From Candidatus Tanganyikabacteria bacterium (lineage in GTDB: Bacteria > Cyanobacteriota > Sericytochromatia > S15B-MN24 > VGJW01): a stretch of 64,000 bases of DNA. The notes beneath the pieces were generated by a model, which was given only the letters and a program-made list of their open reading frames with translations, ran no database searches and was not told where the DNA came from. Shown piece by piece: positions 1-64,000 of the stretch; position 1 is the first letter of the stretch, and each line of letters opens with the position of its first letter. Both the position numbers and the translations under genes were made by a program. Where the stretch lies: the NCBI GenBank assembly GCA_016867265.1, contig VGJW01000012.1:1-64000 (forward strand). Direction: 5' to 3'.

Positions 1-729
1 CCCTACTGGTTCGAGACGGGCACCCCGACTTTTCTTGTCGAACTGTTGGCCCGGCGGGGGTTCTTCACGCCCCGCCTCGAACGCCTGCGAACCGACCAGG
101 ACTTCCTCTCGGCCTTTGATGTCGACCGCATCGAACCCGAGGCCCTGCTGTGGCAGACGGGCTACTTGACCATCCGTGAAACTCGGCAGGCCGGAGAGGA
201 AGAACCCGTCTACTTCCTGGGCTATCCCAACCGGGAAGTCGAAGTCAGCTTGAACCGCAGCCTGCTGCTGGGTCTGGGCCCGACGTCGGAAGCCGTCAAG
301 GATGTCCGCTTCGACCTGCCCGACGCCTTCCGGAACGGCGACCTCGAGGCGGCTCGTTCCATCCTGCAGCGCCTGTTCTCGAGCATCCCGCACGATTGGT
401 ACCGTAACAACCCCATCGCGCAGTACGAGGGCTACTACGCCAGCGTCTTCTACAGTCACCTCGCGGCGCTCGGCCTCGACCTGCGGGCCGAGGACACGAC
501 GAGCAAGGGTCGTATCGACCTTGTGTTGCGGGTGCCCGGCAGGGTCTACATCCTCGAGTTCAAGGTGGTGGACGGCCCCGCCGAGGGCAAGGCGCTCGAC
601 CAAATCCGGGAGCGGGACTACGCAGCCAAGTACCGCGCGCCCGGCATCACCGTTACGCTGGTGGGCATCGAGTTCAGCAAGGCCGAGCGTAACGTCGTGG
701 GGTTCGAGGTGGGGCAGGACAAGGCTTAG
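1..729 (+). CDS. PD-(D/E)XK nuclease-fold protein, 3' part only (AAA-ATPase-like/DUF1703 family)
   Basis: The gene starts before the window: the frame is open from base 1 and reads PYWFETGTPTFLVELL, so the TTG at 46 is not the start. That phrase is typical of the AAA-ATPase-like/DUF1703 family, where an N-terminal ATPase module (outside the window) is joined to a C-terminal PD-(D/E)XK nuclease-fold domain. The nuclease core is visible near bases 511-567: GRIDLVLRVPGRVYILEFK supplies the Asp and the Glu-x-Lys pair on neighbouring strands. The family is common in bacteria, often in several copies, and its biological role is unsettled; defence or DNA repair has been suggested. The stop at 727-729 is followed by a 118-base gap to a lipoprotein gene on the same strand. 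Family membership is fairly sure; function is not. Confidence 0.75.
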   Translation, partial: PYWFETGTPTFLVELLARRGFFTPRLERLRTDQDFLSAFDVDRIEPEALLWQTGYLTIRETRQAGEEEPVYFLGYPNREVEVSLNRSLLLGLGPTSEAVKDVRFDLPDAFRNGDLEAARSILQRLFSSIPHDWYRNNPIAQYEGYYASVFYSHLAALGLDLRAEDTTSKGRIDLVLRVPGRVYILEFKVVDGPAEGKALDQIRERDYAAKYRAPGITVTLVGIEFSKAERNVVGFEVGQDKA

Positions 730-847
730 TCTCGTCCTGCCGGTCTGTGCCTTGGCAGGTGTTACCGCACACTTGCCCCGGTGCCGGGGATTGACCTGTT
801 CTTGAACAGGTCTTGAACAGACCTTGGGTTTCAGGCAGAATGAAACC

Positions 848-1744
848 ATGCTGCCGTTTTCTCGCCTCGTCACGATTGGTCTTGCGCTGACGCTTGCCGG
901 TTGTGGCATGGGTACCGGACCCGCACTCAGGGTCAAGGGCATTGCCGTTCGCGCCTCGGGCTATGTCGAAGCTGTCTCCGCCCCGGGCTTTGTTGACTTG
1001 CCATCGCCCAATATGAATGACCGTCCGGAGCAGGTCCGGCCGGACTGCGTCGTCTGGCACCACACGGCCTCCCGGGCTTCGGCCCGCCAGACCGGCCGCT
1101 ACTTCCAGAATCCCGAGGCCCAAGTCAGCAGCCACTACACCGTGGACCGCTCCGGCGAGATCGTGCGTTCGGTTGCCGACGACCGGCGGTCGTGGCACGC
1201 CGGCCCCAGCGCCTACCAGGGGCGCAACAACGTCAATGACTTCTCGATCGGGATCGAGATTTGCAACCTGGGTGACAACGGCGAGGCTTACAGCGCCGCT
1301 CAGGTCGCGTCGGTTGCACACTTGACGGCTTGGCTCATCGAGACGCACGGCATGGGTCGTAAACGGATCACGCGCCATCGTGACATTGCCGTCCCGGCTG
1401 GTCGAAAGACCGACACAAGTGACAATTTCCCCTACGTCGAGGCATTGGCGCAGGTGGCAGGCTACCTCGACGGCAAGATTCAACCCATTCCCGTTCCTCC
1501 TCCGACCTCGGTGGACCTTGCCCCGGATCGCGGCTTCAGGACAGTGGTGGTGCCCCCCGGGCTGGCGACGTGGGAAGACCTGGCGGATGCGATGCTCGAC
1601 AGCCCCTTCCGGGCAGACGAATTGCGCCTGCTGAATCCCGCGTGGCCGGCGCCACACGCCGGATTGCCGGTGCGCATCCCCACCGATTACCGTCATTTCG
1701 ACCGGTTGCATCCGGGCGGACAGTTGATTCCGCTGTTCCGTTGA
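848..1744 (+). CDS. N-acetylmuramoyl-L-alanine amidase lipoprotein (Amidase_2 fold)
   Basis: Predicted zinc amidase that cleaves the bond between MurNAc and L-Ala in peptidoglycan. The ATG at 848 gives a lipoprotein signal (MLPFSRLVTIGLALTLAGC) with lipobox LAGC, so the enzyme should be anchored to a membrane facing the periplasm; lgt lies 3 kb downstream. The Amidase_2/PGRP core is clear: CVVWHHTASR (first His zinc ligand), HYTVDRSGEIVRSV, SIGIEICNLG, then RHRDIAVPAGRKTD (second His and the catalytic/ligand residues before the Asp). The last 60 residues (VVVPPGLATWEDLADAMLDS ... GLPVRIP) resemble a degenerate LysM-type binding segment, which is inference. A further-upstream in-frame start at 824 would bury the signal peptide and is less likely. 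A hairpin follows the gene. Confidence 0.85.
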   Translation: MLPFSRLVTIGLALTLAGCGMGTGPALRVKGIAVRASGYVEAVSAPGFVDLPSPNMNDRPEQVRPDCVVWHHTASRASARQTGRYFQNPEAQVSSHYTVDRSGEIVRSVADDRRSWHAGPSAYQGRNNVNDFSIGIEICNLGDNGEAYSAAQVASVAHLTAWLIETHGMGRKRITRHRDIAVPAGRKTDTSDNFPYVEALAQVAGYLDGKIQPIPVPPPTSVDLAPDRGFRTVVVPPGLATWEDLADAMLDSPFRADELRLLNPAWPAPHAGLPVRIPTDYRHFDRLHPGGQLIPLFR

Positions 1745-1771
1745 TCACCGGGCGCGCCGTTTCTTCAGCAG

Positions 1772-1806
1772 GACGCCCCTCGGACTTCTCGGTCCGGGGG
1801 GCGTTC
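1772..1806. terminator. Bidirectional hairpin between convergent genes
   Basis: The arms ACGCCCCTCGGAC and GTCCGGGGGGCGT pair over 13 positions with one G-T wobble and a 5-base loop. It sits between the amidase gene (+) and kamA (-), which converge here. The T-tract is weak on both sides, so termination strength is uncertain. Confidence 0.6.
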
Positions 1807-1819
1807 GCTTCGTCGGTCG

Positions 1820-3217
1820 TCAGCGGGCGGCGTCCATCGCCTTGCGCCGTGCCTCGTCCATCATCTCCTCGCGCGTGACCGGGTCCTGCCAGCGTGCCTG
1901 CGCTTCCGGAGACAGGCTCTTGATAGGGTCGAAGTACATGAACATCTGGCCGGGCTTGACGCTGGGTGCCACGTATACGGCGATGCCGTTGTCACGGTCG
2001 TAGTACTCGAAGCTGTGCACGTCCCGCTTGCCGCCGCCGCCCGGCGCGTCGCAGACGAAGGTCGGCGTGTTGAAGCCCGCCGTCGAACCCCGGACATACT
2101 TCTCGATGTCGAGGGCCGTCTGGACACGAGTTCGCAAGTCCTCGACCCCGGCCACCATGTCGTGCATGTAGACGTAGTAGGGATGCACGCCAATGTGACC
2201 CAGTCGCTTGACCAGCAGGCGCATGGTCTCGGGGTCGTCGTTGACTCCGCGGATGAGGACGCTCTGGTTGCGGATGTAGACGCCACGGCTGATCAGCAGC
2301 TGGATGGCCTTCTGCGTGATCCAGGTGATTTCGCTAGGGTTGTTGAAATGGGTGTGCAGGGCCACTTCCTTGCCCATGGAGCGCGCCAGTTCGGCCATCT
2401 CGCACAGGGCATCCGTCCAGTCGCCGTGGGTCAGGATCTTCATCGGCATGACGGCAGGACCCTTGGTCGCGAAGCGGATGCGGCGGATGTTGTCCATCTT
2501 GAGGAGCGTCTCGCCGATCTGCCGGATGTTCCGCGGGGCCAATTGGTAGGTATCCCCACCCGACACCACGATGTCCTCGAGCTCGGGACGCGAAGCGATG
2601 TACTTGAAAGCCTTGGCCCAGCGCTTGGGGTTGACGCCCAGCTGAACCTTCTCGACTTGCTCGGTGTCGAGGCCGACCGCATAGGAGCGGGTGCAGAAGC
2701 GGCAATAGACGGGGCAGGTATCGAGGGGCAGGAAAAGGGCCTTGTCGACATACCGGTGGGTCAGGCCCGGGACCGGGGCGTCCTCCTGCTCGTGAAGGGA
2801 GTCCAGCTTGAGCATCGGATGGTCCGGCGACAGTCGGCTACCCACGGGGATGAACTGGGTCCGGATGGGGTCGCGGTAGGGATCCTGCCAGTCGATGCAG
2901 GCAATCATGTAGGGGGAGACCCGCAAGGACATCGGAGCCTTGGCAAAGCCATCGCGCACGTCGTCGACGAAAGCTGCCGGGGCCAGACCCTTGATGGTTT
3001 CCAGAAGCTTGTCCGGATGCGTGACGGAGTTCTTGCCTTGCCAGATGTGATCGAGGAAGGTTGCTTCGTCGACTTCCTTGTAGGCGGGAATCTCGCGCCA
3101 GAACTCGCCCTCGCGCAGGTGGCGATGCTGCAATTGTTCGGGCTGGACGGCCGGCTTGAGGGGAGTGACCTCCTCATCCGTGTAGGGCGGCATCGTGGGA
3201 TCGATGACCTGAGTCAT
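1820..3217 (-). CDS. kamA: Lysine 2,3-aminomutase-family radical SAM enzyme
   Basis: Radical SAM, PLP-dependent aminomutase family (KamA/AblA); the reference reaction moves the amino group of L-lysine to give L-beta-lysine. The radical SAM cysteines appear as CPVYCRFC (Cys168, Cys172, Cys175), which bind the 4Fe-4S cluster; IVVSGGDTYQLAPR follows as the glycine-rich SAM-binding strand. The C-terminal part (STAGFNTPTFVCDAPGGGGK) holds the PLP-lysine region. At 465 aa it is somewhat longer than the clostridial enzyme, through an N-terminal extension. The ATG at 3217 is chosen because GGAGG lies at a normal distance upstream; a longer open frame to 3397 has low-complexity Pro/Arg sequence and is unlikely to be translated. 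No acetyltransferase (AblB) partner lies in the window, so beta-lysine osmolyte synthesis cannot be inferred; a glutamate 2,3-aminomutase or related specificity is possible. Confidence 0.85.
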   Translation of the reverse strand: MTQVIDPTMPPYTDEEVTPLKPAVQPEQLQHRHLREGEFWREIPAYKEVDEATFLDHIWQGKNSVTHPDKLLETIKGLAPAAFVDDVRDGFAKAPMSLRVSPYMIACIDWQDPYRDPIRTQFIPVGSRLSPDHPMLKLDSLHEQEDAPVPGLTHRYVDKALFLPLDTCPVYCRFCTRSYAVGLDTEQVEKVQLGVNPKRWAKAFKYIASRPELEDIVVSGGDTYQLAPRNIRQIGETLLKMDNIRRIRFATKGPAVMPMKILTHGDWTDALCEMAELARSMGKEVALHTHFNNPSEITWITQKAIQLLISRGVYIRNQSVLIRGVNDDPETMRLLVKRLGHIGVHPYYVYMHDMVAGVEDLRTRVQTALDIEKYVRGSTAGFNTPTFVCDAPGGGGKRDVHSFEYYDRDNGIAVYVAPSVKPGQMFMYFDPIKSLSPEAQARWQDPVTREEMMDEARRKAMDAAR

Positions 3218-3453
3218 GGCTGGAGCCTCCGGTAAGGACGGGATGACGTGAAAGGGTCGGGCGAAGGGGGGTGGCGTGCCCCTGTTGGCCTGAGCCTCGT
3301 CAGAGTCCGTACTGGGGGCCGTCACCGCGCCGGAAGGCAGCCGACGTCCGGGGCGCGGACTTCGGCGCGGCAGCCGCCATGGCTGCAACTTTTCCAAGGC
3401 GCATGATCGTCTTCATTAAACCGTCCGGGCCGTCGTCCCGCAAGCGCGGGGCC

Positions 3454-3879
3454 CTACTGGAAGACCTTACCGTCCTCGTTCTTGATCCAGCCCGCATCGA
3501 AAGGCTTGTTGGCCTGATGCGTCCAATGGATACCCTTATCCCCGCCAGTGTAGAGCGTGCCCCGGATCGTCAGGGCGTCACCGATCTTCAGGTTCGTGAC
3601 CTTGGATCCGTGGTGGGTGTTGTTCGAGACCTCGTAGACCCCTTCGCTGGCACCCTTGGTGACGCGTACCATGAACAGCTGGTGGGGCAGCCCTTGGTTG
3701 TCATCGGGCAGCATCTTGGTCACGACGGCCCGAACCGTCAGGAACTTGTGGGCCGGCGGTATGCCAAGGCTTTCGACAATGTTTGTGACCGACGTCGTGC
3801 GGAGGGTTGTCGGAGCGGGCGCTCCGCAGGCCGTGGGGGCCAGCAGGGACAGGATGGAAGCGGCAATCCACTGGCGCAA
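3454..3879 (-). CDS. DUF3465-family lipoprotein
   Basis: A 141-aa secreted protein matching the DUF3465 family as I know it: LPDDNQGLPHQLFMVRV, then GDALTIRGTLYTGGDKGIHW, then WTHQ and GWIKNEDGKVFQ are the family landmarks (the HQ/HWTH histidines are conserved). Function of the family is unknown; the fold is expected to be a small beta barrel. I start it at the TTG at 3879 because GAGGA precedes it at normal spacing and this leaves a short signal peptide ending in the lipobox TACG (IAASILSLLAPTACG). The protein after the cysteine is Ser/Thr-rich and then globular. Its promoter must lie in the 117-base gap shared with divergent engB. Confidence 0.7.
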   Translation of the reverse strand: MRQWIAASILSLLAPTACGAPAPTTLRTTSVTNIVESLGIPPAHKFLTVRAVVTKMLPDDNQGLPHQLFMVRVTKGASEGVYEVSNNTHHGSKVTNLKIGDALTIRGTLYTGGDKGIHWTHQANKPFDAGWIKNEDGKVFQ

Positions 3880-3996
3880 GTTGTTGTCCTCGGGCGGGCG
3901 AGGGGGGATGATGGAGGGTTGTAGGTCGTCAGGCAGGCAAGGTTGCTTGTTTTGGCCAACATTTAATCTTGCGTTAGGTCTACGCGGAGGTGGTGC

Positions 3997-4593
3997 ATGA
4001 CGGTTCCTCAGGCTCGATACCTGACGGGTGCCGACAGCATGGATCGCTGTCCTCCCTCCGATCAGCCTGAAATCGCCTTGGTCGGCCGCTCGAATGCGGG
4101 CAAGAGCTCTACGGTCAACATGCTGACCCACCGTCATCGCCTTGCCCGCGTGGGTGCGAAGCCAGGCGTCACGACCCTGCTGCACTTCTTTGCACTCGAC
4201 GGGGGAATCAGGCTCGTCGACCTGCCGGGCTTCGGCTACGCGCGCGTCTCCAAGGGGGCCCGCCAGGCTTGGCAGGGGCTGATCGAGGCCTACCTCAAGG
4301 AGCGGCCGAACCTGGCAGGCGTCCTGTGGGTCGCTGACGGGCAGAGACCACCGGATGCCCTGGACCACATGATGGTCGGGTGGCTGCGGGCCCACGACCG
4401 GCCCTTCCTGTTGCTCCTGAACAAGGCCGACAAGATGACGAATGCCGAGCGCGGTCGGCAGCAGAAGGTCTGGGCCGAATCACTCGATCTCTACAGCCAG
4501 GACGAGATGCTGCTTTTCTCGGCCGAGAAGGGTACCAACAGCCAGAAGGTCTGGTCCTGGATCCGAGCCCGGTCGGCCAAGGGCGGCACTTAG
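3997..4593 (+). CDS. engB: Ribosome-biogenesis GTPase EngB/YsxC
   Basis: Essential GTPase of the TrmE-Era-EngA-EngB-Septin group that acts in late assembly of the large ribosomal subunit. All G motifs are present: G1 GRSNAGKSS (residues 30-38), G2 Thr in PGVTT, G3 DLPGFGYARV, G4 NKAD (the TKxD position) and G5 SAEKG. At 198 aa it is the usual size. The ATG at 3997 follows CGGAGGTGGTGC, a good ribosome-binding site. The last four bases overlap the stop end of lgt on the opposite strand, so the two genes converge with no spacer. Confidence 0.93.
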   Translation: MTVPQARYLTGADSMDRCPPSDQPEIALVGRSNAGKSSTVNMLTHRHRLARVGAKPGVTTLLHFFALDGGIRLVDLPGFGYARVSKGARQAWQGLIEAYLKERPNLAGVLWVADGQRPPDALDHMMVGWLRAHDRPFLLLLNKADKMTNAERGRQQKVWAESLDLYSQDEMLLFSAEKGTNSQKVWSWIRARSAKGGT

Positions 4594-5504
4594 GTCTGGG
4601 AGTCGGGGACTGGCACATCCGCGACCGGATCTGCTTGCGCCACGGGCTCTCCCGAGGGGGGGGGCGTCTGCACGGCAGCTGCCGGAGCGAAGCGGACCGG
4701 CGGACGTTCACCCCGCCGGAAGGCCCACGCGAGAAGCGCCGCACCTCCGAGGACCATCGGCAGGCTCAGCAACTGGCCCATCGAGAAGGGGCCCAAGACG
4801 TGGCCGGCGGGATTGGTTGCGGTGATGAATTGCGGATCCGGGTTGCGGAAGAGTTCGATGGTCATGCGGACACTGCCGTAACCCATCAGGAAGATGCCGA
4901 TGAGGGCGCCATGCGGCAGGCGCCTGCGACCGAGCAGCAGCATCACACCCAGCAGGAGTACCCCCTCGAGCAGCAGTTCATAGAGTTGCGACGGATGGCG
5001 GGGCAAGGGACCGCCCGTGGGAAAGACCACGGCCCAAGGCAGGTCCGAGGGCTTTCCCCAGAGCTCACCGTTGATGAAGTTGCCCAGGCGCCCGAGGCCC
5101 AGGCCCGCCGGGACGCCCACGACGACGGCATCGCACATCTGCACGTAGCCGACGCCCTTGCGTCGGCACCAGAGCCAGCCGGCCACGAACGTGCCTACAA
5201 GGCCGCCGTGGAAGGCCATGCCTCCGTGCCAGACCGCCAGAATCTCGAGCGGGTTGCTCAGGTACTGGGCCGGGTTGTAGAAGAGGATGTAGCCCAAGCG
5301 CCCCCCGAGCACCACGCCCGAGATGGCGTAACCAAGGAAGTCACCAATCTCATCGGCGTCCAGGACCAAGCCGCGCCAGCCTGTCGAGGCCTTGAGGATC
5401 AGGTACTCGCACCAGAAGGCCAGCAGGTACATGATGCCGTACCAATGAACCTTGACGGGGCCCAGGCTGATGGCGACGGGGTCGATGTTCGGGAACGGAA
5501 TCAC
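4590..5504 (-). CDS. lgt: Prolipoprotein diacylglyceryl transferase
   Basis: Inner-membrane enzyme that transfers diacylglycerol from phosphatidylglycerol to the lipobox cysteine of prolipoproteins, the first step in lipoprotein maturation. Several hydrophobic helices are visible, plus the Lgt signature GRLGNFINGELWGKPSDLPW and the HGG motif in WHGGMAFHGGLVG. It is 304 aa with a proline-rich hydrophilic tail. The start is GTG (5504) with a poor Shine-Dalgarno sequence. It is the likely enzyme for the lipoproteins in this window (amidase, DUF3465 protein, M14 peptidase, secretin-linked lipoprotein). It lies 39 bases after a 93-aa gene and may be co-transcribed with it. Confidence 0.95.
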   Translation of the reverse strand: MIPFPNIDPVAISLGPVKVHWYGIMYLLAFWCEYLILKASTGWRGLVLDADEIGDFLGYAISGVVLGGRLGYILFYNPAQYLSNPLEILAVWHGGMAFHGGLVGTFVAGWLWCRRKGVGYVQMCDAVVVGVPAGLGLGRLGNFINGELWGKPSDLPWAVVFPTGGPLPRHPSQLYELLLEGVLLLGVMLLLGRRRLPHGALIGIFLMGYGSVRMTIELFRNPDPQFITATNPAGHVLGPFSMGQLLSLPMVLGGAALLAWAFRRGERPPVRFAPAAAVQTPPPSGEPVAQADPVADVPVPDSQT

Positions 5505-5543
5505 GTTTCCATGGGGCCATTCGCACCCGGGTGCGTCAAGGGA

Positions 5544-5825
5544 TCAGGCGACCCGCAGGCCGGGACTCTGCTCTTCCCAGGACTCCGCAAGGCGCAGGGC
5601 CAGGTCGGCCAGCGACCGATTGGGCGTTCGCGACACCAGGCGGGCATACCTCCGAAGAACGGCAACCTTGCGGGCCGTGTCGCGACGGTTGTCGAAAATC
5701 AAGTCGGCCACGGCATCCCAGAACGCGACGGTACGGGCTGTTCCAATGGGATCGGCCATGACAGAGATCGCGATGGCGCGGGGCAGGGCGGAAACTTGGG
5801 CGGTCTTGGCGTTCATCTGGGTCAT
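5544..5825 (-). CDS. Hypothetical 93-aa protein
   Basis: I do not recognise this protein. It is small, without signal peptide or membrane segment, and predicted mostly helical (WDAVADLIFDNRRDTARKVA, then RSLADLALRLAESWEEQSP). Arg and Ala are abundant and there is no cysteine. The ATG at 5825 is chosen because GAGG lies seven bases upstream; internal ATGs at 5816 and 5753 are possible. It sits between a response-regulator gene and lgt, all on the minus strand, with a short AT-rich stretch upstream (5826-5916) that could hold its promoter. Confidence 0.6.
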   Translation of the reverse strand: MTQMNAKTAQVSALPRAIAISVMADPIGTARTVAFWDAVADLIFDNRRDTARKVAVLRRYARLVSRTPNRSLADLALRLAESWEEQSPGLRVA

Positions 5826-5916
5826 CCTCAAGCCTCAGGTTAAGGGAAGGTTGTCAAGAAGCCGACAAGAGAGCGTCAAGTGATGATTAAATTCACCGTA
5901 AGAAGTTAACCAAGCC

Positions 5917-6348
5917 TTACCTTTGGCGGTGCGCTGCCCGTGATGCCGGAGGCAACCGCCCTGTCCGGGCAAGGATGCCTCGACACTTGGCAATGAGGAT
6001 GCGCGGGTCGATCGGCTTGACGATGACGTCCCACGCCCCTGCCTCATAGGCTGCCACGACGTCGGACGTCTCCATGTAGCCCGAGACGATCAGCACGGGC
6101 GTCACCTCATCGAGCAACCCCTCTGCGCAGAGCCGGATATGGGCAGCAGGACCTCTCTCGCCCGGAAGCTCGGCATCGAGCAGGAGCAAGTCCGCCTCAT
6201 GGTCTGCGAGCCATTCCCCGAGACCCGCGGCAGTCCTGAAGGTAAAGGTCTCGAAGCCGGCGCGCTCGAGCGACGTCGCGAGGCCCCGTGTCTGACGGGG
6301 GTCGTCGTCAACGAGGACGATCGTCGGCCGTCCCGTTCTCTTTGTCAC
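5917..6348 (-). CDS. Single-domain response regulator (receiver domain only)
   Basis: CheY-like receiver domain of 143 aa with no output domain. The acidic pocket is VDDDP (residues 13-17), the phospho-acceptor is Asp58 in LLLLDAELPG, the Ser/Thr switch lies in VLIVSGYME and the conserved Lys in VIVKPIDPR. The first codon is GTG (6348), which overlaps the TGA stop of the upstream PP2C gene as GTGA, a sign of translational coupling. Phosphatase and receiver are therefore probably made together and may act on one pathway. No histidine kinase is adjacent. The C-terminal 15 residues are basic and probably flexible. Confidence 0.85.
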   Translation of the reverse strand: MTKRTGRPTIVLVDDDPRQTRGLATSLERAGFETFTFRTAAGLGEWLADHEADLLLLDAELPGERGPAAHIRLCAEGLLDEVTPVLIVSGYMETSDVVAAYEAGAWDVIVKPIDPRILIAKCRGILARTGRLPPASRAAHRQR

Positions 6349-7058
6349 GCACCACAGACCAGGATCAGGGTGATGTTGTCCCGCCCCCCCCGTTCCAAGG
6401 CCAAGTCGACCAGATCCCTGCAGACATGGTCCGGGTCCTCGTCCTGGCTGACTGCGGCCAGGATCTCCTCGGGGCGCGCGAAGCGGGTCAGGCCATCGGT
6501 ACAAAGGACGAGTCGATCCCCCGGGCGCCAGTCGAGCGTCAGGATATCGACCTCGATGCTGGGATGCTGACCAAGGCTTCGCAGGATGGTGTTGCGGAGC
6601 GGGTGGGTTTCCGCGGCCTCGGCAGGGATAGCCCCGCGCTTCACCAACTCCTGGACCATGGAGTGGTCCTCCGTCAGTTGGATGATTCGTTCTTCGCGAA
6701 TCAGGTAGACCCGTGAATCGCCCACATGGCCGATGGCACAGCGTCCTTCCTCGATGAGCGCCGCGACGACGGTGGTCCCCATACCCTTGAGCGAGGGGTC
6801 GAGTCCGGCCGACGTCGAGATGCGCTGGTTGGCCTCGACCACGGCCGCGAACATCGCATCCGCTGCGTCCTGCCCGGGCGCGCGATCTTCCAGGCCGGCC
6901 ACGATCGTGTCCACCGCCATGCGGCTGGCCACCTCTCCGGCCGCGTGGCCTCCCATGCCGTCGGCCACAACAAAAATGCCACGCTCGAGGTCGAAACCCA
7001 TGGCGTCTTCGTTCGTCTTTCGGACCTTGCCGATGTCGGTCCGTCCGCCGACCCGCAC
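6345..7058 (-). CDS. PP2C-family protein Ser/Thr phosphatase
   Basis: Metal-dependent phosphatase of the bacterial Stp1/PrpC type (237 aa). Landmarks in order: RTDIGKVRKTNEDAMGF, VVADGMGGHAAGEVAS (metal-binding Asp), GMGTTVVAALIEEGRCAIGH, VGDSRVYLI, LTEDHSMVQELVKRGAIP, LVLCTDGLTRF and GGRDNITLILV, the last two carrying the C-terminal metal-binding Asp residues. The start is GTG (7058) preceded by AAGGAGG. The gene is coupled to a receiver-domain gene through a GTGA overlap. A paralogue of similar size lies at 15342-16097 beside a Ser/Thr kinase, so this copy may counter the same or another kinase. Confidence 0.92.
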   Translation of the reverse strand: MRVGGRTDIGKVRKTNEDAMGFDLERGIFVVADGMGGHAAGEVASRMAVDTIVAGLEDRAPGQDAADAMFAAVVEANQRISTSAGLDPSLKGMGTTVVAALIEEGRCAIGHVGDSRVYLIREERIIQLTEDHSMVQELVKRGAIPAEAAETHPLRNTILRSLGQHPSIEVDILTLDWRPGDRLVLCTDGLTRFARPEEILAAVSQDEDPDHVCRDLVDLALERGGRDNITLILVCGA

Positions 7059-7150
7059 ACATGCCTCCTTGATGGCCCAGTCCTACCGAGAATAGCAGAA
7101 ACGCATCGGCCGCTTGGTGACGCGTGCCGCCTCGGTGTACGCTCCCCGGT

Positions 7151-7612
7151 ATGAGCCATCGGCATTTCATGGAGGCGGCCCTCGAGGAGGCCAGGGAGGC
7201 CGGTCGTGCTGGCGAGGTACCGGTGGGTGCCGTTCTGGTCCGTGGGGGGCAGGTCCTTTGCCGATCCGGCAATACGCGGGAGCGGGACCGCAATCCGCTC
7301 GGGCACGCGGAGCTCGAGGTTCTGCGGGAGGGAGCGCGCCTGCTCCAGCGTTGGCGCCTCGATGACTGCATGCTGTACGTGACGCTCGAGCCTTGTACCA
7401 TGTGTGCCGCTGCGGCAATCCAGGCAAGGATCGCGACCGTGGTCTTTGCAGCGGAGGATCTGGAGCGCGGGGCCTGCGGCAGCGTCTGGAACCTGCCGGC
7501 CGCGTCCGAGATGGACCACCATCCCGAGGTGGTCGGGGGCATCATGGATGAGCCAGCAAGAGGCTTGCTGAACGAATTCTTTGCCGGCCTCCGCGGCCGA
7601 CGGCAAGGCTGA
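7151..7612 (+). CDS. tadA: tRNA-specific adenosine deaminase TadA
   Basis: Deaminates A34 to inosine in tRNA-Arg(ACG), needed to read CGU/CGC/CGA codons. The 153-aa protein has the cytidine/deoxycytidylate deaminase fold: HAELE (His52 zinc ligand, Glu54 proton shuttle) and PCTMC (Cys82, Cys85 zinc ligands), followed by the family strand FAAEDLERGACGS. The ATG at 7151 gives the normal length; an upstream in-frame start at 7124 would add nine residues without a better ribosome-binding site. tRNA-Ser(CGA) follows 31 bases downstream. Confidence 0.93.
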   Translation: MSHRHFMEAALEEAREAGRAGEVPVGAVLVRGGQVLCRSGNTRERDRNPLGHAELEVLREGARLLQRWRLDDCMLYVTLEPCTMCAAAAIQARIATVVFAAEDLERGACGSVWNLPAASEMDHHPEVVGGIMDEPARGLLNEFFAGLRGRRQG

Positions 7613-7643
7613 CGGGTCCGTGTGGTAGGATAGGTGCCCGCCC

Positions 7644-7728
7644 GGAGGGTAAGCGAACGGTGAGCGGGCCGCCTCGAAAGCGGTTGCCGGTGATGAGCCG
7701 GTTGCGGGTTCGAATCCCGTGCCCTCCG
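7644..7728 (+). tRNA. tRNA-Ser (anticodon CGA)
   Basis: Class II tRNA with a long variable arm. Acceptor GGAGGGT pairs with GCCCTCC; anticodon stem GCCGC/GCGGT encloses loop CTCGAAA with anticodon CGA; the variable arm folds on CCGG...CCGG; the T arm is GCGGG-TTCGAAT-CCCGT. G73 follows, then CC, so the 3' CCA is only partly encoded. The D stem is short, and the base at position 8 reads A rather than the usual U in this fold, so the exact 5' alignment has slight uncertainty. Confidence 0.9.
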
Positions 7729-7738
7729 CCTTGAGCAA

Positions 7739-7773
7739 ACGGTCGCGCCATACCACGCGGGTGGCGCGACCGT
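7739..7773. terminator. Perfect 12-bp hairpin, bidirectional terminator
   Basis: ACGGTCGCGCCA and TGGCGCGACCGT form a perfect 12-bp stem around an 11-base loop. It lies 10 bases after tRNA-Ser (+) and just past the end of the MshEN-CheX gene (-). T-rich sequence follows on both sides (CTGCTT on plus, TTTGCTC on minus). Confidence 0.75.
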
Positions 7774-7788
7774 CTGCTTGGGGCGTTT

Positions 7789-8693
7789 TCAGACAGCCGA
7801 GCTGCCGTGCACCTGAATCAGGCAGTCGAACTGATGGTTGATCGAGATCAAGGTGGCGTGCACGACCTCGGCCTGTTCGTCCGGCTTCAGGGAGGCTGCC
7901 GGCTGGATGACCGGGGGCAGCAGGCCGGCGTTGCGATTCCGGACGCTGAGCTTGGCCGCGATGTTGCCGCAGATGATGTTCACGAACTCCTGACCGGCAT
8001 CCTGGACCAACTCGTCCACGGTCTTGAGATCTTCCTCGAGCATCAGGCTTGCCATGCGCAACAGCAGACCCTGCGGGACATTCAGCGAGAAGGTGGCCTC
8101 GAGGTCACCCGTGAATCGCTGCGAGATCGTCCAGTCGCGCGCCATCCAGCTCTCCGTACCCTCGCGGCAATCCTCGATCAGGACGTTTTCGTGCAGGACA
8201 CGCTTGAACATCTTCAGGACCGTGTCGAGCACGTCGGCCACCATCTCGGCATCCTTGAGCCGGATGAGGGCGCCCCGGATCATCATCTGGCTGGCTTGCT
8301 GATCAGCGCGGAACTGCGCCAGCTCGGCCTCGACTTCTTTACGAGTCAGGAAGCCCTTCTCGATGAGCGCCTCGCCGAGGAAGATACGGTGGGACTTCTG
8401 CAGCTCGATGAGCTCGTGGAGCTGTTCTGTCGTCAGCAGGCCCAAATCGACGGCGAGGTCGCCGAAAGGCCCAAATCGACGGCGAGGTCGCCGAATAGGC
8501 GATCGGTCGTGCGCTGGGCCAGATTGATGCGTTGGACCTGGGCCTCCGTCAGGTAGCCCTTGCCCAATGCCAGCGTTCCAAGGCGTGCGTTGGTGACATT
8601 CTGATACTCGACGGCAGCCAGCAACTGCCTATGGTCGATGCGACCCCGTTCGAGCAGGTATTGCCCGAAGAATCGTACGGTGGTGACAATCAT
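7789..8693 (-). pseudogene. MshEN-like plus CheX-like domain protein, frameshifted by a 29-bp tandem duplication
   Basis: As sequenced, the frame from ATG 8693 runs into TGA after 86 codons, the last ten of them foreign; a second frame starting at TTG 8445 covers the rest. Removing one copy of the 29-bp repeat at 8438-8495 joins them into one 291-codon frame. The N-terminal half holds repeated MshEN-type modules (FFGQYLLERGRIDHRQLLAA, FGDLAVDLGLLTTEQLHEL, FLGEALIEKGFLTRKEVEAE), a fold known in other proteins to bind c-di-GMP. The C-terminal half resembles CheX/CheC chemotaxis phosphatases (DAGQEFVNIICGNIAAKL carries the helix with the E...N catalytic pair). cheY lies just upstream in the same direction, which fits a CheY-P phosphatase. 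Labelled broken because of the sequence as given; it may be functional if the duplication is an error or reversible. Confidence 0.8.
8438..8495. repeat. 29-bp exact tandem duplication
   Basis: Two identical copies of a 29-base unit (8438-8466 and 8467-8495) beginning AGGCCCAAATCGACGG and ending GGTCGCCGAA lie head to tail inside the MshEN-CheX gene. The unit is not a multiple of three, so it shifts the frame. Confidence 0.95.
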
Positions 8694-8706
8694 GCCTGCA
8701 CCGTAC

Positions 8707-9087
8707 CTAGCTCTTGCCCTCGTAGGCCTTCTGCAAGGCCTGGAGGAGGGTGTCGCGTTCGAAAGGCTTCATCACGAAGTTGCGTGCGCCCTTCTTGATG
8801 GACTCGAGGACCTTGTCCTTGCTGCCTAGTGAGGACACCATCACGACCCGGGCGTCAGGGTCGAACGAGAGGATGTTGGAGAGGGCCGTAACGCCGTCCA
8901 CCTCGGGCATGACGATGTCCATCACGACGAGATCCGGACGAACCTCTTTGTAGCGTTCGAGCGCCTGATCCCCGTTCGCGGCCTCGGCCACGGGTTCGAA
9001 GTGCGTGTTCTGGATGGTCTTCTTGAACATCATCCGCAGGGTCATCGAGTCATCCACGATGAGCACGCGAATCTTGGGAGTGTCCAT
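8707..9087 (-). CDS. CheY-like response regulator
   Basis: A 126-aa receiver-only protein. Acidic pocket VDDS (residues 11-14), phospho-acceptor Asp57 in LVVMDIVMPEVDG, Ser/Thr switch in VVMVSSLGSKDK and conserved Lys in FVMKPFE are present. It matches the CheY subgroup most often found beside CheX or CheC. It starts at ATG 9087 and ends 13 bases before the MshEN-CheX gene, so the two are probably one operon: CheY-type output regulator and its dephosphorylating partner. The motility or pilus machine it controls is not fixed by the window, though a pilus-like cluster lies 25-40 kb away. Confidence 0.88.
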   Translation of the reverse strand: MDTPKIRVLIVDDSMTLRMMFKKTIQNTHFEPVAEAANGDQALERYKEVRPDLVVMDIVMPEVDGVTALSNILSFDPDARVVMVSSLGSKDKVLESIKKGARNFVMKPFERDTLLQALQKAYEGKS

Positions 9088-9185
9088 GGGGCGGGCGGTG
9101 TACCTGACAAATGTGGTCGGCGCGTACCGCGCAGACCGGGGTTCACGTCCACCATACCCACCCTTGGGGAGTCGTGACAAGAACG

Positions 9186-9221
9186 CCGGCCCGGCACCCA
9201 GACGATCGGGTGCCGGGCCGG
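9186..9221 (-). terminator. 14-bp perfect hairpin with U-rich tail on the minus strand
   Basis: CCGGCCCGGCACCC and GGGTGCCGGGCCGG form a perfect 14-bp stem with an 8-base loop. On the minus strand it is followed by GTTCTTGTC, as in an intrinsic terminator, which implies a minus-strand transcript ending here from the small reading frame at 9233-9466. Confidence 0.7.
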
Positions 9222-9232
9222 TCGGACGCCGC

Positions 9233-9466
9233 TCAGGAGCGACGCGTCAGGAGGAAAATGCCCCACCGGGAAGGCGCGAAGAGGTAACCGTTGCCCTTGG
9301 AGTCGGTAATTGCCGGACGAATGGGCGGATGGACCGGATGCATCCACATGGGCGTGACCTGTTCTCCCCTCGGGGAAACGGCCGCTACTGCGACGGTGAC
9401 GATGACGAGGCGGGTAGCCTGATGCGACGGTGGCCGGCGGTGGTTCGCAGGGATGCGCCGTTGCAT
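9233..9466 (-). CDS. Possible small protein (77 aa), unrecognised
   Basis: Low-confidence gene. The frame starts at ATG 9466 and ends 12 bases before a strong minus-strand terminator, the main reason to list it. The predicted product has a basic N-terminus, a hydrophobic stretch (RLVIVTVAVAAV) that could be a membrane or signal segment, and a Pro/Trp-rich C-terminal part. No family is recognised and codon use is not convincing. Bases 9467-9629 hold no other gene; an AT-rich patch near 9545-9560 could be part of the promoter of the downstream Fe-S gene. Confidence 0.3.
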   Translation of the reverse strand: MQRRIPANHRRPPSHQATRLVIVTVAVAAVSPRGEQVTPMWMHPVHPPIRPAITDSKGNGYLFAPSRWGIFLLTRRS

Positions 9467-9629
9467 CCGGGTCGACCACCGTCATCAGGATGGCAGGCCT
9501 CCGTGAAGGAACTGTTCCAGAGGCATTGGGGAACATTTGGTCGACGAACAAATATTTGGCAAAACCACGCCGCACTTGGGTCGAAACGTCCGCCGATGCT
9601 ATGCTGGAGGTCATCAGGAGGGTGCTGCG

Positions 9630-10025
9630 ATGATTACTTTGCTTCCCGATGCGAAGAAGAAGGTCCGCGAGTTCCTCGCCGCGCAGGACCGTGACGACCT
9701 TGCCCTTCGCATCTTCGTGAAGCCCGGCGGTTGCTCGGGTTTCAGCTACGGCATGGGGCTCGACGAGCCCAAGGCGGAAGACCACGTGACCGAAGTCGAG
9801 GGGATCCGTGTCGTCGTCGACCCCGGCAGCCTCAAGTTGGTGTCGGGTGCGGTCGTGGATTTCAAGAACTCGATGCTGGGCGGCGGCTTCGCCATCACCA
9901 ATCCTAATGCCGCCTCGTCCTGCGGCTGTGGTTCATCGTTCCGTCCCAAGGACGAGGATGAGACCGTGTCCGAGGATGATGCCGTGCCGGCTGGCGCCGC
10001 TTGCGGGTCGGGTGGCTGCGGCTAG
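9630..10025 (+). CDS. IscA/ErpA-type iron-sulfur cluster carrier
   Basis: A-type Fe-S carrier of 131 aa that receives clusters from a scaffold and delivers them to apoproteins. The three cluster-binding cysteines are Cys35 (GGCSGFSYG) and Cys98/Cys100 (SSCGCGSSF). The ATG at 9630 follows AGGAGGG at good spacing. Unlike usual A-type carriers, which end a few residues after CGCG, this one continues for about 30 residues in an acidic linker (DEDETVSEDD) and a glycine-cysteine tail (AACGSGGCG, Cys125 and Cys130). A strong terminator follows directly, so it is probably monocistronic. Assignment to IscA, SufA or ErpA cannot be made from this sequence. Confidence 0.9.
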   Translation: MITLLPDAKKKVREFLAAQDRDDLALRIFVKPGGCSGFSYGMGLDEPKAEDHVTEVEGIRVVVDPGSLKLVSGAVVDFKNSMLGGGFAITNPNAASSCGCGSSFRPKDEDETVSEDDAVPAGAACGSGGCG

Positions 10026-10038
10026 CTGCGGTTTCCTG

Positions 10039-10077
10039 GCGGGCCCGGACCAAGCACGGTCCGGGCCCGCTTCGTTT
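10039..10077 (+). terminator. Intrinsic terminator after the Fe-S carrier gene
   Basis: GCGGGCCCGGACC and GGTCCGGGCCCGC form a perfect 13-bp stem with a 6-base loop, followed by TTCGTTT. It begins 14 bases after the stop codon. Confidence 0.85.
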
Positions 10078-10165
10078 GGGGCTTCGTGCTGGCGAGGCGG
10101 CGGGGCAAGGTGGTCGCAAGGTGCCCGGGGCAGGCGGGATGCGTACTGCCCGCGCGGAGGTTCTC

Positions 10166-11734
10166 GTGGCTGTTCGTTCCCGTTTCCGTCGTTTCTTCGT
10201 CCCGGGCGTCGCCTTGGCCGCCTCCGGCTGTGTCCAGGGTCCTGATTCGCCCCCCTTGCTGGCCGTGGGTGCGTAAGGTCCCAGCCCCGAGGCGGTGCTC
10301 GTCCAGACGAGCGGCGACGTTCCGCTGCTCGGTGGCGAGGTCGTCGCACCCGGTTGGCAGCGGATTCGTCCCGCAGAAGGCAGCACGGCGGAGGAGACCT
10401 GGCGATTGCTCAACGAGAAGCCGGGCGTCCTCCGGGCTGAACGGTCCGTTCGCTATCGGCTCCTGGGATTTCCGACACCGGCCGTGCCTGCTCCCCTGCG
10501 CATCCTGACGGCGCTTGGCGACCCCGATGATCCGCGCCTCGTCGACTGCTGGGGACACGCTCGCATCGGGGCACAGGCAGCGTGGGGACGGACCCGAGGT
10601 GCTGGCGCCTTGGCGGTCGGTGTCGTCGATACCGGCATCGAGGCACGCCACGAAGATTTGGGCGGCTCGCGGATCGAGGCTGGGCCCAATCTGGTACGAC
10701 CGGGCCACGCGCCCGATGATGAAGTAGGCCATGGTTCCCACGTGGCGGGCACGATCGGGGCTACCGGCAACAACGGCGTTGGCCTCGCCGGCATTGCCCA
10801 CGGTGTCCGTGTGTTGGCCGTCAAGGTCCTTGGCGGCGATGGGTCGGGCAGTGTCGATGACATCGCGGCGGGCATCCGGGCTGCTACGACTGCGGGCGTG
10901 AGCGTCATGAACCTCTCGCTCGGGGGAGCCCAGCCGTCCCGACTCCTGGCCGAGGCCGTCGCCGAAGCGGTCAGGCATGATGTGGTCGTGGTGGCGGCTG
11001 GCAACGATGGCGATGCACGCGTGACCTATCCGGCGTCATTGCCCGGCGTGTTGGCTGTGGGGGCAACGGACCACCAGGATTGACGCGCGACCTTCTCCAG
11101 CAACGGCACCTTTATCGGTATCGCCGGTCCCGGGACGGATATCCTGTCAACCGTCGGTGGGGGTTACAAGACCTATTCCGGTACCAGCATGGCGTCGCCG
11201 CACGTAGCGGCGGCGGCCGCACTGCTGCGCAGCGTGAGGCCTGACCTGCCCGCGGCGCGCATCATCGCGCTTCTCAATGCATCGACCGCCCCGGCCACCG
11301 GTTTCGGCTTTGTCGTGCCCCGTCTGGATGTGGCACTGGCGCTGACGCTCGCCAATCAGGAGGCGAACGGCGGTGCCCCCGTGGTTCCTGAACCCGGCCA
11401 GCCGCCCGTCGTGGCACCCACCCCGGCTCCGGCGACGGGTGATCCGGACAGCCTGATCTCGGCCATTGGCGCGAGACGGGAATCGGGCTGGTCTACGGCC
11501 CTGTTCTGGACCACGCGCTCGTCCGGCCATTATGCGCTGGGCATCCGCATTGCCGCGGGTACCTCGTGGCGGGTGCAGGCCCGGACAGCCGATGGCTGAA
11601 GCCATCAAGTCACACTGCCTGGGCCAGTCAAGACGCGTGGCCTGCTGGTGCGGGTCACCGCAAGGCTTGCAGATGGGGAGCGCATTGCCGGTCCCCGGAC
11701 GGCCCTCGATGCCGGGTTGGAAGCGGGGGGCTAG
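10166..11734 (+). pseudogene. Subtilase-family (S8) serine protease lipoprotein with three in-frame stops
   Basis: One reading frame runs from GTG 10166 (GGAGG five bases upstream) to TAG 11732-11734 without any frameshift, but is cut by TAA at 10274, TGA at 11081 and TGA at 11597. The N-terminus is a lipoprotein signal (RRFFVPGVALAASGC). The S8 catalytic triad is intact: Asp in VGVVDTGIEARHE, His in HGSHVAGTIGATGNNG, Ser in YSGTSMASPHVAAAAALL, with the oxyanion Asn in VVAAGNDGD. A Pro-rich linker and a C-terminal beta-rich segment follow. Each stop is one C-to-T change from a sense codon (TAA from CAA, TGA from CGA). TGA cannot be recoded here because many neighbouring genes end in TGA. A shorter product from 10295 to 11083 would lack the catalytic Ser. 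Confidence 0.85.
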
Positions 11735-12222
11735 TCTTCCCCGCCCGGGCGCGCACGTTTGGGCTTGCGCGGTGGGGCGGTGCCGGCTGGCCGAGGGGCG
11801 GCAAGGTCCGGGAGCGCCTCGGTCGGGGACAGGGGTGAGGGCACGGGACGGGGGGCGCGTGCTGCGGCCTCGGCGAGGCCGGTCACCGTTGCCATGGCGC
11901 CTACGCCCAGCCACGCGGCATAGGCCAGCAATGCGAGGAAGTAGAACTGGGGAGTGTCCGGAGTGACGAGGGCATCGGCCGGCATCTGGCCCCGCAGCAA
12001 GGCATAGGTGCCTGCCCCGGCACCCAAGCCGGCACCCAGCCAGAGCAGACCCTTCGTCGGGTCGCCGGAGAGCACCTGGCCCGCACCCGGCACCACGAGC
12101 GAGGCCCACGGCGCGGCAGGATGGACTGGTGGGGGTGTCGGTGTGGCGTCGGGAACAATCGGGACAACGAGCGAGGCGCCGAGTGCCAAGGTCAGGATCA
12201 AGCTCTTCACAACCGGCAGCAT
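11731..12222 (-). CDS. Small predicted membrane protein (DUF5683-like)
   Basis: 163-aa protein with an N-terminal hydrophobic signal or membrane segment (SLILTLALGASLVVPIV), a Pro-rich linker and then two hydrophobic segments. The middle part, WASLVVPGAGQVLSGDPTKG, resembles the PGxGQ-Y/L motif of DUF5683-like small membrane proteins; this is a weak family link. The C-terminus is Pro/Arg/Lys-rich and probably cytoplasmic. ATG 12222 is chosen to keep the signal segment at the N-terminus; it lies close to the divergent ureohydrolase start at 12281. Its stop overlaps the stop of the subtilase pseudogene on the other strand (shared CTAG). Function unknown. Confidence 0.6.
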   Translation of the reverse strand: MLPVVKSLILTLALGASLVVPIVPDATPTPPPVHPAAPWASLVVPGAGQVLSGDPTKGLLWLGAGLGAGAGTYALLRGQMPADALVTPDTPQFYFLALLAYAAWLGVGAMATVTGLAEAAARAPRPVPSPLSPTEALPDLAAPRPAGTAPPRKPKRARPGGED

Positions 12223-12280
12223 AGCGCAAGCCGGGTTGCGGGTGGCATCATGGTCACCTGCTACAGAAGGGGAGGGTCCG

Positions 12281-13189
12281 GTGGGAACCATGACCGGCTA
12301 TCGCACGCCCGTGCTCAACTTTGGTCACCTGCCGGCCGAACTGGCGGATCCGGCGACCGCCAAGGTCAACATCCTGCCCATGCCTTACGAGGGCACGACC
12401 TCGTATCGGGGCGGCACCAAGGATGGTCCTACCGCCATCCTCATGGCTTCCCGCCAGGTCGAGCTCTATGACGACGAACTCGATGCCGAGCCCTGCAATG
12501 TCGGCATCGCGACCTTGCCGGAGGTCGAACCTTCCCGGCGGGACTACATGGCGCCCATCGAGCAGACCTATGAGGCCGTCCGCGAGATTCTCGACCGGGG
12601 TCGTTTTCCCATTGTCCTCGGCGGCGAGCACAGCATCAGCGCCGGCACGATCCAGGCCATGCTGGAGCGCTATCCCGACTTGTCCATCCTGCAGATCGAT
12701 GCCCACGCGGATCTGCGCGATGCCTACGAGGACACCCCCCAGAGCCACGCCAGCGTGATGCGGCGTATCGTCGAGATGAAGGTCCCTCTGACTCAGGTCG
12801 GCATCCGCAACATCTCGGCGGACGAGATGGCTTTCTGGAAGGAACATCGCCCATCCACGATTTTCTGGGGCAGGGATTGCCGTCCCGGACGCTTCGACCC
12901 GGCCGCGATTGTCGCGACGTTGGGGCCCCGTGTATTCCTGACGATCGACATCGACGGGCTGGACCCGACACTGGTACCGGCTACCGGCACTCCGGAACCC
13001 GGCGGCCTCGGCTGGTACGAGGTGCTGGACCTGCTGCGCGAGCTGTTCCGCACCCGCGAAGTCGTCGGGGCCGATCTGCTCGAGTTGGCGCCCATCCCTG
13101 GTTTCGTGGCCCCGGACTTCCTCTGCGCGCGCCTGATCTACAAGATCATCGGCTACAAGTATTTCCTCGGGGACACGCCCGAAGCCTGA
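12281..13189 (+). CDS. speB: Ureohydrolase, agmatinase-like
   Basis: Binuclear manganese ureohydrolase of the arginase/agmatinase family; agmatinase converts agmatine to putrescine and urea. The three metal-binding motifs are intact: GGEHS, DAHADLRD and DIDGLDPTLVPATG, followed by TPEPGGLGWYE, which favours agmatinase over arginase. The GTG at 12281 is preferred because GGGGAGGG ends four bases before it; the in-frame ATG at 12290 would be too far from that site. The protein is 302 aa, the normal length. It stands alone between divergent and convergent genes. Specificity could also be guanidinobutyrase or another guanidino substrate. Confidence 0.87.
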   Translation: MGTMTGYRTPVLNFGHLPAELADPATAKVNILPMPYEGTTSYRGGTKDGPTAILMASRQVELYDDELDAEPCNVGIATLPEVEPSRRDYMAPIEQTYEAVREILDRGRFPIVLGGEHSISAGTIQAMLERYPDLSILQIDAHADLRDAYEDTPQSHASVMRRIVEMKVPLTQVGIRNISADEMAFWKEHRPSTIFWGRDCRPGRFDPAAIVATLGPRVFLTIDIDGLDPTLVPATGTPEPGGLGWYEVLDLLRELFRTREVVGADLLELAPIPGFVAPDFLCARLIYKIIGYKYFLGDTPEA

Positions 13190-13221
13190 CGCGTCCGGGA
13201 CGCCTGACCCGCAGGTTGCCC

Positions 13222-15315
13222 TCAGCCGCGAAGGATGCGGAAGATGTGCACGAGGCACATCTGGCTTTCGACGACGATCAGGTGCCCGCCGCCATCCAGG
13301 GCAAGTGCCTCGGGCGTCGACTGGAAGGGGCCCGAGCCCTGACCGCCCATGTCCAGAACCGGCAGCCCGTCGCCATCGAGGACCTGGATGCGCCGGTTGC
13401 GCGAGTCCGCGACGAACATGTGGCCTGAGGCATCAACGGCGATGTCACGTGGCGTCTGGAATTGGCCCGGATTGCTGCCGGGGCCGCCGTACGTGGCGAG
13501 CAACTGGTTGCCGTGGTAGCGGTGGATGCGATTGGACTTGGTGTCCGTGACAAAGACGTGGCCTGCGTCGCCAATCGCGATACCCCACGGGGCCTGCAGG
13601 CCTTCTGTCAGGACCGAGGCGATACGGTCCCGGGTGTCGATGATGACGACCCGGCCCTGAGCGTTGTCGGTCAGCAGCAGTTCGCCATTGGCCGTTGCTT
13701 GGATGCGGGTTGCCGGCGGCACGGGCTCCATGGTGACGGAGGTTCGCTGGGTAATTCCGACGGAGACGCCGTTGGCATCGACCTTGAAGAGCCGGGTATC
13801 CTCCGCGTCGGCGATCACCATGACCCCGCGGGGCAGGAGGGCCATGGACCGGGGTGCCGTCGGCACGCTCGTACCCAGGGGCCTGACGAAGCCCTTGAAG
13901 CGTCCGTTCAGGTCAAAGGTCTGGATTCGTCCATTGCCGGTGTCCGCCACATGGACCCGCTTGCTGCGATCCACGATGACGCCACGCGGGCTGTTGAACT
14001 CACCGATTTCCTTGCCACGCTTACCGAAGGTACAGACCAACTCGAGTCCGCGGACCGGACCCAGCGTCTCTGTCGTCGAAGACCGGGTTTGACGGACACC
14101 CACGTCCTCGGCCATGGCAGCGTTGAGCGCCAGCGCGCCTGAGCCAATCCGCTCCGGAGGCACGGCCGCCGAAGGCGTGATGGGCGGCAACTGCCCGGAA
14201 CGGGAGGGCATCGCCAACTGGGGCTTGTTGGGCAGCTGCAACTGGGGCCCGGCTCCGCCCGGGATGGGGGCTGGCGGTGCAGGCGGCTGCGAAGGCGTCG
14301 GTTGCAGGGGGTCGAGGCGACGCGCCACGGCTGCCTGGGGCAGCGGCGGCGTGGGACCCAAGGGTCCCGTCCCGCCAAAGTTCGACTTGCCGCACGAGGG
14401 ACAGACACGGGTGCCCTGGGGCAGGGGGGCCTGACAATAGCGGCATGGAACGAGCTGCGGCGGTGCCTGCTGCTCGGGGGGCGGAAGGGTCTTTATGGAC
14501 TCCTTCAAGGCATATTCCATCTCTGCGGCGCGGCGGAAACGGTTCTCCGGCTCCTTCTGGAGGGCCTTCATGATGACACTCTCCAGCCTGTCGGGGATGG
14601 CAGGGTTGACCTCCCGCAAGGGCTGGGGCGCCTCGTTCATGATCTTGAGAATCGTGCCGCCCAGGTTCCCCGCGTCAAAGGGCGTCTTGTACGTCAGCAT
14701 CTCGTAGAGCAGGGCCCCAAGCGAGAACAGGTCCGCCCTCCCGTCGACGTTGCGCGAATCCGTCAGTTGTTCCGGGGAAATGTACGCGATGGTGCCAAGG
14801 GTCGTTCCCGTCTGCGTGAGGCTTGGCAGGTCGGACTTCACGCGGGCTACGCCGAAGTCCATCAGCTTGACGGAGCCGTCACCCCGGACCTGGATGTTGT
14901 CGGGCTTGATGTCGCGGTGCACGATGCCCGCCTGGTGGGCATAGTCCAGCGCCTTGCATATCTGGCTGCCGATTTCGATGACCTGCTGGAAGGACATCGG
15001 GACCCGTTGCTCCAGCAGATGCCCGAGCGATCGACCCTCGACCAGCTCCATGGCCATGTAGTAGCGGTCGCCGTCGTTGCCCATGTCGTAGACGGCCACG
15101 ATATTGGGGTGCCTCAGACTTGCCGCTGCCGTGCCTTCCCGCTTGAAGCGCTCGATGGTCTCGATCTTTTCGGATTCGGGCAGGGCCGAAGCCATGACCA
15201 GTTCCTTCAGCGCGACCGGATCCGGGCGACTGTCGGTCTTCGCCACGTAGACCACGCCCATGCCACCACGACCCAACTCGCGGAGGATCTGGTAGGGGCC
15301 GAGGCGGTCCGTCAT
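13222..15315 (-). CDS. Ser/Thr protein kinase with zinc ribbon and NHL beta-propeller
   Basis: 697-aa Hanks-type kinase. Kinase domain, residues 8-275: GRGGMGVVY glycine loop, Lys37 (ALKEL), HRDIKPDN (catalytic Asp135) and DFG (153-155), then an activation loop with TLGTIAYISPEQ. A CxxC...CxxC zinc ribbon follows (CRYCQAPLPQGTRVCPSCGK, from residue 291), then a Pro-rich linker. The last 230 residues form NHL-type repeats (EFNSPRGVIVDRSKRVHVAD, GQFQTPRDIAVDASGHMFVA), as in a six-bladed propeller. No transmembrane helix is evident, so it is likely cytosolic, unlike PknB/PknD-type kinases in which the sensor is extracellular. A PP2C phosphatase gene lies 26 bases upstream in the same operon, the natural opposing partner. 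Confidence 0.92.
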   Translation of the reverse strand: MTDRLGPYQILRELGRGGMGVVYVAKTDSRPDPVALKELVMASALPESEKIETIERFKREGTAAASLRHPNIVAVYDMGNDGDRYYMAMELVEGRSLGHLLEQRVPMSFQQVIEIGSQICKALDYAHQAGIVHRDIKPDNIQVRGDGSVKLMDFGVARVKSDLPSLTQTGTTLGTIAYISPEQLTDSRNVDGRADLFSLGALLYEMLTYKTPFDAGNLGGTILKIMNEAPQPLREVNPAIPDRLESVIMKALQKEPENRFRRAAEMEYALKESIKTLPPPEQQAPPQLVPCRYCQAPLPQGTRVCPSCGKSNFGGTGPLGPTPPLPQAAVARRLDPLQPTPSQPPAPPAPIPGGAGPQLQLPNKPQLAMPSRSGQLPPITPSAAVPPERIGSGALALNAAMAEDVGVRQTRSSTTETLGPVRGLELVCTFGKRGKEIGEFNSPRGVIVDRSKRVHVADTGNGRIQTFDLNGRFKGFVRPLGTSVPTAPRSMALLPRGVMVIADAEDTRLFKVDANGVSVGITQRTSVTMEPVPPATRIQATANGELLLTDNAQGRVVIIDTRDRIASVLTEGLQAPWGIAIGDAGHVFVTDTKSNRIHRYHGNQLLATYGGPGSNPGQFQTPRDIAVDASGHMFVADSRNRRIQVLDGDGLPVLDMGGQGSGPFQSTPEALALDGGGHLIVVESQMCLVHIFRILRG

Positions 15316-15341
15316 GGCCTTGGGGCGTTGATTTTCGTGAA

Positions 15342-16097
15342 TCAGGCGGGCAACTGGACGAGGACGATGGTGATGTTGTCGTATCCGCCGCGCTCCATCG
15401 CCAGGTCCAGCAGGCGCTGGCACGCGTCTTGCGGATCGGCTTCCTCGAGAGCGACGTCCCGCATCTCGTCGTCGTTGACAAGCCCGGACAAGCCGTCTGT
15501 GCAAAGCAGGACCCGGTCACCCGGCTGCCAAGGAAACTGGTGCGTATCCGGCTCGAGGTCCATCTGCATGCCGAGGCATCGGGTAATCACGTTGCGATAC
15601 GGGTGATGGAGGGCTTCGAGCGGGGTGATGGCACCGGCCTTGAGCAACTGGGCCACCACCGAGTGATCCTCGGTGATCTGCTCGATCTCGCCGCCCCGGA
15701 TGAGGTAGGCCCGCGAGTCGCCGACGTGCCCGATGATGACCTGATCACCCACGACCATCGCCATCGTGGCCGTCGTGCCCATACCCCGCATGGTCGCATC
15801 CGACAGGGAAGCCTGAACGATCTGGCGGTTCGCCTCGAGGAAGGCTTGGACCAACGCGGGTGCGTCTGCCGTACCTGAGCCCACACGATCGACCATCGTG
15901 CTGGCGAGGACCTCAACGGCCGTCTGCGCGGCCTTCTCACCGGCGAGATGCCCCCCCATGCCATCGGCGACAAGGTAGATGCCGTCTTCGGGACTGCAGG
16001 CAAAGCAGTCTTGGTTGACTTCCCGGACCTTGCCGACATCCGTCGTGCAGCCCAGCAGGATGGTCAGGTCATCGCTCTGTGTGGTCACGTCGTTCAC
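15342..16097 (-). CDS. PP2C-family protein Ser/Thr phosphatase (second copy)
   Basis: 251-aa Stp1/PrpC-type phosphatase. Motifs in order: GCTTDVGKVREVNQDC, LVADGMGGHLAGEKAA, MRGMGTTATMAMVVGDQVII, HVGDSRAYLI, ITEDHSVVAQLLKAGAITP, LLCTDGLSGLV and GGYDNITIVLV, giving the full metal-binding set. It is clearly related to the copy at 6345-7058. It is encoded between a Ser/Thr kinase (26 bases downstream) and an MshEN-like 90-aa gene whose stop it overlaps by four bases (ATGA), so the three are probably translated as a unit. It likely reverses the kinase's phosphorylation. Confidence 0.92.
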   Translation of the reverse strand: MNDVTTQSDDLTILLGCTTDVGKVREVNQDCFACSPEDGIYLVADGMGGHLAGEKAAQTAVEVLASTMVDRVGSGTADAPALVQAFLEANRQIVQASLSDATMRGMGTTATMAMVVGDQVIIGHVGDSRAYLIRGGEIEQITEDHSVVAQLLKAGAITPLEALHHPYRNVITRCLGMQMDLEPDTHQFPWQPGDRVLLCTDGLSGLVNDDEMRDVALEEADPQDACQRLLDLAMERGGYDNITIVLVQLPA

Positions 16098-16366
16098 CTG
16101 TGGCTCGGCCGCCGGCGGAGAGCCTCGTTGACCTGGTCCTGGGTACAGTACCCACCTTCCAGGAGGATTTGCGCCAGCGGTAGGCGCTGTTCCGCCTGAT
16201 GGGCCAGCGCCTGGTTCAGGGTTTCTTCTGTCAGCGCACCCATCCCCACGAGCAGAATACCCAGTCCCGAGGGACCGGCAACGGTCGGAGTCGTGGGTAG
16301 GTTCTGGAAGTCGAACGAGAAGTCCGTCTGGAACGGGTCGAAGTTGAAAGTGTTGCCGTCGGCCAC
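16094..16366 (-). CDS. Small MshEN-like (GspE N-terminal type) protein
   Basis: 90-aa protein with an unstructured Asn/Phe/Asp-rich N-terminus (FNFDPFQTDFSFDFQNL) and a C-terminal helical module GILLVGMGALTEETLNQALA plus LAQILLEGGYCTQDQVNEAL. This repeats the pattern GxxLLxxGxLTxxxLxxAL of MshEN/GspE N-terminal domains, the same kind of module found in the MshEN-CheX gene and the PilB/GspE ATPase of this window. The GTG start at 16366 follows AGGAGG that lies over the gyrA stop, two bases away; the stop overlaps the PP2C start. It is therefore coupled to both neighbours. A regulatory subunit for the kinase/phosphatase pair is my inference. Confidence 0.75.
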   Translation of the reverse strand: MADGNTFNFDPFQTDFSFDFQNLPTTPTVAGPSGLGILLVGMGALTEETLNQALAHQAEQRLPLAQILLEGGYCTQDQVNEALRRRPSHR

Positions 16367-16367
16367 G

Positions 16368-18803
16368 TCAGTCCTCCTGACCGTCGTCTGCGACCATCGG
16401 CGCCACGCCGGCGATACGGTCGTCGTCGCCGAGGCGCTGCAGGCGGACGCCCTGGGTCATCCGGCCATAGCGGGCGATGTCGGCGACCTTTTGCCGGATG
16501 ACGACACCATTGGTGGTCACGAGCACCACCTCGTCCTGATCGCTGACCACCAGGATATTGGCCACCTTGCCGCCCCGGTTGACGTTGAGCTTCATGTTGA
16601 TGAGGCCCAGTCCGCCGCGGCCCTGGGGCCGGTATTCGGCGACCGGCGTGCGCTTGCCGTAGCCGTCGGTCGTGACGGACAGAAGATCGAGGTTCTCCTG
16701 GGCCATCGCGAGGCCGACGACCTGGTCCTCGGGCCTGAGGGTAATGGCGCGGACGCCGCGCGCCGGGCGTCCGAGGGGCCGCAACTCGTCCTCGGGGAAG
16801 CGGATGGCCATGCCTTCGGCCGTGGCAATGACGACGTCGCTGTTGCCGTCCGTGGCGACGACCCAGCCCAGGCTGTCGCCCTCATCAAGGTCGATGGCGA
16901 TGATGCCGCTGCGGCGGATGCTCGAGAAGGCCGTAAGGTCTGTCTTCTTGATGGTGCCCTTGTAGGTCAGCATCAGCAGGTAGCGACCCTCCTCGAATGC
17001 CTTGATCGGCACGACAGCCGTGACGACCTCGCCCGGGCCCAGTGGCAGCAGGTTGGCGATGTTGGTGCCCTTGGCTGTACGGCTGGCCTCGGGGATCTCG
17101 AAGGTCTTCAGCGAATAGGCCTGGCCGCGGTTCGTGAAGAACAGCACGGGTTGATGCGCCGTGCCCACGAAGAAGTGACGGGTGAAGTCACCCTCGCGGA
17201 TGTTCATGCCCGTCACACCCTTGCCGCCGCGGCCCTGGCGCTCGAAGGTGTCGGCAGCGAGCCGCTTGATGTAGCCCTGAGCCGTGATGAAGACCGACAT
17301 GGGCTCGTCGGGAATAAGGTCTTCGCGACGGAAATCGCCAGGGTCGTGCTCGAGCCGCGTGCGCCGTTCGTCGCCGTAGCGAGCCCGCACCTCGGCCACC
17401 TCTTCCTTGATGAGGGCCAGCACCTTCCCGCGGTCGGCAAGGATGGCGCGCAGTTCTTCGAGGCGCGCACGCAACTGGGCCGCTTCGTCCTCGAGGCGGC
17501 CACGCTCCAGCTGGGTCAGGCGACGCAGCTGCATCTCGAGGATGGCGTTGGCCTGAATCTCGGAAAGCGCAAAGCGCTCCATCAGGCCCGACCGGGCGGC
17601 ATCCGTGTTTTCGGCGCCGCGGATCAGCTTGATGACGGCGTCGATGTTCTCCTGGCAGATCAGCAGGCCTTCGACGATGTGCAGGCGCGCTTCGGCCTTG
17701 CGGCGCTCGTAATCCGTCCGGCGGGTGATGACGACGACCCGGTGGTCCCTGTAGTGGCCCAGCATCTCCTTGAGCGAGAGGATGCGGGGCTGGCCCTCGA
17801 CGAGGGCAAGGAAAGTAATGCCGAAGGTCGTCTGCAGGGCCGTCTGCTTGTACAGGTTGTTCAGGACCACCTGGGGGACGGCGTCACGCTTGAGCTCGAT
17901 GACGACGCGGATGCCCTCGCGATCGGATTCGTTGCGAAGATCCGAGATGCCGTCGAGCTTCTTGTCCTTGACCAGGTCGGCAATCTTGGCGATGAGCGGG
18001 TCGGGGCCCACCTGGTAGGGGAGTTCGGTCGCGACGATCGCCATGCGGTTGTTGCGGATCTCCTCGATTTCGCACTTGGCCCGCAGGGTGATCGAGCCTC
18101 GGCCGGAACCATAGGCTTCGATGATCCCGCGCTGGCCGAGAATGGTCGCGCCCGAGGGGAAGTCCGGTCCCTTGATGTGGGCCATAAGGCCCTCGGTGTC
18201 GATGTCGGGTTGGTCGATGAGTGCGACCAGGCCATCGAGAACCTCGCGCAGGTTATGCGGCGGGATGTTCGTGGCCATGCCGACGGCGATGCCCGCCGAA
18301 CCGTTGACCAGAAGGTTGGGGATGCGGCTGGGCAGCACGCGCGGCTCGTGGGCCGTGCCGTCATAGTTGGGGGTGAAGTCGACCGTCTCGGCGTCGATGT
18401 CGGTCAGCAGCTCGCTGGCAATCCGGGAGAGGCGGGCTTCGGTGTAGCGGTAGGCCGCTGCCGAGTCGCCGTCCAGTGAGCCGAAGTTGCCGTGGCCGTC
18501 GATCAGGGGATAGCGGATGTTGAAGCCTTGGGCGAGCCGGACCATCGCATCGTAGACGCTGGCGTCGCCGTGCGGGTGGTACTTGCCCAGCACGTCGCCG
18601 ACCACCGTCGCGCTCTTGCGGTGCTTGCGATCGCTCGTCAGGTTGTTCTCGTTCATCGAGAACAGGATTCTGCGGTGGACCGGCTTCAAGCCGTCGCGGA
18701 CATCAGGAAGGGCCCGGCCGACGATGACGCTCATCGCGTAGTCGAGGTAGCTCTGCTTGAGTTCCTCGCGGAGGCCGCGCGCCAAGACCCTGGATTCCGA
18801 CAC
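16368..18803 (-). CDS. gyrA: DNA gyrase subunit A
   Basis: 811-aa breakage-reunion subunit of the type IIA topoisomerase that introduces negative supercoils. The catalytic tyrosine is Tyr120 ([11 protein letters not shown]), and the GyrA box QGRGGKG in the C-terminal beta-pinwheel separates it from ParC. The quinolone-determining region reads [18 protein letters not shown]: the position of E. coli Ser83 is Ala, while Asp87 is kept. The GTG start (18803) follows GGAGG. gyrB is not in the window. It is the first gene of an operon that continues with the MshEN-like, PP2C and kinase genes. Confidence 0.96.
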
Positions 18804-18867
18804 CCGTGACCTCCGTCGCCTTCGGGAAAGCCCTCCATGGTACCACGCGGCCCTTACCCCACGGGGC

Positions 18868-18896
18868 TTGACGGGTGCGGGTCAGGGGGGCAAAAT
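18868..18896 (+). promoter_or_regulatory. Candidate sigma70-type promoter for tRNA-Gln
   Basis: TTGACG (18868-18873), a 17-base spacer and CAAAAT (18891-18896) place transcription start about 5 bases before the tRNA. The -35 matches 5 of 6 and the -10 matches 4 of 6 consensus bases. Confidence 0.55.
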
Positions 18897-18907
18897 GACC
18901 CCTGTAT

Positions 18908-18978
18908 TCCCCGCTCGTCTAATGGTAGGACCGCAGTCTCTGGATCTGCTTGTGGAGGTTCGAATCCTTCGCGGGGAG
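18908..18978 (+). tRNA. tRNA-Gln (anticodon CTG)
   Basis: Acceptor TCCCCGC pairs with GCGGGGA; D arm GTC-TAATGGTAG-GAC; anticodon loop CTCTGGA gives CTG, read against the CAG codon; T arm GGAGG-TTCGAAT-CCTTC. The closing pair of the anticodon stem is a T-T mismatch. G73 is followed by CC and then T, so CCA is not fully encoded. 71 nt. Confidence 0.92.
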
Positions 18979-18982
18979 CCTC

Positions 18983-19022
18983 AAACGGGGTCTTCGGAAG
19001 TTCACTTCCGGGGACCCCGTTT
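18983..19022 (+). terminator. Intrinsic terminator after tRNA-Gln
   Basis: AAACGGGGTC pairs with GACCCCGTTT, with an inner CGGAAG/CTTCCG stem, and T residues follow (CCCCGTTTTCG). It ends 18 bases before the aroKB start codon. Confidence 0.85.
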
Positions 19023-19040
19023 TCGTTGGGGGTTGCCGTG

Positions 19041-20666
19041 ATGACGTCCGGTTGCGGCGGCAGCTATACGTGCGGCGCCGGTACCACCGTCGGTGAGGCG
19101 GGCATCTGGTTTCTCGCAGGCCATCCGGGTTCGGGCAAGACCTCGGTCGGGCCCTTCCTTGCCGCGGAGCTTGGTTTGCCCTTCACGGATCTGGATGCGT
19201 GGTTGGCGGAGCGAGAGGGACGGTCTGCGGCTGCCTTCATCCGCGAGCGTGGCCTCGAAGCCTTCCGGTCAGCCGAAGCAAGGGCGCTGGAAGCCTTGCC
19301 GACGGCAGGTGCCCGTGTTGTCGCCCTCGGGGGCGGGACGCTCGAGCATGCCGCCTCGCGGGCCGTCGTGGCGCGTCGTGGCACGGTAGTTTGGCTGGAT
19401 GCGCCACAGGCTACCCTTGCCCGTCGTTTGCGGGAAGGCGATCGCCCCCTGCTCGAAGGTCCGGATGCATGGCGTCGCCTGCTTGAGGCCCGGGAGGGGA
19501 CGCGGATGCGGCAACTGCGTCGCTTGCCGTTGGGGCGTCGCCAACCGGATCAGATTGCGAGGGACCTGGCGTGCGGCCTGCGGCCTGGCTGCGTATCACT
19601 CGCGGACGCCGCGCCCCACGAGATCCTGGTGGGTACGGGTGCGCTCGACCATGGCTTGCGGCTGACGACGCAGAAGGTCGCGCTCGTGACCTCGGCGCCC
19701 GTTCGACGCCGGTTCGGGTCTGCCGTGGAGGGCCTGCTCGCCGATCTGGGCCGGGACGTGCAAGTCCTCGAGGTGCCCGATGGCGAACCGGCCAAGGATT
19801 GGCGGGTTCTGGGCCGTCTGGTCTCGGAACTGCTGGACCTGGGCTTTAACCGTCACGACACGCTGGTGGCGCTTGGGGGCGGAACGGTCGGGGACGTTGC
19901 GGGGCTGGCGGCGTCGCTCGTGGGACGCGGCATGCCCTGGGTGGTGCTTCCCACCACGCTGGTAGCTCAGGTGGATGCTGCCATCGGCGGCAAGGTTGCC
20001 GTGAATCATGCGGTCGGACGCAACTTGGTGGGTGCCTTTCACCAGCCCGTGGCCGTGGCTGTCGAGCCCGGGTTGCTGGCTACGCTGCCGCTGCGGGCGT
20101 GGCAGAGTGGCCTCTCCGAAGTCATCAAGACCCTGTGGCTGGCCGGGGATGGCGGCATCGTCCGTCTGCGCGCCCTCCCTTCAGACCCGCGTGCGTGGGC
20201 GCCGGGCCAGCTGCATGGGGTCCTCGAGGCCTGTGCCCGCCACAAGGCCCGCGTCGTGGCCGCTGATCCCGACGAGCGCCTGGGGCCCCGCCTGAGCCTG
20301 AATCTCGGGCACACCGTCGGGCATGCGCTCGAGGTCGCGGCCAGATTCCGGGGCCTGACGCACGGGGAGGCCGTGGCGGTGGGACTCCGTGCGGCCTTTC
20401 GCATCTCCGAGGCCGTCGGCGTCGGCAATCCCGGCATTGAGGATCGTCTTGCCGACACGCTGCGTCACTTCGGCCTGCCCGTCACGCACGGCCTTGACCC
20501 GGAAACGGTGGTCGCGGCCCTGCCGCACGACAAGAAGGCCATCGGCGGTCGCTTGCGCTGGGTGTTGCCGGTGCGCGAGGGCCAGGTGACCGTCTCGACC
20601 GACGTGCCTCAGAACCTCGTGGCGAGGGTCGTGGCGGACCTGGCCGCGGCGCCTTCCCGCCGGTAG
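19041..20666 (+). CDS. aroKB: Bifunctional shikimate kinase / 3-dehydroquinate synthase
   Basis: 541-aa fusion of two shikimate-pathway enzymes. Residues about 20-180 are shikimate kinase: P-loop GHPGSGKTS (27-35), FTDLDAWL (the DxD region), GGGTLEHAASRAV and the lid motif REGDRPLL. Residues about 190-541 are 3-dehydroquinate synthase, which makes 3-dehydroquinate from DAHP using NAD+ and zinc: GGGTVGDVAGLAASL, PTTLVAQVDAAIGGKVAVN, KTLWLAGDG and HTVGHALE, with HDKK near the end. The two steps are not consecutive in the pathway (steps 2 and 5). The N-terminus before the P-loop is unusual (SGCGGSYTCGAG). ATG 19041 is used; GTG 19038 is an alternative. The 3' end overlaps the convergent GH57 gene by 58 bases. 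Confidence 0.93.
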   Translation: MTSGCGGSYTCGAGTTVGEAGIWFLAGHPGSGKTSVGPFLAAELGLPFTDLDAWLAEREGRSAAAFIRERGLEAFRSAEARALEALPTAGARVVALGGGTLEHAASRAVVARRGTVVWLDAPQATLARRLREGDRPLLEGPDAWRRLLEAREGTRMRQLRRLPLGRRQPDQIARDLACGLRPGCVSLADAAPHEILVGTGALDHGLRLTTQKVALVTSAPVRRRFGSAVEGLLADLGRDVQVLEVPDGEPAKDWRVLGRLVSELLDLGFNRHDTLVALGGGTVGDVAGLAASLVGRGMPWVVLPTTLVAQVDAAIGGKVAVNHAVGRNLVGAFHQPVAVAVEPGLLATLPLRAWQSGLSEVIKTLWLAGDGGIVRLRALPSDPRAWAPGQLHGVLEACARHKARVVAADPDERLGPRLSLNLGHTVGHALEVAARFRGLTHGEAVAVGLRAAFRISEAVGVGNPGIEDRLADTLRHFGLPVTHGLDPETVVAALPHDKKAIGGRLRWVLPVREGQVTVSTDVPQNLVARVVADLAAAPSRR

Positions 20667-22243
20667 GCGCGGAAGTCGATCTCGGGGAAGATGTTGTCGA
20701 GATACTCGACCTTGGCAAGCCAAGGCTCGTCGACGCGCCCGGCGCGCACCTGCTCGTAGAGGCGCCGGAAGCGCAGCAGGTGGGTTCGGGTCCGCTTGTT
20801 GGCGTAGTCGACCATTGTGCCCGTCTTCATGATGAACGCCCAATCCGACGACTGGGCCAGCAGCAATTCGCGGGCCATCTGGTTGAGCGCCCGCTCCTCG
20901 AGTGGAGAAAGCCTCTCGTCCGGATAAGCGGCGACCTCGATCATCCGCTCGGCCGCCTCATGCAGGTGCGGGTAAATCCAGGCGTTGGTGTCGTTGAGCC
21001 AGAACGAGGCATAGCCCTCGGCGCCCCAGCTGGACAAGGGCGGCGTGGCCACCTGCTGGACGGGATGCTGATCCAGATACTCGGCAGGGGTGGTCAATTT
21101 GAGCAACGAAGATTCGGTCGCGGTCTTGCGCAGCAGGTAGTTGAGGAAGTTCGGACCCTCGTACCACCAATGGCCATAGAGCTCGGCGTCATATGGCGAC
21201 ACGACGATCGGGGGACGCCCCATCGAGCCGGCCAGGTATGCAGCCTGCTGCTCGCGGCACCACATGAAGTGGCCGGCATGCTCCTTGGCCCGCTCGTCGG
21301 CGACATGGGGGTCATAAGGCAGCTTCTGGTCGGTCTTGCCCGTGACGCGGTAATACTTGATGCCGGTGTTCTTGCGATCGCCGGTCGGCTGGATGTACGG
21401 CGCGATGTACTCGAGGGGCAGGTCGTAGCCGACATCCCGATAGAATTCGCGATAGTTGTAATCGCCGGGATAGCCGTCATCCTTGGACCACACCTGCCTG
21501 CTGGACTCGGCGTCCCGTGCAAAGGCCGCGACACCCGTGCCGGCACAATAAATGGGGGCATGGGCGCCGTGCCGGGGGCGTGGCGTCGCGTGGGTGATGC
21601 CATGGGTGTCGGTGAAGAAGTACTTGATGCCGACCTCGGCAAGGTAGGCATCGACCCCCGGGAAGTAGCCGCATTCGGCGAGCCAAATGCCCCTGGGGCT
21701 ACGGCCGAAGTGATGACGGTAGTGGTTCGCGGCCACGAGGATCTGGGCACGGACTGCCTCCGGGTTGACCTGCATGAGGGGCAGGAACCCGTGGGTGGCG
21801 CAGCACGTGACGATCTCGAGGACACCCAGGTCCTGGAATTTGCGGAATGCCGTGATCAGGTTGCCCTTGTACTGGTCGACGAAGACGTGGCGAATGCGCC
21901 GGAACCGGTCGAGGTAGAAGTCGGCCAGACGCTGGAAGGCATCGTCGCCGCGCGTGCGGACCTTCTCCTTTTCGGCCAGCTCGATGAGCTCGTCGATATG
22001 GCGGACGTAGCGGCGCTGCAGGAGGGGATCCGTCAGCATGGCCACAAGCGGCGGCGTCATGGACATCGTGATGCGGAAGTCGATGCCCTCGCGGACCAAC
22101 TCGTCATAGATGCTGATCAGCGGGACATAGGTCTCGGTGATGGCCTCGTAGAGCCAGTCCTCCTCGAGGAAGTGGCTGTGCTCGGGATGGCGGACGAAGG
22201 GCAGGTGCGCGTGCAGCACCAGCGCAAGGTAACCCTTTGGCAT
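20609..22243 (-). CDS. GH57-family 1,4-alpha-glucan branching enzyme
   Basis: 544-aa glycoside hydrolase family 57 protein of the AmyC/DUF1957 branching-enzyme type, which makes alpha-1,6 branches in glycogen-like glucans. The N-terminal strand LALVLHAHLPFVRHPE is the GH57 conserved region 1; the nucleophile is Glu190 in GIWLAECGYFPGVD and the acid/base is Asp352 in VVSPYDAELYGHWW. A C-terminal helical domain follows. The size is close to the Thermus and Thermococcus branching enzymes. It lies 35 bases after a DUF4912 gene and is probably co-transcribed with it. The final 58 bases overlap the convergent aroKB gene. Confidence 0.9.
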   Translation of the reverse strand: MPKGYLALVLHAHLPFVRHPEHSHFLEEDWLYEAITETYVPLISIYDELVREGIDFRITMSMTPPLVAMLTDPLLQRRYVRHIDELIELAEKEKVRTRGDDAFQRLADFYLDRFRRIRHVFVDQYKGNLITAFRKFQDLGVLEIVTCCATHGFLPLMQVNPEAVRAQILVAANHYRHHFGRSPRGIWLAECGYFPGVDAYLAEVGIKYFFTDTHGITHATPRPRHGAHAPIYCAGTGVAAFARDAESSRQVWSKDDGYPGDYNYREFYRDVGYDLPLEYIAPYIQPTGDRKNTGIKYYRVTGKTDQKLPYDPHVADERAKEHAGHFMWCREQQAAYLAGSMGRPPIVVSPYDAELYGHWWYEGPNFLNYLLRKTATESSLLKLTTPAEYLDQHPVQQVATPPLSSWGAEGYASFWLNDTNAWIYPHLHEAAERMIEVAAYPDERLSPLEERALNQMARELLLAQSSDWAFIMKTGTMVDYANKRTRTHLLRFRRLYEQVRAGRVDEPWLAKVEYLDNIFPEIDFRAYRREGAAARSATTLATRF

Positions 22244-22278
22244 GGGGGGAAATCTCCTGGTTGCCTCGGAAGGATCGA

Positions 22279-23664
22279 TCAGGCCTGGCGTCGGAGGTTG
22301 ACGCGGCCGTCGCCTTCCGTCTGCCGTCCGACCGTGATGGTGATGGCGCGCTCGTCGTCATCGTCTGCGTTCACGGCCCGGATGGGCATGGGATGGGTGC
22401 CATTGGGCAGGTGGAAGTGGAAGCGGAAGGTTCCGTCGGGATTGAGCGCGATGCGTTCGCCCCGGAAGGTCACGACGGCATCGGGCTCCGTGGCGCCGTA
22501 GACGATGACCTCGGCATCGGCGACCAGCCAGAAGCCCTTGGGGCGTGCGCCGACGCCCGAAGCGAGCGGGGCCTGCTGGGACGGGGCCCAGGCGTGGCTT
22601 GACAGGCTGGCCGAGCTGGGGCCTCCGGGGGCCTCGGTGTCTTCCCCGGCTTCGACCCACGGGTTGCCCGCCGACGAAGGGTTCTGGACGCGCGGCACCA
22701 GGCGTGACCGCATCAGGCGGCTGGGCATCTCGGGCATGGCCGGGGACGGTGGCCCATGCGCGGCCATGTCGTCGTCGGCCCAGTCCGGCTCAAGGTCCCC
22801 GGGCCATGGGCCTTCGGCCGTCGTCCACTCGTGACGCGGGGGCAGCGTCGAGACACCATGGGGTCGGAACGAGGGCTCTTCGGCAGGGTCCACGAAGCGA
22901 TCCGCGACAATGGGGCTGGGGCCGTCGGCCGGCACCTCGACCAGGTTGGAGACGGCCACGGTCTCGAAGCCGCCGCCGCGGAACTGCAGGGCGACTTCGA
23001 CGCGATAGCTGCGTCCGTCGCCGGGCAAGCGCAAGTACCAGCTGCGGGCCGGGCCGGGAACCGGCACGTCGTAGAAGTATCCGGGATGCCGGCCACCCGG
23101 CACCCACTCCTGCACGCGCAGGATCAGGCGGTGGTCGCCGCGCGCACGTGCCTTGTCGAGGGTCGTGCCCGACAGGTCCCAGTACGCGTGGATCCAGTAG
23201 GGATCGCGGACGAGCAGTACGGCTCGATCGATATCGTAGCTGGCGGGCAGGTCACCAAGGTCCTCGTCGACCGCCAGCAGATCGTCGATACGTGTCGTGG
23301 CCTTGAAGGCCGGGCGCGCAGTGTCGACCGACGGTTCCGAAACGGTATCCGGCGCATCATGGGCACCGGGTTCGCCGGCGGCGACGAAGGCAGGGGCATC
23401 GGCCTCCGGTGCGACGTCCGGGGTTGCCTCGACCGCCTCGGCTGCCGGCGTCTCGGGGACCGGGGGAGCGACGACCGAGGCCGCAGGTGCCCCGGAGGGG
23501 GAGAGGCCGGTATCGGGCGGCGCCACGGGCGACCCCAGCAGCACGGACTTCGCGGCATCCACGATCGAGGCCAGCAAACCACGGCGCCGCGGTGTTGCGG
23601 TCGCGGCGCCGTCGGCATCCGGAGCAATCTGTTCGGGGGTCGCGTCGCTGCGCGGTTCGTCCAC
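22279..23664 (-). CDS. DUF4912-domain protein
   Basis: 461-aa protein. The first 140 residues are low-complexity Ala/Pro/Glu-rich. The DUF4912 core follows: LPASYDIDRAVLLVRDPYWI, HAYWDLSG, HPGYFYDVPV, RSWYLRLPGDGRSYRVEVAL. A disordered linker leads to a C-terminal beta-sandwich-like segment containing GFWLVADAEVIVYGATEPDA and FHFHLPNGTHPMPI. DUF4912 has no established activity; it recurs beside GH57 branching enzymes in several phyla, so a role in binding or organising glucan is a reasonable inference. The ATG at 23664 follows CAGGAGGATTC. It starts the two-gene operon with the GH57 gene. Confidence 0.82.
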   Translation of the reverse strand: MDEPRSDATPEQIAPDADGAATATPRRRGLLASIVDAAKSVLLGSPVAPPDTGLSPSGAPAASVVAPPVPETPAAEAVEATPDVAPEADAPAFVAAGEPGAHDAPDTVSEPSVDTARPAFKATTRIDDLLAVDEDLGDLPASYDIDRAVLLVRDPYWIHAYWDLSGTTLDKARARGDHRLILRVQEWVPGGRHPGYFYDVPVPGPARSWYLRLPGDGRSYRVEVALQFRGGGFETVAVSNLVEVPADGPSPIVADRFVDPAEEPSFRPHGVSTLPPRHEWTTAEGPWPGDLEPDWADDDMAAHGPPSPAMPEMPSRLMRSRLVPRVQNPSSAGNPWVEAGEDTEAPGGPSSASLSSHAWAPSQQAPLASGVGARPKGFWLVADAEVIVYGATEPDAVVTFRGERIALNPDGTFRFHFHLPNGTHPMPIRAVNADDDDERAITITVGRQTEGDGRVNLRRQA

Positions 23665-23822
23665 GGAATCCTCCTGGGCACGCGGGCATCGTGCCGGTAG
23701 TTATGAAAAAACGGCGGGACGGGTCCCACCGTTGGAAGTGGAATCAAAGTTACCACCCAAATGGGCTGCATGCAAGTGTTCACGCAGTGTTCGGGCGGCG
23801 GCGCCGCGAGGGGAAGTCCGGG

Positions 23823-24407
23823 ATGGGTACATTGTCAGGGATGCTCCGCCCACCTCGCGGCAACGCCATCCTGATTGCCACCATCCTGGTCTCGGCGATG
23901 ACCGTGACCACGCTGGGTGTTTCGCGCATGCTGATGCGTCGCCTCGACCAGGAGCGGGTCTCGGGCCAGCTTCTGGGGGCCCAGGCACATGCCTGCAACA
24001 TGCGCGCCTATGCCGAGTACGCCCGCCTCGTGGCGTCCGCACCGGCAAGCCTGCCTACGGCCGTCGTCGCCCCTGTGCCGGTGGTCTTTGCCGATATGCC
24101 GGACCTGACGGCACCCCTGACATCCTCGCCGGCGCCGGCTGGGCCCTCCCCGACGCCCGAGCCTGTCGGCGTGGCGACGGCCTCGGTGCTGCGCGAGATT
24201 GTCGATGCCACGACCGAGCAGGTAGGCAGCAATGTCGTGCGGCGCATCGTGCGCATCCGCTTCTCCTGCTCGCTCAGGACCCGTCAGGACAACAGCGAGG
24301 TCGGTCAGGTGTCGCGAAGCTTGCTGACCGAGTTCGAGAGCGTGCCCATCCAGGGTGGGGGCACCCGCGTCACGGCCCGCATCGTCGATGGGGGCAACGC
24401 GCTGTGA
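23823..24407 (+). CDS. PilX-like single-helix pilus-assembly protein (hypothetical)
   Basis: 194-aa protein with a short positive N-terminus and one hydrophobic helix (NAILIATILVSAMTVTTLGV), then a Pro/Ala/Ser-rich soluble part and a C-terminal beta-like section (RRIVRIRFSCSLRTRQD). The layout recalls PilX-type minor pilus proteins that open a minor-pilin operon, but there is no classical G|FTLIE cleavage site, so the assignment is tentative. ATG 23823 follows GAGGGGAA. The last codons overlap the next gene as GTGA. Together with the next two genes it forms a plus-strand set of pseudopilin-type proteins, 9 kb away from the main pilus cluster. Confidence 0.6.
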   Translation: MGTLSGMLRPPRGNAILIATILVSAMTVTTLGVSRMLMRRLDQERVSGQLLGAQAHACNMRAYAEYARLVASAPASLPTAVVAPVPVVFADMPDLTAPLTSSPAPAGPSPTPEPVGVATASVLREIVDATTEQVGSNVVRRIVRIRFSCSLRTRQDNSEVGQVSRSLLTEFESVPIQGGGTRVTARIVDGGNAL

Positions 24408-24913
24408 GGGTGCGTCGTCGGCCCCCGGGCGGATTCAATTTGCTCGAGGCGATGCTGGCCGGGGTCATTCTGGCCGGTGGAACCGTGGCCCTGGCGCAGA
24501 TGACCCGTGTCGTGTTCCGGCAGGTCGAGGCCCTGGAGCGGGAGGAAGGCCACGCCACCATTGTCGAGCGCCTCGTCATGCAGCAGATGTACGCCATTCT
24601 GGCGCAGACTCCGCTCGAGAACGGGAGTACTTTTTCCGTCGTGCCACCGATTGTCGAGCCGTCCGGTCTGGTCTATGAGGCGCGGGTCACGCCTGCGGCC
24701 CAAGCCGGCTGCCTGCCCGATGCCTTGGTCGCAGGTGGCAACCACCGGTGCAATCCGGTCTCGGTCTACGTCGTGTTGCGGCAGCCCGATGTGACGACGG
24801 GAGCTTATCCGAACATGGTCCGGCTCTACAGGCTGGGTGAGGGAACCTATGTGACGCCGAGGGTCACGGTTTGGCCCAGGAAAGGATACCCGTGGTTGCT
24901 GGGGTTGCAGTAG
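24404..24913 (+). CDS. Prepilin-type minor pilin (PilV/GspI-like)
   Basis: 169-aa type IV prepilin-like protein. The leader RVRRRPPGG is followed by FNLLEAMLAGVILAGGTVAL, the hydrophobic N-terminal helix with the conserved Glu at mature position 5, so prepilin peptidase should cleave between Gly and Phe. The globular part has two cysteines (AGCLPDA, RCNPVS) likely to be disulfide-linked. The start GTG 24404 overlaps the TGA of the preceding gene. The sequence pattern fits PilV/GspI minor pilins. Confidence 0.75.
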   Translation: MRVRRRPPGGFNLLEAMLAGVILAGGTVALAQMTRVVFRQVEALEREEGHATIVERLVMQQMYAILAQTPLENGSTFSVVPPIVEPSGLVYEARVTPAAQAGCLPDALVAGGNHRCNPVSVYVVLRQPDVTTGAYPNMVRLYRLGEGTYVTPRVTVWPRKGYPWLLGLQ

Positions 24914-26031
24914 GCGCGGAGCGGGGCCGGCGAGCGGTCGTCCGCGGCTTCAGCCTGCTGGAGCTCTTGCTGTCCACTGTTACGCTGGCCGGTTTGATGA
25001 CCGGTTTCATGTTGGTCTACCGCAGCCAGGAGACGGTCCAACTGCTGACGATCGATGCCGTTCGCCTGCCTGACAGGGCAGGCAGGGTGCTCGCCCGACT
25101 GGGCTCCGAGGAGGGCCTCGGGGGCGTTTGCTGGCCGGACGGCTACCGGGCCCAGGGCGGTGGCGAGGATGCCTTTCGGGAGAGGAGCGGTGCAGGTTCC
25201 CCCAATACGCCAAACTGGAATACCCTGGCCAGTCCCCTGCCCGCGACCGTGCCTGCGGATCTTGAATTCGCAGCCGAAAGCGGCCTGGTGTTCGGCGAGG
25301 CGGCCGTCACCTTGCCGCGACTCAGGCGCGAGTTCTCGCCCCTGGGTGGCTCGGGATACAGGACCCGGACCGTACGCTTCGTCTACGAGCCCGGCAATCC
25401 TCTGCCCTACCGGCAAAGGCCGGGTGGCCTCATGGTCTACGACGAGTCAGCCACGGCCGGTGTCTGGCTGACGGGTCCTTCCGAGGTCGCGACGATGTCC
25501 TTCTATATCCCGGATGCTTTGCGGGTCACGGCCGTGACCGGGGGCTCCGTGAATGTCCTCGGAGCCCCCGGGGGCGACTATCGTGCGCGTCAGGGCGTGG
25601 GCCCCGCCATCACCGTCGGGGCCGGCAGCGTGCCGACCTTCACGCTCCTGGGCGTGTCCAATATCCCGCGGGGCAATACCGAGGACCTCGTGACCCTGGG
25701 GGTCGAGACCCTGCCGGATCGCAGCGGGGTCTGGTTTCGGCCCCTGACAGGTGGCTACAACGCGCCAGGCTCGGCCGTGCCCTTTGCTGCCGGCAAGCTG
25801 TTCCGCCTGGATATCGGCGGCAAGGTCGGCACGGTTTGGGGCAACTGGGCGCTGCAGCCTCCTGCAATTGGCTCGGCCTCGGTGACGCTGCGGATGTATC
25901 CGATGAACAACGAGCAGACGCTGCCCACTTTTTCCGTGGGTGTCTGGATGCAATTGCGGGGACGGCCGCGCAGTCAGCCTCTGCTGGTGAGGGATGTCTT
26001 TCCTGTCGTGGTCAGCCACGTGGCCCAGTAG
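24892..26031 (+). CDS. Prepilin-type minor pilin, large (PilW/GspJ-like)
   Basis: 379-aa prepilin-like protein. Cleavage site RG|FSLLELLLSTVTLAGLMTG lies 25 residues from the start. The long soluble part is beta-rich with many Gly/Pro turns and resembles PilW/GspJ minor pilins in size and layout. I choose GTG 24892 because AGGAAAGG precedes it; a TTG at 24871 in frame would lengthen the leader. It overlaps the preceding gene by 22 bases, so the three genes from 23823 are one translationally coupled unit. Such minor pilins usually prime pilus or pseudopilus assembly at its tip. Confidence 0.75.
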   Translation: MVAGVAVGAERGRRAVVRGFSLLELLLSTVTLAGLMTGFMLVYRSQETVQLLTIDAVRLPDRAGRVLARLGSEEGLGGVCWPDGYRAQGGGEDAFRERSGAGSPNTPNWNTLASPLPATVPADLEFAAESGLVFGEAAVTLPRLRREFSPLGGSGYRTRTVRFVYEPGNPLPYRQRPGGLMVYDESATAGVWLTGPSEVATMSFYIPDALRVTAVTGGSVNVLGAPGGDYRARQGVGPAITVGAGSVPTFTLLGVSNIPRGNTEDLVTLGVETLPDRSGVWFRPLTGGYNAPGSAVPFAAGKLFRLDIGGKVGTVWGNWALQPPAIGSASVTLRMYPMNNEQTLPTFSVGVWMQLRGRPRSQPLLVRDVFPVVVSHVAQ

Positions 26032-26040
26032 GGCCGGCGT

Positions 26041-26355
26041 TCAGGTTCCCTGGCCCAGCTTCCGCAGTACGGCTTCCAGATCCCCGACAAGGAAAAGCTC
26101 GCCTTGCTCGGCAGCGAGGTCGAGTTGCCTTTCGACGGCGGCCAGCAGCCGATCGCGCTCCGCGGTCTCGAGCGCCAGTCCCGCCTCGTGACCGAAACCC
26201 TGCGTCTCGGCGGCTTGCAAGAGCCGATTGATGAGCGGGTCCATCGTCTCGGCCGGTAACGCTTCTGCTTCGGCTGGGGACAACTCGGGCCGTTCCGCGA
26301 TGAGTGCGGCAGTCAGCAGTCGCAGTTCGCTCAGGTCGCGCAGTTTCAGGAACAA
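26041..26355 (-). CDS. Hypothetical 104-aa helical protein
   Basis: I do not recognise this protein. It is acidic, Leu/Ala/Glu-rich and predicted to be wholly helical (LSELRLLTAALIAERPEL, RDRLLAAVERQLDLAAEQ), with no cysteine and no membrane segment. The TTG at 26355 is chosen because GGAGG lies nine bases upstream; a longer frame to 26430 would overlap the preceding kinase gene. It follows the ABC1-family gene by 16 bases on the same strand, so co-expression is likely. Confidence 0.55.
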   Translation of the reverse strand: MFLKLRDLSELRLLTAALIAERPELSPAEAEALPAETMDPLINRLLQAAETQGFGHEAGLALETAERDRLLAAVERQLDLAAEQGELFLVGDLEAVLRKLGQGT

Positions 26356-26371
26356 GGTGAGGGTCCTCCGG

Positions 26372-28678
26372 TTACGGGCGCCCGAGGGCCCGCAGGCTCC
26401 AGCCTGCCAGTTCGGGGCCTCTTCGGGCAAGCGCCGCGACCACGTCCGATCTCGCGGCTACCCGGCCGGCCAGCAACAGCACAGGGGTCGAACGCCTGGC
26501 CAGCAGGCTCCCGGCTTGTGCAAGCGTACCCCTGCCGGTCCTGTCCTGCGCGACCAGCACCGTCACACCGGCCTCCACGAACGGTGCGAGGGATTGCGGA
26601 CTTTCCGCGAGGCCCCTCAGCAAGGCCTCGAGCGCCGCGTCATCGGCCCCTGCCACGGCGTCCAGAAGTACAGGCAGCCACGCGGTGCCGACCGCCACGG
26701 CGGCCTTGCTCCGCGCAAGGCGCCCCAGCCAATCGGGAAAGCTGCCCCACCACGCGGCAGGTTGCCTGAGCAGTGTTTCGGCGAGGGCGGCGGTCGGTCG
26801 GACGAGGTCAAGGCGTGCAGACGGGCCATGCCGTGCCAGAGCATCCAGCAGCGCGACCAGCAAAGGGTCTTCCGGTGCCCGGAACGCGAGTCGCCCGAGC
26901 AGGTCTCCCAGCCAAGCGAGGCCGGGTTCCGTCATGAGCCACGGCACCAGTGCCTCGGCCAGCTTGCCAAGGTCAAGCCCTTCGAGGTCGATGCGGTAGC
27001 GGATCACGTCGCCGAGGCGCGTCGCGGCTTCGAGGCCATCCGAGTCGGATTCGGCTGGCCAAGCGGCGTCGAGCAGGGAAGCGAGCAAGGGATGCCCATC
27101 GCCAGCCAGCAGCCAATGGAGGGCCTCGGGCAGCCAGGGGGCGACGGGGAGGGGAAGCTCCCGGGCAGCCATGGCAAGGGTGGCTTCCAAGCGATCGAGG
27201 TCAGCCTTGCCGTCAGGCATCCACTCGGTGATGAGGCGCCGGCGAAGGGCGGGCGTCTCGCCTGCCAGCATGAGCCGGGCGGCCGCGGGCAGGGCGACTT
27301 CGAGGAACTTGAATTCCGGCCAGGTCTCCAGGACCATGCCTTCCATGGTGCTGGCCGTACGTACGAGCGTGGCCAAGGTGTCCGGCAGATAGAACGGCTG
27401 GTCCTCCAGAATGACCATCAGGCGTTCGAGGACTTCGCCCAGCGGCAGCATGCGCGTGCCCTTGCGTCCGATTTGGATGTCGACCATGTCCTTCAGGAGA
27501 GGAATGAGGCGCGTCCGGTCGACGTCGGGGGGGAACATGCCAAGCCCGGACAAGCCCGTCACGAGGCCGTTCCAGTCTTCGCGAACCAGATCGAGGAAGC
27601 AGCCCACGAGGGCCAGGCGGAGGGATGTCGGGAAGGTCGCGACCAAGCCCCAGTCCAGATAGGCTACTTCGCCCTGCGGCGTGACGAGGATGTTTCCGGG
27701 GTGCGTATCGGCGTGAAAGAAGCCATCCTCGAGCAACTGCTGCACGAAGCACGTGACGCCAAGCCGGACGGGACCTCGGAAGTCAACGCCCAGGCGACGC
27801 ATGCCCTCGAGGTCATGGAATTTGACGCCGTCGATCCACCCCATCACGAGCACGGCCGACGTCGTCAGCTCGTGGTAGGGGCGGGGTGCCAGGATGCCGG
27901 GCTGGCCTGCCATGTTGGCGCGGAAGCGATCGGCATTGGCTGCCTCAGCCTTGAAGTCCATCTGCGCGACGAGGCCTTGCGCAAAATCCCTAGCCATGGA
28001 TTGCCACGGAAGGGCCTTCAGGCGCAGCATCCCCGGCGGCAGCCGGGTGCCGGGATGGTCCGCAGCCAGTCCGGTCCACCAAGCAAGCAGCGATGCCGAC
28101 GCCTTGAGCAGCGCGCCGTCAAGGGCAATGCGTTTGGCGAGGTCGGGACGTCGGATCTTGACGGCGACCGGGGTGCCGTCGAACAGGCGCCCACGGTGGA
28201 CTTGCGCCATCGACGCCGCCGCGTGAGGCACAGGATCGACGGTCACGAGGAGGGTGCCCAGCCGATCGCCCAACTCCCCGCGCAGCAAGGCCATGGCCGT
28301 TTCGGGAGGTTCCGCCGGCACGGCGTCCTGAAGTCGTTGCAGCTCCGAACGCCAGCTTCGTGGCAGGACGTCGACCCGAGTCGAAAGCATTTGGCCCAGC
28401 TTGATTCCGACCGGCCCCAGCCGGACCAGGCCGTGCCTCAGTCGACGAACCGCCTTGAGCTCCGAAGCTTCCGCGCGGTCTGTTGCCCCCAGCTTCGCCC
28501 ACAGGCGAGCACAGCCTAGGGCGAGACATACCGGCACGCCGACCCTGAGCCACGCCAGGCTTCGTCGGAGAAGGGCGCGTCGCGAGGGCGCCGGGGCCGG
28601 GCCCATCGCCTCAGGTTCCCGCGCCTGCCCGCTCTCCATGCCAACAGGGTACCGGGTCGCTCCGGTTCTGTGAGGCAT
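26372..28678 (-). CDS. ABC1/UbiB-family atypical kinase with a long C-terminal extension
   Basis: 768-aa member of the ABC1 (UbiB/ADCK/COQ8) family, atypical kinases or ATPases that support isoprenoid-quinone biosynthesis and lipid handling. Signature motifs: KLGQMLSTR (the KxGQ motif), AAASMAQVHRG (Ala-rich loop), VAVKIRRP, MDFKAEAANADRF (ExD region), DGFFHADTHPGNI and LDWGLV (DWG in place of DFG). An N-terminal hydrophobic helix (WLRVGVPVCLALGCARLW) may anchor it. From about residue 430 on, roughly 330 residues of Leu/Ala-rich helices replace the short C-terminal membrane tail of E. coli UbiB. The start is uncertain: 28678, 28639 and 28606 are all ATG with poor ribosome-binding sites. Confidence 0.82.
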   Translation of the reverse strand: MPHRTGATRYPVGMESGQAREPEAMGPAPAPSRRALLRRSLAWLRVGVPVCLALGCARLWAKLGATDRAEASELKAVRRLRHGLVRLGPVGIKLGQMLSTRVDVLPRSWRSELQRLQDAVPAEPPETAMALLRGELGDRLGTLLVTVDPVPHAAASMAQVHRGRLFDGTPVAVKIRRPDLAKRIALDGALLKASASLLAWWTGLAADHPGTRLPPGMLRLKALPWQSMARDFAQGLVAQMDFKAEAANADRFRANMAGQPGILAPRPYHELTTSAVLVMGWIDGVKFHDLEGMRRLGVDFRGPVRLGVTCFVQQLLEDGFFHADTHPGNILVTPQGEVAYLDWGLVATFPTSLRLALVGCFLDLVREDWNGLVTGLSGLGMFPPDVDRTRLIPLLKDMVDIQIGRKGTRMLPLGEVLERLMVILEDQPFYLPDTLATLVRTASTMEGMVLETWPEFKFLEVALPAAARLMLAGETPALRRRLITEWMPDGKADLDRLEATLAMAARELPLPVAPWLPEALHWLLAGDGHPLLASLLDAAWPAESDSDGLEAATRLGDVIRYRIDLEGLDLGKLAEALVPWLMTEPGLAWLGDLLGRLAFRAPEDPLLVALLDALARHGPSARLDLVRPTAALAETLLRQPAAWWGSFPDWLGRLARSKAAVAVGTAWLPVLLDAVAGADDAALEALLRGLAESPQSLAPFVEAGVTVLVAQDRTGRGTLAQAGSLLARRSTPVLLLAGRVAARSDVVAALARRGPELAGWSLRALGRP

Positions 28679-28738
28679 GTCCTAGCGTGGCCGGTCTTCC
28701 CGCAGCAGGATGGTGCTCTGGAAAGGTAGCCCTTCACC

Positions 28739-31126
28739 ATGCGCAGCAGCTCCCTCGGGATTGGCCTCTTGGTCCTCGGCCTCTTGATCAACGGCCCTGC
28801 GGAGGCACGCCGGACCCTCAAGGCACCGGCAGCCGAAAGGCAGGACCCTGCGGCACCCGGAGGCGAGGCGCGCGCGGGCCAGCCTGCCGATGAACCCGGC
28901 TCGGGCGATCCTGCCTTGCAGGAGGCTTACCCACGGGTCCAGGCGCTGGCTGTCACGCAGGCCCGCCTCGTGCAGGACGTGCTCAACCAGACGGTGCAGT
29001 TGATGCAGGGCTTTGCCGATGGCAACCCGCATGAAGGCGACAAGGCCACGCTGCGCTGGGCGGACAAGGCCACCGATGGCGTTCGCGTGACGGCATGGGG
29101 CCCGGGCGATGGCATCGTGCCGGCCACGCTGGCCTCCTTGGGCACGGGAAAGCCTTGGGTGGGCATGCACGTTGTCGCCGGGCAGTCACGCATCCTCGTC
29201 GTGGTGCCGATGGTGGAGCGCCAGCGCCTGATTCGTGCCGAACTGGTCGCAGAGCGGTTGCTCGCGCCCTTCGGCTCGGCCCGGATTGGCGAGGGTGGTC
29301 GCATGGTCTTGCTGGACGGCAGAGGTACGCCGCTCTCGTCGCTCGCCGGGGGCCCCCTGGCGTTCGGACCGGATGCCTTGCTGCCCGCCATGGTGCAGCC
29401 GCAGGGCACGTTCGAGAGCAGCCGGGCCATATACGGCCTTGCACGGATCCAGCCGGCTGACTGGGCCGTGATGGTCGAGGCCCCGAAGGCCGCCTTGCGT
29501 GCCGGGGGTGAGTTGCCGGACGAGAACAAGTTGCGGGCGGCTTGGCCCGTGGATCCGCCCATTACCCTTGAGGCCGAAGGCGGACCCCTGCCGTGGCGAA
29601 CGATCGCGGGCAGCATCCTGGTGCTTGCGCTCGGGGTGGGTGGATGGCGGATGCTGGGCTCTTGGCGCCGTCGCCGCCCGGAAGAGCCGGTCACGCTCGA
29701 GGGCAACTGGGAGGACGTGCCGCTTGATGCCGATGCGGCGCCTCCGCTGGCGGCCGTGGCTCACGATGCACTGGCCGAGGCCCATCGCGATACGCAGCGG
29801 GCGTTGCCCGACGAAGGCCAGGTCCTGCGGCAGGCCGTCCAGCAGCAAGGCCGGGATCATGAGCGGATGCTGGGTCAGTTGCAGCAGTCCCTCGAGCTGA
29901 CGATCGAGGAGACGCGGCGCCAGTTCCACGAGATCCTCGAGGTCCACCAAGGCCGAATGAAGGCTCTGGCACAGTCGCTCGAGGCGACGCGTGCCGATCT
30001 TGCCGGCAAGGCCGAGGGTGAGGTCCTGACGGCAACGCTCGAAGAGTTGCGCACCCGGATGTATGAGGCCGAGGCCGATCACCGCCAGCAGTCGGCTGGC
30101 CTCGAGAAGCGCTTGTCTGCCGTCCAGAAGCGGCTGGGTGAGATGGACCAGACGCTCGGTCGGGCCGTCGACGACCTCAAGGACAAGCTTTCGGATGACC
30201 TGCTCGGTCGGCAGGAGGCCATGGCACGGGACATGGAGCTGCTCGAGGGCAAGACCCGCGAGACGCTCAGGCAGATGGCTCAGGATGGGGCACAGGCCAA
30301 GCTTCACGGTGCCCAGGCCGCGGAGCGGGCGGCCGAGCTCGAGGGTCAGTTCCAGCAGATGCGGGGCAAGGTCCTGTCCGAGGTCGAGGATGTCCGCCGG
30401 CAGGCGTTGACGGATCTTTCTTCGCTGCGCCAGCAGATGCATCAGGTCGAGCTTGCTCGTGAGGAACTCAAGGACACGACGGTACGCTTCGAGGCGACGC
30501 GGGCCGAGTGGGAGCAATCGGGCGCCCTGCTGCACCAGCGCATGGCGGATGAGTTGTCGGCTTTCCAGGACAGGCTCTTCGAGCGCGAGGGGCAGGTCGA
30601 GAAGTTGCGCATCCTCGTCGAGGATGCCGTGGCACGCTCCGAGCGCCTGTCAAGCGAGGCCGAGTGGAAGCGCGAGCGGGCAGACAAGGATCTGGATCTA
30701 CTCAAGGGCAAGGTCTTCCTTGCTGCGGAAGGCCTCGAGAAACTGGGCGGGCGCTTCGAGGAGTGCCTCGATGACGTCACGGGTCTGCATGCCCGGATGG
30801 AGCAGCTTCAGCAAGAGACCTACCGTGGGCGCGAAGACCTGAAGGACTTCCGCAACCAGGCCCAGCAGGAGATGGCGGCCATCCTCGCGGAACAGCGGGA
30901 ATCGCAGGGCCGCCTTCTGCAGTTGGTCCAGAGCTTGGTCAAGCAGTATCAGACGTCCCGTGATGCCGAGGACCGGGTCTCGCAAGCCCTCGAGGACCAT
31001 GACCGGCGCATGGCCTCGATCAACCAAGACCTGCTTGCCATTCGCCATGTCGTCCAGGCGCGTCCTGGCGCCGCGTCGGGTTCCGTGTCTGCCCAGGCAC
31101 CCGGGGCGCCGAGGCTGTTGCCTTGA
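28739..31126 (+). CDS. Membrane-anchored sensor-like protein with a long cytoplasmic coiled coil
   Basis: 795-aa protein that I cannot place in a family. A signal peptide (SSLGIGLLVLGLLINGPAEA) is followed by a disordered linker, then residues about 60-265 forming a mixed alpha/beta domain (LVQDVLNQTVQLMQGFADG, SRILVVVPMVERQRLIRAEL) that looks like a Cache/PAS-type extracytoplasmic sensor. One transmembrane helix follows near residues 284-302 (TIAGSILVLALGVGGWRML), then RRRR and about 450 residues of near-continuous coiled coil rich in Glu, Gln, Arg and Leu. The layout is that of a chemoreceptor, but no HAMP and no signalling hairpin is recognisable. The stop overlaps the next gene's TTG start by four bases. 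Confidence 0.7.
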   Translation: MRSSSLGIGLLVLGLLINGPAEARRTLKAPAAERQDPAAPGGEARAGQPADEPGSGDPALQEAYPRVQALAVTQARLVQDVLNQTVQLMQGFADGNPHEGDKATLRWADKATDGVRVTAWGPGDGIVPATLASLGTGKPWVGMHVVAGQSRILVVVPMVERQRLIRAELVAERLLAPFGSARIGEGGRMVLLDGRGTPLSSLAGGPLAFGPDALLPAMVQPQGTFESSRAIYGLARIQPADWAVMVEAPKAALRAGGELPDENKLRAAWPVDPPITLEAEGGPLPWRTIAGSILVLALGVGGWRMLGSWRRRRPEEPVTLEGNWEDVPLDADAAPPLAAVAHDALAEAHRDTQRALPDEGQVLRQAVQQQGRDHERMLGQLQQSLELTIEETRRQFHEILEVHQGRMKALAQSLEATRADLAGKAEGEVLTATLEELRTRMYEAEADHRQQSAGLEKRLSAVQKRLGEMDQTLGRAVDDLKDKLSDDLLGRQEAMARDMELLEGKTRETLRQMAQDGAQAKLHGAQAAERAAELEGQFQQMRGKVLSEVEDVRRQALTDLSSLRQQMHQVELAREELKDTTVRFEATRAEWEQSGALLHQRMADELSAFQDRLFEREGQVEKLRILVEDAVARSERLSSEAEWKRERADKDLDLLKGKVFLAAEGLEKLGGRFEECLDDVTGLHARMEQLQQETYRGREDLKDFRNQAQQEMAAILAEQRESQGRLLQLVQSLVKQYQTSRDAEDRVSQALEDHDRRMASINQDLLAIRHVVQARPGAASGSVSAQAPGAPRLLP

Positions 31127-32766
31127 GCACGGACTCCGGTGCAACCCCCGAGGTCACCGGAAACAACCTGCGTGCCAGGTTGCTGGCCCACGGCCTGACC
31201 TTCCTGTTGATGGGCGTCGCGCTTTGGGCCGGCGTTTGCGGCGCGCGCTGGGGCATTGCGAACTTCACCAACGACGACGGTACCTATTGGGGTAGTGCCC
31301 TTGCCCTGGAAGCCGGGCGTGGCTATACCATCGACTTCTCGCCGACACAGGCGGCCGTCGATCGTTTTCCGCCGGGCTGGCCCCTGTTGCTGGCCATGGT
31401 CTTCCGGCTCTTCGGCCGCGGGGACGATGGGATCATCGCCGCTCAGGTGCTCAACCTTTTCATGTGGGCGGGTGCGCTGACCCTCGCGTACCATGCGGTC
31501 GTCCGGCGCACGGGACGTCCCTACTGGCTTGTCTGGGGTGCCCTCGTGCTCCTCGCCGTCAATCCTCTGGCCATCGAGACCGTTGCGTTGCTTATGTCCG
31601 AGCCGCTTACCGTCCTGCTCGTGACCCTTGCGCTGATGGTCTGGCATCGCAAGCCGACGGGCCTCGACCTCGGGGTATTGGGCCTGCTTCTCGGCTATGC
31701 CGTCCTGACCCGATATGCCGTGCTGCCCTTGCTGCTGGTAGCCGTGGCCGATGCGGCCTGGCGCCTGCGGGGACGTGCCTGGCCCATCCTTGTCGGTCTT
31801 GCCTTGCCGATGCTGCCCTACGCCAGCTGGTGGTGGGCTTTTCGAGGCCTGGGATATGTGTCCCAGGCGGCCTATTGGTCGTCGGCCGGCTGGCTCGTCC
31901 AGATCGGGTCCCTACTGATCTCGCTTTCGCGTACCTTCCTGCAGGCCCTGCCCTCTCTGGTCCTGCCTGGCCTTTTCCTGGCAAGATACCCGCTCGATAC
32001 GGATCTGCCCTGGTCGCAACCCTTGTTGGTCTTGCTGGCCCTGGCGTGGGACGTCGTGTTTCTGGTGGTGCTGTGGCGCTCCCGTGCGCGCACCGGATGG
32101 GCTGGTGGCCCCCTGATCGGCATCCTTGCTTACCTGGCGCTCGTGACGGCGTGGCAGTCCGCGTTTCTCAACCTGAAGGAACACTTGCCTTTCCGTCTTC
32201 TGATGCCGGTCCTGCCTGTTCTCCTCGTTTGGGCGGGGGAAGGGATGGCTCTGGCGATTCGTGATGTCAAGGGCAAGTTGCAGAGGGCAGGGATTGCCTC
32301 GGCACTCGTGGTGGCTGCCGTCTCGCTGCACGACGCCTTTGTCGCGACATGGTCCATCCGCACGCACAACGAAACGGTGATGCATCGGACGTACGCCGTT
32401 TTCGACCAGGTCCGTCTCGATCGCACCCTCTTTCCCAAGGATGCTACGGTCGCCACGGATTTCGGCGGCCTCTATCATCAGGCCACGGGTGGCAAGGTCT
32501 TTGCCCTTACAGGGGGGATTGACCCCGAGATCGACCGTATGGTTTTCCTGGCAGGGGTCGATCTCTACTTCATCATGATGTCTCCCAAGGAGAAGGTTGG
32601 CGATCAATCCGTATGGTGGGCCATGCCGCATCTCAACGCGAGATATCCGGGCTTGGTGGTGCCGAAGCGTCGCAAGGACGGTACGGTCACGAGTTGGTAC
32701 ACCGTGGACCCAGCCGTGCGTGCCGCGTGGCGGCGCCGCTTGCTGCAGCGCGTTAGTCGCGGCTGA
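31123..32766 (+). CDS. Integral-membrane glycosyltransferase, GT39/ArnT-like (GT-C fold)
   Basis: 547-aa polytopic membrane protein with about ten hydrophobic segments and the GT-C hallmark in the first periplasmic loop: ANFTNDDGTYWGSALALEAG (the acidic DD pair) followed by DRFPPGWPLLLAMVFRLFG. This is the pattern of dolichol- or undecaprenyl-phosphate-sugar-dependent transferases such as ArnT, PMT and GT83 relatives. The C-terminal 150 residues form a soluble periplasmic domain. It starts with TTG overlapping the TGA of the coiled-coil gene, so the two are coupled. The acceptor is unknown; surface glycans or pilins are both possible. Confidence 0.8.
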   Translation: MSTDSGATPEVTGNNLRARLLAHGLTFLLMGVALWAGVCGARWGIANFTNDDGTYWGSALALEAGRGYTIDFSPTQAAVDRFPPGWPLLLAMVFRLFGRGDDGIIAAQVLNLFMWAGALTLAYHAVVRRTGRPYWLVWGALVLLAVNPLAIETVALLMSEPLTVLLVTLALMVWHRKPTGLDLGVLGLLLGYAVLTRYAVLPLLLVAVADAAWRLRGRAWPILVGLALPMLPYASWWWAFRGLGYVSQAAYWSSAGWLVQIGSLLISLSRTFLQALPSLVLPGLFLARYPLDTDLPWSQPLLVLLALAWDVVFLVVLWRSRARTGWAGGPLIGILAYLALVTAWQSAFLNLKEHLPFRLLMPVLPVLLVWAGEGMALAIRDVKGKLQRAGIASALVVAAVSLHDAFVATWSIRTHNETVMHRTYAVFDQVRLDRTLFPKDATVATDFGGLYHQATGGKVFALTGGIDPEIDRMVFLAGVDLYFIMMSPKEKVGDQSVWWAMPHLNARYPGLVVPKRRKDGTVTSWYTVDPAVRAAWRRRLLQRVSRG

Positions 32767-33002
32767 GCGGCCGAATGCCCCGGATACGTTAGTTTCGGCG
32801 GGGATTGGGGGCCGACGTTGCGCGTTCGGTCCGGTCTTGGCCGCGAGGGGACGCATCCGGGGCGTGGCCCCCCGGTGTCCCGTCCGAGGGTGGGTGCACG
32901 TGCGGACCTGACCCGTCTGGTCCGCGTGACCATGTCAGCAGGGACCTGTCCGCACGGCGCCTGCGTTCGCGGCGAGAGGCAAGGCGGTGCGGCGTGGATG
33001 CC
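32767..33002. other. Intergenic stretch without recognisable gene
   Basis: GC-rich spacer between the convergent glycosyltransferase and pilin genes. Open frames here are short, Pro/Arg-rich and look like noise. Nothing else is seen before the hairpin at 33003-33039. Confidence 0.6.
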
Positions 33003-33039
33003 CAACAACAACCGGGGCCATCCTGTCGGATGACCCCGG
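33003..33039 (-). terminator. Intrinsic terminator after the pilin gene
   Basis: On the minus strand CCGGGGTCATCC pairs with GGATGGCCCCGG (one G-T wobble) around a 4-base loop, followed by TTGTTGTT. It starts 26 bases after the pilin stop codon. Confidence 0.8.
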
Positions 33040-33065
33040 CATACCGGAAGCCGGCGGCCTGCGCC

Positions 33066-33797
33066 TTAGTTGTTAGGCTTCGGCCCGACGGTGAAGTTGG
33101 GGAAGCGGCCGACCGCATCCACGATGAAGCAGATGTAGCCCTTGGCATAGACCGATGAGTTGGTGACCTGGTCGTTCTCGACCACGATACGCTCGTTGTT
33201 CGGGGTGGACATGTAGACCAAGCCTCCCAGGACGGTGTCGCCCTGAAACGTGTTGAAGGCACGGACGTCGATGGCGCCGTCGTGCGCCGTGTTGTAGCCG
33301 CTGTAGGTGCCGCCGGCCCCGACGGTCACGGAGCCGGCGTAGCCGCTCGAGGTCGTTAGCGTACGGGCACCGTCCAGAGCAGCGGCAGGTGCGGCCTGGG
33401 TGCCCAACGTCACGATGTTGGCGATGGTCAGGACACCGATGCCTTGCGCCGCGGTCAGAGTATTCTGGTAGTTGAGGTGCGCCGAGTTGGGGCTATAGGA
33501 CGTCCCAATGACACCGCCCCACGGGCTCTTGTTCCAGTCATCCGGACGCTTGCGGACCCACAGGTCGTTGATGTCACGCATGCTTGTGGGGTACACTCCC
33601 TGATTCTGGGCAGCGAACTCTTCGATGACCTGCTGGAACGCGACGACCTTGGAGCTGGCGCGGCTGTTGCCGGCCGAGTTCTTGGCCTGGTTGTAGATGA
33701 GCGTCGCGCCAGCGATCATGACGATGCCGATAACGATCGCGAGCGTCACCTCGATGAGTGTGAAGCCCTTCTTCTTGCGCGTAGCGTGTGAGTACAT
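33066..33797 (-). CDS. Type IV pilin / major pseudopilin
   Basis: 243-aa prepilin. Leader MYSHATRKKKG is cleaved before FTLIEVTLAIVIGIVMIAG, the canonical N-terminal helix with Glu5. The soluble domain is Gly/Thr/Asn-rich; SPWGG at about residue 93 matches the DPWG region of GspG-type pilins. Two features suggest high expression: a very strong ribosome-binding site (GGAGGAAGGAGA) and its own strong terminator, making it probably monocistronic. The N-terminal 90 residues are clearly related to the pilin at 39099-39665 (shared NSAGNSRASSKV / EAAGDSRAAAKV pattern). It is the best candidate for the main subunit of the filament. Confidence 0.85.
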   Translation of the reverse strand: MYSHATRKKKGFTLIEVTLAIVIGIVMIAGATLIYNQAKNSAGNSRASSKVVAFQQVIEEFAAQNQGVYPTSMRDINDLWVRKRPDDWNKSPWGGVIGTSYSPNSAHLNYQNTLTAAQGIGVLTIANIVTLGTQAAPAAALDGARTLTTSSGYAGSVTVGAGGTYSGYNTAHDGAIDVRAFNTFQGDTVLGGLVYMSTPNNERIVVENDQVTNSSVYAKGYICFIVDAVGRFPNFTVGPKPNN

Positions 33798-33951
33798 AAT
33801 TCTCCTTCCTCCGGATGAGGCACATCCGATTGTGCCCCTCGTGCTGGGGTTCCAAACCTGGGTGACGCCACTGTACCGCGTCAGGAAAGCTTCAAACAGG
33901 CCTTGAACGCTGGGGGAACCGGACTGCGGATGGAGTTCACGATTCGTTACA

Positions 33952-34623
33952 CTAGCGGCGCGGTGTTTCTTCCCGCAGAAGCGCGGCTTGACCTTCCTTC
34001 TTCAGCCAGTTTGCAGCACAGGTCCGCACGGCCTGGGAAGAACTGGTCCGCCAGATGTTGAGCCAGGTCGCGACTGCGAGGTCCCTGCGGTCGGAAGACA
34101 AGTGCATCCGCGCTGCAAAGAAGGCCGCGGCGGGATCGGCGCCCGGCAGCGCCGCGGCGCGTTCGAAATAAGTCGCGGCCTCGCCATGACGGGTGCTGTA
34201 GAGAAACAGGAGCATGCCCGCCTGGAAGGGGAACCACGAATCCTTGGGTGAGGCTTTGGCCCCGCGTCCAAGCAGGCGCAAGGCACCATCGATGTCTCCC
34301 GCGTCACCGAGGGCGACCGAACCGATTTCGTAGGCTGACCGCAGCCTGGGGTCCAGGGTGACGACCAGATCCAGCAGGGACGCCACGTTGTGGAAGGCGC
34401 GGCCGTGGGTCAGCCAATAGCCCCAGTAGGTACTGAAGCGGATATAGGCGAGGTCCGCGAGGAAGCCGTCGAACCCGGCCGCGATCGCCTTGGCCACCGC
34501 GGGCGAAGGGACGGACTGGAGGCCGGGCAGGCGCACGCGGGCATCCTGCCAGCCTTGGTGGGTCCATTGGATGCTGGTGAATCCGACCGCTGCAATGAGC
34601 AGTGCTTGCAACGAGGCGCGCAC
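33952..34623 (-). CDS. TPR-like secreted or membrane-anchored protein
   Basis: 223-aa protein with an N-terminal hydrophobic segment (LQALLIAAVGFTSIQW) and then helical pairs that look like TPR/Sel1-type repeats (RSAYEIGSVALGDAGDIDGA, PFQAGMLLFLYSTRHGEAAT, AARMHLSSDRRDLAVATWLN). The region FLADLAYIRFSTYWGYWL is unusually aromatic. GTG 34623 begins two bases after the ABC permease stop, with GAGG nine bases upstream, so it is coupled to the permease. A family could not be named. It probably acts in the periplasm or at the inner membrane together with the permease. Confidence 0.65.
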   Translation of the reverse strand: MRASLQALLIAAVGFTSIQWTHQGWQDARVRLPGLQSVPSPAVAKAIAAGFDGFLADLAYIRFSTYWGYWLTHGRAFHNVASLLDLVVTLDPRLRSAYEIGSVALGDAGDIDGALRLLGRGAKASPKDSWFPFQAGMLLFLYSTRHGEAATYFERAAALPGADPAAAFFAARMHLSSDRRDLAVATWLNIWRTSSSQAVRTCAANWLKKEGQAALLREETPRR

Positions 34624-34627
34624 GGGG

Positions 34628-35401
34628 TCAGACCTCGCGGCGCAGGATCGACAGCGTGGCCAGGCCCAGGAACAGGAAGGTCCAGGCAAGGCCGTAGCCC
34701 CCTGCCCACAGCGCATCCTGCCAGCGGAGGGGATCGCCATAAACGACCTGATTCTTGACGTCGAGGACCTCGAGGTTGGGCACCACGCGCAGCATGAACT
34801 CGCCGAACCAGCGCACGGCCTCCGGGGTTCCTGTCTGCTGGGTGAAGGTGTGGATGGTCGAGGTGGTATGGCCGACCAGAAAGAGCCCCAGGCAGTAGGC
34901 GAGTCCCAGGGTTGGTGAAGTCAGGCTGGAGAACAGGAGTGCCATCGCCGTGAAGACGGTCGCCTCGACCAGCATCAGCGGTATGGCCGGCAGGAGATGC
35001 AGGGGAACGAAGCCACCCAGAAGGCCATGGATGGCCACAAAAGCCATGGTCATGGCTGCCCCCAGCGCAAGCAGGACGGTCCCGATGCCCAGCAGTTTGC
35101 CAAGCAGGTACTCTCCGCGGCGGATGGGCTTCGACAGGACCAGGAAGATCGTGCGGCGCTCGATGTCACGGTGGATACCCTGACTGCCAAGCAGGATGCC
35201 CACCAGCAGCAGCAGGATCTGTATGAAGGCGAGTGCCATGTCCCGAACGACCTTGGCTTCCGACCCTGCCGACAAGTTGCCGGCGAGGAAGGCACCCGCC
35301 ATCAGGACGAGCGAGAACAGTCCCACCAGATTGAAGACCCGGTCGCGCAGGGCTTCCTTGAACGTGATGGAGGCGAGATGGTACCAGCGCATGTTCGACA
35401 T
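34628..35401 (-). CDS. ABC-2-type transporter permease
   Basis: 257-aa inner-membrane protein with six hydrophobic segments and the sequence style of NosY/GldF-like ABC-2 permeases: FKEALRDRVFNLVGLFSLVL at the start, then GSQGIHRDIERRTIFLVLSK, the cytoplasmic elbow loop, and PIRRGEYLLGKLLG. The large loop between the last helices (TQQTGTPEAVRWFGEFMLRV) is probably periplasmic. The window contains no cognate ATP-binding subunit, which normally lies next to such a permease. The gene lies between a lipoprotein/secretin pair and a TPR-like gene, suggesting but not proving a link with the pilus-like machine. Confidence 0.82.
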   Translation of the reverse strand: MSNMRWYHLASITFKEALRDRVFNLVGLFSLVLMAGAFLAGNLSAGSEAKVVRDMALAFIQILLLLVGILLGSQGIHRDIERRTIFLVLSKPIRRGEYLLGKLLGIGTVLLALGAAMTMAFVAIHGLLGGFVPLHLLPAIPLMLVEATVFTAMALLFSSLTSPTLGLAYCLGLFLVGHTTSTIHTFTQQTGTPEAVRWFGEFMLRVVPNLEVLDVKNQVVYGDPLRWQDALWAGGYGLAWTFLFLGLATLSILRREV

Positions 35402-35452
35402 GATGTGGGATGAGGGCCGGCCCTCGCAATGGCCGTGTCCGGAGGCCGCGCC

Positions 35453-36250
35453 TTACTCGTCGCCCGCGCTCGTCGTGGACACGGAGGTCAACTCGAAGGA
35501 CAAGGTCGGCGTGTCACGGACGTTGTTGAGCGTGGAGTTGAGCAACGTGGCGGTGACGGCACTTGGGTACACGGGGTTTTCTGCATCCAACTGACCGTCA
35601 GCGAGTCTGTTGTTGTCTTCAAGCTGCAGTTTCTGACCCGTCAGAAACACCTGGGCATCCTTCGGGTCGCGGGGATTGAGCACCCGGGACGGTGTGCCGT
35701 CCGCACGAAGGAACGTGAGCCTGGTCGTCGTGGTCAGGTTGGTCTGGTTGAGATTGTTCTCCCAGACTGCCTTCAGAAAGTAGTTTCGCTTCTTGTTGTA
35801 CGCAGATTCGGCGTTGGCAATCTCGGCATCGTTCTGGGCCAGCTTGGCCAAGGGGAATGTGTAGATGCTTTCCGTGGAAGCCAACTGGCCCTCGGGGAAC
35901 ACTGAGAGCGTGCTGTCGCCCGTCAGGGCTCCGGGGCCCTCGATCTCGAGAATCCAGTACAAGATGGTCGGGATCTGACCATCGACGCCGGTCACGGCAA
36001 CTTGCAGCGGGTTCTCGCCAAAGGTCGTGACCGGAGCCGACCCCGACGCGAGGGTCTCGGTACGGATGGCCGCGGGACGGCCTCTGAAGGGAGCCTCTTC
36101 GACAAAGCCCAGCCGAAAGGTCGTGGCCTTGAGGAAGGGCAGGGAGTAGACCTGTGGAAACGTCTGGGCACAACCCACGATCGTGGCTGCTCCGACCAAG
36201 CCGGCGAGCAGCAGGCCTCTGGAACTGCCGGACGAAGAGCGGCTAGACAT
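35453..36250 (-). CDS. Secretin-linked lipoprotein, unrecognised
   Basis: 265-aa lipoprotein: signal GLLLAGLVGAATIVGC with lipobox IVGC, then a mature part rich in Thr, Ser, Leu and Asn (NLNQTNLTTTTRLTFLRADG, TPTLSFELTSVSTTSAGDE) and likely beta. The ATG overlaps the last codons of the secretin gene by eight bases (GATGTCTAG), so the two are translationally coupled. Lipoproteins next to secretins often act as pilotins or outer-membrane assembly partners (PilW/GspS/TsaP-like roles); no sequence link to those families is visible, so this is inference from position. Confidence 0.7.
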   Translation of the reverse strand: MSSRSSSGSSRGLLLAGLVGAATIVGCAQTFPQVYSLPFLKATTFRLGFVEEAPFRGRPAAIRTETLASGSAPVTTFGENPLQVAVTGVDGQIPTILYWILEIEGPGALTGDSTLSVFPEGQLASTESIYTFPLAKLAQNDAEIANAESAYNKKRNYFLKAVWENNLNQTNLTTTTRLTFLRADGTPSRVLNPRDPKDAQVFLTGQKLQLEDNNRLADGQLDAENPVYPSAVTATLLNSTLNNVRDTPTLSFELTSVSTTSAGDE

Positions 36251-38231
36251 CGGGTTGGATCTCCGGGGTGATGTAGATCTGGACCTCTGACTTGCGCTTG
36301 TTGCGGGTTTTGTTCCCCGTACCGAAGATGAAATCCCAAGCCCCGCGTGCGAGGGCCTTGGTACGCGTCACTTCCAGCAGGTTGGTGACCAAGGGCAGGT
36401 CGAAAGGCAGGTTGTCCTGCGTGGACGTGGCATCCGATTCCTGAATCAGGCCCGCGATGACGATGGTTTCGCCGTCCTTGACGCGGATTTCGTCCGATTG
36501 ATAGGAACGCTGGGTCGTGAGCGTGATGACCTGATTGGCGACGTTCAAGGTCTCTCCAGGGAACGAGATCGAGGGCTTGACGAACAACGAGACCGAGTTG
36601 TCCAGCAGGATCCGGGGCGTGATCTCGAGATCGATGCCGACGTTGGCCGTCTGGACCGTCTGGGTCACCTGGGCCTGCTGGCCCACGCCCGTGGTCTGGA
36701 CCGTGACGCCCGCGAGCACTTGTTGCGTACTGGAAAGCTTAGAGGTTCTGTTGTCCATGGCTAGGATGGTCGGGCTGGCCAGCAGCTTCGCCTTGGATTC
36801 CTGCTCGAGACGCCGGAAGACATAGTCGAGGCCGAAGTTGTTGGGCACGACCGTCGTGTTGACGCTGGTCTCGCCTCCGGGGGCGTTGCCCTGTTGCAAG
36901 GCCCTGAACGCGGTTGTCGTCATCGGCATCCCGGGCAGCTGAAGGTTGTTCAGGATGCCAGCAAGTTCGCGCTGTCCGTTCTCGTTCAACTCGACGATCT
37001 GGGTTCGCAACAGGACCTGGCGCCGTCGCTTGTCGATCCGGGGCAGGATTTGCTCGACCAGATTCAGTTCCTCGCGGCTGCCAATGACCAGCAGGTTGTT
37101 GTCCCGAACCAGCGGTACGAAACGGGGCGTCGCTTCCGTTACGCCAGGGTTGACCTGGGTCGGGCGCGATCCCCGGCCAAAGTCAAGGTCCTGAACCGTG
37201 AACAAGGCGCCGCCACCCCCGGCTCCACCCGAACCGCCGGCTGCGCCCGCTGCGCCCGCCCCGGCACCAGCACCCGCTCCACCACCCGTCACGACCGTAT
37301 CCTGGACCACGCCCGCCCCGACGAAGTAACTGTTCTTGAGCAGATTGATGGCTTCGACCGGCGTCAGGTAGGTGAGCCGGAAGATCTTGCTGGGCATCAG
37401 CACGTCCATGCGCTTGACGAGGCGTTCGACGATTTCGATGTCCTCGTTGGTGCCGTGGACGATGATGCTGTTGGTGCGCGAGTCGGCGATCAGCTTGTAG
37501 GCAGGGGAGAAGGACGAGGCACCCGAGGCACCCCCCGTCGTGTTGCTGGCCCCCGAGATGCCGCTGTTGCCAACAATCGTCGTGATCTTGGTAATCATCG
37601 TGCTGGCCGGCGCGAAGTGAACGGGCACGAAGCGGATCTGGGCCTGACCGTAGCGGCCGCTGCGGTAGATGATGTAGGTGCTGCCTGTCTTTTGCATGGT
37701 CAACGCATTGGTCGCCAACAGCGTTTCCATGATTTGGTTTAGCGGAATGTTCTGGAAATCGACCGCAACCGTGCCTGTCACCGACGGATCGATAATCAGG
37801 TTCAGATTCTTCATTTCGGCAATCGTGCCGATGACCTCCTGGACCGGCAGGCCCCGGGCTCTGAGGAAAAGCCGCTCGCTGCCACCAGGTAGGTTGATGC
37901 GGGTCGCGAGCGTGATGTTGTCATCTGCCTTGCCTGCGGGCAACTCGATGGTCTCGACCCCAACGGGCGCCGGCGTGGCTTGAATCAGGTAGGAGACGGG
38001 CCGGTTCGGACCCTTGGGCGCCGCAGGCTTCAGGATGGGAACGGCCACCACCGAGCCCTTTACGGGCTTCACGGGCACGGCCAGATTCTTGCCGGTCTTC
38101 GTCGCACGACCCGCTGCCGGCTTGCGGGGCTTGTGCCGGGCGGCAGCCACGGCAGGGTCTGCGACGGGCCCCAGTGCCAAGCCCAGGGCGAGGGCCAGCA
38201 GCAGCGGTTTCGTGGGAGGACGGCGCAGCAT
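36243..38231 (-). CDS. Outer-membrane secretin (GspD/PilQ-like)
   Basis: 662-aa secretin, the ring that lets pili or secreted proteins cross the outer membrane. After a signal peptide (TKPLLLALALGLALGPVADP) and a basic linker comes an STN/N0-like domain (NLNLIIDPSVTGTVAVDFQN), N-domains (YKLIADSRTNSIIVHGTNED, FRLTYLTPVEAINLLKNSYF) and the C-terminal secretin barrel (GLDYVFRRLEQESKAKLLAS, VGIDLEITPRILLDNSVSLF, VKDGETIVIAGLIQE). A glycine/alanine-rich insert (GAGAGAGAAGAAGGSGGAGG) separates the N-domains. ATG 38231 follows GGAAGG at seven bases. It is first of a minus-strand operon with the lipoprotein, ABC permease and TPR-like genes. An inverted repeat lies in its leader. Confidence 0.92.
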   Translation of the reverse strand: MLRRPPTKPLLLALALGLALGPVADPAVAAARHKPRKPAAGRATKTGKNLAVPVKPVKGSVVAVPILKPAAPKGPNRPVSYLIQATPAPVGVETIELPAGKADDNITLATRINLPGGSERLFLRARGLPVQEVIGTIAEMKNLNLIIDPSVTGTVAVDFQNIPLNQIMETLLATNALTMQKTGSTYIIYRSGRYGQAQIRFVPVHFAPASTMITKITTIVGNSGISGASNTTGGASGASSFSPAYKLIADSRTNSIIVHGTNEDIEIVERLVKRMDVLMPSKIFRLTYLTPVEAINLLKNSYFVGAGVVQDTVVTGGGAGAGAGAGAAGAAGGSGGAGGGGALFTVQDLDFGRGSRPTQVNPGVTEATPRFVPLVRDNNLLVIGSREELNLVEQILPRIDKRRRQVLLRTQIVELNENGQRELAGILNNLQLPGMPMTTTAFRALQQGNAPGGETSVNTTVVPNNFGLDYVFRRLEQESKAKLLASPTILAMDNRTSKLSSTQQVLAGVTVQTTGVGQQAQVTQTVQTANVGIDLEITPRILLDNSVSLFVKPSISFPGETLNVANQVITLTTQRSYQSDEIRVKDGETIVIAGLIQESDATSTQDNLPFDLPLVTNLLEVTRTKALARGAWDFIFGTGNKTRNKRKSEVQIYITPEIQPDV

Positions 38232-38252
38232 GAAAAAGCCTTCCGTACGGGG

Positions 38253-38272
38253 CACGGATGACCTCATCCGTG
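38253..38272. promoter_or_regulatory. Perfect inverted repeat in the secretin leader
   Basis: CACGGATGA-CC-TCATCCGTG, a 9-bp perfect inverted repeat with a 2-base centre, ends 21 bases upstream of the secretin ATG. It could be a dimeric repressor site or an RNA hairpin; on the minus strand CTTTTTC follows after about 16 bases, just before the start codon. Confidence 0.45.
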
Positions 38273-38316
38273 GCGACAGGCGCCTATACCCTGTATGCCT
38301 GATCCTCTAACGGCGG

Positions 38317-39102
38317 CTAAAGGCGGTTGTTGCCGCTCCCGCCGGAACTGCCACCCACCCGGCCCGAGAAGCCGCCGCCGCTGGTGCTCGTAGAACCGCC
38401 ACTACCGCTTCCTGAGCTGCTCCCGCCACCGACGGCTACTGCCGAAGTCGTGTCGGCGGCCACCGAGCCGTCGGCAAGAAAGACCGGCGGTCCGGAAGGA
38501 AAAAGAAAGCGTCGGCCTTGGTTGTCACAGTAGGCCAGCGCATAGGTGTCGAAATGTTTGTAGGCCTTCGTCGCATTGTCAAAAATCATGATTTCTGGAC
38601 TTCCCGGATTTGTCAGTTCTCTAGCTACCCGGAAGTAGTAGAGAAGCCCACTGTCCCCGTGGTTCGTTGTCGCACTAACGAACCGTGGCGTACCAGCTCT
38701 GAAATGCACGTGGCGCATCGTGAATCCGTTTGCAGCCAATGATGGCCAGCATTCCGAGTTTGGTGGATTTTGCGCTCCGCGATCCGGACCGCAATCGGAT
38801 GGCCCCCCCCACGGACTGTTCGCGTGGTCCTCCCGTCGGTTGGCGAGAAGTAACTCATAGAACGCATCGCGCGACGGTGGAATAGCTTGCTGGGTCACGA
38901 CGCGCTCCACCAGGGTACGGGCGGCCTGGACGCGTGCCTGGGCGACGGCAAATCCAGCGGATTCCCGCAGCTGGCGAAACATGACTGCGCCCGCGCCGAG
39001 CACGATGGCCCCGATGATGATGACCAACATCGTCTCGGCCAGCGTGAAGCCCCCGACGCGCCGACTGGGCAGATGCATTGAACCTATGTTGGGCTTGCTC
39101 AT
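38317..39102 (-). CDS. Prepilin-type pseudopilin with Gly/Ser-rich tail
   Basis: 261-aa prepilin. Leader MSKPNIGSMHLPSRRVGG is cleaved before FTLAETMLVIIIGAIVLGAG, with Glu5. Cysteines at GPSDCGPDRG, NSECWPSL and AYCDNQGR may form disulfides. NSPWGG resembles the conserved PWG of the GspG group. The last 45 residues are an unusual run of Gly and Ser (GGGSSSGSGSGG) likely to be flexible. ATG 39102 overlaps the TGA of the upstream pilin gene (ATGA), so both are co-translated. It is a minor pilin of the secretin-linked machine by position. Confidence 0.8.
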   Translation of the reverse strand: MSKPNIGSMHLPSRRVGGFTLAETMLVIIIGAIVLGAGAVMFRQLRESAGFAVAQARVQAARTLVERVVTQQAIPPSRDAFYELLLANRREDHANSPWGGPSDCGPDRGAQNPPNSECWPSLAANGFTMRHVHFRAGTPRFVSATTNHGDSGLLYYFRVARELTNPGSPEIMIFDNATKAYKHFDTYALAYCDNQGRRFLFPSGPPVFLADGSVAADTTSAVAVGGGSSSGSGSGGSTSTSGGGFSGRVGGSSGGSGNNRL

Positions 39103-39665
39103 TGGCTGGTCGTTCGCATGAAATACCAACGGCGGTAGTGTTTGCTGATAGCGATGGCGTAGTTACGGCACTTGACTTCCGTGGTGCCCTGCGAGAGGTC
39201 CGCGAAGGTTCGCGTTACGGTAGCCCTCCCCGGTTGGGCCAATCGCACGTAGTAACAATAGTCGGTGCCCCGGGGCACGCCGCCGGTAGTCGGTTCACGT
39301 GTTGCGGCGGCTGAAGTAAGTGGGTCAGTTTCACCCTCTGGATTGTCATAAAAGTAAAGTCCGTTCACTATTTCCGAACTGTTGTCGACGACAGCCCCGC
39401 CCCAAGGGGACAGGTTGGCGTCCTGCCGCCTCGCTCCCCAGGCGGATTGCGCCTCGGTCGCGTCGGGGTAGTAGCCTCTGGTCGAGAACGAGGCCTCGAC
39501 CATGGCCTGCAGGTCGCCGACCTTGGCCGCGGCGCGCGAGTCACCGGCAGCTTCCTTGGCCGAGTTGTAGGCGAAGGCCGTCGCGGCAGCGAGGATGAGG
39601 CCCAGGCTGATCGCCAGGCCAACTTCCAGGAGGGTCATGCCCTTGGACACGTTGGTGTCTCTCAC
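39099..39665 (-). CDS. Prepilin-type pseudopilin
   Basis: 188-aa prepilin. Cleavage KG|MTLLEVGLAISLGLILAAA, with Glu5 but Met at mature position 1. The soluble part keeps SPWGG and resembles the pilin at 33066-33797 over its first 90 residues, so the two are paralogues. Two cysteines (DYCYYV, VKCRNYA) frame the C-terminal beta region. The start is uncertain: GTG 39665 gives a nine-residue leader; GTG 39650 gives a shorter one. It is divergently arranged with the GspF-type gene at 39800, with which it shares a 134-base intergenic region. Confidence 0.78.
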   Translation of the reverse strand: MRDTNVSKGMTLLEVGLAISLGLILAAATAFAYNSAKEAAGDSRAAAKVGDLQAMVEASFSTRGYYPDATEAQSAWGARRQDANLSPWGGAVVDNSSEIVNGLYFYDNPEGETDPLTSAAATREPTTGGVPRGTDYCYYVRLAQPGRATVTRTFADLSQGTTEVKCRNYAIAISKHYRRWYFMRTTSQ

Positions 39666-39799
39666 TCCCTTCTTGTACCCGGAACCGGGCGTTGTGACGA
39701 TCCACCGGTCGCAGGGTAACAATTAAGGGACCTTAGCGCCCCTCTCGTCGACGCAGGGCGTGCGTCCCCGTCTCCGCAGGCCCTCTGGCCGAGGAACCG

Positions 39800-41380
39800 A
39801 TGCCCAAGCTTTACGAGTACACGGCCCACGCCGGCAACGCGATCCGCAAAGATACGATCGAGGCCGAGAACGAGAAAGAAGTTCGCGCCAAGCTGCGCGA
39901 GATGGGCCTCTTCCCGCTCGAGGTCCGGGTCGCCCCCAAGAAAAAGGTCGACATCCGGAAGATGTTGTCGTCCAAGAAGGGCGGGGCTGGGGACGACGGC
40001 GAGGGCGAGGGCGCCACCAAGAAGCAGGACGCCAAACCCGAAAAAATCAAAATCCAGAAGAAGAAGACGTTCGTCTACACGGCAACTCCATTCATGGGCG
40101 GGGCTGCCTCATCCGGCGAGATCAGTGCCGTCGACGAGCGCCAGGCAAGGCAGTTGCTGCGCGACCGCAGCCTTTTCCCGACCAAGTTGGCGGTCAAGCA
40201 GTTCTGGCACGACTACATGCCGGGCAGCGCACAGGCCAAGTCGGCCGACGAGATCCGCAAGCAGCGCATGGCCGCGCAGTCTCCGTTCGAGAAGCTGATG
40301 GAGCGGCTGCTGCCGGGCTTCATGAGTGGCAAGAAGGTGCCGACCAAGGACATCGTCTTCTACACGTCGCAAATGGCGACGATGATGGATGCCGGCCTTT
40401 CCATCGCCCAGACGCTCGAAATCCTGGGCGGCAGCGTCACGGATCGTCGCCTCTTGATCATCAACCAGACGGTCCTCGGCAAGATCTTCGAGGGTATCTC
40501 GCTCACGGAGGCATTCGGCGAGCACAAGGAGTTCCTGCCGGACGTCTTCTGCGAGCTGATCCAGATTGGCGAACAGTCCGGCAACATCGAGGAAACGACC
40601 AAGCGTCTCGCCGAGTACCTCGAGAAGACGGCGGAGACGCAGTCGAAGGTCAAGTCCGCGATGACCTATCCCACGGTCATGCTCGTGCTGATTTCGCTCA
40701 TCGTGCTGGGCTTGATGCTGTTCGTCGTGCCGACGTTCATCAAGTTGTTCGATGACTTCAAGCTCGACCTACCCGGGACCACCAAGTTCCTGATTGCTTC
40801 CAGCAAGTATGTGCAGAGCTATTGGTGGACCTTGCCTCTGTACGCGGGCGCTGCCTGGTGGTCGGTCAACTGGTTCAGGCAGACGAACCTGGGCTTAATC
40901 CTCAAGGATCGCTTCGAATACCGGGTGCCGATTCTCGGCAAGCTGAACTACAACGTGGTGATCGGTCGCCTCCTCTACAACATGGCATTGTTCATGCGCT
41001 GCGGCGTGCCCCTGACGACCACCCTCGAGAGCCTCAGGGACTCGACGCGCAACGCGATTACCGCATCCAAGATCGAAGACATCCGCCAAGGCATCATTCA
41101 GGGTGCGCGTCTTTCGACACTCTTCGAGGCTTCTGCGCTCTTTCCCGCCTTCGTCAATCACCTGCTGGTCGCAGGCGAGGAGTCAGGTGCCCTGGATGAT
41201 CTGATGATGAAGGGGGCCAAATATGTCGACTCGGAGATCGAAGCCTCGATCAAGAGCATGATGGGCGCCATCGAGCCGGCCATGACTGTGGTCATCGCGG
41301 GCGTCGTCATCTTCATCCTGGGAAGCCTCTACATGCCGCTCATCGGCCTGATGTCCAACACGAACAAGGCGGCGCAATGA
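39800..41380 (+). CDS. Inner-membrane platform protein (GspF/PilC-like) with duplicated N-terminal module
   Basis: 526-aa platform protein of type IV pilus and type II secretion machines, which couples the ATPase to pilin addition. Two T2SSF domains are visible: DIVFYTSQMATMMDAGLSIA ... MTYPTVMLVLISLIVLGLML and LLYNMALFMRCGVPLTTTLE ... EPAMTVVIAGVVIFILGSLY, with the GEQSGNIEE and GEESGALDD family motifs. The N-terminus holds two copies of the short module usually present once: LYEYTAHAGNAIRKDTIEAE...LREMGLFPLEV and FVYTATPFMGG...LLRDRSLFPTKL, joined by a charged Lys/Glu linker. GAGGA precedes ATG 39800. It starts the plus-strand operon; its stop overlaps the next ATG (ATGA). Confidence 0.92.
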   Translation: MPKLYEYTAHAGNAIRKDTIEAENEKEVRAKLREMGLFPLEVRVAPKKKVDIRKMLSSKKGGAGDDGEGEGATKKQDAKPEKIKIQKKKTFVYTATPFMGGAASSGEISAVDERQARQLLRDRSLFPTKLAVKQFWHDYMPGSAQAKSADEIRKQRMAAQSPFEKLMERLLPGFMSGKKVPTKDIVFYTSQMATMMDAGLSIAQTLEILGGSVTDRRLLIINQTVLGKIFEGISLTEAFGEHKEFLPDVFCELIQIGEQSGNIEETTKRLAEYLEKTAETQSKVKSAMTYPTVMLVLISLIVLGLMLFVVPTFIKLFDDFKLDLPGTTKFLIASSKYVQSYWWTLPLYAGAAWWSVNWFRQTNLGLILKDRFEYRVPILGKLNYNVVIGRLLYNMALFMRCGVPLTTTLESLRDSTRNAITASKIEDIRQGIIQGARLSTLFEASALFPAFVNHLLVAGEESGALDDLMMKGAKYVDSEIEASIKSMMGAIEPAMTVVIAGVVIFILGSLYMPLIGLMSNTNKAAQ

Positions 41381-42168
41381 ACCTGCTGCGAGGCGGACGG
41401 TCCCGGGGCCTCTCCCTGCTCGAGGTCACCTTGGCGGCCGTCGTCGGCCTGATCCTGCTGGCGGGCAGCGTGGCTGGCGTCCGCCAATATCAGGCTCAGG
41501 CCAGGATCTCGACCTGCAAGATGCACCTGGCCGCGCTCAGGCAGTCGATTGGCTTCTACAAGTTCAGGACGGGGTTCTGGCCCCAGCTGTATCCGGGTGG
41601 CAACGCCGCCGACAGCGACCCCGGTTACGTGAACTGGAGCAGCTCGGCCACGTCTCCCCGGGCAAACCAGACCACCCTGGTGGTCGGCGCCTTGCCGCCC
41701 TCCGGCACGATTCCCGCGGGCGCCCACGTGGTGCTGACGGACGACGCGGGCTCCATGTGGGCGCGCACGACGGCGGTCGCGAACTCGCCCACCCTTGCCA
41801 TCGCGCCGGCATGGTCACGCGATGGTGCGGGCACGGCGACGGTGCAGTTGGCGGGGCTTTTCTCGAATCGCGACGATAGCGGCAATCCATTTCTGGACGT
41901 GGCCGAGCCGCCGGGCACGAACCCGTGGGGCAGGGGCCTGGGCGATCGATGGACGGGTGTCGCGGTGGTCCGCAACTGGGATGGTGTCTCCCTGCAATGG
42001 CGAACGCAGACCGGCTTCGCCTACGATGGTGGCGGCCTGACCCGATGGGGCGGCTTGGCCTATAGCCCGAGGAATGGTGAAATTCACTACTACCTGCCGT
42101 CGACCGGAGACGATGCTTCCGAGATCGGCAACTTCAGCGGGGATCCTCCCTTTCTCTGGGGGCGTTGA
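41377..42168 (+). CDS. Pseudopilin, GspG-like
   Basis: 263-aa prepilin. Cleavage RG|LSLLEVTLAAVVGLILLAG with Glu5. The region CKMHLAALRQSIGFYKFRTG followed by FWPQL matches the GspG pattern of helix end then xxYP/FWP, and TNPWGRGLG is the PWG motif; GGLAYSPRNGEIHYYLPSTG is the C-terminal strand pair. A large insert between these makes it about 100 residues longer than typical GspG. The ATG overlaps the GspF-type stop as ATGA. By order (ATPase, platform, pseudopilin, L/M-like components) this operon resembles a type II secretion or type IV pilus core. Confidence 0.82.
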   Translation: MNLLRGGRSRGLSLLEVTLAAVVGLILLAGSVAGVRQYQAQARISTCKMHLAALRQSIGFYKFRTGFWPQLYPGGNAADSDPGYVNWSSSATSPRANQTTLVVGALPPSGTIPAGAHVVLTDDAGSMWARTTAVANSPTLAIAPAWSRDGAGTATVQLAGLFSNRDDSGNPFLDVAEPPGTNPWGRGLGDRWTGVAVVRNWDGVSLQWRTQTGFAYDGGGLTRWGGLAYSPRNGEIHYYLPSTGDDASEIGNFSGDPPFLWGR

Positions 42169-42171
42169 GAC

Positions 42172-43713
42172 GTGGCCAAGAAGCGCAATTTCGTCGGACT
42201 CTACATCAGCCAGCGGCGTATCGAGGCGGCGTACTTCGAGAACGAGGACGATCCGCAGCCCGAGATCACCGTTCAGGCCAGCATCGAGGTGCCCGAGGGC
42301 ATCATCACCGATGAAGGGGATGTCGCCGAGATCGACCAGCTGGCGGACCTCCTCAAGGAGCTTTGGGAAGAGGCCAATCTCAAGGTCTGGAGTGCCGTCG
42401 TGGTGTTCCATTCCAGCAAGGCCATCGTCCGGCAGTTGCGCCTGCCGCACATGGCGGCATCCGCGTTGCAGCAGACGGTACTTTCCGAGGCAGAGCAGTT
42501 CGCGCTGTTCCGCAAGGAAGATCCGCTGGTCGACTTCTTTGTCTCCGACCAGGAGAGCGACTTTGTCAGCGTGACCTTCGGGGCCGTGTCCTCGGAAGTG
42601 GTCAAGGGCTACAACGAGGCGTGCACAGCTGCGGGCATCAAACTGCTGTCCTGTGACTTGCCCCAGTTGGCCGGCCAACGCGGCATTGCCTACTGGTTTC
42701 CCCCGGAGCTCGACTACTGGACCGGCCTGATGCTGCTGCCGGGCAAGCTTTTCGTTACCTACTGGAAAGACGCGAACCTCCAGAACATTCGTGAGGTCGC
42801 CCTGCCGGAGCGAGAGCAGATGACGCTCGAAGTCATCGCTCAAGCCCACGTGCCGGATGCCGTACGGCCCATCTCCAACGATCCGGAGTTCTTCGAGGAC
42901 CCGCACCTGATCCTGGGTTGCGACACCGTGCAGGAGGCGCAGGAGCTCGGCCATCACATTGCGATGTCCTTCGGTTTCCTGTCCAAGATCGCGGCGCACG
43001 ATGAGGAAAATGCGCCTGTTCGCGCACCAAGGGAAAGCGAGGGCGAAGGCGAGGGCGAAGGCGATGACGAGTCGTCCGGACCCGTGATCGGCCAGCCCAT
43101 CACGGTCTCCTACCTGGCCGTGGGGGCGGGGCTCTGGAGCAACAAGGGCGCGGTGGCTTCGTTCAACCTGACGAAGTACGCCAGCCGCAAGGCTCTGGCG
43201 GGCCCGCTCAACATCCAGAGCCTGCAGCGTCTTGCCAAGAACCTGCCCATCGTGCCGATTGCGGGTCTGGTCGTCGGGTTCGTGCTGTCCGGCCTGATCC
43301 TGGCGGCATGGGTCGCCATCCGCGGATCGACCCTGACCAAGCTCGAGACCCAGATTGCCGACTTGCAGAAGGTCGTGGACACCCAAGCCCAGCAGTCGGC
43401 CAACCTGAAGCCCGAGGAGGCGATCGTCAGCGCTTGGATTCCCAACGAGGATTCCAAGCAGTTTGCCGTCGGCTTCGTGGGGCGCCTGCGCGAGGTCACG
43501 CCCGAGGATCTGTGGTACTCCGAGATGGAATACCAGCGCGGGAGGTTTCTGAGCCTGAAGGGTGGTGCGCTCAAGAATGCCTCCTGCCTGTACCTGGTCA
43601 AGGAGCTGCAGGGCCTGAAGCAGGTGTCGACCGTCAACCAGAACAAGCTGATCAAGACCGGCACGCATTACCAGTTCGACTTGGTCGCCAAGCTGGTCCG
43701 GAAGAATCCTTAA
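42172..43713 (+). CDS. PilM-PilN fusion (GspL-like assembly protein)
   Basis: 513-aa protein joining an actin-like PilM part to a PilN part, as in GspL. Residues 1-about 290: NFVGLYISQRRIEAAYFENE, VWSAVVVFHSSKAIVRQLRL, VVKGYNEACTAAGIKLLSCD, giving the PilM/FtsA-like fold. An acidic linker (ESEGEGEGEGDDESSG) follows. One membrane helix (IVPIAGLVVGFVLSGLILAA) near residues 360-380, a coiled coil (LTKLETQIADLQKVVDTQAQ) and a PilN-type ferredoxin-like domain end the protein. In most type IV pilus systems PilM and PilN are separate; fusion is the type II secretion arrangement. GTG 42172 starts four bases after the previous stop. Confidence 0.8.
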   Translation: MAKKRNFVGLYISQRRIEAAYFENEDDPQPEITVQASIEVPEGIITDEGDVAEIDQLADLLKELWEEANLKVWSAVVVFHSSKAIVRQLRLPHMAASALQQTVLSEAEQFALFRKEDPLVDFFVSDQESDFVSVTFGAVSSEVVKGYNEACTAAGIKLLSCDLPQLAGQRGIAYWFPPELDYWTGLMLLPGKLFVTYWKDANLQNIREVALPEREQMTLEVIAQAHVPDAVRPISNDPEFFEDPHLILGCDTVQEAQELGHHIAMSFGFLSKIAAHDEENAPVRAPRESEGEGEGEGDDESSGPVIGQPITVSYLAVGAGLWSNKGAVASFNLTKYASRKALAGPLNIQSLQRLAKNLPIVPIAGLVVGFVLSGLILAAWVAIRGSTLTKLETQIADLQKVVDTQAQQSANLKPEEAIVSAWIPNEDSKQFAVGFVGRLREVTPEDLWYSEMEYQRGRFLSLKGGALKNASCLYLVKELQGLKQVSTVNQNKLIKTGTHYQFDLVAKLVRKNP

Positions 43714-43722
43714 GGTCACCTG

Positions 43723-45540
43723 ATGAATCCGCTTACACGCAACATCCTCTTTGTCGGGGTCATCCTGATCCTGGCGATGCTTGGCGCCGGAATCGTCACG
43801 TGGGTGATGCCGCTCGAGTCCAAGATCTCGGACATGAAAAAGCAAATCGACACCAAGATTGTCGAACGACGTGAGGCGCTCAAGTCGATGCAGTTGATCG
43901 AGGCTTCGAGCAGCGCGCTCAAGAGCCGCATGGCCGAGATGGGCGAGTTCGACCTGCGCAAGGAGGAACAACCTGCCAACGCGCTCGACGGCCGTGCCAA
44001 CGCGGCGCTCATCAAGCTGTCCTCCATCATGGAAGAGGCCTCGCTGTCGGTGCTGGCCATCAGCCCTGTGCCGAAGTCGATGGATGACATCGCGCTGGCG
44101 ACGGGGTCGCCTCCGGTCGCCAGCGTCATCAACACCAACTACACGGTCCACGTGCAGGGCAACTACACCTTCATGCTCGAGGCCCTCGCCAAGTTCGACA
44201 CGCTGCCGCCCACCCTCGAGGTCGAGGGCTACCGTTTGAAGTACATCGAAAAGGACGGTCTGGCGGCGCGCTGCGACCTTGAGCTGGACCTCGCCTTCAA
44301 ATTCCTGACACCGCCCTCGACGGGCGCCATCAACCCGTCGGAGCAATCCGGGTTCGACGAGTTGTTCCAGGACATCCGCCAGAAGGCCGAGGAGAAGCAG
44401 GGCTGGCTGCCGGACGATCCGGCCGCGTCTGTCCTGGCGTGGCTGGTACCGCCTGCGATGGCTGCAGAGCAACCCGCAACGAGCCTGCGTCGTCCTCGCG
44501 CCGTTGCCCGTGCGGGCGCTGTCCGGAAGGCCCTTGCCCGAAAGCCTGTCGGTTCGGTGACGGCCGTTGCCGCGAAGGATGGGGAGCGGTTGCGTCCCGT
44601 TCAGGTCCATCGTGTTCGTGAGCGGCTCGTTCCGGTCGAGGCCGGTCCAGTCGTGGCTTTGGCGCCCATCTTGGCTCGTGCCTCGGTGCGTTCGGGCTGG
44701 GGCCTGCCGCTTGGGGCCTTGCCCGGTGCGGCAACCGCGACGGACAGTGCCTCCGGAAGCACCACGGCCTCGGCAAGCGCGCTGCCCGGGGCTGCAGGCA
44801 GGGGACTGCCCGGGGCCAAGGGCAGGACGTTGCCCGGCGGTCTTGCCGCGGCGCCTTCGGGCAGCCGCAAGAAGGATGGTCTCGTCATCGGCAAGGCCGA
44901 GCCGTTCTGGCCGATCATTGAGGCCTCCGACGACGTCGACCTGATCAACGTACCGTCGGCGTCGGCCCCGATGGGCTTCGTCACGCGGCCCGCCGCGCCC
45001 ATCCTGCCCCCCAGCCTGCGGGTCAACGGTCAGGCCATCGAAACGCCGACGCCGTCTCCGACGGCAATTCTGGTGGTGGCGACTCCAAAGCCTTTGCCTA
45101 CCATCCGGCCTGTCAACACGATTGTCGTCCGCGGCATCGTGATGGTCGGCAGCCAGTCCCGTGCTATCGTTGTCATGGACGGCATGACGCGTCGGGTCAG
45201 GGAGGGGGACTTCGTGGCCGCGGGGATCAAGGTCCGGACGATCGACCGGTCCGGCGTCGTCTTCGACGGACCCGGTGGTGCCGTGCGTCGCGAACTCAGC
45301 CGAACGTGGAATCCGACATCGTCAGGTAGTGATACCCAGGGTGGCCTCCAGATGCCGGGTGCCCGGGCGGGGACGCTGCCCGTTGCGGGTGCTGGCGCCG
45401 GGCTAGCACCGGGGGTCGCCTTGCCGCAGGGCGGACAGTTGCCCGTGATGCCCCTCGGGTTGCCTAATCCGGCTCAGTTGCTCCCCGGCGCGGTCAGTCA
45501 GCCTCCGCCGCTGCCGGTGCCGCAGAATCCGGGCGGATGA
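43723..45540 (+). CDS. PilO-PilP-like fusion protein
   Basis: 605-aa protein. Residues 1-about 200 are PilO-like: one N-terminal membrane helix (NILFVGVILILAMLGAGIVT), a coiled coil and a periplasmic ferredoxin-like domain (INTNYTVHVQGNYTFMLEAL...LDLAFKFLTP). A long Ala/Pro/Arg-rich low-complexity segment follows (about 210-450, with repeats such as LPGAAGRGLPGAKGR). Residues about 465-530 resemble the PilP/GspC homology-region fold: TIVVRGIVMVGSQSRAIVVM, RRVREGDFVAAGIKVRTIDR and GVVFDGPGG. A Pro/Gly tail ends it. PilP contacts the secretin, so this fusion probably bridges inner-membrane platform and the secretin encoded at 36243-38231. Confidence 0.75.
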   Translation: MNPLTRNILFVGVILILAMLGAGIVTWVMPLESKISDMKKQIDTKIVERREALKSMQLIEASSSALKSRMAEMGEFDLRKEEQPANALDGRANAALIKLSSIMEEASLSVLAISPVPKSMDDIALATGSPPVASVINTNYTVHVQGNYTFMLEALAKFDTLPPTLEVEGYRLKYIEKDGLAARCDLELDLAFKFLTPPSTGAINPSEQSGFDELFQDIRQKAEEKQGWLPDDPAASVLAWLVPPAMAAEQPATSLRRPRAVARAGAVRKALARKPVGSVTAVAAKDGERLRPVQVHRVRERLVPVEAGPVVALAPILARASVRSGWGLPLGALPGAATATDSASGSTTASASALPGAAGRGLPGAKGRTLPGGLAAAPSGSRKKDGLVIGKAEPFWPIIEASDDVDLINVPSASAPMGFVTRPAAPILPPSLRVNGQAIETPTPSPTAILVVATPKPLPTIRPVNTIVVRGIVMVGSQSRAIVVMDGMTRRVREGDFVAAGIKVRTIDRSGVVFDGPGGAVRRELSRTWNPTSSGSDTQGGLQMPGARAGTLPVAGAGAGLAPGVALPQGGQLPVMPLGLPNPAQLLPGAVSQPPPLPVPQNPGG

Positions 45541-45589
45541 CGCGTCACCCGTTGTCTTTCGGGTTGATCCGGGGAACATAGAATCAGGC

Positions 45590-47722
45590 ATGCAGACGCA
45601 GAATCCCATGACGGGGCCACCCGGTCCGCCGAGGCCTCCTCAGGTTCCGGGAACCGCACCGCTGCAGGGTGTTCCCGGGGCCGTGGTCAGGCCGCCGGCT
45701 GCTCCGCCACCCGGGGCACCACGTCCCGCGGGGCCTCCGCCCGGTTTTCCCCAAGGACCTCAAGGACGTCCGCCTGCCGGTCCACCGCCGGGTTGGTCCG
45801 GTCCGCCGCCGGGCGCAGCCCCGCAGGCTGCGTCTCCTGCCGCAGCCCCGCAGGCTGCGCCTCCTGCCGCTGCCCCACAGGCCGCTCCGGGATGGGGTGG
45901 AGCGCCGCCTCCCGCAAAGCCTTCCGGCTTCGGTCCCCCGTCGCCGGCAGCCCCCAAGCCAAGTGGTTTCGGGCCTCCGACGGCCGCGTTCGGCAAGCCG
46001 CCCGCTCAGGCGGCCGCTGCGTCCGATGGTGCGCTGAAGCGCCTGAAGCTGGGTGAATGGATGGTCATGCTCGGCCTCCAACCTCAGGACAAGGTCAATG
46101 AGATCATCACGGCCCAGCAGGGTACGGGACGCAAGATCGGCGAGTTGTTCGTCCAACGGGACATGATCAGCGAGAAGGATCTCGAGGACCTCCTGATACT
46201 TCAGGATTTGCTGGGCAACCACGCTTCCATCTCCCAGATCACGATCGAGCCCAAGCTGATGCAGATGGTGCCGGCGCAGTTTGCCAAGCAGAACGGCGTC
46301 ATTCCCTTCGGCAAGATCGGGCGTCGCCTTGTCGTGGGCATGAGCCGTCCTGACGATGTCAAGACCTTGGACAGCTTGTCGTTGCTGACGGGCTTCCTTG
46401 TCGTGCCCGTCGTCCTGAGCGATCAACGCATAAAGGAAGGCTTGTCGCATCTCTTCGAGAAGAAGTCCGAGACCTCGAACCAAGATGCCATCGCCAGGGC
46501 CGTCAAGTCTGCGGGCAAGGAAGACGCCCTGTTGGCCGCTGCGCGCAAGATCGAGGACTTGGGCGCGACCAATTCGGAGTCGGATGCGCCGATCATCGAG
46601 TTGGTCAACTCGATCCTGAACGACAGTATCGAGTCCGGGACGTCGGATATTCACCTGGAGGCCCGTGAGAACTACCTTGAGGTTCGTTTCCGCATGGACG
46701 GCGTGCTCACCAAGGTCCTCGAGGTCCCCAAGTCCATCGAGATGTCTGTCTGCACCCGCTTCATGGTGTTGTCGAACATGAACATCACCGAGAAGCGCCG
46801 CCCGCAAGACGGCCGCTTCTCGGTCAAGTCGCGGGCGGGAGACAAGATCGACTTCCGTGTCTCGATGATTTCGACGCACTTCGGCATGAAGCTGTGCTTG
46901 CGCTTGCTGCGTCCCATGAACATGAATCGCAGCCTGACGGAACTGGGCTTCGATCCGGATGACGTCGCCAAGTACCAACGCCTGCTGCACGCGCCGTCGG
47001 GCATCGTCCTCGTCACCGGACCCACCGGCTCGGGCAAGTCCTCGACCTTGTATGCCAGTCTCGGCATGATGAGCAAGGACACCGAATCCGTCATCACCAT
47101 CGAAGACCCTGTGGAGTTCCCCTGCGATGGGATCAGCCAGATCCAGGTCAACGCCAAGATTGACCTGACGTTTGCGACAGCGCTCAGGACCATCCTGCGT
47201 CAGGATCCCGACGTGATCATGGTGGGTGAAATCCGCGACCATGAGACATGCGAAGCAGCCGTGCACGCCGCCATGACGGGTCACTTGGTGTTGTCCACCC
47301 TGCACACGAACGACGCCGTGCAGACCATCAACCGTCTGATCGAGATGGGTGTGCCGCCCTACATGGTGTCTTCCACGGTCACGGGCGTTGTCGCCCAGCG
47401 CCTGCTGCGTCGTGTCTGCCTCAAGTGCAAGGTCGAGTACCAGGCAACCCCGGAGGAGCGCGAGTTCCTGGGCTTGGCCGACGGCGAGCCTTGTACCTTG
47501 GCCAAGGGCGAGGGTTGCGAACATTGCAAGCAGACGGGCTTCAAGGGGCAGTTGGCGATCTTCGAGATCTTCATCATGTCCAAGCGGCTCCAGACGCTCA
47601 TCAACAATGGTGACTCCGTTCTGTCCATCACCGAGGTAGCCAAGGCCGAAGGCATGACCACGCTGATGGATGTCCATCACCGAGGTAGCCAAGGCCGAAG
47701 GCATGACCACGCTGATGGATGA
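45590..47722 (+). CDS. Type IV pilus / type II secretion assembly ATPase (PilB/GspE), C-terminus frameshifted by a 49-bp duplication
   Basis: 710-aa hexameric ATPase as sequenced. The first 145 residues are Pro/Ala/Gly-rich; an MshEN/GspE N-terminal domain follows (LGEWMVMLGLQPQDKVNEII, IGELFVQRDMISEKDLEDLL). The catalytic core has Walker A GPTGSGKSSTLYASL, the Asp box (VITIEDPVEFP), Walker B (DPDVIMVGEIRDHETCEAAV), the His box (HLVLSTLHTNDAVQTINRL) and a zinc tetracysteine (CLKCK...CEHCKQTGF). The 49-bp tandem duplication at 47624-47721 replaces the last 25 residues (DGKRKALKGVTTVSEVQRIC GLGEI) by 16 unrelated ones. Deleting one copy gives 719 codons ending at TGA 47796-47798. All catalytic motifs lie before the break, so activity may survive. 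ATG 45590 follows GGGGAACATAGAATCAGGC. Confidence 0.9.
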   Translation: MQTQNPMTGPPGPPRPPQVPGTAPLQGVPGAVVRPPAAPPPGAPRPAGPPPGFPQGPQGRPPAGPPPGWSGPPPGAAPQAASPAAAPQAAPPAAAPQAAPGWGGAPPPAKPSGFGPPSPAAPKPSGFGPPTAAFGKPPAQAAAASDGALKRLKLGEWMVMLGLQPQDKVNEIITAQQGTGRKIGELFVQRDMISEKDLEDLLILQDLLGNHASISQITIEPKLMQMVPAQFAKQNGVIPFGKIGRRLVVGMSRPDDVKTLDSLSLLTGFLVVPVVLSDQRIKEGLSHLFEKKSETSNQDAIARAVKSAGKEDALLAAARKIEDLGATNSESDAPIIELVNSILNDSIESGTSDIHLEARENYLEVRFRMDGVLTKVLEVPKSIEMSVCTRFMVLSNMNITEKRRPQDGRFSVKSRAGDKIDFRVSMISTHFGMKLCLRLLRPMNMNRSLTELGFDPDDVAKYQRLLHAPSGIVLVTGPTGSGKSSTLYASLGMMSKDTESVITIEDPVEFPCDGISQIQVNAKIDLTFATALRTILRQDPDVIMVGEIRDHETCEAAVHAAMTGHLVLSTLHTNDAVQTINRLIEMGVPPYMVSSTVTGVVAQRLLRRVCLKCKVEYQATPEEREFLGLADGEPCTLAKGEGCEHCKQTGFKGQLAIFEIFIMSKRLQTLINNGDSVLSITEVAKAEGMTTLMDVHHRGSQGRRHDHADG
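45815..45895. repeat. 27-bp in-frame tandem repeats in the Pro/Ala-rich ATPase N-terminus
   Basis: Three copies of a 27-base unit, encoding AAPQAASPA, AAPQAAPPA and AAPQAAPGW. The third copy has diverged at several bases. Length is a multiple of three, so copy number can change without breaking the gene. Confidence 0.8.
47624..47721. repeat. 49-bp exact tandem duplication
   Basis: Two identical 49-base copies (47624-47672, 47673-47721), beginning TCCATCACCGAGGTAGCC and ending CGCTGATGGATG, lie head to tail at the 3' end of the PilB/GspE gene. The unit is not a multiple of three and shifts the frame. Confidence 0.95.
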
Positions 47723-47832
47723 CGGCAAGCGTAAGGCTCTGAAGGGGGTGACCACCGTCTCCGAAGTGCAGCGCATCTGCGGCCTTGGCGAGATCTGATC
47801 CCCTTGGCGTCCGGGCAGCGGCGTCGTGGATT

Positions 47833-48773
47833 ATGACGCGAACGTCCTTGGTTCGGCTTGATGATGGGGCGCTGGTCAAGCTGGTCCGGCGCTGGCTGGT
47901 CGAAGGCCCCCCCGGTCCGCCAAACTGGGGCGACGGGTGGCACTGGCGTGGTTCCGATGCCGATACGGCCATGTTCGTCGTCGTCCTCGACACGCTGAAC
48001 CATTGCTTCTGGCCGGGCACTCCCAGATGGTCGGTCACGGGGCCCGATGGCCAGGCGGTCAATGGCTACAGGGCCTTGTCGCTGACCTTGTCGCGGCTCG
48101 CACGCGAGGGCAGGCGTGACTTGCTCGAGGCGAATCGGCTGGCCTCCATCGCTGCCGGAGACCTTGCCGCCTTGCTTGGTGGCACGGGTGAGTTGCCGTG
48201 GCTCGAAGAGCGTGCGGCCCATCTGCGGGATCTGGGCAGGTGGTTGCGGGACGACTGGAACGGACAGTTCCTGAGGGTGTTGGAAGAAGCCGAGGGTTCT
48301 GGCGTGGCCTTGGCGCGCACCGTGCTCGAAGCCCTGCCCTCCTTCCGCGACGTGCCTGTCTGGCAGGGCAGGCAACTGCCCATGCTCAAGCGATTGCAAA
48401 TCCTGGTTGCCGACCTCGCTGCTGCTTTCGGTGGTCGCGGGCCTGCCGCAGGCCTGCCGCTTTCACCGACCTCGACGCCTTGACGGCCTTCGCGGACTAC
48501 AAGGTGCCCCAGGTCCTCGAGGCTCTAGGCGTCCTCGACTACGCCGCTCCCTTGAAGGCATGCTTGCGCTCGGGGGAAGAAGTGCCCTGGGGCTGCGAGG
48601 CCGAACTTGCCATCCGGGCCGGTACCGTCGTGGCCGTGGAGGCTCTGACGGATGCCCTGGTCCTTGCGGGCGTGCCCGCTCGACCGATGGATGTCGATGT
48701 CCATCTCTGGACCATGGGCCAAGAGATGGCGATGCCGCTGCCTTACCACCGCACGCGCACTTGGTTTTATTAG
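47833..48773 (+). pseudogene. Queuosine salvage protein (DUF2419/QNG1-like), frameshifted by an 11-bp duplication
   Basis: Two overlapping frames together encode a DUF2419 protein, the family of queuosine 5'-phosphate N-glycosylases that release queuine for salvage. First frame: LDTLNHCFWP, GYRALSLTLSRLAREGRRDL, FRDVPVWQGRQLPMLKRLQI, LVADLAAAFGGRG. Second frame: FTDLDALTAFADYKVPQVLE, EEVPWGCEAELAIRAG, and the family end YHRTRTWFY. The switch falls at GGCCTGCCGCA|GGCCTGCCGC (48440-48460). Removing 11 bases joins them as GGRGPAAFTDLD and gives 310 codons from ATG 47833, with the family's usual spacing as I recall it. The gene follows the PilB/GspE gene by 34 bases (from its restored stop). As sequenced, a product would lack the second half of the active-site fold. 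Confidence 0.85.
48440..48460. repeat. Period-11 tandem repeat at the QNG1 frameshift
   Basis: GGCCTGCCGC at 48440-48449, one A, then GGCCTGCCGC again at 48451-48460. Period 11 shifts the frame. The copies are identical over ten bases; the eleventh base differs (A versus T), so this case is less clean than the 29- and 49-bp duplications. Confidence 0.85.
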
Positions 48774-48883
48774 ACAGAACTTCTCTTGGTTGGCTGAAAT
48801 TGCAACACGTCTGAAAAGTGTCTAGCCTAATTTAGTTTTACTGTTGTCCTGCTTATGCCCACGTGCAAGGAGTGTCCCGTCCA
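48774..48883 (+). promoter_or_regulatory. AT-rich upstream region of the exbB-tonB operon
   Basis: This 110-base gap is clearly richer in A and T than its surroundings. TAATTT at 48828-48833 could be a -10 element; no good -35 lies at standard spacing, and no Fur-box-like sequence was recognised. Outer TAGACA and TGTCTA motifs (near 48772 and 48818) are inverted but far apart. Confidence 0.4.
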
Positions 48884-49552
48884 ATGGACCTGAAGAAGGC
48901 CTTCGAGGCCCTGGGGGCGGGTGGTGGCGAATGGGTCCTTTGGGTCCTGGTCGCCCTGTCCATCCTCTCCATCGCCATCGTCCTCGATCGTGTCTGGTAC
49001 TTCTGGTCCAACCGCGAGCAAACCGAGGTCGTGATGGGCCAGGGCATGGGCGCTCTGGCGACCGGTCAGTGGTCCATGCCGTCGGTCTCCGGCAGGGGGC
49101 CTGTCGGCCGCATGTTCCGCCTGTCCGGCGAGGATTGGGCCCTTGGTTCGGAGCGTCTGCGGGCCCGGTTGGTGGCCCAGCGCCTCCAGGAACGGGCGGC
49201 CGCCGAGCGGGGTCTGGTACTGCTGGGTACCCTCGGCAACAACGCGCCGTTCATCGGACTTTTTGGCACTGTCCTCGGCATCATCAAGTCCTTCCGGGAC
49301 CTTGGCACGGCATCCACGCAGGGTCCTGCGGTCGTCATGGCGGGCTTGTCCGAAGCCTTGGTCGCCACGGCCGTCGGCATTCTTGTCGCCATCCCTGCCG
49401 TCATTGCCTACAACCTCGTCAACCGTCGTATCCGGGTCATGGACTACCGCCTTGAGGAAGCATCCGAGGCTGTCGTGGCCCTGGCTCGCGCCACCATGGG
49501 TGAGGCACGGGGCGTCGCGTCCGAGGAGGCCGGCCGTGCAAGGGGCGCGTGA
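48884..49552 (+). CDS. exbB: ExbB/TolQ/MotA-family proton channel protein
   Basis: 222-aa inner-membrane subunit of the ExbB-ExbD motor that uses the proton motive force to energise TonB. One helix at the N-terminus (WVLWVLVALSILSIAIVLDR), a cytoplasmic loop (GPVGRMFRLSGEDWALGSER) and two C-terminal helices (PFIGLFGTVLGIIKSF, LVATAVGILVAIPAVIAYN) follow the family plan, including the conserved GLLGTV/GLFGTV motif. ATG 48884 gives a normal N-terminus; AAGGAG lies 11 bases upstream, and GTG 48863 is an alternative. The end overlaps exbD by 17 bases. Confidence 0.9.
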   Translation: MDLKKAFEALGAGGGEWVLWVLVALSILSIAIVLDRVWYFWSNREQTEVVMGQGMGALATGQWSMPSVSGRGPVGRMFRLSGEDWALGSERLRARLVAQRLQERAAAERGLVLLGTLGNNAPFIGLFGTVLGIIKSFRDLGTASTQGPAVVMAGLSEALVATAVGILVAIPAVIAYNLVNRRIRVMDYRLEEASEAVVALARATMGEARGVASEEAGRARGA

Positions 49553-49934
49553 CGAAGACGCCATCGTCGACATCAATGTGACGCCCCTCGTGGACATCAC
49601 GCTGGTGCTCCTGATCATCTTCCTGGCGACGAGTTACCTGATCGCGCAGCAGTCGCTCAAGGTCGAGTTGCCCAAGGCCAGTCGGACGCAAGCCATCGAA
49701 GCTCGCACCGTGGCCATCATGGTCAAGGACTCGGGCGAAATAGTGATGGACGGCAAGGTGGTCTCGACCGAGATCCTGCGGGAGGATCTCGAGGTCCTGA
49801 AGCAGCGTCGTCCGGACCTGCAGGTCGTGGTCGGAGCCGATGCCGCCGTGCCTCATGGCCGCGTGGTTGACGTCATGGATGCCGCACGCGTCGCCGGAGT
49901 CGAGAAGATTGCCTTCGCCGTCGACCGACGCTGA
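49536..49934 (+). CDS. exbD: ExbD/TolR-family motor protein
   Basis: 132-aa protein with a short cytoplasmic N-terminus (DEDAIVDINVTPLVD), one membrane helix (ITLVLLIIFLATSYLIAQQS) preceded by the essential Asp of VDITLVLL, and a periplasmic domain (TVAIMVKDSGEIVMDGKVVS). GTG 49536 follows GAGGAGG at good spacing. It overlaps exbB upstream and tonB downstream, so the operon is translated in a coupled way. ExbD rather than TolR is inferred from the tonB gene and receptor that follow. Confidence 0.9.
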   Translation: MQGARDEDAIVDINVTPLVDITLVLLIIFLATSYLIAQQSLKVELPKASRTQAIEARTVAIMVKDSGEIVMDGKVVSTEILREDLEVLKQRRPDLQVVVGADAAVPHGRVVDVMDAARVAGVEKIAFAVDRR

Positions 49935-50886
49935 GCGTCAACCCGCGCCAGCGACGCCGGCGTGGCGGCCGGCGGGGCCGCAGCGGCAGGGCCGTTTGGG
50001 CCGCGTCGTCGTGGTTTCGGTTGTCGTTCACGTCCTGCTGGCGTGGTTCCTGACCCAGGTCGAGTTCGGTCGGCAGCTCGTCCAGAAAGTCGTGAGCGTG
50101 AGCCTCGTCGAGCGCAAGCGTCCGCCCAAGCCGCCTCCGCCCAAGCCCAAGGTCCGGCGCGCGCCGCCCAAGGCGCAGCCCAAGGTGCCTCCGCAGGCAC
50201 GCCCTCAGACAGCCCTCGCACCAGGCTCCGCCGGTTCTGCAGGCGTCGGCATCACCGACGACGGCGGCCAGACGGGCACGGTTGAAGTCCCCGTCGGGGC
50301 TGGTCTGGACCAGCCGGCGACGCCGAGCGCACCGCCCCCCTTGGTCATCGATGCCGGGGATGGCGAGGGTGTCGCCGCTGTCAGTCGCCAACCCGAAGCC
50401 ATAGGTGGCTTGCGCATCGCGTATCCGGAAGTGGCCCGGATCGGCGGTCTGCAGGGTGAAGCCGAGGTGCAGGCCTATGTGGATGCTTCCGGCTTCGTTC
50501 GGGTTGCGACATTGCGTCGGGCGTCGACTGCCCTGTTCGGCCGGGCCGCCGTCGAGGCGGTGCGCCAGAGCCGCTTCCTGCCGGCGTTGCGGTTGGGTGT
50601 TCCGGTAGCGGCGACCATCCGGGTTCCGGTGCGGTTCACCTTGAATGCAGCGAGGGTGCTTGAGGCCACGGCCAGCCTCGTCGTCGAGGGGGATGACCGG
50701 GATGCCGATGAGGCATCGGTGTCAGGAGTGGCGACAGCTGATGCCGAAGCAGGGCTTGCGGGGACGATGCCTCCGGCGAGCTCCGAGGCGTCCGGTTCGG
50801 TATCGCTGCAGGCCTTTCCGGAAGCCTCGGCCTCCGTGGTCCCGACGACTCCCGGGGCGACTGCCTCCATCGAGGTGACGCCATGA
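49909..50886 (+). CDS. tonB: TonB-like energy transducer with C-terminal extension
   Basis: 325-aa TonB-family protein. N-terminal helix RVVVVSVVVHVLLAWFLTQV (with the conserved His in SVVVHVLLAW), a Pro/Lys-rich periplasmic linker (KRPPKPPPPKPKVRRAPPKA) and a TonB_C domain (YPEVARIGGLQGEAEVQAYV, FVRVATLRRASTALFGRAAV, PALRLGVPVAATIRVPVRF). Unlike normal TonB, which ends there, about 80 Ala/Ser/Glu-rich residues follow. The start is uncertain: TTG 49909 has GGAG eight bases upstream; ATG 49879 is another choice; both overlap exbD. The stop overlaps the receptor's ATG (ATGA). Confidence 0.82.
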   Translation: MPSPSTDAERQPAPATPAWRPAGPQRQGRLGRVVVVSVVVHVLLAWFLTQVEFGRQLVQKVVSVSLVERKRPPKPPPPKPKVRRAPPKAQPKVPPQARPQTALAPGSAGSAGVGITDDGGQTGTVEVPVGAGLDQPATPSAPPPLVIDAGDGEGVAAVSRQPEAIGGLRIAYPEVARIGGLQGEAEVQAYVDASGFVRVATLRRASTALFGRAAVEAVRQSRFLPALRLGVPVAATIRVPVRFTLNAARVLEATASLVVEGDDRDADEASVSGVATADAEAGLAGTMPPASSEASGSVSLQAFPEASASVVPTTPGATASIEVTP

Positions 50887-53204
50887 CGGTCGGCCTGAAT
50901 CGGGGCTCCCTGTCCCTGGCCGGGACCGTGGCCCTGCTGTCGGGTTTCCCCGCGGTGGCCCTTGCGGCCGACCTCGAGGGCTCCGTTCGCGACCGGGCGA
51001 CGCGCCAGCCCGTGCGGGGCGCAGTCGTGACGGTCGTCGGACCCGGGCAGTCGGTGCGGGTGACAGAGGACGGCACCTGGCGCCTCGGAGGTGTCCCGGA
51101 GGGCACCTGGCGCGTCAAGGTCGAGGCAGAGGGCTACGTTTCCTGGGTCTCCGACCCTCTGCCGTTCCGCGATGATCGGCCCGTCGTGCTCAAGTTGCGC
51201 CTTCGTCCCGGTATCGTCACGGTTCCCGGCCAGCGTGTCGCGGCGGACAGACCGTCGGTTCTCGCCCAGACTCAGCCGTCCCGGCGCTCCTTCACAGCCG
51301 AGGATGTCCGGCGCATCGCGGGTGCCCGAAACGATGCCGTCCTGGCCGTGACCAACTCTGCCGGGGTCAAGACCGGAGGATTCGGGGGCAATCTCGTCAT
51401 CCGTGGCGGTGGGCCCAATGACAACCGTTACTTCTTCGACGATGTCCAGATTGGCAACCCCTTTCACCTGGGTGGCTTGCTCAGTGTCTTCAACAGCAAC
51501 ACGATTGCCAAGGTCGACCTGTACCAGGGCGCCATTCCCGCGCGATTCCCGAATGTCCAGTCGGCCGTCATCGACATCGAGACGCGGCGGCCTGCCGAGG
51601 ACGGCGTTCATGCCGTCCTCGAGTCCAACCTGCTCTATTCCGAGGGCCTCATCGAGGGCCCGATCGGTGGGGGCGTGCTCCTGTCGGCTGCGTTGCGTCG
51701 CAGCTACATCGATCTTGTCATCGGCCGATTCTTCGAGGAGGGCCAGATTTTCCCCTACTTCACGGACCGGCAGTTCAAGTTGCTGGCACCCATTGCGGGG
51801 GGCGGACAAGTCGAGCTTACGCATCTGGGTTCGGTCGACCAAGCCCGCATCAAGGTGCCCCAGACCCAGGACTCGACCTCATCCATCGACAGCTTCGGCC
51901 TGGACACGGGCTTTACGGCCACGGGGCTGTCTTGGCGCCAACCCCTTGGTGACCAGGTCTCGAACAAGCTCATCTTGAACTATCAGGATCCTGCGACGGA
52001 CTTCAAGCTGGGCCGGCTGGTCAGCGTGAACGAAAGTCGCTACACCTTCTCCGTCATCAACGACCTGGTGTGGCAAATCGATGCCGGTCGCCAACTGCGG
52101 ACCGGCGTCCGGTACGACACCATCAACTACCTTTCCCGCCGCACACAGCCGGACCTTTCGCTGTTGCCTCGTGGCCAAGGGGGAGGTCCTCCGGGGGCGG
52201 GCGGAGGCGGAGCCTCCGGCAATGTGGCGGGTGTGGGCCGGACGGCGGATATCGAGCGCCTGCCCAAGGTCACGTCCGAGACTGCCGGGAACCAGAAGCA
52301 GTACGGCCTCTACTTCGAGGACGAATGGCGGCCCACCGAGACCCTTACGGTCGCGTACGGCGCCCGCGCCGAGCACCTGAACCCGCCGCAGGAGAGTACC
52401 GGCCAAGGCATCGATACTCTGGGTCCCCGCGGTGGCGTCACGTGGCGCGTCGACCCCGACAACACGCTCCGTCTGAGTCTGGGACAGCAGCACCAGTTCC
52501 CCGGTGTCGTCCAGACCTTGCCGACCATCGGCAACCCTGATCTGCAGAATTCGTGGGTCAACGACCACATCGTGGGCTGGGACAGGCAGATCAATGAGTT
52601 CTTGCTGGGGCGCTTCGAGGGTTATTTCCGCGAGCTCAGGAACCTGTCGGATCGCAACGATCCCGGTGTTCGCCCACCCTTCATCAACTCGTTGAGCGGT
52701 CGCGCCTATGGCCTCGAAGGCACGCTGGACCTGGCACCCTATGAGGGTTGGCAGGGCAGCCTTGCCGTCAGTTTGTCCCGCGCGTTCCGGACGGGCCGCA
52801 GTGGCGTGGAGATTCCCTACGACTTCGACCAACCCGTGACGCTCAACCTGACCATGGTGGCTCCCGAGACGTGGGGATGGAAGCCCTCACTGAAGTTCCG
52901 CTACGCGACAGGCCGCCCTTACACGCCGGTGGTCGATAGGCGTCTCAACGCCTTTGGCGAGTACGACGGCATCGCTTCCGACAAGCCTAACTCGGCGCGC
53001 TACCCCGACGGCTTCATCTATGCCGGACGTATCGAACGACCTGCCCCAACGTGGGGCAAGAAGGGCTCCTTCTACATCGAGGTCCAGGCGCAACAGGAAG
53101 TGGTCAATGTCGACTATGGCAAGGATTTCGAGAAGATCGGCAACCCGACCTTCCAGTTCGGCCTGCCGGCCATTCCCTACCTGGGCTATACGATGACGTG
53201 GTGA
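50883..53204 (+). CDS. TonB-dependent outer-membrane receptor with carboxypeptidase-regulatory-like domain
   Basis: 773-aa receptor. Signal peptide (LAGTVALLSGFPAVALAADL), then a CarboxypepD_reg-like beta-sandwich (residues about 32-110: GSVRDRATRQPVRGAVVTVV, GTWRVKVEAEGYVSWVSDP), then the plug (VLAVTNSAGVKTGGFGGNLV, RGGGPNDNRYFFDDVQIGNP) and a beta barrel ending in aromatic residues (GYTMTW). The N-terminal domain is usual in Bacteroidota, Acidobacteriota and Myxococcota receptors. Substrate is unknown. Translational coupling to tonB (ATGA) indicates a dedicated transducer. Confidence 0.9.
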   Translation: MTVGLNRGSLSLAGTVALLSGFPAVALAADLEGSVRDRATRQPVRGAVVTVVGPGQSVRVTEDGTWRLGGVPEGTWRVKVEAEGYVSWVSDPLPFRDDRPVVLKLRLRPGIVTVPGQRVAADRPSVLAQTQPSRRSFTAEDVRRIAGARNDAVLAVTNSAGVKTGGFGGNLVIRGGGPNDNRYFFDDVQIGNPFHLGGLLSVFNSNTIAKVDLYQGAIPARFPNVQSAVIDIETRRPAEDGVHAVLESNLLYSEGLIEGPIGGGVLLSAALRRSYIDLVIGRFFEEGQIFPYFTDRQFKLLAPIAGGGQVELTHLGSVDQARIKVPQTQDSTSSIDSFGLDTGFTATGLSWRQPLGDQVSNKLILNYQDPATDFKLGRLVSVNESRYTFSVINDLVWQIDAGRQLRTGVRYDTINYLSRRTQPDLSLLPRGQGGGPPGAGGGGASGNVAGVGRTADIERLPKVTSETAGNQKQYGLYFEDEWRPTETLTVAYGARAEHLNPPQESTGQGIDTLGPRGGVTWRVDPDNTLRLSLGQQHQFPGVVQTLPTIGNPDLQNSWVNDHIVGWDRQINEFLLGRFEGYFRELRNLSDRNDPGVRPPFINSLSGRAYGLEGTLDLAPYEGWQGSLAVSLSRAFRTGRSGVEIPYDFDQPVTLNLTMVAPETWGWKPSLKFRYATGRPYTPVVDRRLNAFGEYDGIASDKPNSARYPDGFIYAGRIERPAPTWGKKGSFYIEVQAQQEVVNVDYGKDFEKIGNPTFQFGLPAIPYLGYTMTW

Positions 53205-53208
53205 TCAT

Positions 53209-53249
53209 GGCGAACGACCATCCGCATCGGGCGAATGGCCGTTCGCGCC
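53209..53249. terminator. Stem-loop between convergent genes
   Basis: GGCGAACGACCATCCG can pair with CGAATGGCCGTTCGC (two imperfect positions) around a 7-base loop. It lies between the receptor gene (+) and the coiled-coil gene (-). No T-tract follows on either strand, so it may not terminate alone. Confidence 0.45.
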
Positions 53250-53264
53250 ACCAAAATCACGCTG

Positions 53265-54626
53265 TCAGGATCGGGCGCCGGCAGGTGCCTTGGCCTTCTC
53301 GAGGAAGCGTGCGCAGAGGTGATTCAGAGCCACCGCTGCCATCTCACGTGCCAGCAGCGAGTCCTTGATTTCCGACAAGCGCTCCAAAGCATCGGAGAGT
53401 CCCTTGCCGTCCTTCATCGTCTCCTGGAGGGTAATGGCGAAGAAGGCGTCGATGGCCTTGCGCTCGTCCTCGATCAGCTTGGTCCAGACGCCCTGGAAGT
53501 CCACGACCCGCTGTTGGAAGGGTGCCTTGGCATCCCGGGGCACATTGAATCGCTTGCTGAAGTCCGTCCGGATGTCGAGTTCGATCTCAAGTGTCTCCTT
53601 GAGCTCGTCAAGGCTGCCCGGATCCACCAGCATCCACGTCTTGGCGGATCGGAAGAACTCTAGCTCGGACTGCGTTTCTCCAGCCTGCTTGCTGGCCGAG
53701 GCCATCTGGCCCTGGACATCGCCCAGCCTCGAGGACATGTCCTCGATCCGGCTCTCCAATTCTGACTTGACCTTCTGGGCCTCGTCGCGGGTCCGGAGTG
53801 CCGTATCGAGAGACGCCTTGGCCTCGGTCAGGTCCTTGGTCAGCCGTTCGCCCTGCCTCAGCGCATCCTCGAGGTCACGCTTCAGCTGCGAGATAGGCTG
53901 GTTTTTGGAGGACATCTCCTCCTTGAGGCGACGCTGATCATTGGACACGTCGGCGAGCTTGCTCATGAGCGCTTCACGCTCCTTGCGCCATTGCTCCTCG
54001 GCCTTGGCGATGTCGCCCTCGCGCTTCTCCTTGGCCTGATCGAGCAGCTTCTTGACCTTGTCGAGCTCTGCGCGGACCTTGCCGACTTCCTTATCGTGGT
54101 CGGCCTTCAGACGATCCAGTTCCTTGGCATCGACACCGCCGACGACGGGCTCGGCCTCGGGTGTCTCGACCACCGCAGGCGGGATGGTGGCGAGAACCTT
54201 CTCGGGGAACTCGAAGGGACCCACCCACGCATAGACCTCGACATTGCGGTTGCCGGCCTGCTCGATCCAGGTCTTGAAGGCCTTCTTGAGCGCCGTGACG
54301 GCCTTGGCTTCCGTGGAGATGACACGGGGCTTCTTGCCCTTGCTGTCGTCTTCTTCGGCGTATTCGGTGAAACTGGGCACCTCGCCCAGTTCGGCCTTGG
54401 CCTGCCAGGCCAGGAAGGCCCGTTGGCGCAGGGGGAAGTCGTCGGCGACGGCCGAGGAGAGCCAAGCGTCGATCATCGGCTCCTTGGCCTTGTCGGCGCC
54501 CATCTTGCGCTCCATCTGGAAACGCATCTTGGCCTTGTCATCCTCAAGGATCAGCTGCCGCTTCACCTTGGGTTCGAGGTCCGCGAGCAGGGCTGCGACC
54601 GCCCGAGGGAAGGCGTCAGTAGTCAA
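53265..54626 (-). CDS. Coiled-coil protein, unrecognised (453 aa)
   Basis: I do not recognise this protein. Residues 1-about 150 are a globular helical domain rich in charged and aromatic residues (KVKRQLILEDDKAKMRFQME, LRQRAFLAWQAKAELGEVPS). Residues about 160-335 are a long coiled coil (KVRAELDKVKKLLDQAKEKR, DLTEAKASLDTALRTRDEAQ). The last 115 residues are again helical (SLDELKETLEIELDIRTDFS, FQGVWTKLIEDERKAIDAFF). No signal peptide or membrane helix, so it is likely cytosolic and dimeric or oligomeric. It starts with TTG overlapping the stop region of the 1,102-aa gene by 11 bases, with AGGAG seven bases upstream, so both products are made together. Confidence 0.7.
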   Translation of the reverse strand: MTTDAFPRAVAALLADLEPKVKRQLILEDDKAKMRFQMERKMGADKAKEPMIDAWLSSAVADDFPLRQRAFLAWQAKAELGEVPSFTEYAEEDDSKGKKPRVISTEAKAVTALKKAFKTWIEQAGNRNVEVYAWVGPFEFPEKVLATIPPAVVETPEAEPVVGGVDAKELDRLKADHDKEVGKVRAELDKVKKLLDQAKEKREGDIAKAEEQWRKEREALMSKLADVSNDQRRLKEEMSSKNQPISQLKRDLEDALRQGERLTKDLTEAKASLDTALRTRDEAQKVKSELESRIEDMSSRLGDVQGQMASASKQAGETQSELEFFRSAKTWMLVDPGSLDELKETLEIELDIRTDFSKRFNVPRDAKAPFQQRVVDFQGVWTKLIEDERKAIDAFFAITLQETMKDGKGLSDALERLSEIKDSLLAREMAAVALNHLCARFLEKAKAPAGARS

Positions 54627-57600
54627 GGCGGAGCTCCTTTCGGCAGAAGGGTACGAAAATGTTGGCCAAAGCCTGGATGTCGACCTGCAGCTGTCTCCAG
54701 TCCTGCAAGGCCAGGGTTTCCCGGGCGATCTTGAGGCTGGATTGTTCCTTCAAGCCAAGGTCGATGGCGGCCCGGAAGTCTGCGGCAGCCTCGTCGACGA
54801 GGCCCTTGGTCCGGTACAGGGCACCGCGCGCGAACAGGGCAATGGGATCGCCAGGCGCCTTGTCGACGGCAGCGATGGCTTCCAGAAGGTCGGCGTCACG
54901 GGCCTGGTTGCGGAAGGTCAACGTGCCGAACACGTGGTCAGGTGCAATGGCGGGGATGGTGCCCACCACGGACACTTCGGCGATGTCCCCGAGGTCATCC
55001 TTGAGTGCGATCTCGAAGTGTTCGCGGCGCTCGGGCCGCCCCTCGCAGGTCAGGTCCTCACGCGCAAGCACGCGCCCGTCCGGACCCTTGACCTGCAAGC
55101 GGATGACATCCCCCTGAGGGCCTTCGTAGGCGATGGACAGGCGAATACGCCGGTCCTGGACGTAGGCGACCGAGGCCTCGAAGGAGGTCACCCGCGGGGC
55201 CCACATGACGGTCAGCGGAGTCATCCGGCGGTCGCCCACGAACGGCACCAGCTTGGTGGCGCGCCCCGTGATGCGTTCGGCGAGCTCGGCCAGCGATACG
55301 AAGGCGTAGCCCTCATAGAAAGGTACCGAGCGGACGACCTGATCCCCCAGGATGACGCCACCGGTTTGGCCCAGATTGGTGAAGAGCACCAGGCCGAACC
55401 GCGCGAGGTCATCACGGCCGATCACGACCTTGCGCTGGAAGGCTGCGGCGGGTTCCTGGCTGTCGGGGGCGTCGTCATACAAGCGCCATCCGCAGACAGG
55501 TACCTCGAAGTGGGCCTCGAGGTTGAGGCGCGGACGCTCGAGGGGAACCTGCGCCACCACGGCAGGAGGTACGAACTCGCCCACGCCCAGGGAGCCCGGG
55601 TCAACCTGCACGCCGGGCAGGGCGACCCGGCGGCGCACGGCATCATCCGCGAAGCACTTGACCCTGCTGACGACCATGAACGAGATCTCCTCGCCCTCGA
55701 GGAAGGGCTGGGTCGGCAGGTCGTTGAGTTCGAGGTAAGGCAGCACGGTGAAGGCGGCCTCCGCGACCACCACGCCCGCTGTCAGCAACTCGAGGCGGAA
55801 GTGTCCGGAAGCGGACTCGCCGAGGCCGAAGGCCTTGCGAACCTGCACGCCGTTGAAGGGCCCTGCTCCGGCTCCGACACCGGCAAGTCGGGCCGACATG
55901 GCAAGGCTCTGGGTGGCGACTACCGCATCGTTGGCGAAAAGGCGAAGATCCAGGTCGGCTGCCTGGCTGATGGAAGGCGCGGGCTCGATGACCAGCGTCA
56001 GGTCTTCCCAGCGGCGTGCCGCGACGCCGTACTGGGCAGGCACCTTGAAGAAGGCGTCGCTTTCCTCGGGCAGGCGAGCCTCGAGCGCGAATGCCGAGGC
56101 CTTGGCGAAGGTCCAGGACAGGTCGCCGCCGAACGACAACTCGAGCGGGCGCGACGTGTCGGTCCACGTGACCGTCCAGCAGGCGTAGGCGCCTCGGACG
56201 CCTGAAGCCTCTACCTTGAAAGGGGCATCCTCGGGGGCCACGAAGGGCAGGCCCACGGGCGCATAGAAGAAGAGGACATTCTCACCCCGGGCGTGTTGGC
56301 CGGGCGGAATCTGGACACCGCGCCGCGCCGAGAAAAGCATCGCCCCGGGCATGCGGATGGTCCACGTCGCTTGATGCCCTCCCACCACGAGGCGATCCTT
56401 GCTGTCGCGCTGACGCAGGAAGAGCGTGGCCTCGCCCGCCTCGGGCGCGGCGAGGAGGAAGCCCGCGACGACCTGGCTTCCGTTCCCTTGGCGGTCCGTC
56501 TGGACGCCGGGCAACTCCTCTACAGGTACGATGCCGCCGGGAACGTCCGGGATCAGTTCGAGCTGGCGGCTGGCAAGGCGCGGATCGTGGAGACGCAGGC
56601 CCTGGATACCCAGATGCAGACCGTCGGCCCGATGCTGCAGGCGCAGCTGGCCGTGGACGCCCTCGTCCGGCTGGCGATCCTGCTTGGCGACGCGTACCGG
56701 GCGGTCCACCGGCCGATGACGCCACCAGAGGTAGCCGAACGACCGACCTTCGACGTAAAGCTCACGCGGCGGAACGGGGCTGTCGGCATCGCCCTCGAGC
56801 GGCTGGAATTCATCGCGAGACTTGTAGAGCACGCGCTCGCCCAATCGGCCGAGCGCCTGTTCGGGAATCTGGATGATTTCCTCTGGCGTGACGAGCTCAT
56901 TGGGCATGACGAGGAAGCTCTGCGTGCCTGTCCGGTACCGACCGTAGAACGGCACGTCCGAGGCCGTCTCGATGTCGACCTGATAGCCGTTCGGGAGCAC
57001 GACCCGGGCACCGGCAGGCAGGCCCTGGAGGACGCGGCGGAAACGCTCGGGCCCGATGGCATTGGTATAGCGCTCGGCCAAGCGCCGGAGCGCGACCTTG
57101 CCACGCATCGCCCGGAGGGGATGCACACCGCAGGCTTCTTCGACCCGTTCGGGGCGATCGACAAGGTCGAGTGGCGTAAGATCTTCGCGGACGCAAACCA
57201 CCTCGACGGCTACGGCCAGATCCACGATGGCGCGGTGCACCGCGGTGGGCATTTCCCGGAAACGGTCCGCAAGCTCGCGAAGGCGGAGATGCTCGTCTTG
57301 CAGGATCTGGACGCGCTTCTGCTCGTCGGCGGTGCCGCGCATCAAGCGAAGGGTCTCGCGGATATCCGCGGGGTGGAAGTACTTCCAGTGGATGGCGAAG
57401 AGGTCCGCGAGGTCCTGAAGGAGCCGGCCAGGCTGGCCACTGGCTGCGATGAGCGCGTCGACGTACCACGCGCCCCGCTTGCCTTCCTTGTCCTGGGCTT
57501 CGGCGCGGACCACACCCTCGTCTGCGAGTGCCTTGTCGAGGATGGACTGGATGCGCGTGTCCGAGATGCGGCCGGTCCAGTCTTTGTAGATGGACCAGAA

Positions 57601-57924
57601 GTCGCTGGCCCGGTCCGATCTGACGCCTTCGTACTCCTCGCGAATCAGGGTCAGCAGGGCGGCAAGCGTGACCAGCCGCGCCTGACCGCGCAACGTGCTC
57701 GAGACCCCGGGCACGCTCTGGCCACCATACTCCTGGTGGGTTGACAGGGCCACGTTCATCAGGGCCTGCAACTCGTCACCCAGCTCGATTTCGGCCAAGG
57801 GGGCCCGGGCCTCCCCGTCTGCCGCAGAGCCGGCCACCGAGGCCCGCCGGGTCGCGGTCAGCGCATGCAGGCGCTCGACCTCGGCCTTGTAGGCTTCGAG
57901 ATCAAGGAAAGTAGCCTTCGTCAT
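54616..57924 (-). CDS. Large multidomain protein with C-terminal TPR-like helices, unrecognised (1,102 aa)
   Basis: I do not recognise this protein. N-terminal 280 residues are helical and hydrophilic (LQALMNVALSTHQEYGGQSV, SDFWSIYKDWTGRISDTRIQ). A second helical block leads into FRRVLQGLPAGARVVLPNGY. The middle 500 residues are beta-rich with repeated sandwich-like segments (FKVEASGVRGAYACWTVTW, RLNLEAHFEVPVCGWRLYDD, IRLSIAYEGPQGDVIRLQVK). The end carries TPR-like helices (AVDKAPGDPIALFARGALYR, TKGLVDEAAADFRAAIDLGL). No signal peptide or clear membrane helix. ATG 57924 is used; upstream in-frame starts exist, but their codons are Arg-rich and overlap the divergent transketolase region. Coupled to the 453-aa coiled-coil gene. 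Confidence 0.65.
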   Translation of the reverse strand: MTKATFLDLEAYKAEVERLHALTATRRASVAGSAADGEARAPLAEIELGDELQALMNVALSTHQEYGGQSVPGVSSTLRGQARLVTLAALLTLIREEYEGVRSDRASDFWSIYKDWTGRISDTRIQSILDKALADEGVVRAEAQDKEGKRGAWYVDALIAASGQPGRLLQDLADLFAIHWKYFHPADIRETLRLMRGTADEQKRVQILQDEHLRLRELADRFREMPTAVHRAIVDLAVAVEVVCVREDLTPLDLVDRPERVEEACGVHPLRAMRGKVALRRLAERYTNAIGPERFRRVLQGLPAGARVVLPNGYQVDIETASDVPFYGRYRTGTQSFLVMPNELVTPEEIIQIPEQALGRLGERVLYKSRDEFQPLEGDADSPVPPRELYVEGRSFGYLWWRHRPVDRPVRVAKQDRQPDEGVHGQLRLQHRADGLHLGIQGLRLHDPRLASRQLELIPDVPGGIVPVEELPGVQTDRQGNGSQVVAGFLLAAPEAGEATLFLRQRDSKDRLVVGGHQATWTIRMPGAMLFSARRGVQIPPGQHARGENVLFFYAPVGLPFVAPEDAPFKVEASGVRGAYACWTVTWTDTSRPLELSFGGDLSWTFAKASAFALEARLPEESDAFFKVPAQYGVAARRWEDLTLVIEPAPSISQAADLDLRLFANDAVVATQSLAMSARLAGVGAGAGPFNGVQVRKAFGLGESASGHFRLELLTAGVVVAEAAFTVLPYLELNDLPTQPFLEGEEISFMVVSRVKCFADDAVRRRVALPGVQVDPGSLGVGEFVPPAVVAQVPLERPRLNLEAHFEVPVCGWRLYDDAPDSQEPAAAFQRKVVIGRDDLARFGLVLFTNLGQTGGVILGDQVVRSVPFYEGYAFVSLAELAERITGRATKLVPFVGDRRMTPLTVMWAPRVTSFEASVAYVQDRRIRLSIAYEGPQGDVIRLQVKGPDGRVLAREDLTCEGRPERREHFEIALKDDLGDIAEVSVVGTIPAIAPDHVFGTLTFRNQARDADLLEAIAAVDKAPGDPIALFARGALYRTKGLVDEAAADFRAAIDLGLKEQSSLKIARETLALQDWRQLQVDIQALANIFVPFCRKELRLDY

Positions 57925-58045
57925 CAAACGTCTTTCGGCAAGGGAGGGCTGGCTGGCGGGCATGGCCACGCAGTCCACACGAACCGCCATTCTAGCATGA
58001 ACGCATGCTTTGACCCTCGTGGCCCGTGGCTGGTAGGCTGGCGCC

Positions 58046-58885
58046 ATGCCTGCCCATGCGACTCTCCCCGTGGACGCGCTCCGCGAACTGGCCCCGCGCA
58101 TCCGTGCCGATGCCCTGCGCATGATTGCCGCAGCGAACTCGGGTCATCCGGGGGGCTCCTTGTCCGCCGTGGAGATCCTGCTGACGCTTTACAAGGGAGT
58201 GCTGCGTCACGACCCGGCGAACTCTGAATGGGATGGCCGCGACCGGTTCATCCTGTCGAAGGGCCATGCCTGCCCCGCCTTGTATGCCGTCCTGGCGGAT
58301 TGTGGCTACTTTGGCCGCGACCTCCTGCCGACCTTTCGTCGTTTCGGTTCCCCGCTGCAGGGTCATCCGGAGCTCGGCAAGCTGGCGGGTGTCGAGGCTT
58401 CGACGGGCTCGCTCGGCCAAGGACTTTCCATCGGGCTTGGCATGGCGCTCGGCCACCGCATCCGGGGTGTCGATGCCCGGGTCTACGTGCTGATGGGAGA
58501 TGGCGAGATCAATGAGGGTCAGGTCTGGGAGGCCGCGCTCTCCGCCGCGCATCTCAAGGTCGATCGCCTGACGGCCATCGTGGACATCAACCGCATCCAG
58601 CTGGACGGCTTCACCTCAGATATCCTCGAGCTGGAGCCGCTCGCCGACAAGTGGCGTTCCTTTGGCTGGGAGGTCGTCGATCTCGACGGCCATGACCTGG
58701 ATGCCCTGGCTGGAGCCTTTGACCGGATGCGCTCGGTCGCAGGTCGGCCTCAGGTCATCCTGGCCCGTACGACAAAGGGCAAGGGCGTCTCCTTCATGGA
58801 AGACAACCCCGAGTTCCACGGTGCACCGCCGAGTGCCGGCGAACTGGCCCGCGCACTGGTCGAATTGGGAGTAGCCGATGCCTGA
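58046..58885 (+). CDS. Transketolase, N-terminal subunit
   Basis: 279-aa thiamine-diphosphate-binding half of a split transketolase, which moves two-carbon units in the pentose phosphate pathway. NSGHPGGSLSAVEILLTLY and FILSKGHACPALYAVLADCG, then VEASTGSLGQGLSIGLGMAL and the ThDP motif MGDGEINEGQVWEAA...DINRIQLDG are present. GTTKGKGVSFMEDNPEFHGA-like sequence (TTKGKGVSFMEDNPEFHG) ends the domain. The downstream gene encodes the second half and overlaps by eight bases. Split transketolases are common in archaea and many bacteria. Confidence 0.92.
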   Translation: MPAHATLPVDALRELAPRIRADALRMIAAANSGHPGGSLSAVEILLTLYKGVLRHDPANSEWDGRDRFILSKGHACPALYAVLADCGYFGRDLLPTFRRFGSPLQGHPELGKLAGVEASTGSLGQGLSIGLGMALGHRIRGVDARVYVLMGDGEINEGQVWEAALSAAHLKVDRLTAIVDINRIQLDGFTSDILELEPLADKWRSFGWEVVDLDGHDLDALAGAFDRMRSVAGRPQVILARTTKGKGVSFMEDNPEFHGAPPSAGELARALVELGVADA

Positions 58886-59831
58886 TCGTCCCGAACGCGT
58901 GCTGGGCAAGGCCACCCGCGATGCCTATGGCGAGACGCTGGCACAACTGGGTCGCGAGAATCCCCGGATTGTCGCGCTGGATGCGGATCTGTCCAAGAGC
59001 ACCAAGAGCGTGGTGTTCGGCAAGGCACACCCGGAGCGCTTCATCAACGTGGGTATCCAAGAAGCCAACATGGTCGGCGTGGCTGCAGGCTTGGCAACCA
59101 CCGGCCTGATTCCGTTCGCTTCATCTTTCGCGACCTTCCTGATGAGCAAGGCCTTCGACCAGATGCGGATGGCGGTTGCCAATCCCGGGCTCAATGTGAA
59201 ACTGGTGGGATCCCACGCCGGTGTCAGCATCGGTGAGGATGGAGCCTCCCAGATGGGTGTCGAAGACCTGGCCCTCGCCTGCGCCCTGCCGAGATTCACC
59301 GTGCTGGTGCCGGCCGACGCCCGGGCAGCGGCAGCGCTGACGCGTGTGGCCGCCGAGCACGTGGGGCCGGTGTTCCTGAGGACCGGACGCGCCAAGGCCG
59401 CCGAAATCTACCCCGAGGGCACCGCCTTCCGGGTGGGTGGGTCGGTAACGCACCACCTGGGCCGGGACGTCAACATCCTCGCGTGTGGCCTGATGGTCTT
59501 CGAGGCGCTCGAGGCCGCTGCCTTGGCCCGGGCCGAGGGCATCGACGCGGGTGTCGTCGACCTCTACAGCCTCAAGCCCGTCGATGCCGACGCCATCGTC
59601 GCTGCCGCGGCTGCATCCGGGAGGCTGGTCGTCGCCGAGGAGCACCTTCGGCACGGGGGCCTCGGCAGCATCGTGGCTCAGGTGTTGGCGGAACGTCATC
59701 CGGCTCGCGTGGTTGCCGTGGATCTTGGCGATCGCTATGCCGAGTCGGGAACGCCCGAGGCCGTGCTCGAGGCCTACGGGATGACGAGCGCCCGCGTCCT
59801 CGAGGCCATCCGAAAGGCCGCTGCCGTCTAA
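58878..59831 (+). CDS. Transketolase, C-terminal subunit
   Basis: 317-aa pyrimidine-binding and C-terminal half of the split transketolase. RDAYGETLAQLGRENPRIVA and LDADLSKSTKSVVFGKAHPE begin the Pyr domain; FINVGIQEANMVGVAAGLAT carries the catalytic Glu that contacts the ThDP pyrimidine; IPFASSFATFLMSKAFDQMR and GVSIGEDGASQMGVEDLALA follow. The C-terminal domain starts near DVNILACGLMVFEAL. It is co-translated with the N-terminal subunit and converges with the uracil-DNA glycosylase gene, overlapping it by four bases. Confidence 0.92.
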   Translation: MPDRPERVLGKATRDAYGETLAQLGRENPRIVALDADLSKSTKSVVFGKAHPERFINVGIQEANMVGVAAGLATTGLIPFASSFATFLMSKAFDQMRMAVANPGLNVKLVGSHAGVSIGEDGASQMGVEDLALACALPRFTVLVPADARAAAALTRVAAEHVGPVFLRTGRAKAAEIYPEGTAFRVGGSVTHHLGRDVNILACGLMVFEALEAAALARAEGIDAGVVDLYSLKPVDADAIVAAAAASGRLVVAEEHLRHGGLGSIVAQVLAERHPARVVAVDLGDRYAESGTPEAVLEAYGMTSARVLEAIRKAAAV

Positions 59832-60667
59832 GGCCAGATGAGGCCTGCCTCGGCCATCTGTCGCGTGACGTACGGGGCCCATCCTGTCGGCCCCCAATGG
59901 CCCCGGGTTTGTGGACTGGGATGGATGATGGCGACCAGTCGGGGGGCTTGCCCCTCCAGGTCGCGCAGCGTGGCGCACGCCACCGAGAGTCGCCCGGCGG
60001 CGTAGAGTCCGACGCCGACGACCCATTCGGGTGCCATCATCCGCAGCCAGCCAAGCAGCGCCGCGTCGCACCACGCTGTCATCGCCTCGGCGGCCGATAC
60101 TCCCTTGCGAAAGTCCGTCGGAATGACGTTTCGACCGTTCGCGTCGAAGAACAGCAAGGGGCAGAAGTTGACGACGCAGGCCGTTCGGAAAAAGGCGTCG
60201 GCATCAGGAAAGAGGCCTCGAGCCCAGCCATAGAGGTTCTGGCCCGAGCTCTCGCGCCGCGTCGCGTGGAGGCCGATGACGGGGCGGTCGCCCCGCATGC
60301 CCTCGGGGACGACGACGGGGGAATCGATGCCCATCCACGTCCGTACCAGCTCGGGGTCTCCGAACGGGATGCCGGTCTGGCCCATGCCCCAAGGCCCCGG
60401 GTTCATGCCGAGGAACAACGCCTTGCGCATGCCCGGCTGGCCGTGGCGAGAGAGCCAGGCTTCGAGCGGGGCCGAGGCATAGGCCTGAGGCCTGTAGATG
60501 TGCGTGAGGTCGTCGAACCCCTTGCGCAGGCTGCCTTGCTCCGGAAAGTCCAGGCCGCAAAGGGCTTGGTCGAGCAGCCGGGTCAGCCGGATGGGGTCAC
60601 GGACGTGGGTCAGCGATTCTGCTGTCAGGCCCGTGCTGGCACGTCCCGCAGGCGGGACGAAGGTCAC
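59828..60667 (-). CDS. SMUG1-type uracil-DNA glycosylase
   Basis: 279-aa member of uracil-DNA glycosylase family 3 (SMUG1), which removes uracil and some oxidised pyrimidines from DNA. Motif 1 is GMNPGPWGMGQTGIPFG (residues 87-103); NFCPLLFFDANGRNVIP and the intercalation motif HPSPQTRGHW also match SMUG1 as I know it. SMUG1 is known mostly from animals and a limited set of bacteria. GTG 60667 overlaps the TGA of the upstream membrane-protein gene (GTGA), so it is translationally coupled to it. Confidence 0.88.
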   Translation of the reverse strand: MTFVPPAGRASTGLTAESLTHVRDPIRLTRLLDQALCGLDFPEQGSLRKGFDDLTHIYRPQAYASAPLEAWLSRHGQPGMRKALFLGMNPGPWGMGQTGIPFGDPELVRTWMGIDSPVVVPEGMRGDRPVIGLHATRRESSGQNLYGWARGLFPDADAFFRTACVVNFCPLLFFDANGRNVIPTDFRKGVSAAEAMTAWCDAALLGWLRMMAPEWVVGVGLYAAGRLSVACATLRDLEGQAPRLVAIIHPSPQTRGHWGPTGWAPYVTRQMAEAGLIWP

Positions 60668-61047
60668 GCCGTCTGCCGGCCCCGAATCAGCAGGAGGCCC
60701 CCCGCAGCGGTCATCAAGGCCTCGAAGGCCCACAGGCTGCTCAGGAAAGGCGTCGGCATCCCGGTCAGGGCGGCATCGACCGTACGGCCTGCCACGAGTC
60801 CGGCACAAAGTGTCGTCAGCAGCACGAGGGCAGGCCTCGTTGCTGCAGGACGCAAGGCGCCCATGGCCAGCAAGCCTGCGAGGGCGAGGGATTGACCTCC
60901 GTAGGATGCCCGCAGCTCGTTGCTGGCGCCGGGGCGGTCGAGCCCGAGCCCGACCGAGGTGGCGAGTCCCGCAGGATCGGCCAGACCCTTACCGGCCACC
61001 AAGAGGAAGGAGAGAGCCGCGAGGCCAAGGAGGAAACGTGCGCGCAT
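60664..61047 (-). CDS. DUF4345-like small membrane protein
   Basis: 127-aa membrane protein with four hydrophobic helices (FLLGLAALSFLLVAGKGLAD, SLALAGLLAMGALR, LVLLTTLCAGLVAGRTVDA, SLWAFEALMTAAGGLLLI). The layout and the GGQxLALA...ALR and ARxVD elements fit the DUF4345 family, of unknown function. ATG 61047 is chosen because the promoter at 61055-61084 would start transcription at about this base, giving a leaderless message; ATG 61053 is only possible if transcription starts earlier. No Shine-Dalgarno sequence is seen for either. The gene is coupled to the SMUG1 gene by a GTGA overlap. Confidence 0.7.
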   Translation of the reverse strand: MRARFLLGLAALSFLLVAGKGLADPAGLATSVGLGLDRPGASNELRASYGGQSLALAGLLAMGALRPAATRPALVLLTTLCAGLVAGRTVDAALTGMPTPFLSSLWAFEALMTAAGGLLLIRGRQTA

Positions 61048-61054
61048 GGGCATA

Positions 61055-61084
61055 CTATTAGGGTTGTTCCCGGAGGTATGTCAA
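61055..61084 (-). promoter_or_regulatory. Near-consensus sigma70 promoter for the DUF4345-like/SMUG1 operon
   Basis: On the minus strand: TTGACA (61084-61079, perfect -35), an 18-base spacer and TAATAG (61060-61055). Predicted start of transcription is close to base 61048, directly at the ATG of the membrane-protein gene. The -35 overlaps the start codon of the divergent gene at 61084. Confidence 0.6.
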
Positions 61085-61332
61085 TGAGTCCTTTGCCCGA
61101 AGCCCTGTCGGCTCCCGCGGTGCTGCGCGAGGTCCTCGAGACCTACGTCGCCGACCTCGCCCCGATTCGCGACGGCCTCGCCGGCGTGATGGCCACTTCC
61201 GACCCTGCAGACGTCTACGCGCCCATCTGGGCAAGCCTGGGCAGCGCCGAACTCGCCGCCCTGACGCGTGCGTTCGCGGCGGTCATCGAGCGCAACAACG
61301 CGCGTCTCCTGGAGGAGCTGGGGCGCCGCTGA
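61084..61332 (+). CDS. Hypothetical 82-aa protein
   Basis: I do not recognise this protein. It is acidic and helical (AVLREVLETYVADLAPIRDG, SAELAALTRAFAAVIERNNA), without signal, membrane helix or cysteine. ATG 61084 is preferred because GGAGG lies seven bases upstream; ATG 61078 would be too close to that site. It is divergent from the DUF4345-like gene; its first codon overlaps that gene's -35 element. It converges with the glutathione peroxidase gene after a 14-base gap. Confidence 0.6.
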   Translation: MSPLPEALSAPAVLREVLETYVADLAPIRDGLAGVMATSDPADVYAPIWASLGSAELAALTRAFAAVIERNNARLLEELGRR

Positions 61333-61346
61333 AGCGTGAGGCCCTG

Positions 61347-61835
61347 CTAGGCAGCCAAGGCCTTCTCAATGGCGGCTTCGATGTCGGCAGGTGTGGTCGC
61401 GCTGGCAAAACGCTCGATGACGTTGCCGTCCCGTCCCACCAGGAACTTCGTGAAGTTCCACTTGATGGCTTCGGTGCCCAAGATGCCCTTCTGGGCGCGC
61501 TTCAGGTGCTGGAAGAGCGGGTGGGCCGTGTCACCGTTGACATCCACCTTGGCGAACATCGGAAAGGTGATGTCATAGGTCAGGCTGCAGAAACTGGCAA
61601 TGTCCTCGGGTGATCCGGGCTCCTGGGCCCCGAATTGGTTGCACGGGAAGCCCAGGACGACGAGTCCCCGATCGGCGTACTTGCGCCAGAGCTCTTCGAG
61701 GCCCTTGTACTGGGGTGTGAAGCCGCACTTGCTGGCGACGTTGACGACGAGCAGCACCTTGCCCTGCCAGGTAGCCAGCGTCGTCTCGTCACCCAGCAGC
61801 GTCCGGACAGGGATGTCATTAATGGTCGTCGTCAT
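61347..61835 (-). CDS. Glutathione peroxidase-family protein (thiol peroxidase)
   Basis: 162-aa GPx-family peroxidase that reduces hydrogen peroxide or lipid hydroperoxides, in bacteria usually with thioredoxin. The peroxidatic cysteine is Cys37 in VNVASKCGFTPQYKG (Cys rather than selenocysteine), followed by the conserved Gln in FPCNQFGAQEPG and the Trp/Asn of IKWNFTKFLV. The second Cys in FPCNQFG and FCSLTYD may be resolving cysteines. ATG 61835 has AGAGG nearby. No signal peptide, so cytosolic. Confidence 0.92.
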   Translation of the reverse strand: MTTTINDIPVRTLLGDETTLATWQGKVLLVVNVASKCGFTPQYKGLEELWRKYADRGLVVLGFPCNQFGAQEPGSPEDIASFCSLTYDITFPMFAKVDVNGDTAHPLFQHLKRAQKGILGTEAIKWNFTKFLVGRDGNVIERFASATTPADIEAAIEKALAA

Positions 61836-61905
61836 GAGGCCTCTTGCGTCAAAGGAGTTCCGGAAGCAGGTTGCGACCCAAGATATCAGGCCCGTGGGCC
61901 CCGCG

Positions 61906-62460
61906 TCACCGACGCAGGACCGTGGGTGCCTCGGAGGCTTCGAGCGTGGCTTCCCGGACGGCCCGCTGGCAGGCCTGCTCGCGGGTGTCCGCTTCGATGC
62001 GGGCCGGGCCCTCGTCACGCAACACGAGAACGGTCTTTGCGACGGCCGCGGCTGCTGCCGCCATTACGAGGCCGGCCTGACCTGTCTTGCCCAGCAGCGC
62101 TCCCAGCCTCGAGCCGAGCAGGGCACCGCCCGCAGCTGCGCCACCGGCCGCGAGGTTGGACGGCGTGTCACCCAGCCAGCGCAACAGGCGGCCGTTGACG
62201 AACTCGCTCTTGAGCGCTCTGTCCTCGACGGCCACGACCGTTGCGTTCTGGTTCCCCTGGCGAACCTGCGTCCCGACACTCACGCCACGGAGGGGCAGGT
62301 TGCAGCCGGCGATGAGCAATCGGTCTTGGCCTCGATCCAGCACCATGTAGTCGGCGGCGCCCACCAGCCTTTCCTCGTGGCGCCGGCTGACGGGATCCGC
62401 CGGGTTCATGCGGCGCATCACGGTCGGGGCGGTCCGGGGGGCCGGGGTCAGGAGCGGCAT
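61906..62460 (-). CDS. Hypothetical 184-aa protein with a glycine/alanine hydrophobic segment
   Basis: I do not recognise this protein. Residues 30-95 are beta-rich (DYMVLDRGQDRLLIAGCNLP, TQVRQGNQNATVVAVEDRAL). Residues about 105-150 are Gly/Ala-rich and hydrophobic (NLAAGGAAAGGALLGSRLGA, AGLVMAAAAAAVAKTVLVLR), like glycine-zipper segments that associate with membranes. The C-terminus is helical and charged. ATG 62460 follows AAGGAAG. Between it and the divergent M14 gene lie about 190 bases without a clear gene. Function unknown. Confidence 0.6.
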   Translation of the reverse strand: MPLLTPAPRTAPTVMRRMNPADPVSRRHEERLVGAADYMVLDRGQDRLLIAGCNLPLRGVSVGTQVRQGNQNATVVAVEDRALKSEFVNGRLLRWLGDTPSNLAAGGAAAGGALLGSRLGALLGKTGQAGLVMAAAAAAVAKTVLVLRDEGPARIEADTREQACQRAVREATLEASEAPTVLRR

Positions 62461-62649
62461 GGTCTTCCTTGGGTGGGCTGGCCGGCGTGGGGGCAGCAGG
62501 TAGGGGTGATGGTCCTGCTATCGCTTGGCGGCGGCAGGGTCAAGGTTAAGGCAAGGTAGCAACGGGCGAAAGAAACGATGAAGGCGCTTTCGCGGGCGCC
62601 ACCGCAGACTAATGATTAGCTTGTCCCCACCTTGGTGTTGCCTTTTCTG

Positions 62650-63930
62650 ATGCCTTTCGTCGGCAGCCGGCCCACGGCAGCAATCGTGCTCGCGAGCCTC
62701 GCGCTTGCGGCTTGTGGCCGTGCGGCGCAGCCTGCCCTGCCGGTCGGAACGGGAGATGCGATGGCCTCTGCTGCGGCCACCCGCTTGCAGGCTGGGTGGT
62801 CTCGTCTGAAGGTTCCTGCCGTGGCTTGGGAGCCCTTGATCCGATTGGGGCTGGACCTGGCCGAAGACGTGGATCGCGATGCCGGGACCGTTACCGCCCG
62901 TTTGCGTCCCGGTGACGCCGATCGTCTTGCCGGGCTGGGCATCCGCGTGCTGTCGGATTCCGGGGCCGTCAAGGAAGAAGCTTTCCGATTGCCCGAGGGT
63001 TACACGCCCGTCACGGGCATCCAGCGCCGCGTGCGCAGTCTTGCCGAGCGGCACCCGGCGTCATGCCAGGTCCGCGCCATCGGTCGGTCTGTCGAAGGCC
63101 GGCTCATCGAGGCTTGGCGGCTTTCCGGCCCCAGCCGCGATGCACGGCCCGTGGTGGTGCTGCTGGCCGGCGTCCATGCGCGCGAACTGGCACCGGTCGA
63201 GGTGGCCCTCGCGTTGGGTGAGCATCTGACCGAGGCCTATGGTCGGGATGCGAACGTCACACGCCTGCTGGACATCCGGGAGGTCTGGGTCGTCCCGCTG
63301 GCCAACCCCGATGGCCGGCTCAGGGTCGAGGCCGGTGATCTCTACTGGCGCAAGAATGCGCGTCCGCTTCCCGACGGCCAGATAGGCGTCGATCTCAATC
63401 GCAACCATGACGTCCATTGGCATCTCGGCAACGCACGCACGACAGACGAGGACTACCGCGGCCCCGAGGTGGCTTCCGAGCCGGAGACCCGCGCCGTCCG
63501 GGACATGGTCCGGCATCTGCGCCCACGCCTTGTCGTCGACGTTCATGCCTTTGCCGGCATGGTGCTCTGGCCACCGGGTGTCGACCGCAGCTTCACGCCC
63601 GAGGAGAGCCTCTTCTCGCGTCTCGCAAGGCCTGTCGCCAATCGCCTTGCCTATCGTTCCGGGACACTTGCCCGCGTCCTGTACCGGGTCACGGGTGATG
63701 TCGGTTCCTGGGCACTTGCCGAGCGGGGAGCCCTTGGCCTGACGGTCGAGTTGGACGACCAGGGCTTCCAACCGTCCTTTGCCCAGGCGATGAAGGATTG
63801 GGAGGACTGGCGTTGGCCGCTGCGCTGGTGGTTCGACATGGCAGTCGATCCACTCTCGGCACCCCTGGCGCTGCCGCCCGAGCCCAAGCCTTTGAGGTTG
63901 CCGGCCTTCGGCTTGCCCGGCCTGTCCTAG
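62650..63930 (+). CDS. M14-family zinc carboxypeptidase, lipoprotein
   Basis: 426-aa metallocarboxypeptidase. Signal with lipobox LAAC (Cys22; AAIVLASLALAACGRA). A propeptide-like region precedes the catalytic domain. Zinc ligands His176 and Glu179 lie in LAGVHARELAPVE and the third in VVDVHAFAGMVLWP; the substrate-binding RNHD sequence is VDLNRNHDVHWHLG and the catalytic Glu is in LGLTVELDDQGF. These support a working carboxypeptidase A/B-type enzyme in the envelope. ATG 62650 is used; TTG 62632 and GTG 62635 are in frame, but no Shine-Dalgarno sequence marks any of them. The TAG stop shares CTAG with the stop of the convergent gene. Confidence 0.88.
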   Translation: MPFVGSRPTAAIVLASLALAACGRAAQPALPVGTGDAMASAAATRLQAGWSRLKVPAVAWEPLIRLGLDLAEDVDRDAGTVTARLRPGDADRLAGLGIRVLSDSGAVKEEAFRLPEGYTPVTGIQRRVRSLAERHPASCQVRAIGRSVEGRLIEAWRLSGPSRDARPVVVLLAGVHARELAPVEVALALGEHLTEAYGRDANVTRLLDIREVWVVPLANPDGRLRVEAGDLYWRKNARPLPDGQIGVDLNRNHDVHWHLGNARTTDEDYRGPEVASEPETRAVRDMVRHLRPRLVVDVHAFAGMVLWPPGVDRSFTPEESLFSRLARPVANRLAYRSGTLARVLYRVTGDVGSWALAERGALGLTVELDDQGFQPSFAQAMKDWEDWRWPLRWWFDMAVDPLSAPLALPPEPKPLRLPAFGLPGLS

Positions 63931-64000
63931 GCCGTCCCCAGCACGCGACCTGCAGCGTCCAAGCCAGAGCGCAGGGCTCCTTCGAATCGTCCGGCCGGCC
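63927..64000 (-). CDS. C-terminal end of a probable FAD-dependent oxidoreductase (partial)
   Basis: Only the last 24 codons lie in the window. They read ...AGRFEGALRSGLDAAGRVLG then TA and TAG. The E-G-A-x-x-S-G-xx-AA pattern is the typical C-terminal FAD-contacting motif of flavin amine-oxidase and related oxidoreductases. The rest of the gene lies beyond base 64000. Family assignment rests on this one motif. Confidence 0.55.
   Translation of the reverse strand, partial: PAGRFEGALRSGLDAAGRVLGTA

Follow-up and report, generated by a model that had tools for sequence, protein, structure and literature searches.

The window, a 64,000-nucleotide stretch of DNA from a Candidatus Tanganyikabacteria bacterium, contains a two-gene operon whose products, BigA and CoilB, form an unrecognised, lineage-restricted family with folds of known kinds. 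The pair is testable, has no name in the libraries consulted, and is conserved across divergence as deep as a class, within a part of the cyanobacterial phylum that has received little study. A preliminary description of the locus had proposed an undescribed cytosolic complex, and this is a plausible reading of the pair. We tentatively propose a more specific one, that BigA and CoilB form a dedicated cytosolic adaptor or scaffold complex, and regard it as quite possible. A real complex would mark a lineage-specific process that deserves to be identified. Failing that, the two proteins still provide two new family models for annotation.

Both genes are on the minus strand and run from 57924 down to 53265, with BigA first and CoilB second. 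Gene 1 (BigA, 54616..57924) encodes 1,102 amino acids, all domains included. Its ATG start was confirmed by homologues, which begin at the BigA methionine at 57924 (MTKATFLDL, MSKATLLDL, or MSKVTLLDL). Because the homologues start there, the 1,168-aa frame that reaches up to 58122 is overextended and was not used. Gene 2 (CoilB, 53265..54626) encodes 453 amino acids and starts with a TTG at 54626. The BigA stop codon is located at 54616–54618, giving an overlap of 11 bases. The ribosome-binding site of gene 2, AAGGAG (54634..54639, minus strand), lies 7 nt before the TTG, within the Lys–Glu codons of the R-K-E-L at the conserved BigA C-terminus, and is conserved in five genomes. The preliminary description had read the overlap and the dedicated ribosome-binding site as signs of a single unit. 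The operon is real, and the same arrangement of TTG start, overlap, and embedded ribosome-binding site recurs in four other genomes. The overlap was 11 bases in G001 and G002, which belong to the window's family, and was 8 bases long in the G007 and G008 genomes of another family. The most distant genome has the two genes about 11 nt apart, without overlap, and an ATG as the start of gene 2.

A chance reading frame was ruled out by shuffling, by homologues, and by codon-position bias. In shuffles of the 3.3-kb gene 1, the longest open run was 403 codons at most. Full-length BigA homologues exist, with identities of 18–50%. Differences between relatives were 0.43–0.56 at third codon positions versus 0.18–0.32 at second positions, an approximately twofold excess that is expected for genes under purifying selection. 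Long open frames of up to 653 aa were also observed opposite both genes, for example at 54244–56205 on the plus strand of the window. Most likely, these are shadow frames of GC-rich coding sequence and not genes.

The 3D structure of BigA was modeled using AlphaFold2 (mean pLDDT 76 and pTM 0.49, from an alignment of only seven sequences). The model contained helices at residues 9–301, strands at residues 307–1006, with the small β domain extending to about residue 420, and helices at residues 1011–1094. It supported, with moderate confidence, the helical, multi-sandwich, and TPR-like parts that had been suggested for the large protein. All BigA domains are given here with minus-strand coordinates. 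Homologues and the model defined an N-terminal helical domain (residues 1–300, 57025..57924) with a conserved F-x-[ILV]-Y-W-K-Y-F-H-P motif. It is followed by a small β domain (residues 301–420, 56665..57024), where model confidence was low to moderate. The model and Foldseek placed about six β-sandwich units, Ig/macroglobulin-like in type, in residues 421–1006 (54907..56664). Residues 1007–1102 (54619..54906) were assigned from the model and profiles to TPR-like helices, which carry a conserved C-terminal F-[VI]-P-F-x-R-K-E-L motif.

Conservation was uneven along BigA. Residues invariant in all seven homologues were densest in the small β domain (L310, P311, G313, G328, Y330, V339, P341, N342, G362, and G397) and concentrated in 310–342; one of the seven sequences ends at about residue 500, and positions beyond it are not judgeable from this set. 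The identity comparison indicated that residues 421–632 (56029–56664, minus strand) are the fastest-diverging part within the family. Between the window and two full-length family relatives, the two ends of BigA were 48–58% identical, whereas residues 421–632 were 26–32% identical. The domains outside this region were 45–61% identical in the same kind of comparison. The identity of residues 421–632 was among the lowest 27 of 1,087 positions, a rank that is descriptive and not a test because neighbouring positions overlap. Within the G007/G008 pair, the TPR end was 76% identical, the helical domain 58%, and the sandwiches 45–59%. Profile comparison detected no homology between the BigA sandwiches, the apparent f/g match being only eight residues common to both cuts. 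It detected none between domains of BigA and CoilB either.

An AlphaFold2 model of CoilB (pLDDT 71 and pTM 0.36) contained helices at residues 5–145, a coiled coil at residues 167–238 and 245–334, and further helices to residue 446. The earlier view of globular ends around a 175-residue coiled coil agreed with this model, in which helical domains flank a coiled coil at 167–334 with moderate confidence. The N-terminal helical domain (residues 1–150, 54177..54626, minus strand) was defined by the model and homologue comparison. The coiled coil (residues 165–334, 53625..54134, minus strand), defined by the model and heptad periodicity, is long and located between two conserved helical domains. 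With its predicted break at about residues 239–244, it could form a straight rod or fold back into a hairpin. The C-terminal helical domain (residues 335–453, 53268..53624, minus strand), taken from the model and the alignment, contains W-x-K-L...E and L-x-A-R-E, which are invariant in all members. The most distant homologue of CoilB (L019:2195-3934) has 579 aa. The N-domain (first ~80 residues) apparently occurs twice in it; the two matches were weak (E = 7e-5 and 0.003) and were scored by a model built without this homologue.

Searches of Pfam, NCBIfam, PADLOC, PHROGs, PDB sequences, and Foldseek gave no specific relative of either protein, in line with the initial failure to match them to a known family. 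Pfam and NCBIfam returned only a sub-threshold TPR match for BigA and generic coiled-coil matches for CoilB, and membership of a known family was rejected. PADLOC and PHROGs returned nothing for BigA and only coiled-coil noise for CoilB. No enzyme, ATPase, nuclease, or toxin family matched either protein beyond coiled-coil stretches. BigA alone had no match in PDB by sequence. The BigA family profile matched TPR proteins at the C-terminus with an E value of 1.9e-5. Foldseek gave nothing significant for CoilB, and no description of such a pair was found in the literature.

The partial likenesses to known proteins were compared with the definitions of their families. The C-terminal ~90 residues of BigA resemble the TPR helices of bacterial adaptors (Pfam TPR clan, E = 0.0012; PDB 2y4t, NlpI). 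The TPR superfamily is characterized by tandem 34-residue repeats above the Pfam gathering score, whereas BigA scored 19.7 bits against a cutoff of 32.7, has only one to two repeats, and has about 1,000 other residues without a counterpart in TPR proteins. The BigA C-terminus is TPR-like, and we do not file BigA as a TPR protein. Foldseek aligned the β region of BigA with generic strings of Ig-like domains, with E values down to 2e-7, TM about 0.1, and rmsd over 20. The matched proteins were S-layer proteins, complement/macroglobulin, a biofilm protein, and phage proteins. Identity to the β-sandwich strings of complement C5, A2ML1, and S-layer proteins was about 9%. These proteins are exported, whereas BigA has no export signal, and no family-specific domain of such strings was recognised in it. 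The MG, thioester, or complement-type domains and the export that define alpha-2-macroglobulin and complement proteins were not found in BigA, which had no Pfam match to them and no signal peptide. To our knowledge, cytosolic β-sandwich strings are uncommon in bacteria.

CoilB residues 168–323 matched the coiled-coil stretches of SMC/Rad50-like and tape-measure proteins. Unlike SMC/Rad50, CoilB has no ATPase head or zinc hook. Its matches to SMC, Rad50, and Wadjet proteins, which are defined by ATP-binding heads, were essentially coiled coil and scored below 30 bits against cutoffs of several hundred. Known anti-phage defence proteins would be recognised by a PADLOC match outside the coiled coil. 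BigA had no PADLOC match, and the matches of CoilB (best E = 9e-7) were mostly to coiled-coil stretches of unrelated families. The MoxR–vWA ternary conflict systems (PMC7159879) are also multi-gene cytosolic systems of environmental bacteria. The likeness is by analogy only, and neither a MoxR ATPase gene nor a vWA gene was recognised in the flanks of the loci examined.

No signal peptide, hydrophobic N-terminus, or membrane segment was detected in six orthologues of each protein. All BigA and CoilB orthologues examined had an acidic pI. The cytosolic location assumed in the preliminary description is thus indirectly supported by the lack of a hydrophobic N-terminus or membrane segment.

BigA was present in 7 of the 18 genomes of the class: four of five in the window's family, both genomes of another family of the order, and one of two in a distant family. 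CoilB was present in the same seven genomes. Six of its copies were found by sequence search, and the G015 copy was identified from its position and conserved C-terminal motif. Homologous pairs in the same gene order were found in the six other genomes, with the pair split between contigs in one of them (G003). Neither BigA without CoilB nor CoilB without BigA was found. Co-occurrence was thus strict in every genome with either gene. The preliminary description had named two grounds for giving up its proposal, namely clear matches to a described family and genes that do not occur together elsewhere, and neither was seen.

Wider spread in the phylum was rejected. No BigA relatives were found elsewhere in the phylum among 386 genomes, and no relatives of the CoilB N-domain among 244 genomes. 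A match in G125 was dismissed as noise (29 residues, 17.5 bits, in a 51-codon frame). When about 85,000 species genomes were scanned with one short motif, the only matches were Cyanobacteria bacterium RYN_339, Cyanobacteria bacterium NC_groundwater_1444, and bacterium BP5.bin90, all members of the same group; a scan with a single motif could miss very distant relatives. The viral contigs and plasmids searched contained no relatives, and a mobile or viral origin was rejected. Over the three families, BigA identity to the window was 48–50%, 25–26%, and 18%, and GyrA identity in the same family order was 78–80%, 67%, and 56%. BigA evolved much faster than GyrA. Its divergence followed the GyrA order, indicating that inheritance looks vertical. 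Two families closer by GyrA (71–73%) lacked the operon, and their genomes were about 95–97% complete. Vertical descent with several losses explains this pattern most simply. Confinement to part of one class, with apparently repeated loss, points to an accessory function.

The lack of a catalytic family match and of an export signal, together with the TPR-like end and the coiled-coil partner, favored a cytosolic, non-enzymatic adaptor or scaffold. The operon, its coupling, and the strict co-occurrence favored assembly of both products into one complex, which we infer from gene organization. CoilB would dimerise or fold into a long rod via its coiled coil, both ends of which would carry a binding domain. 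BigA would be an elongated β-sandwich string whose conserved ends, the N-terminal helical and small β domains and the C-terminal TPR-like bundle, would bind CoilB and a client. The TPR-like motif is a typical protein-binding fold. The faster-changing sandwiches may serve as a spacer or a client-facing surface. The overlapping genes, with the ribosome-binding site of gene 2 inside gene 1, would favour co-translational assembly at a fixed ratio. Such a complex would work without catalysis, by keeping its partners a fixed distance apart. In its boldest form, this proposal would make the pair the first case of a new type of cytosolic machine in bacteria, in which an elongated Ig-repeat/TPR adaptor sits on a coiled-coil rod. 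The machine would have a cellular role of its own and would have been present in the ancestor of part of the class. We consider this form rather unlikely.

Other readings of the pair were weighed against the same evidence. The long coiled coil, the elongated multi-sandwich partner, and the absence of an enzyme match would also suit a lineage-specific structural assembly resembling a cytoskeleton or a coat, built of polymerised CoilB that BigA would decorate or crosslink. However, any likeness to intermediate-filament families stayed within noise, a TTG start for gene 2 gives no hint of excess CoilB, and no bulk-protein signal such as multiple copies was seen, making this reading unlikely. A chromosomal conflict or defence module, in which BigA senses an invader via its variable β-sandwiches and CoilB relays the signal or oligomerises, would agree with the patchy presence within the class and the fast evolution of residues 421–632. 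Against it are the PADLOC result of coiled-coil noise only, the lack of a visible effector domain, the absence from plasmids and viral contigs, and the vertical-looking divergence order. The neighbours are also housekeeping genes (transketolase, SMUG1-type glycosylase, and tryptophan 2,3-dioxygenase-like, some of them labeled by eye). We judge a defence role quite unlikely.

The idea of an enzyme or regulator whose active site escaped recognition was considered improbable. The small β domain (residues 301–420) could hide such a site, which counts against the scaffold view, as the densest invariant residues are found there (L310-P311-x-G313 and V339-x-P341-N342). These residues are mostly structural (Gly, Pro, and Leu), no invariant Asp/His/Cys cluster was seen, and no family matched. 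Most known β-sandwich arrays like this one belong to surface or virion proteins, which makes non-classical export conceivable, and the S-layer, complement/macroglobulin, and biofilm proteins were the best Foldseek matches of the BigA β region. A secreted or surface adhesin pair with a non-classical exit route is nevertheless very improbable, as the Foldseek scores reflect generic Ig-like strings, no orthologue examined had a hydrophobic N-terminus or membrane segment, and the coiled coil of CoilB is of an ordinary cytosolic type.

On one side, a two-subunit transketolase (58046 onward) is encoded divergently from the operon, and on the other, a TonB-dependent receptor gene runs convergently with it. 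A 14-bp hairpin (~53212..53244, no strand assigned) follows gene 2, between the operon and the receptor gene. It has no T-run, was not listed by the terminator scan, and is a possible transcription end. No sigma-70-type promoter was found for the operon. No neighbour was shared across families, as the neighbours differ between families; the SMUG1-type gene and transketolase were nearby only in the window's own family. No correlation with flagella was found, as flagella were present both with and without the operon.

Several features of the surrounding DNA were also recorded. The transketolase of the window (58046–59831) consists of two overlapping genes for the N-terminal and C-terminal subunits. 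In G002, it is apparently a single 677-codon gene beside the operon. The SMUG1-type uracil-DNA glycosylase gene (59828–60676) matched Geobacter SMUG1 by sequence (E = 1e-44) and was not recognised by Pfam and NCBIfam at thresholds of 1e-4 and 1e-3. Two other genomes of the family also have it beside the operon. An exact 49-bp tandem duplication with two identical copies was found at 47622–47721, close to the 3′ end of a PilB/GspE-type ATPase gene (45590–47722). Because 49 cannot be divided by 3, the C-terminus of the ATPase changes reading frame. The duplication is either a recent mutation or an assembly artefact.
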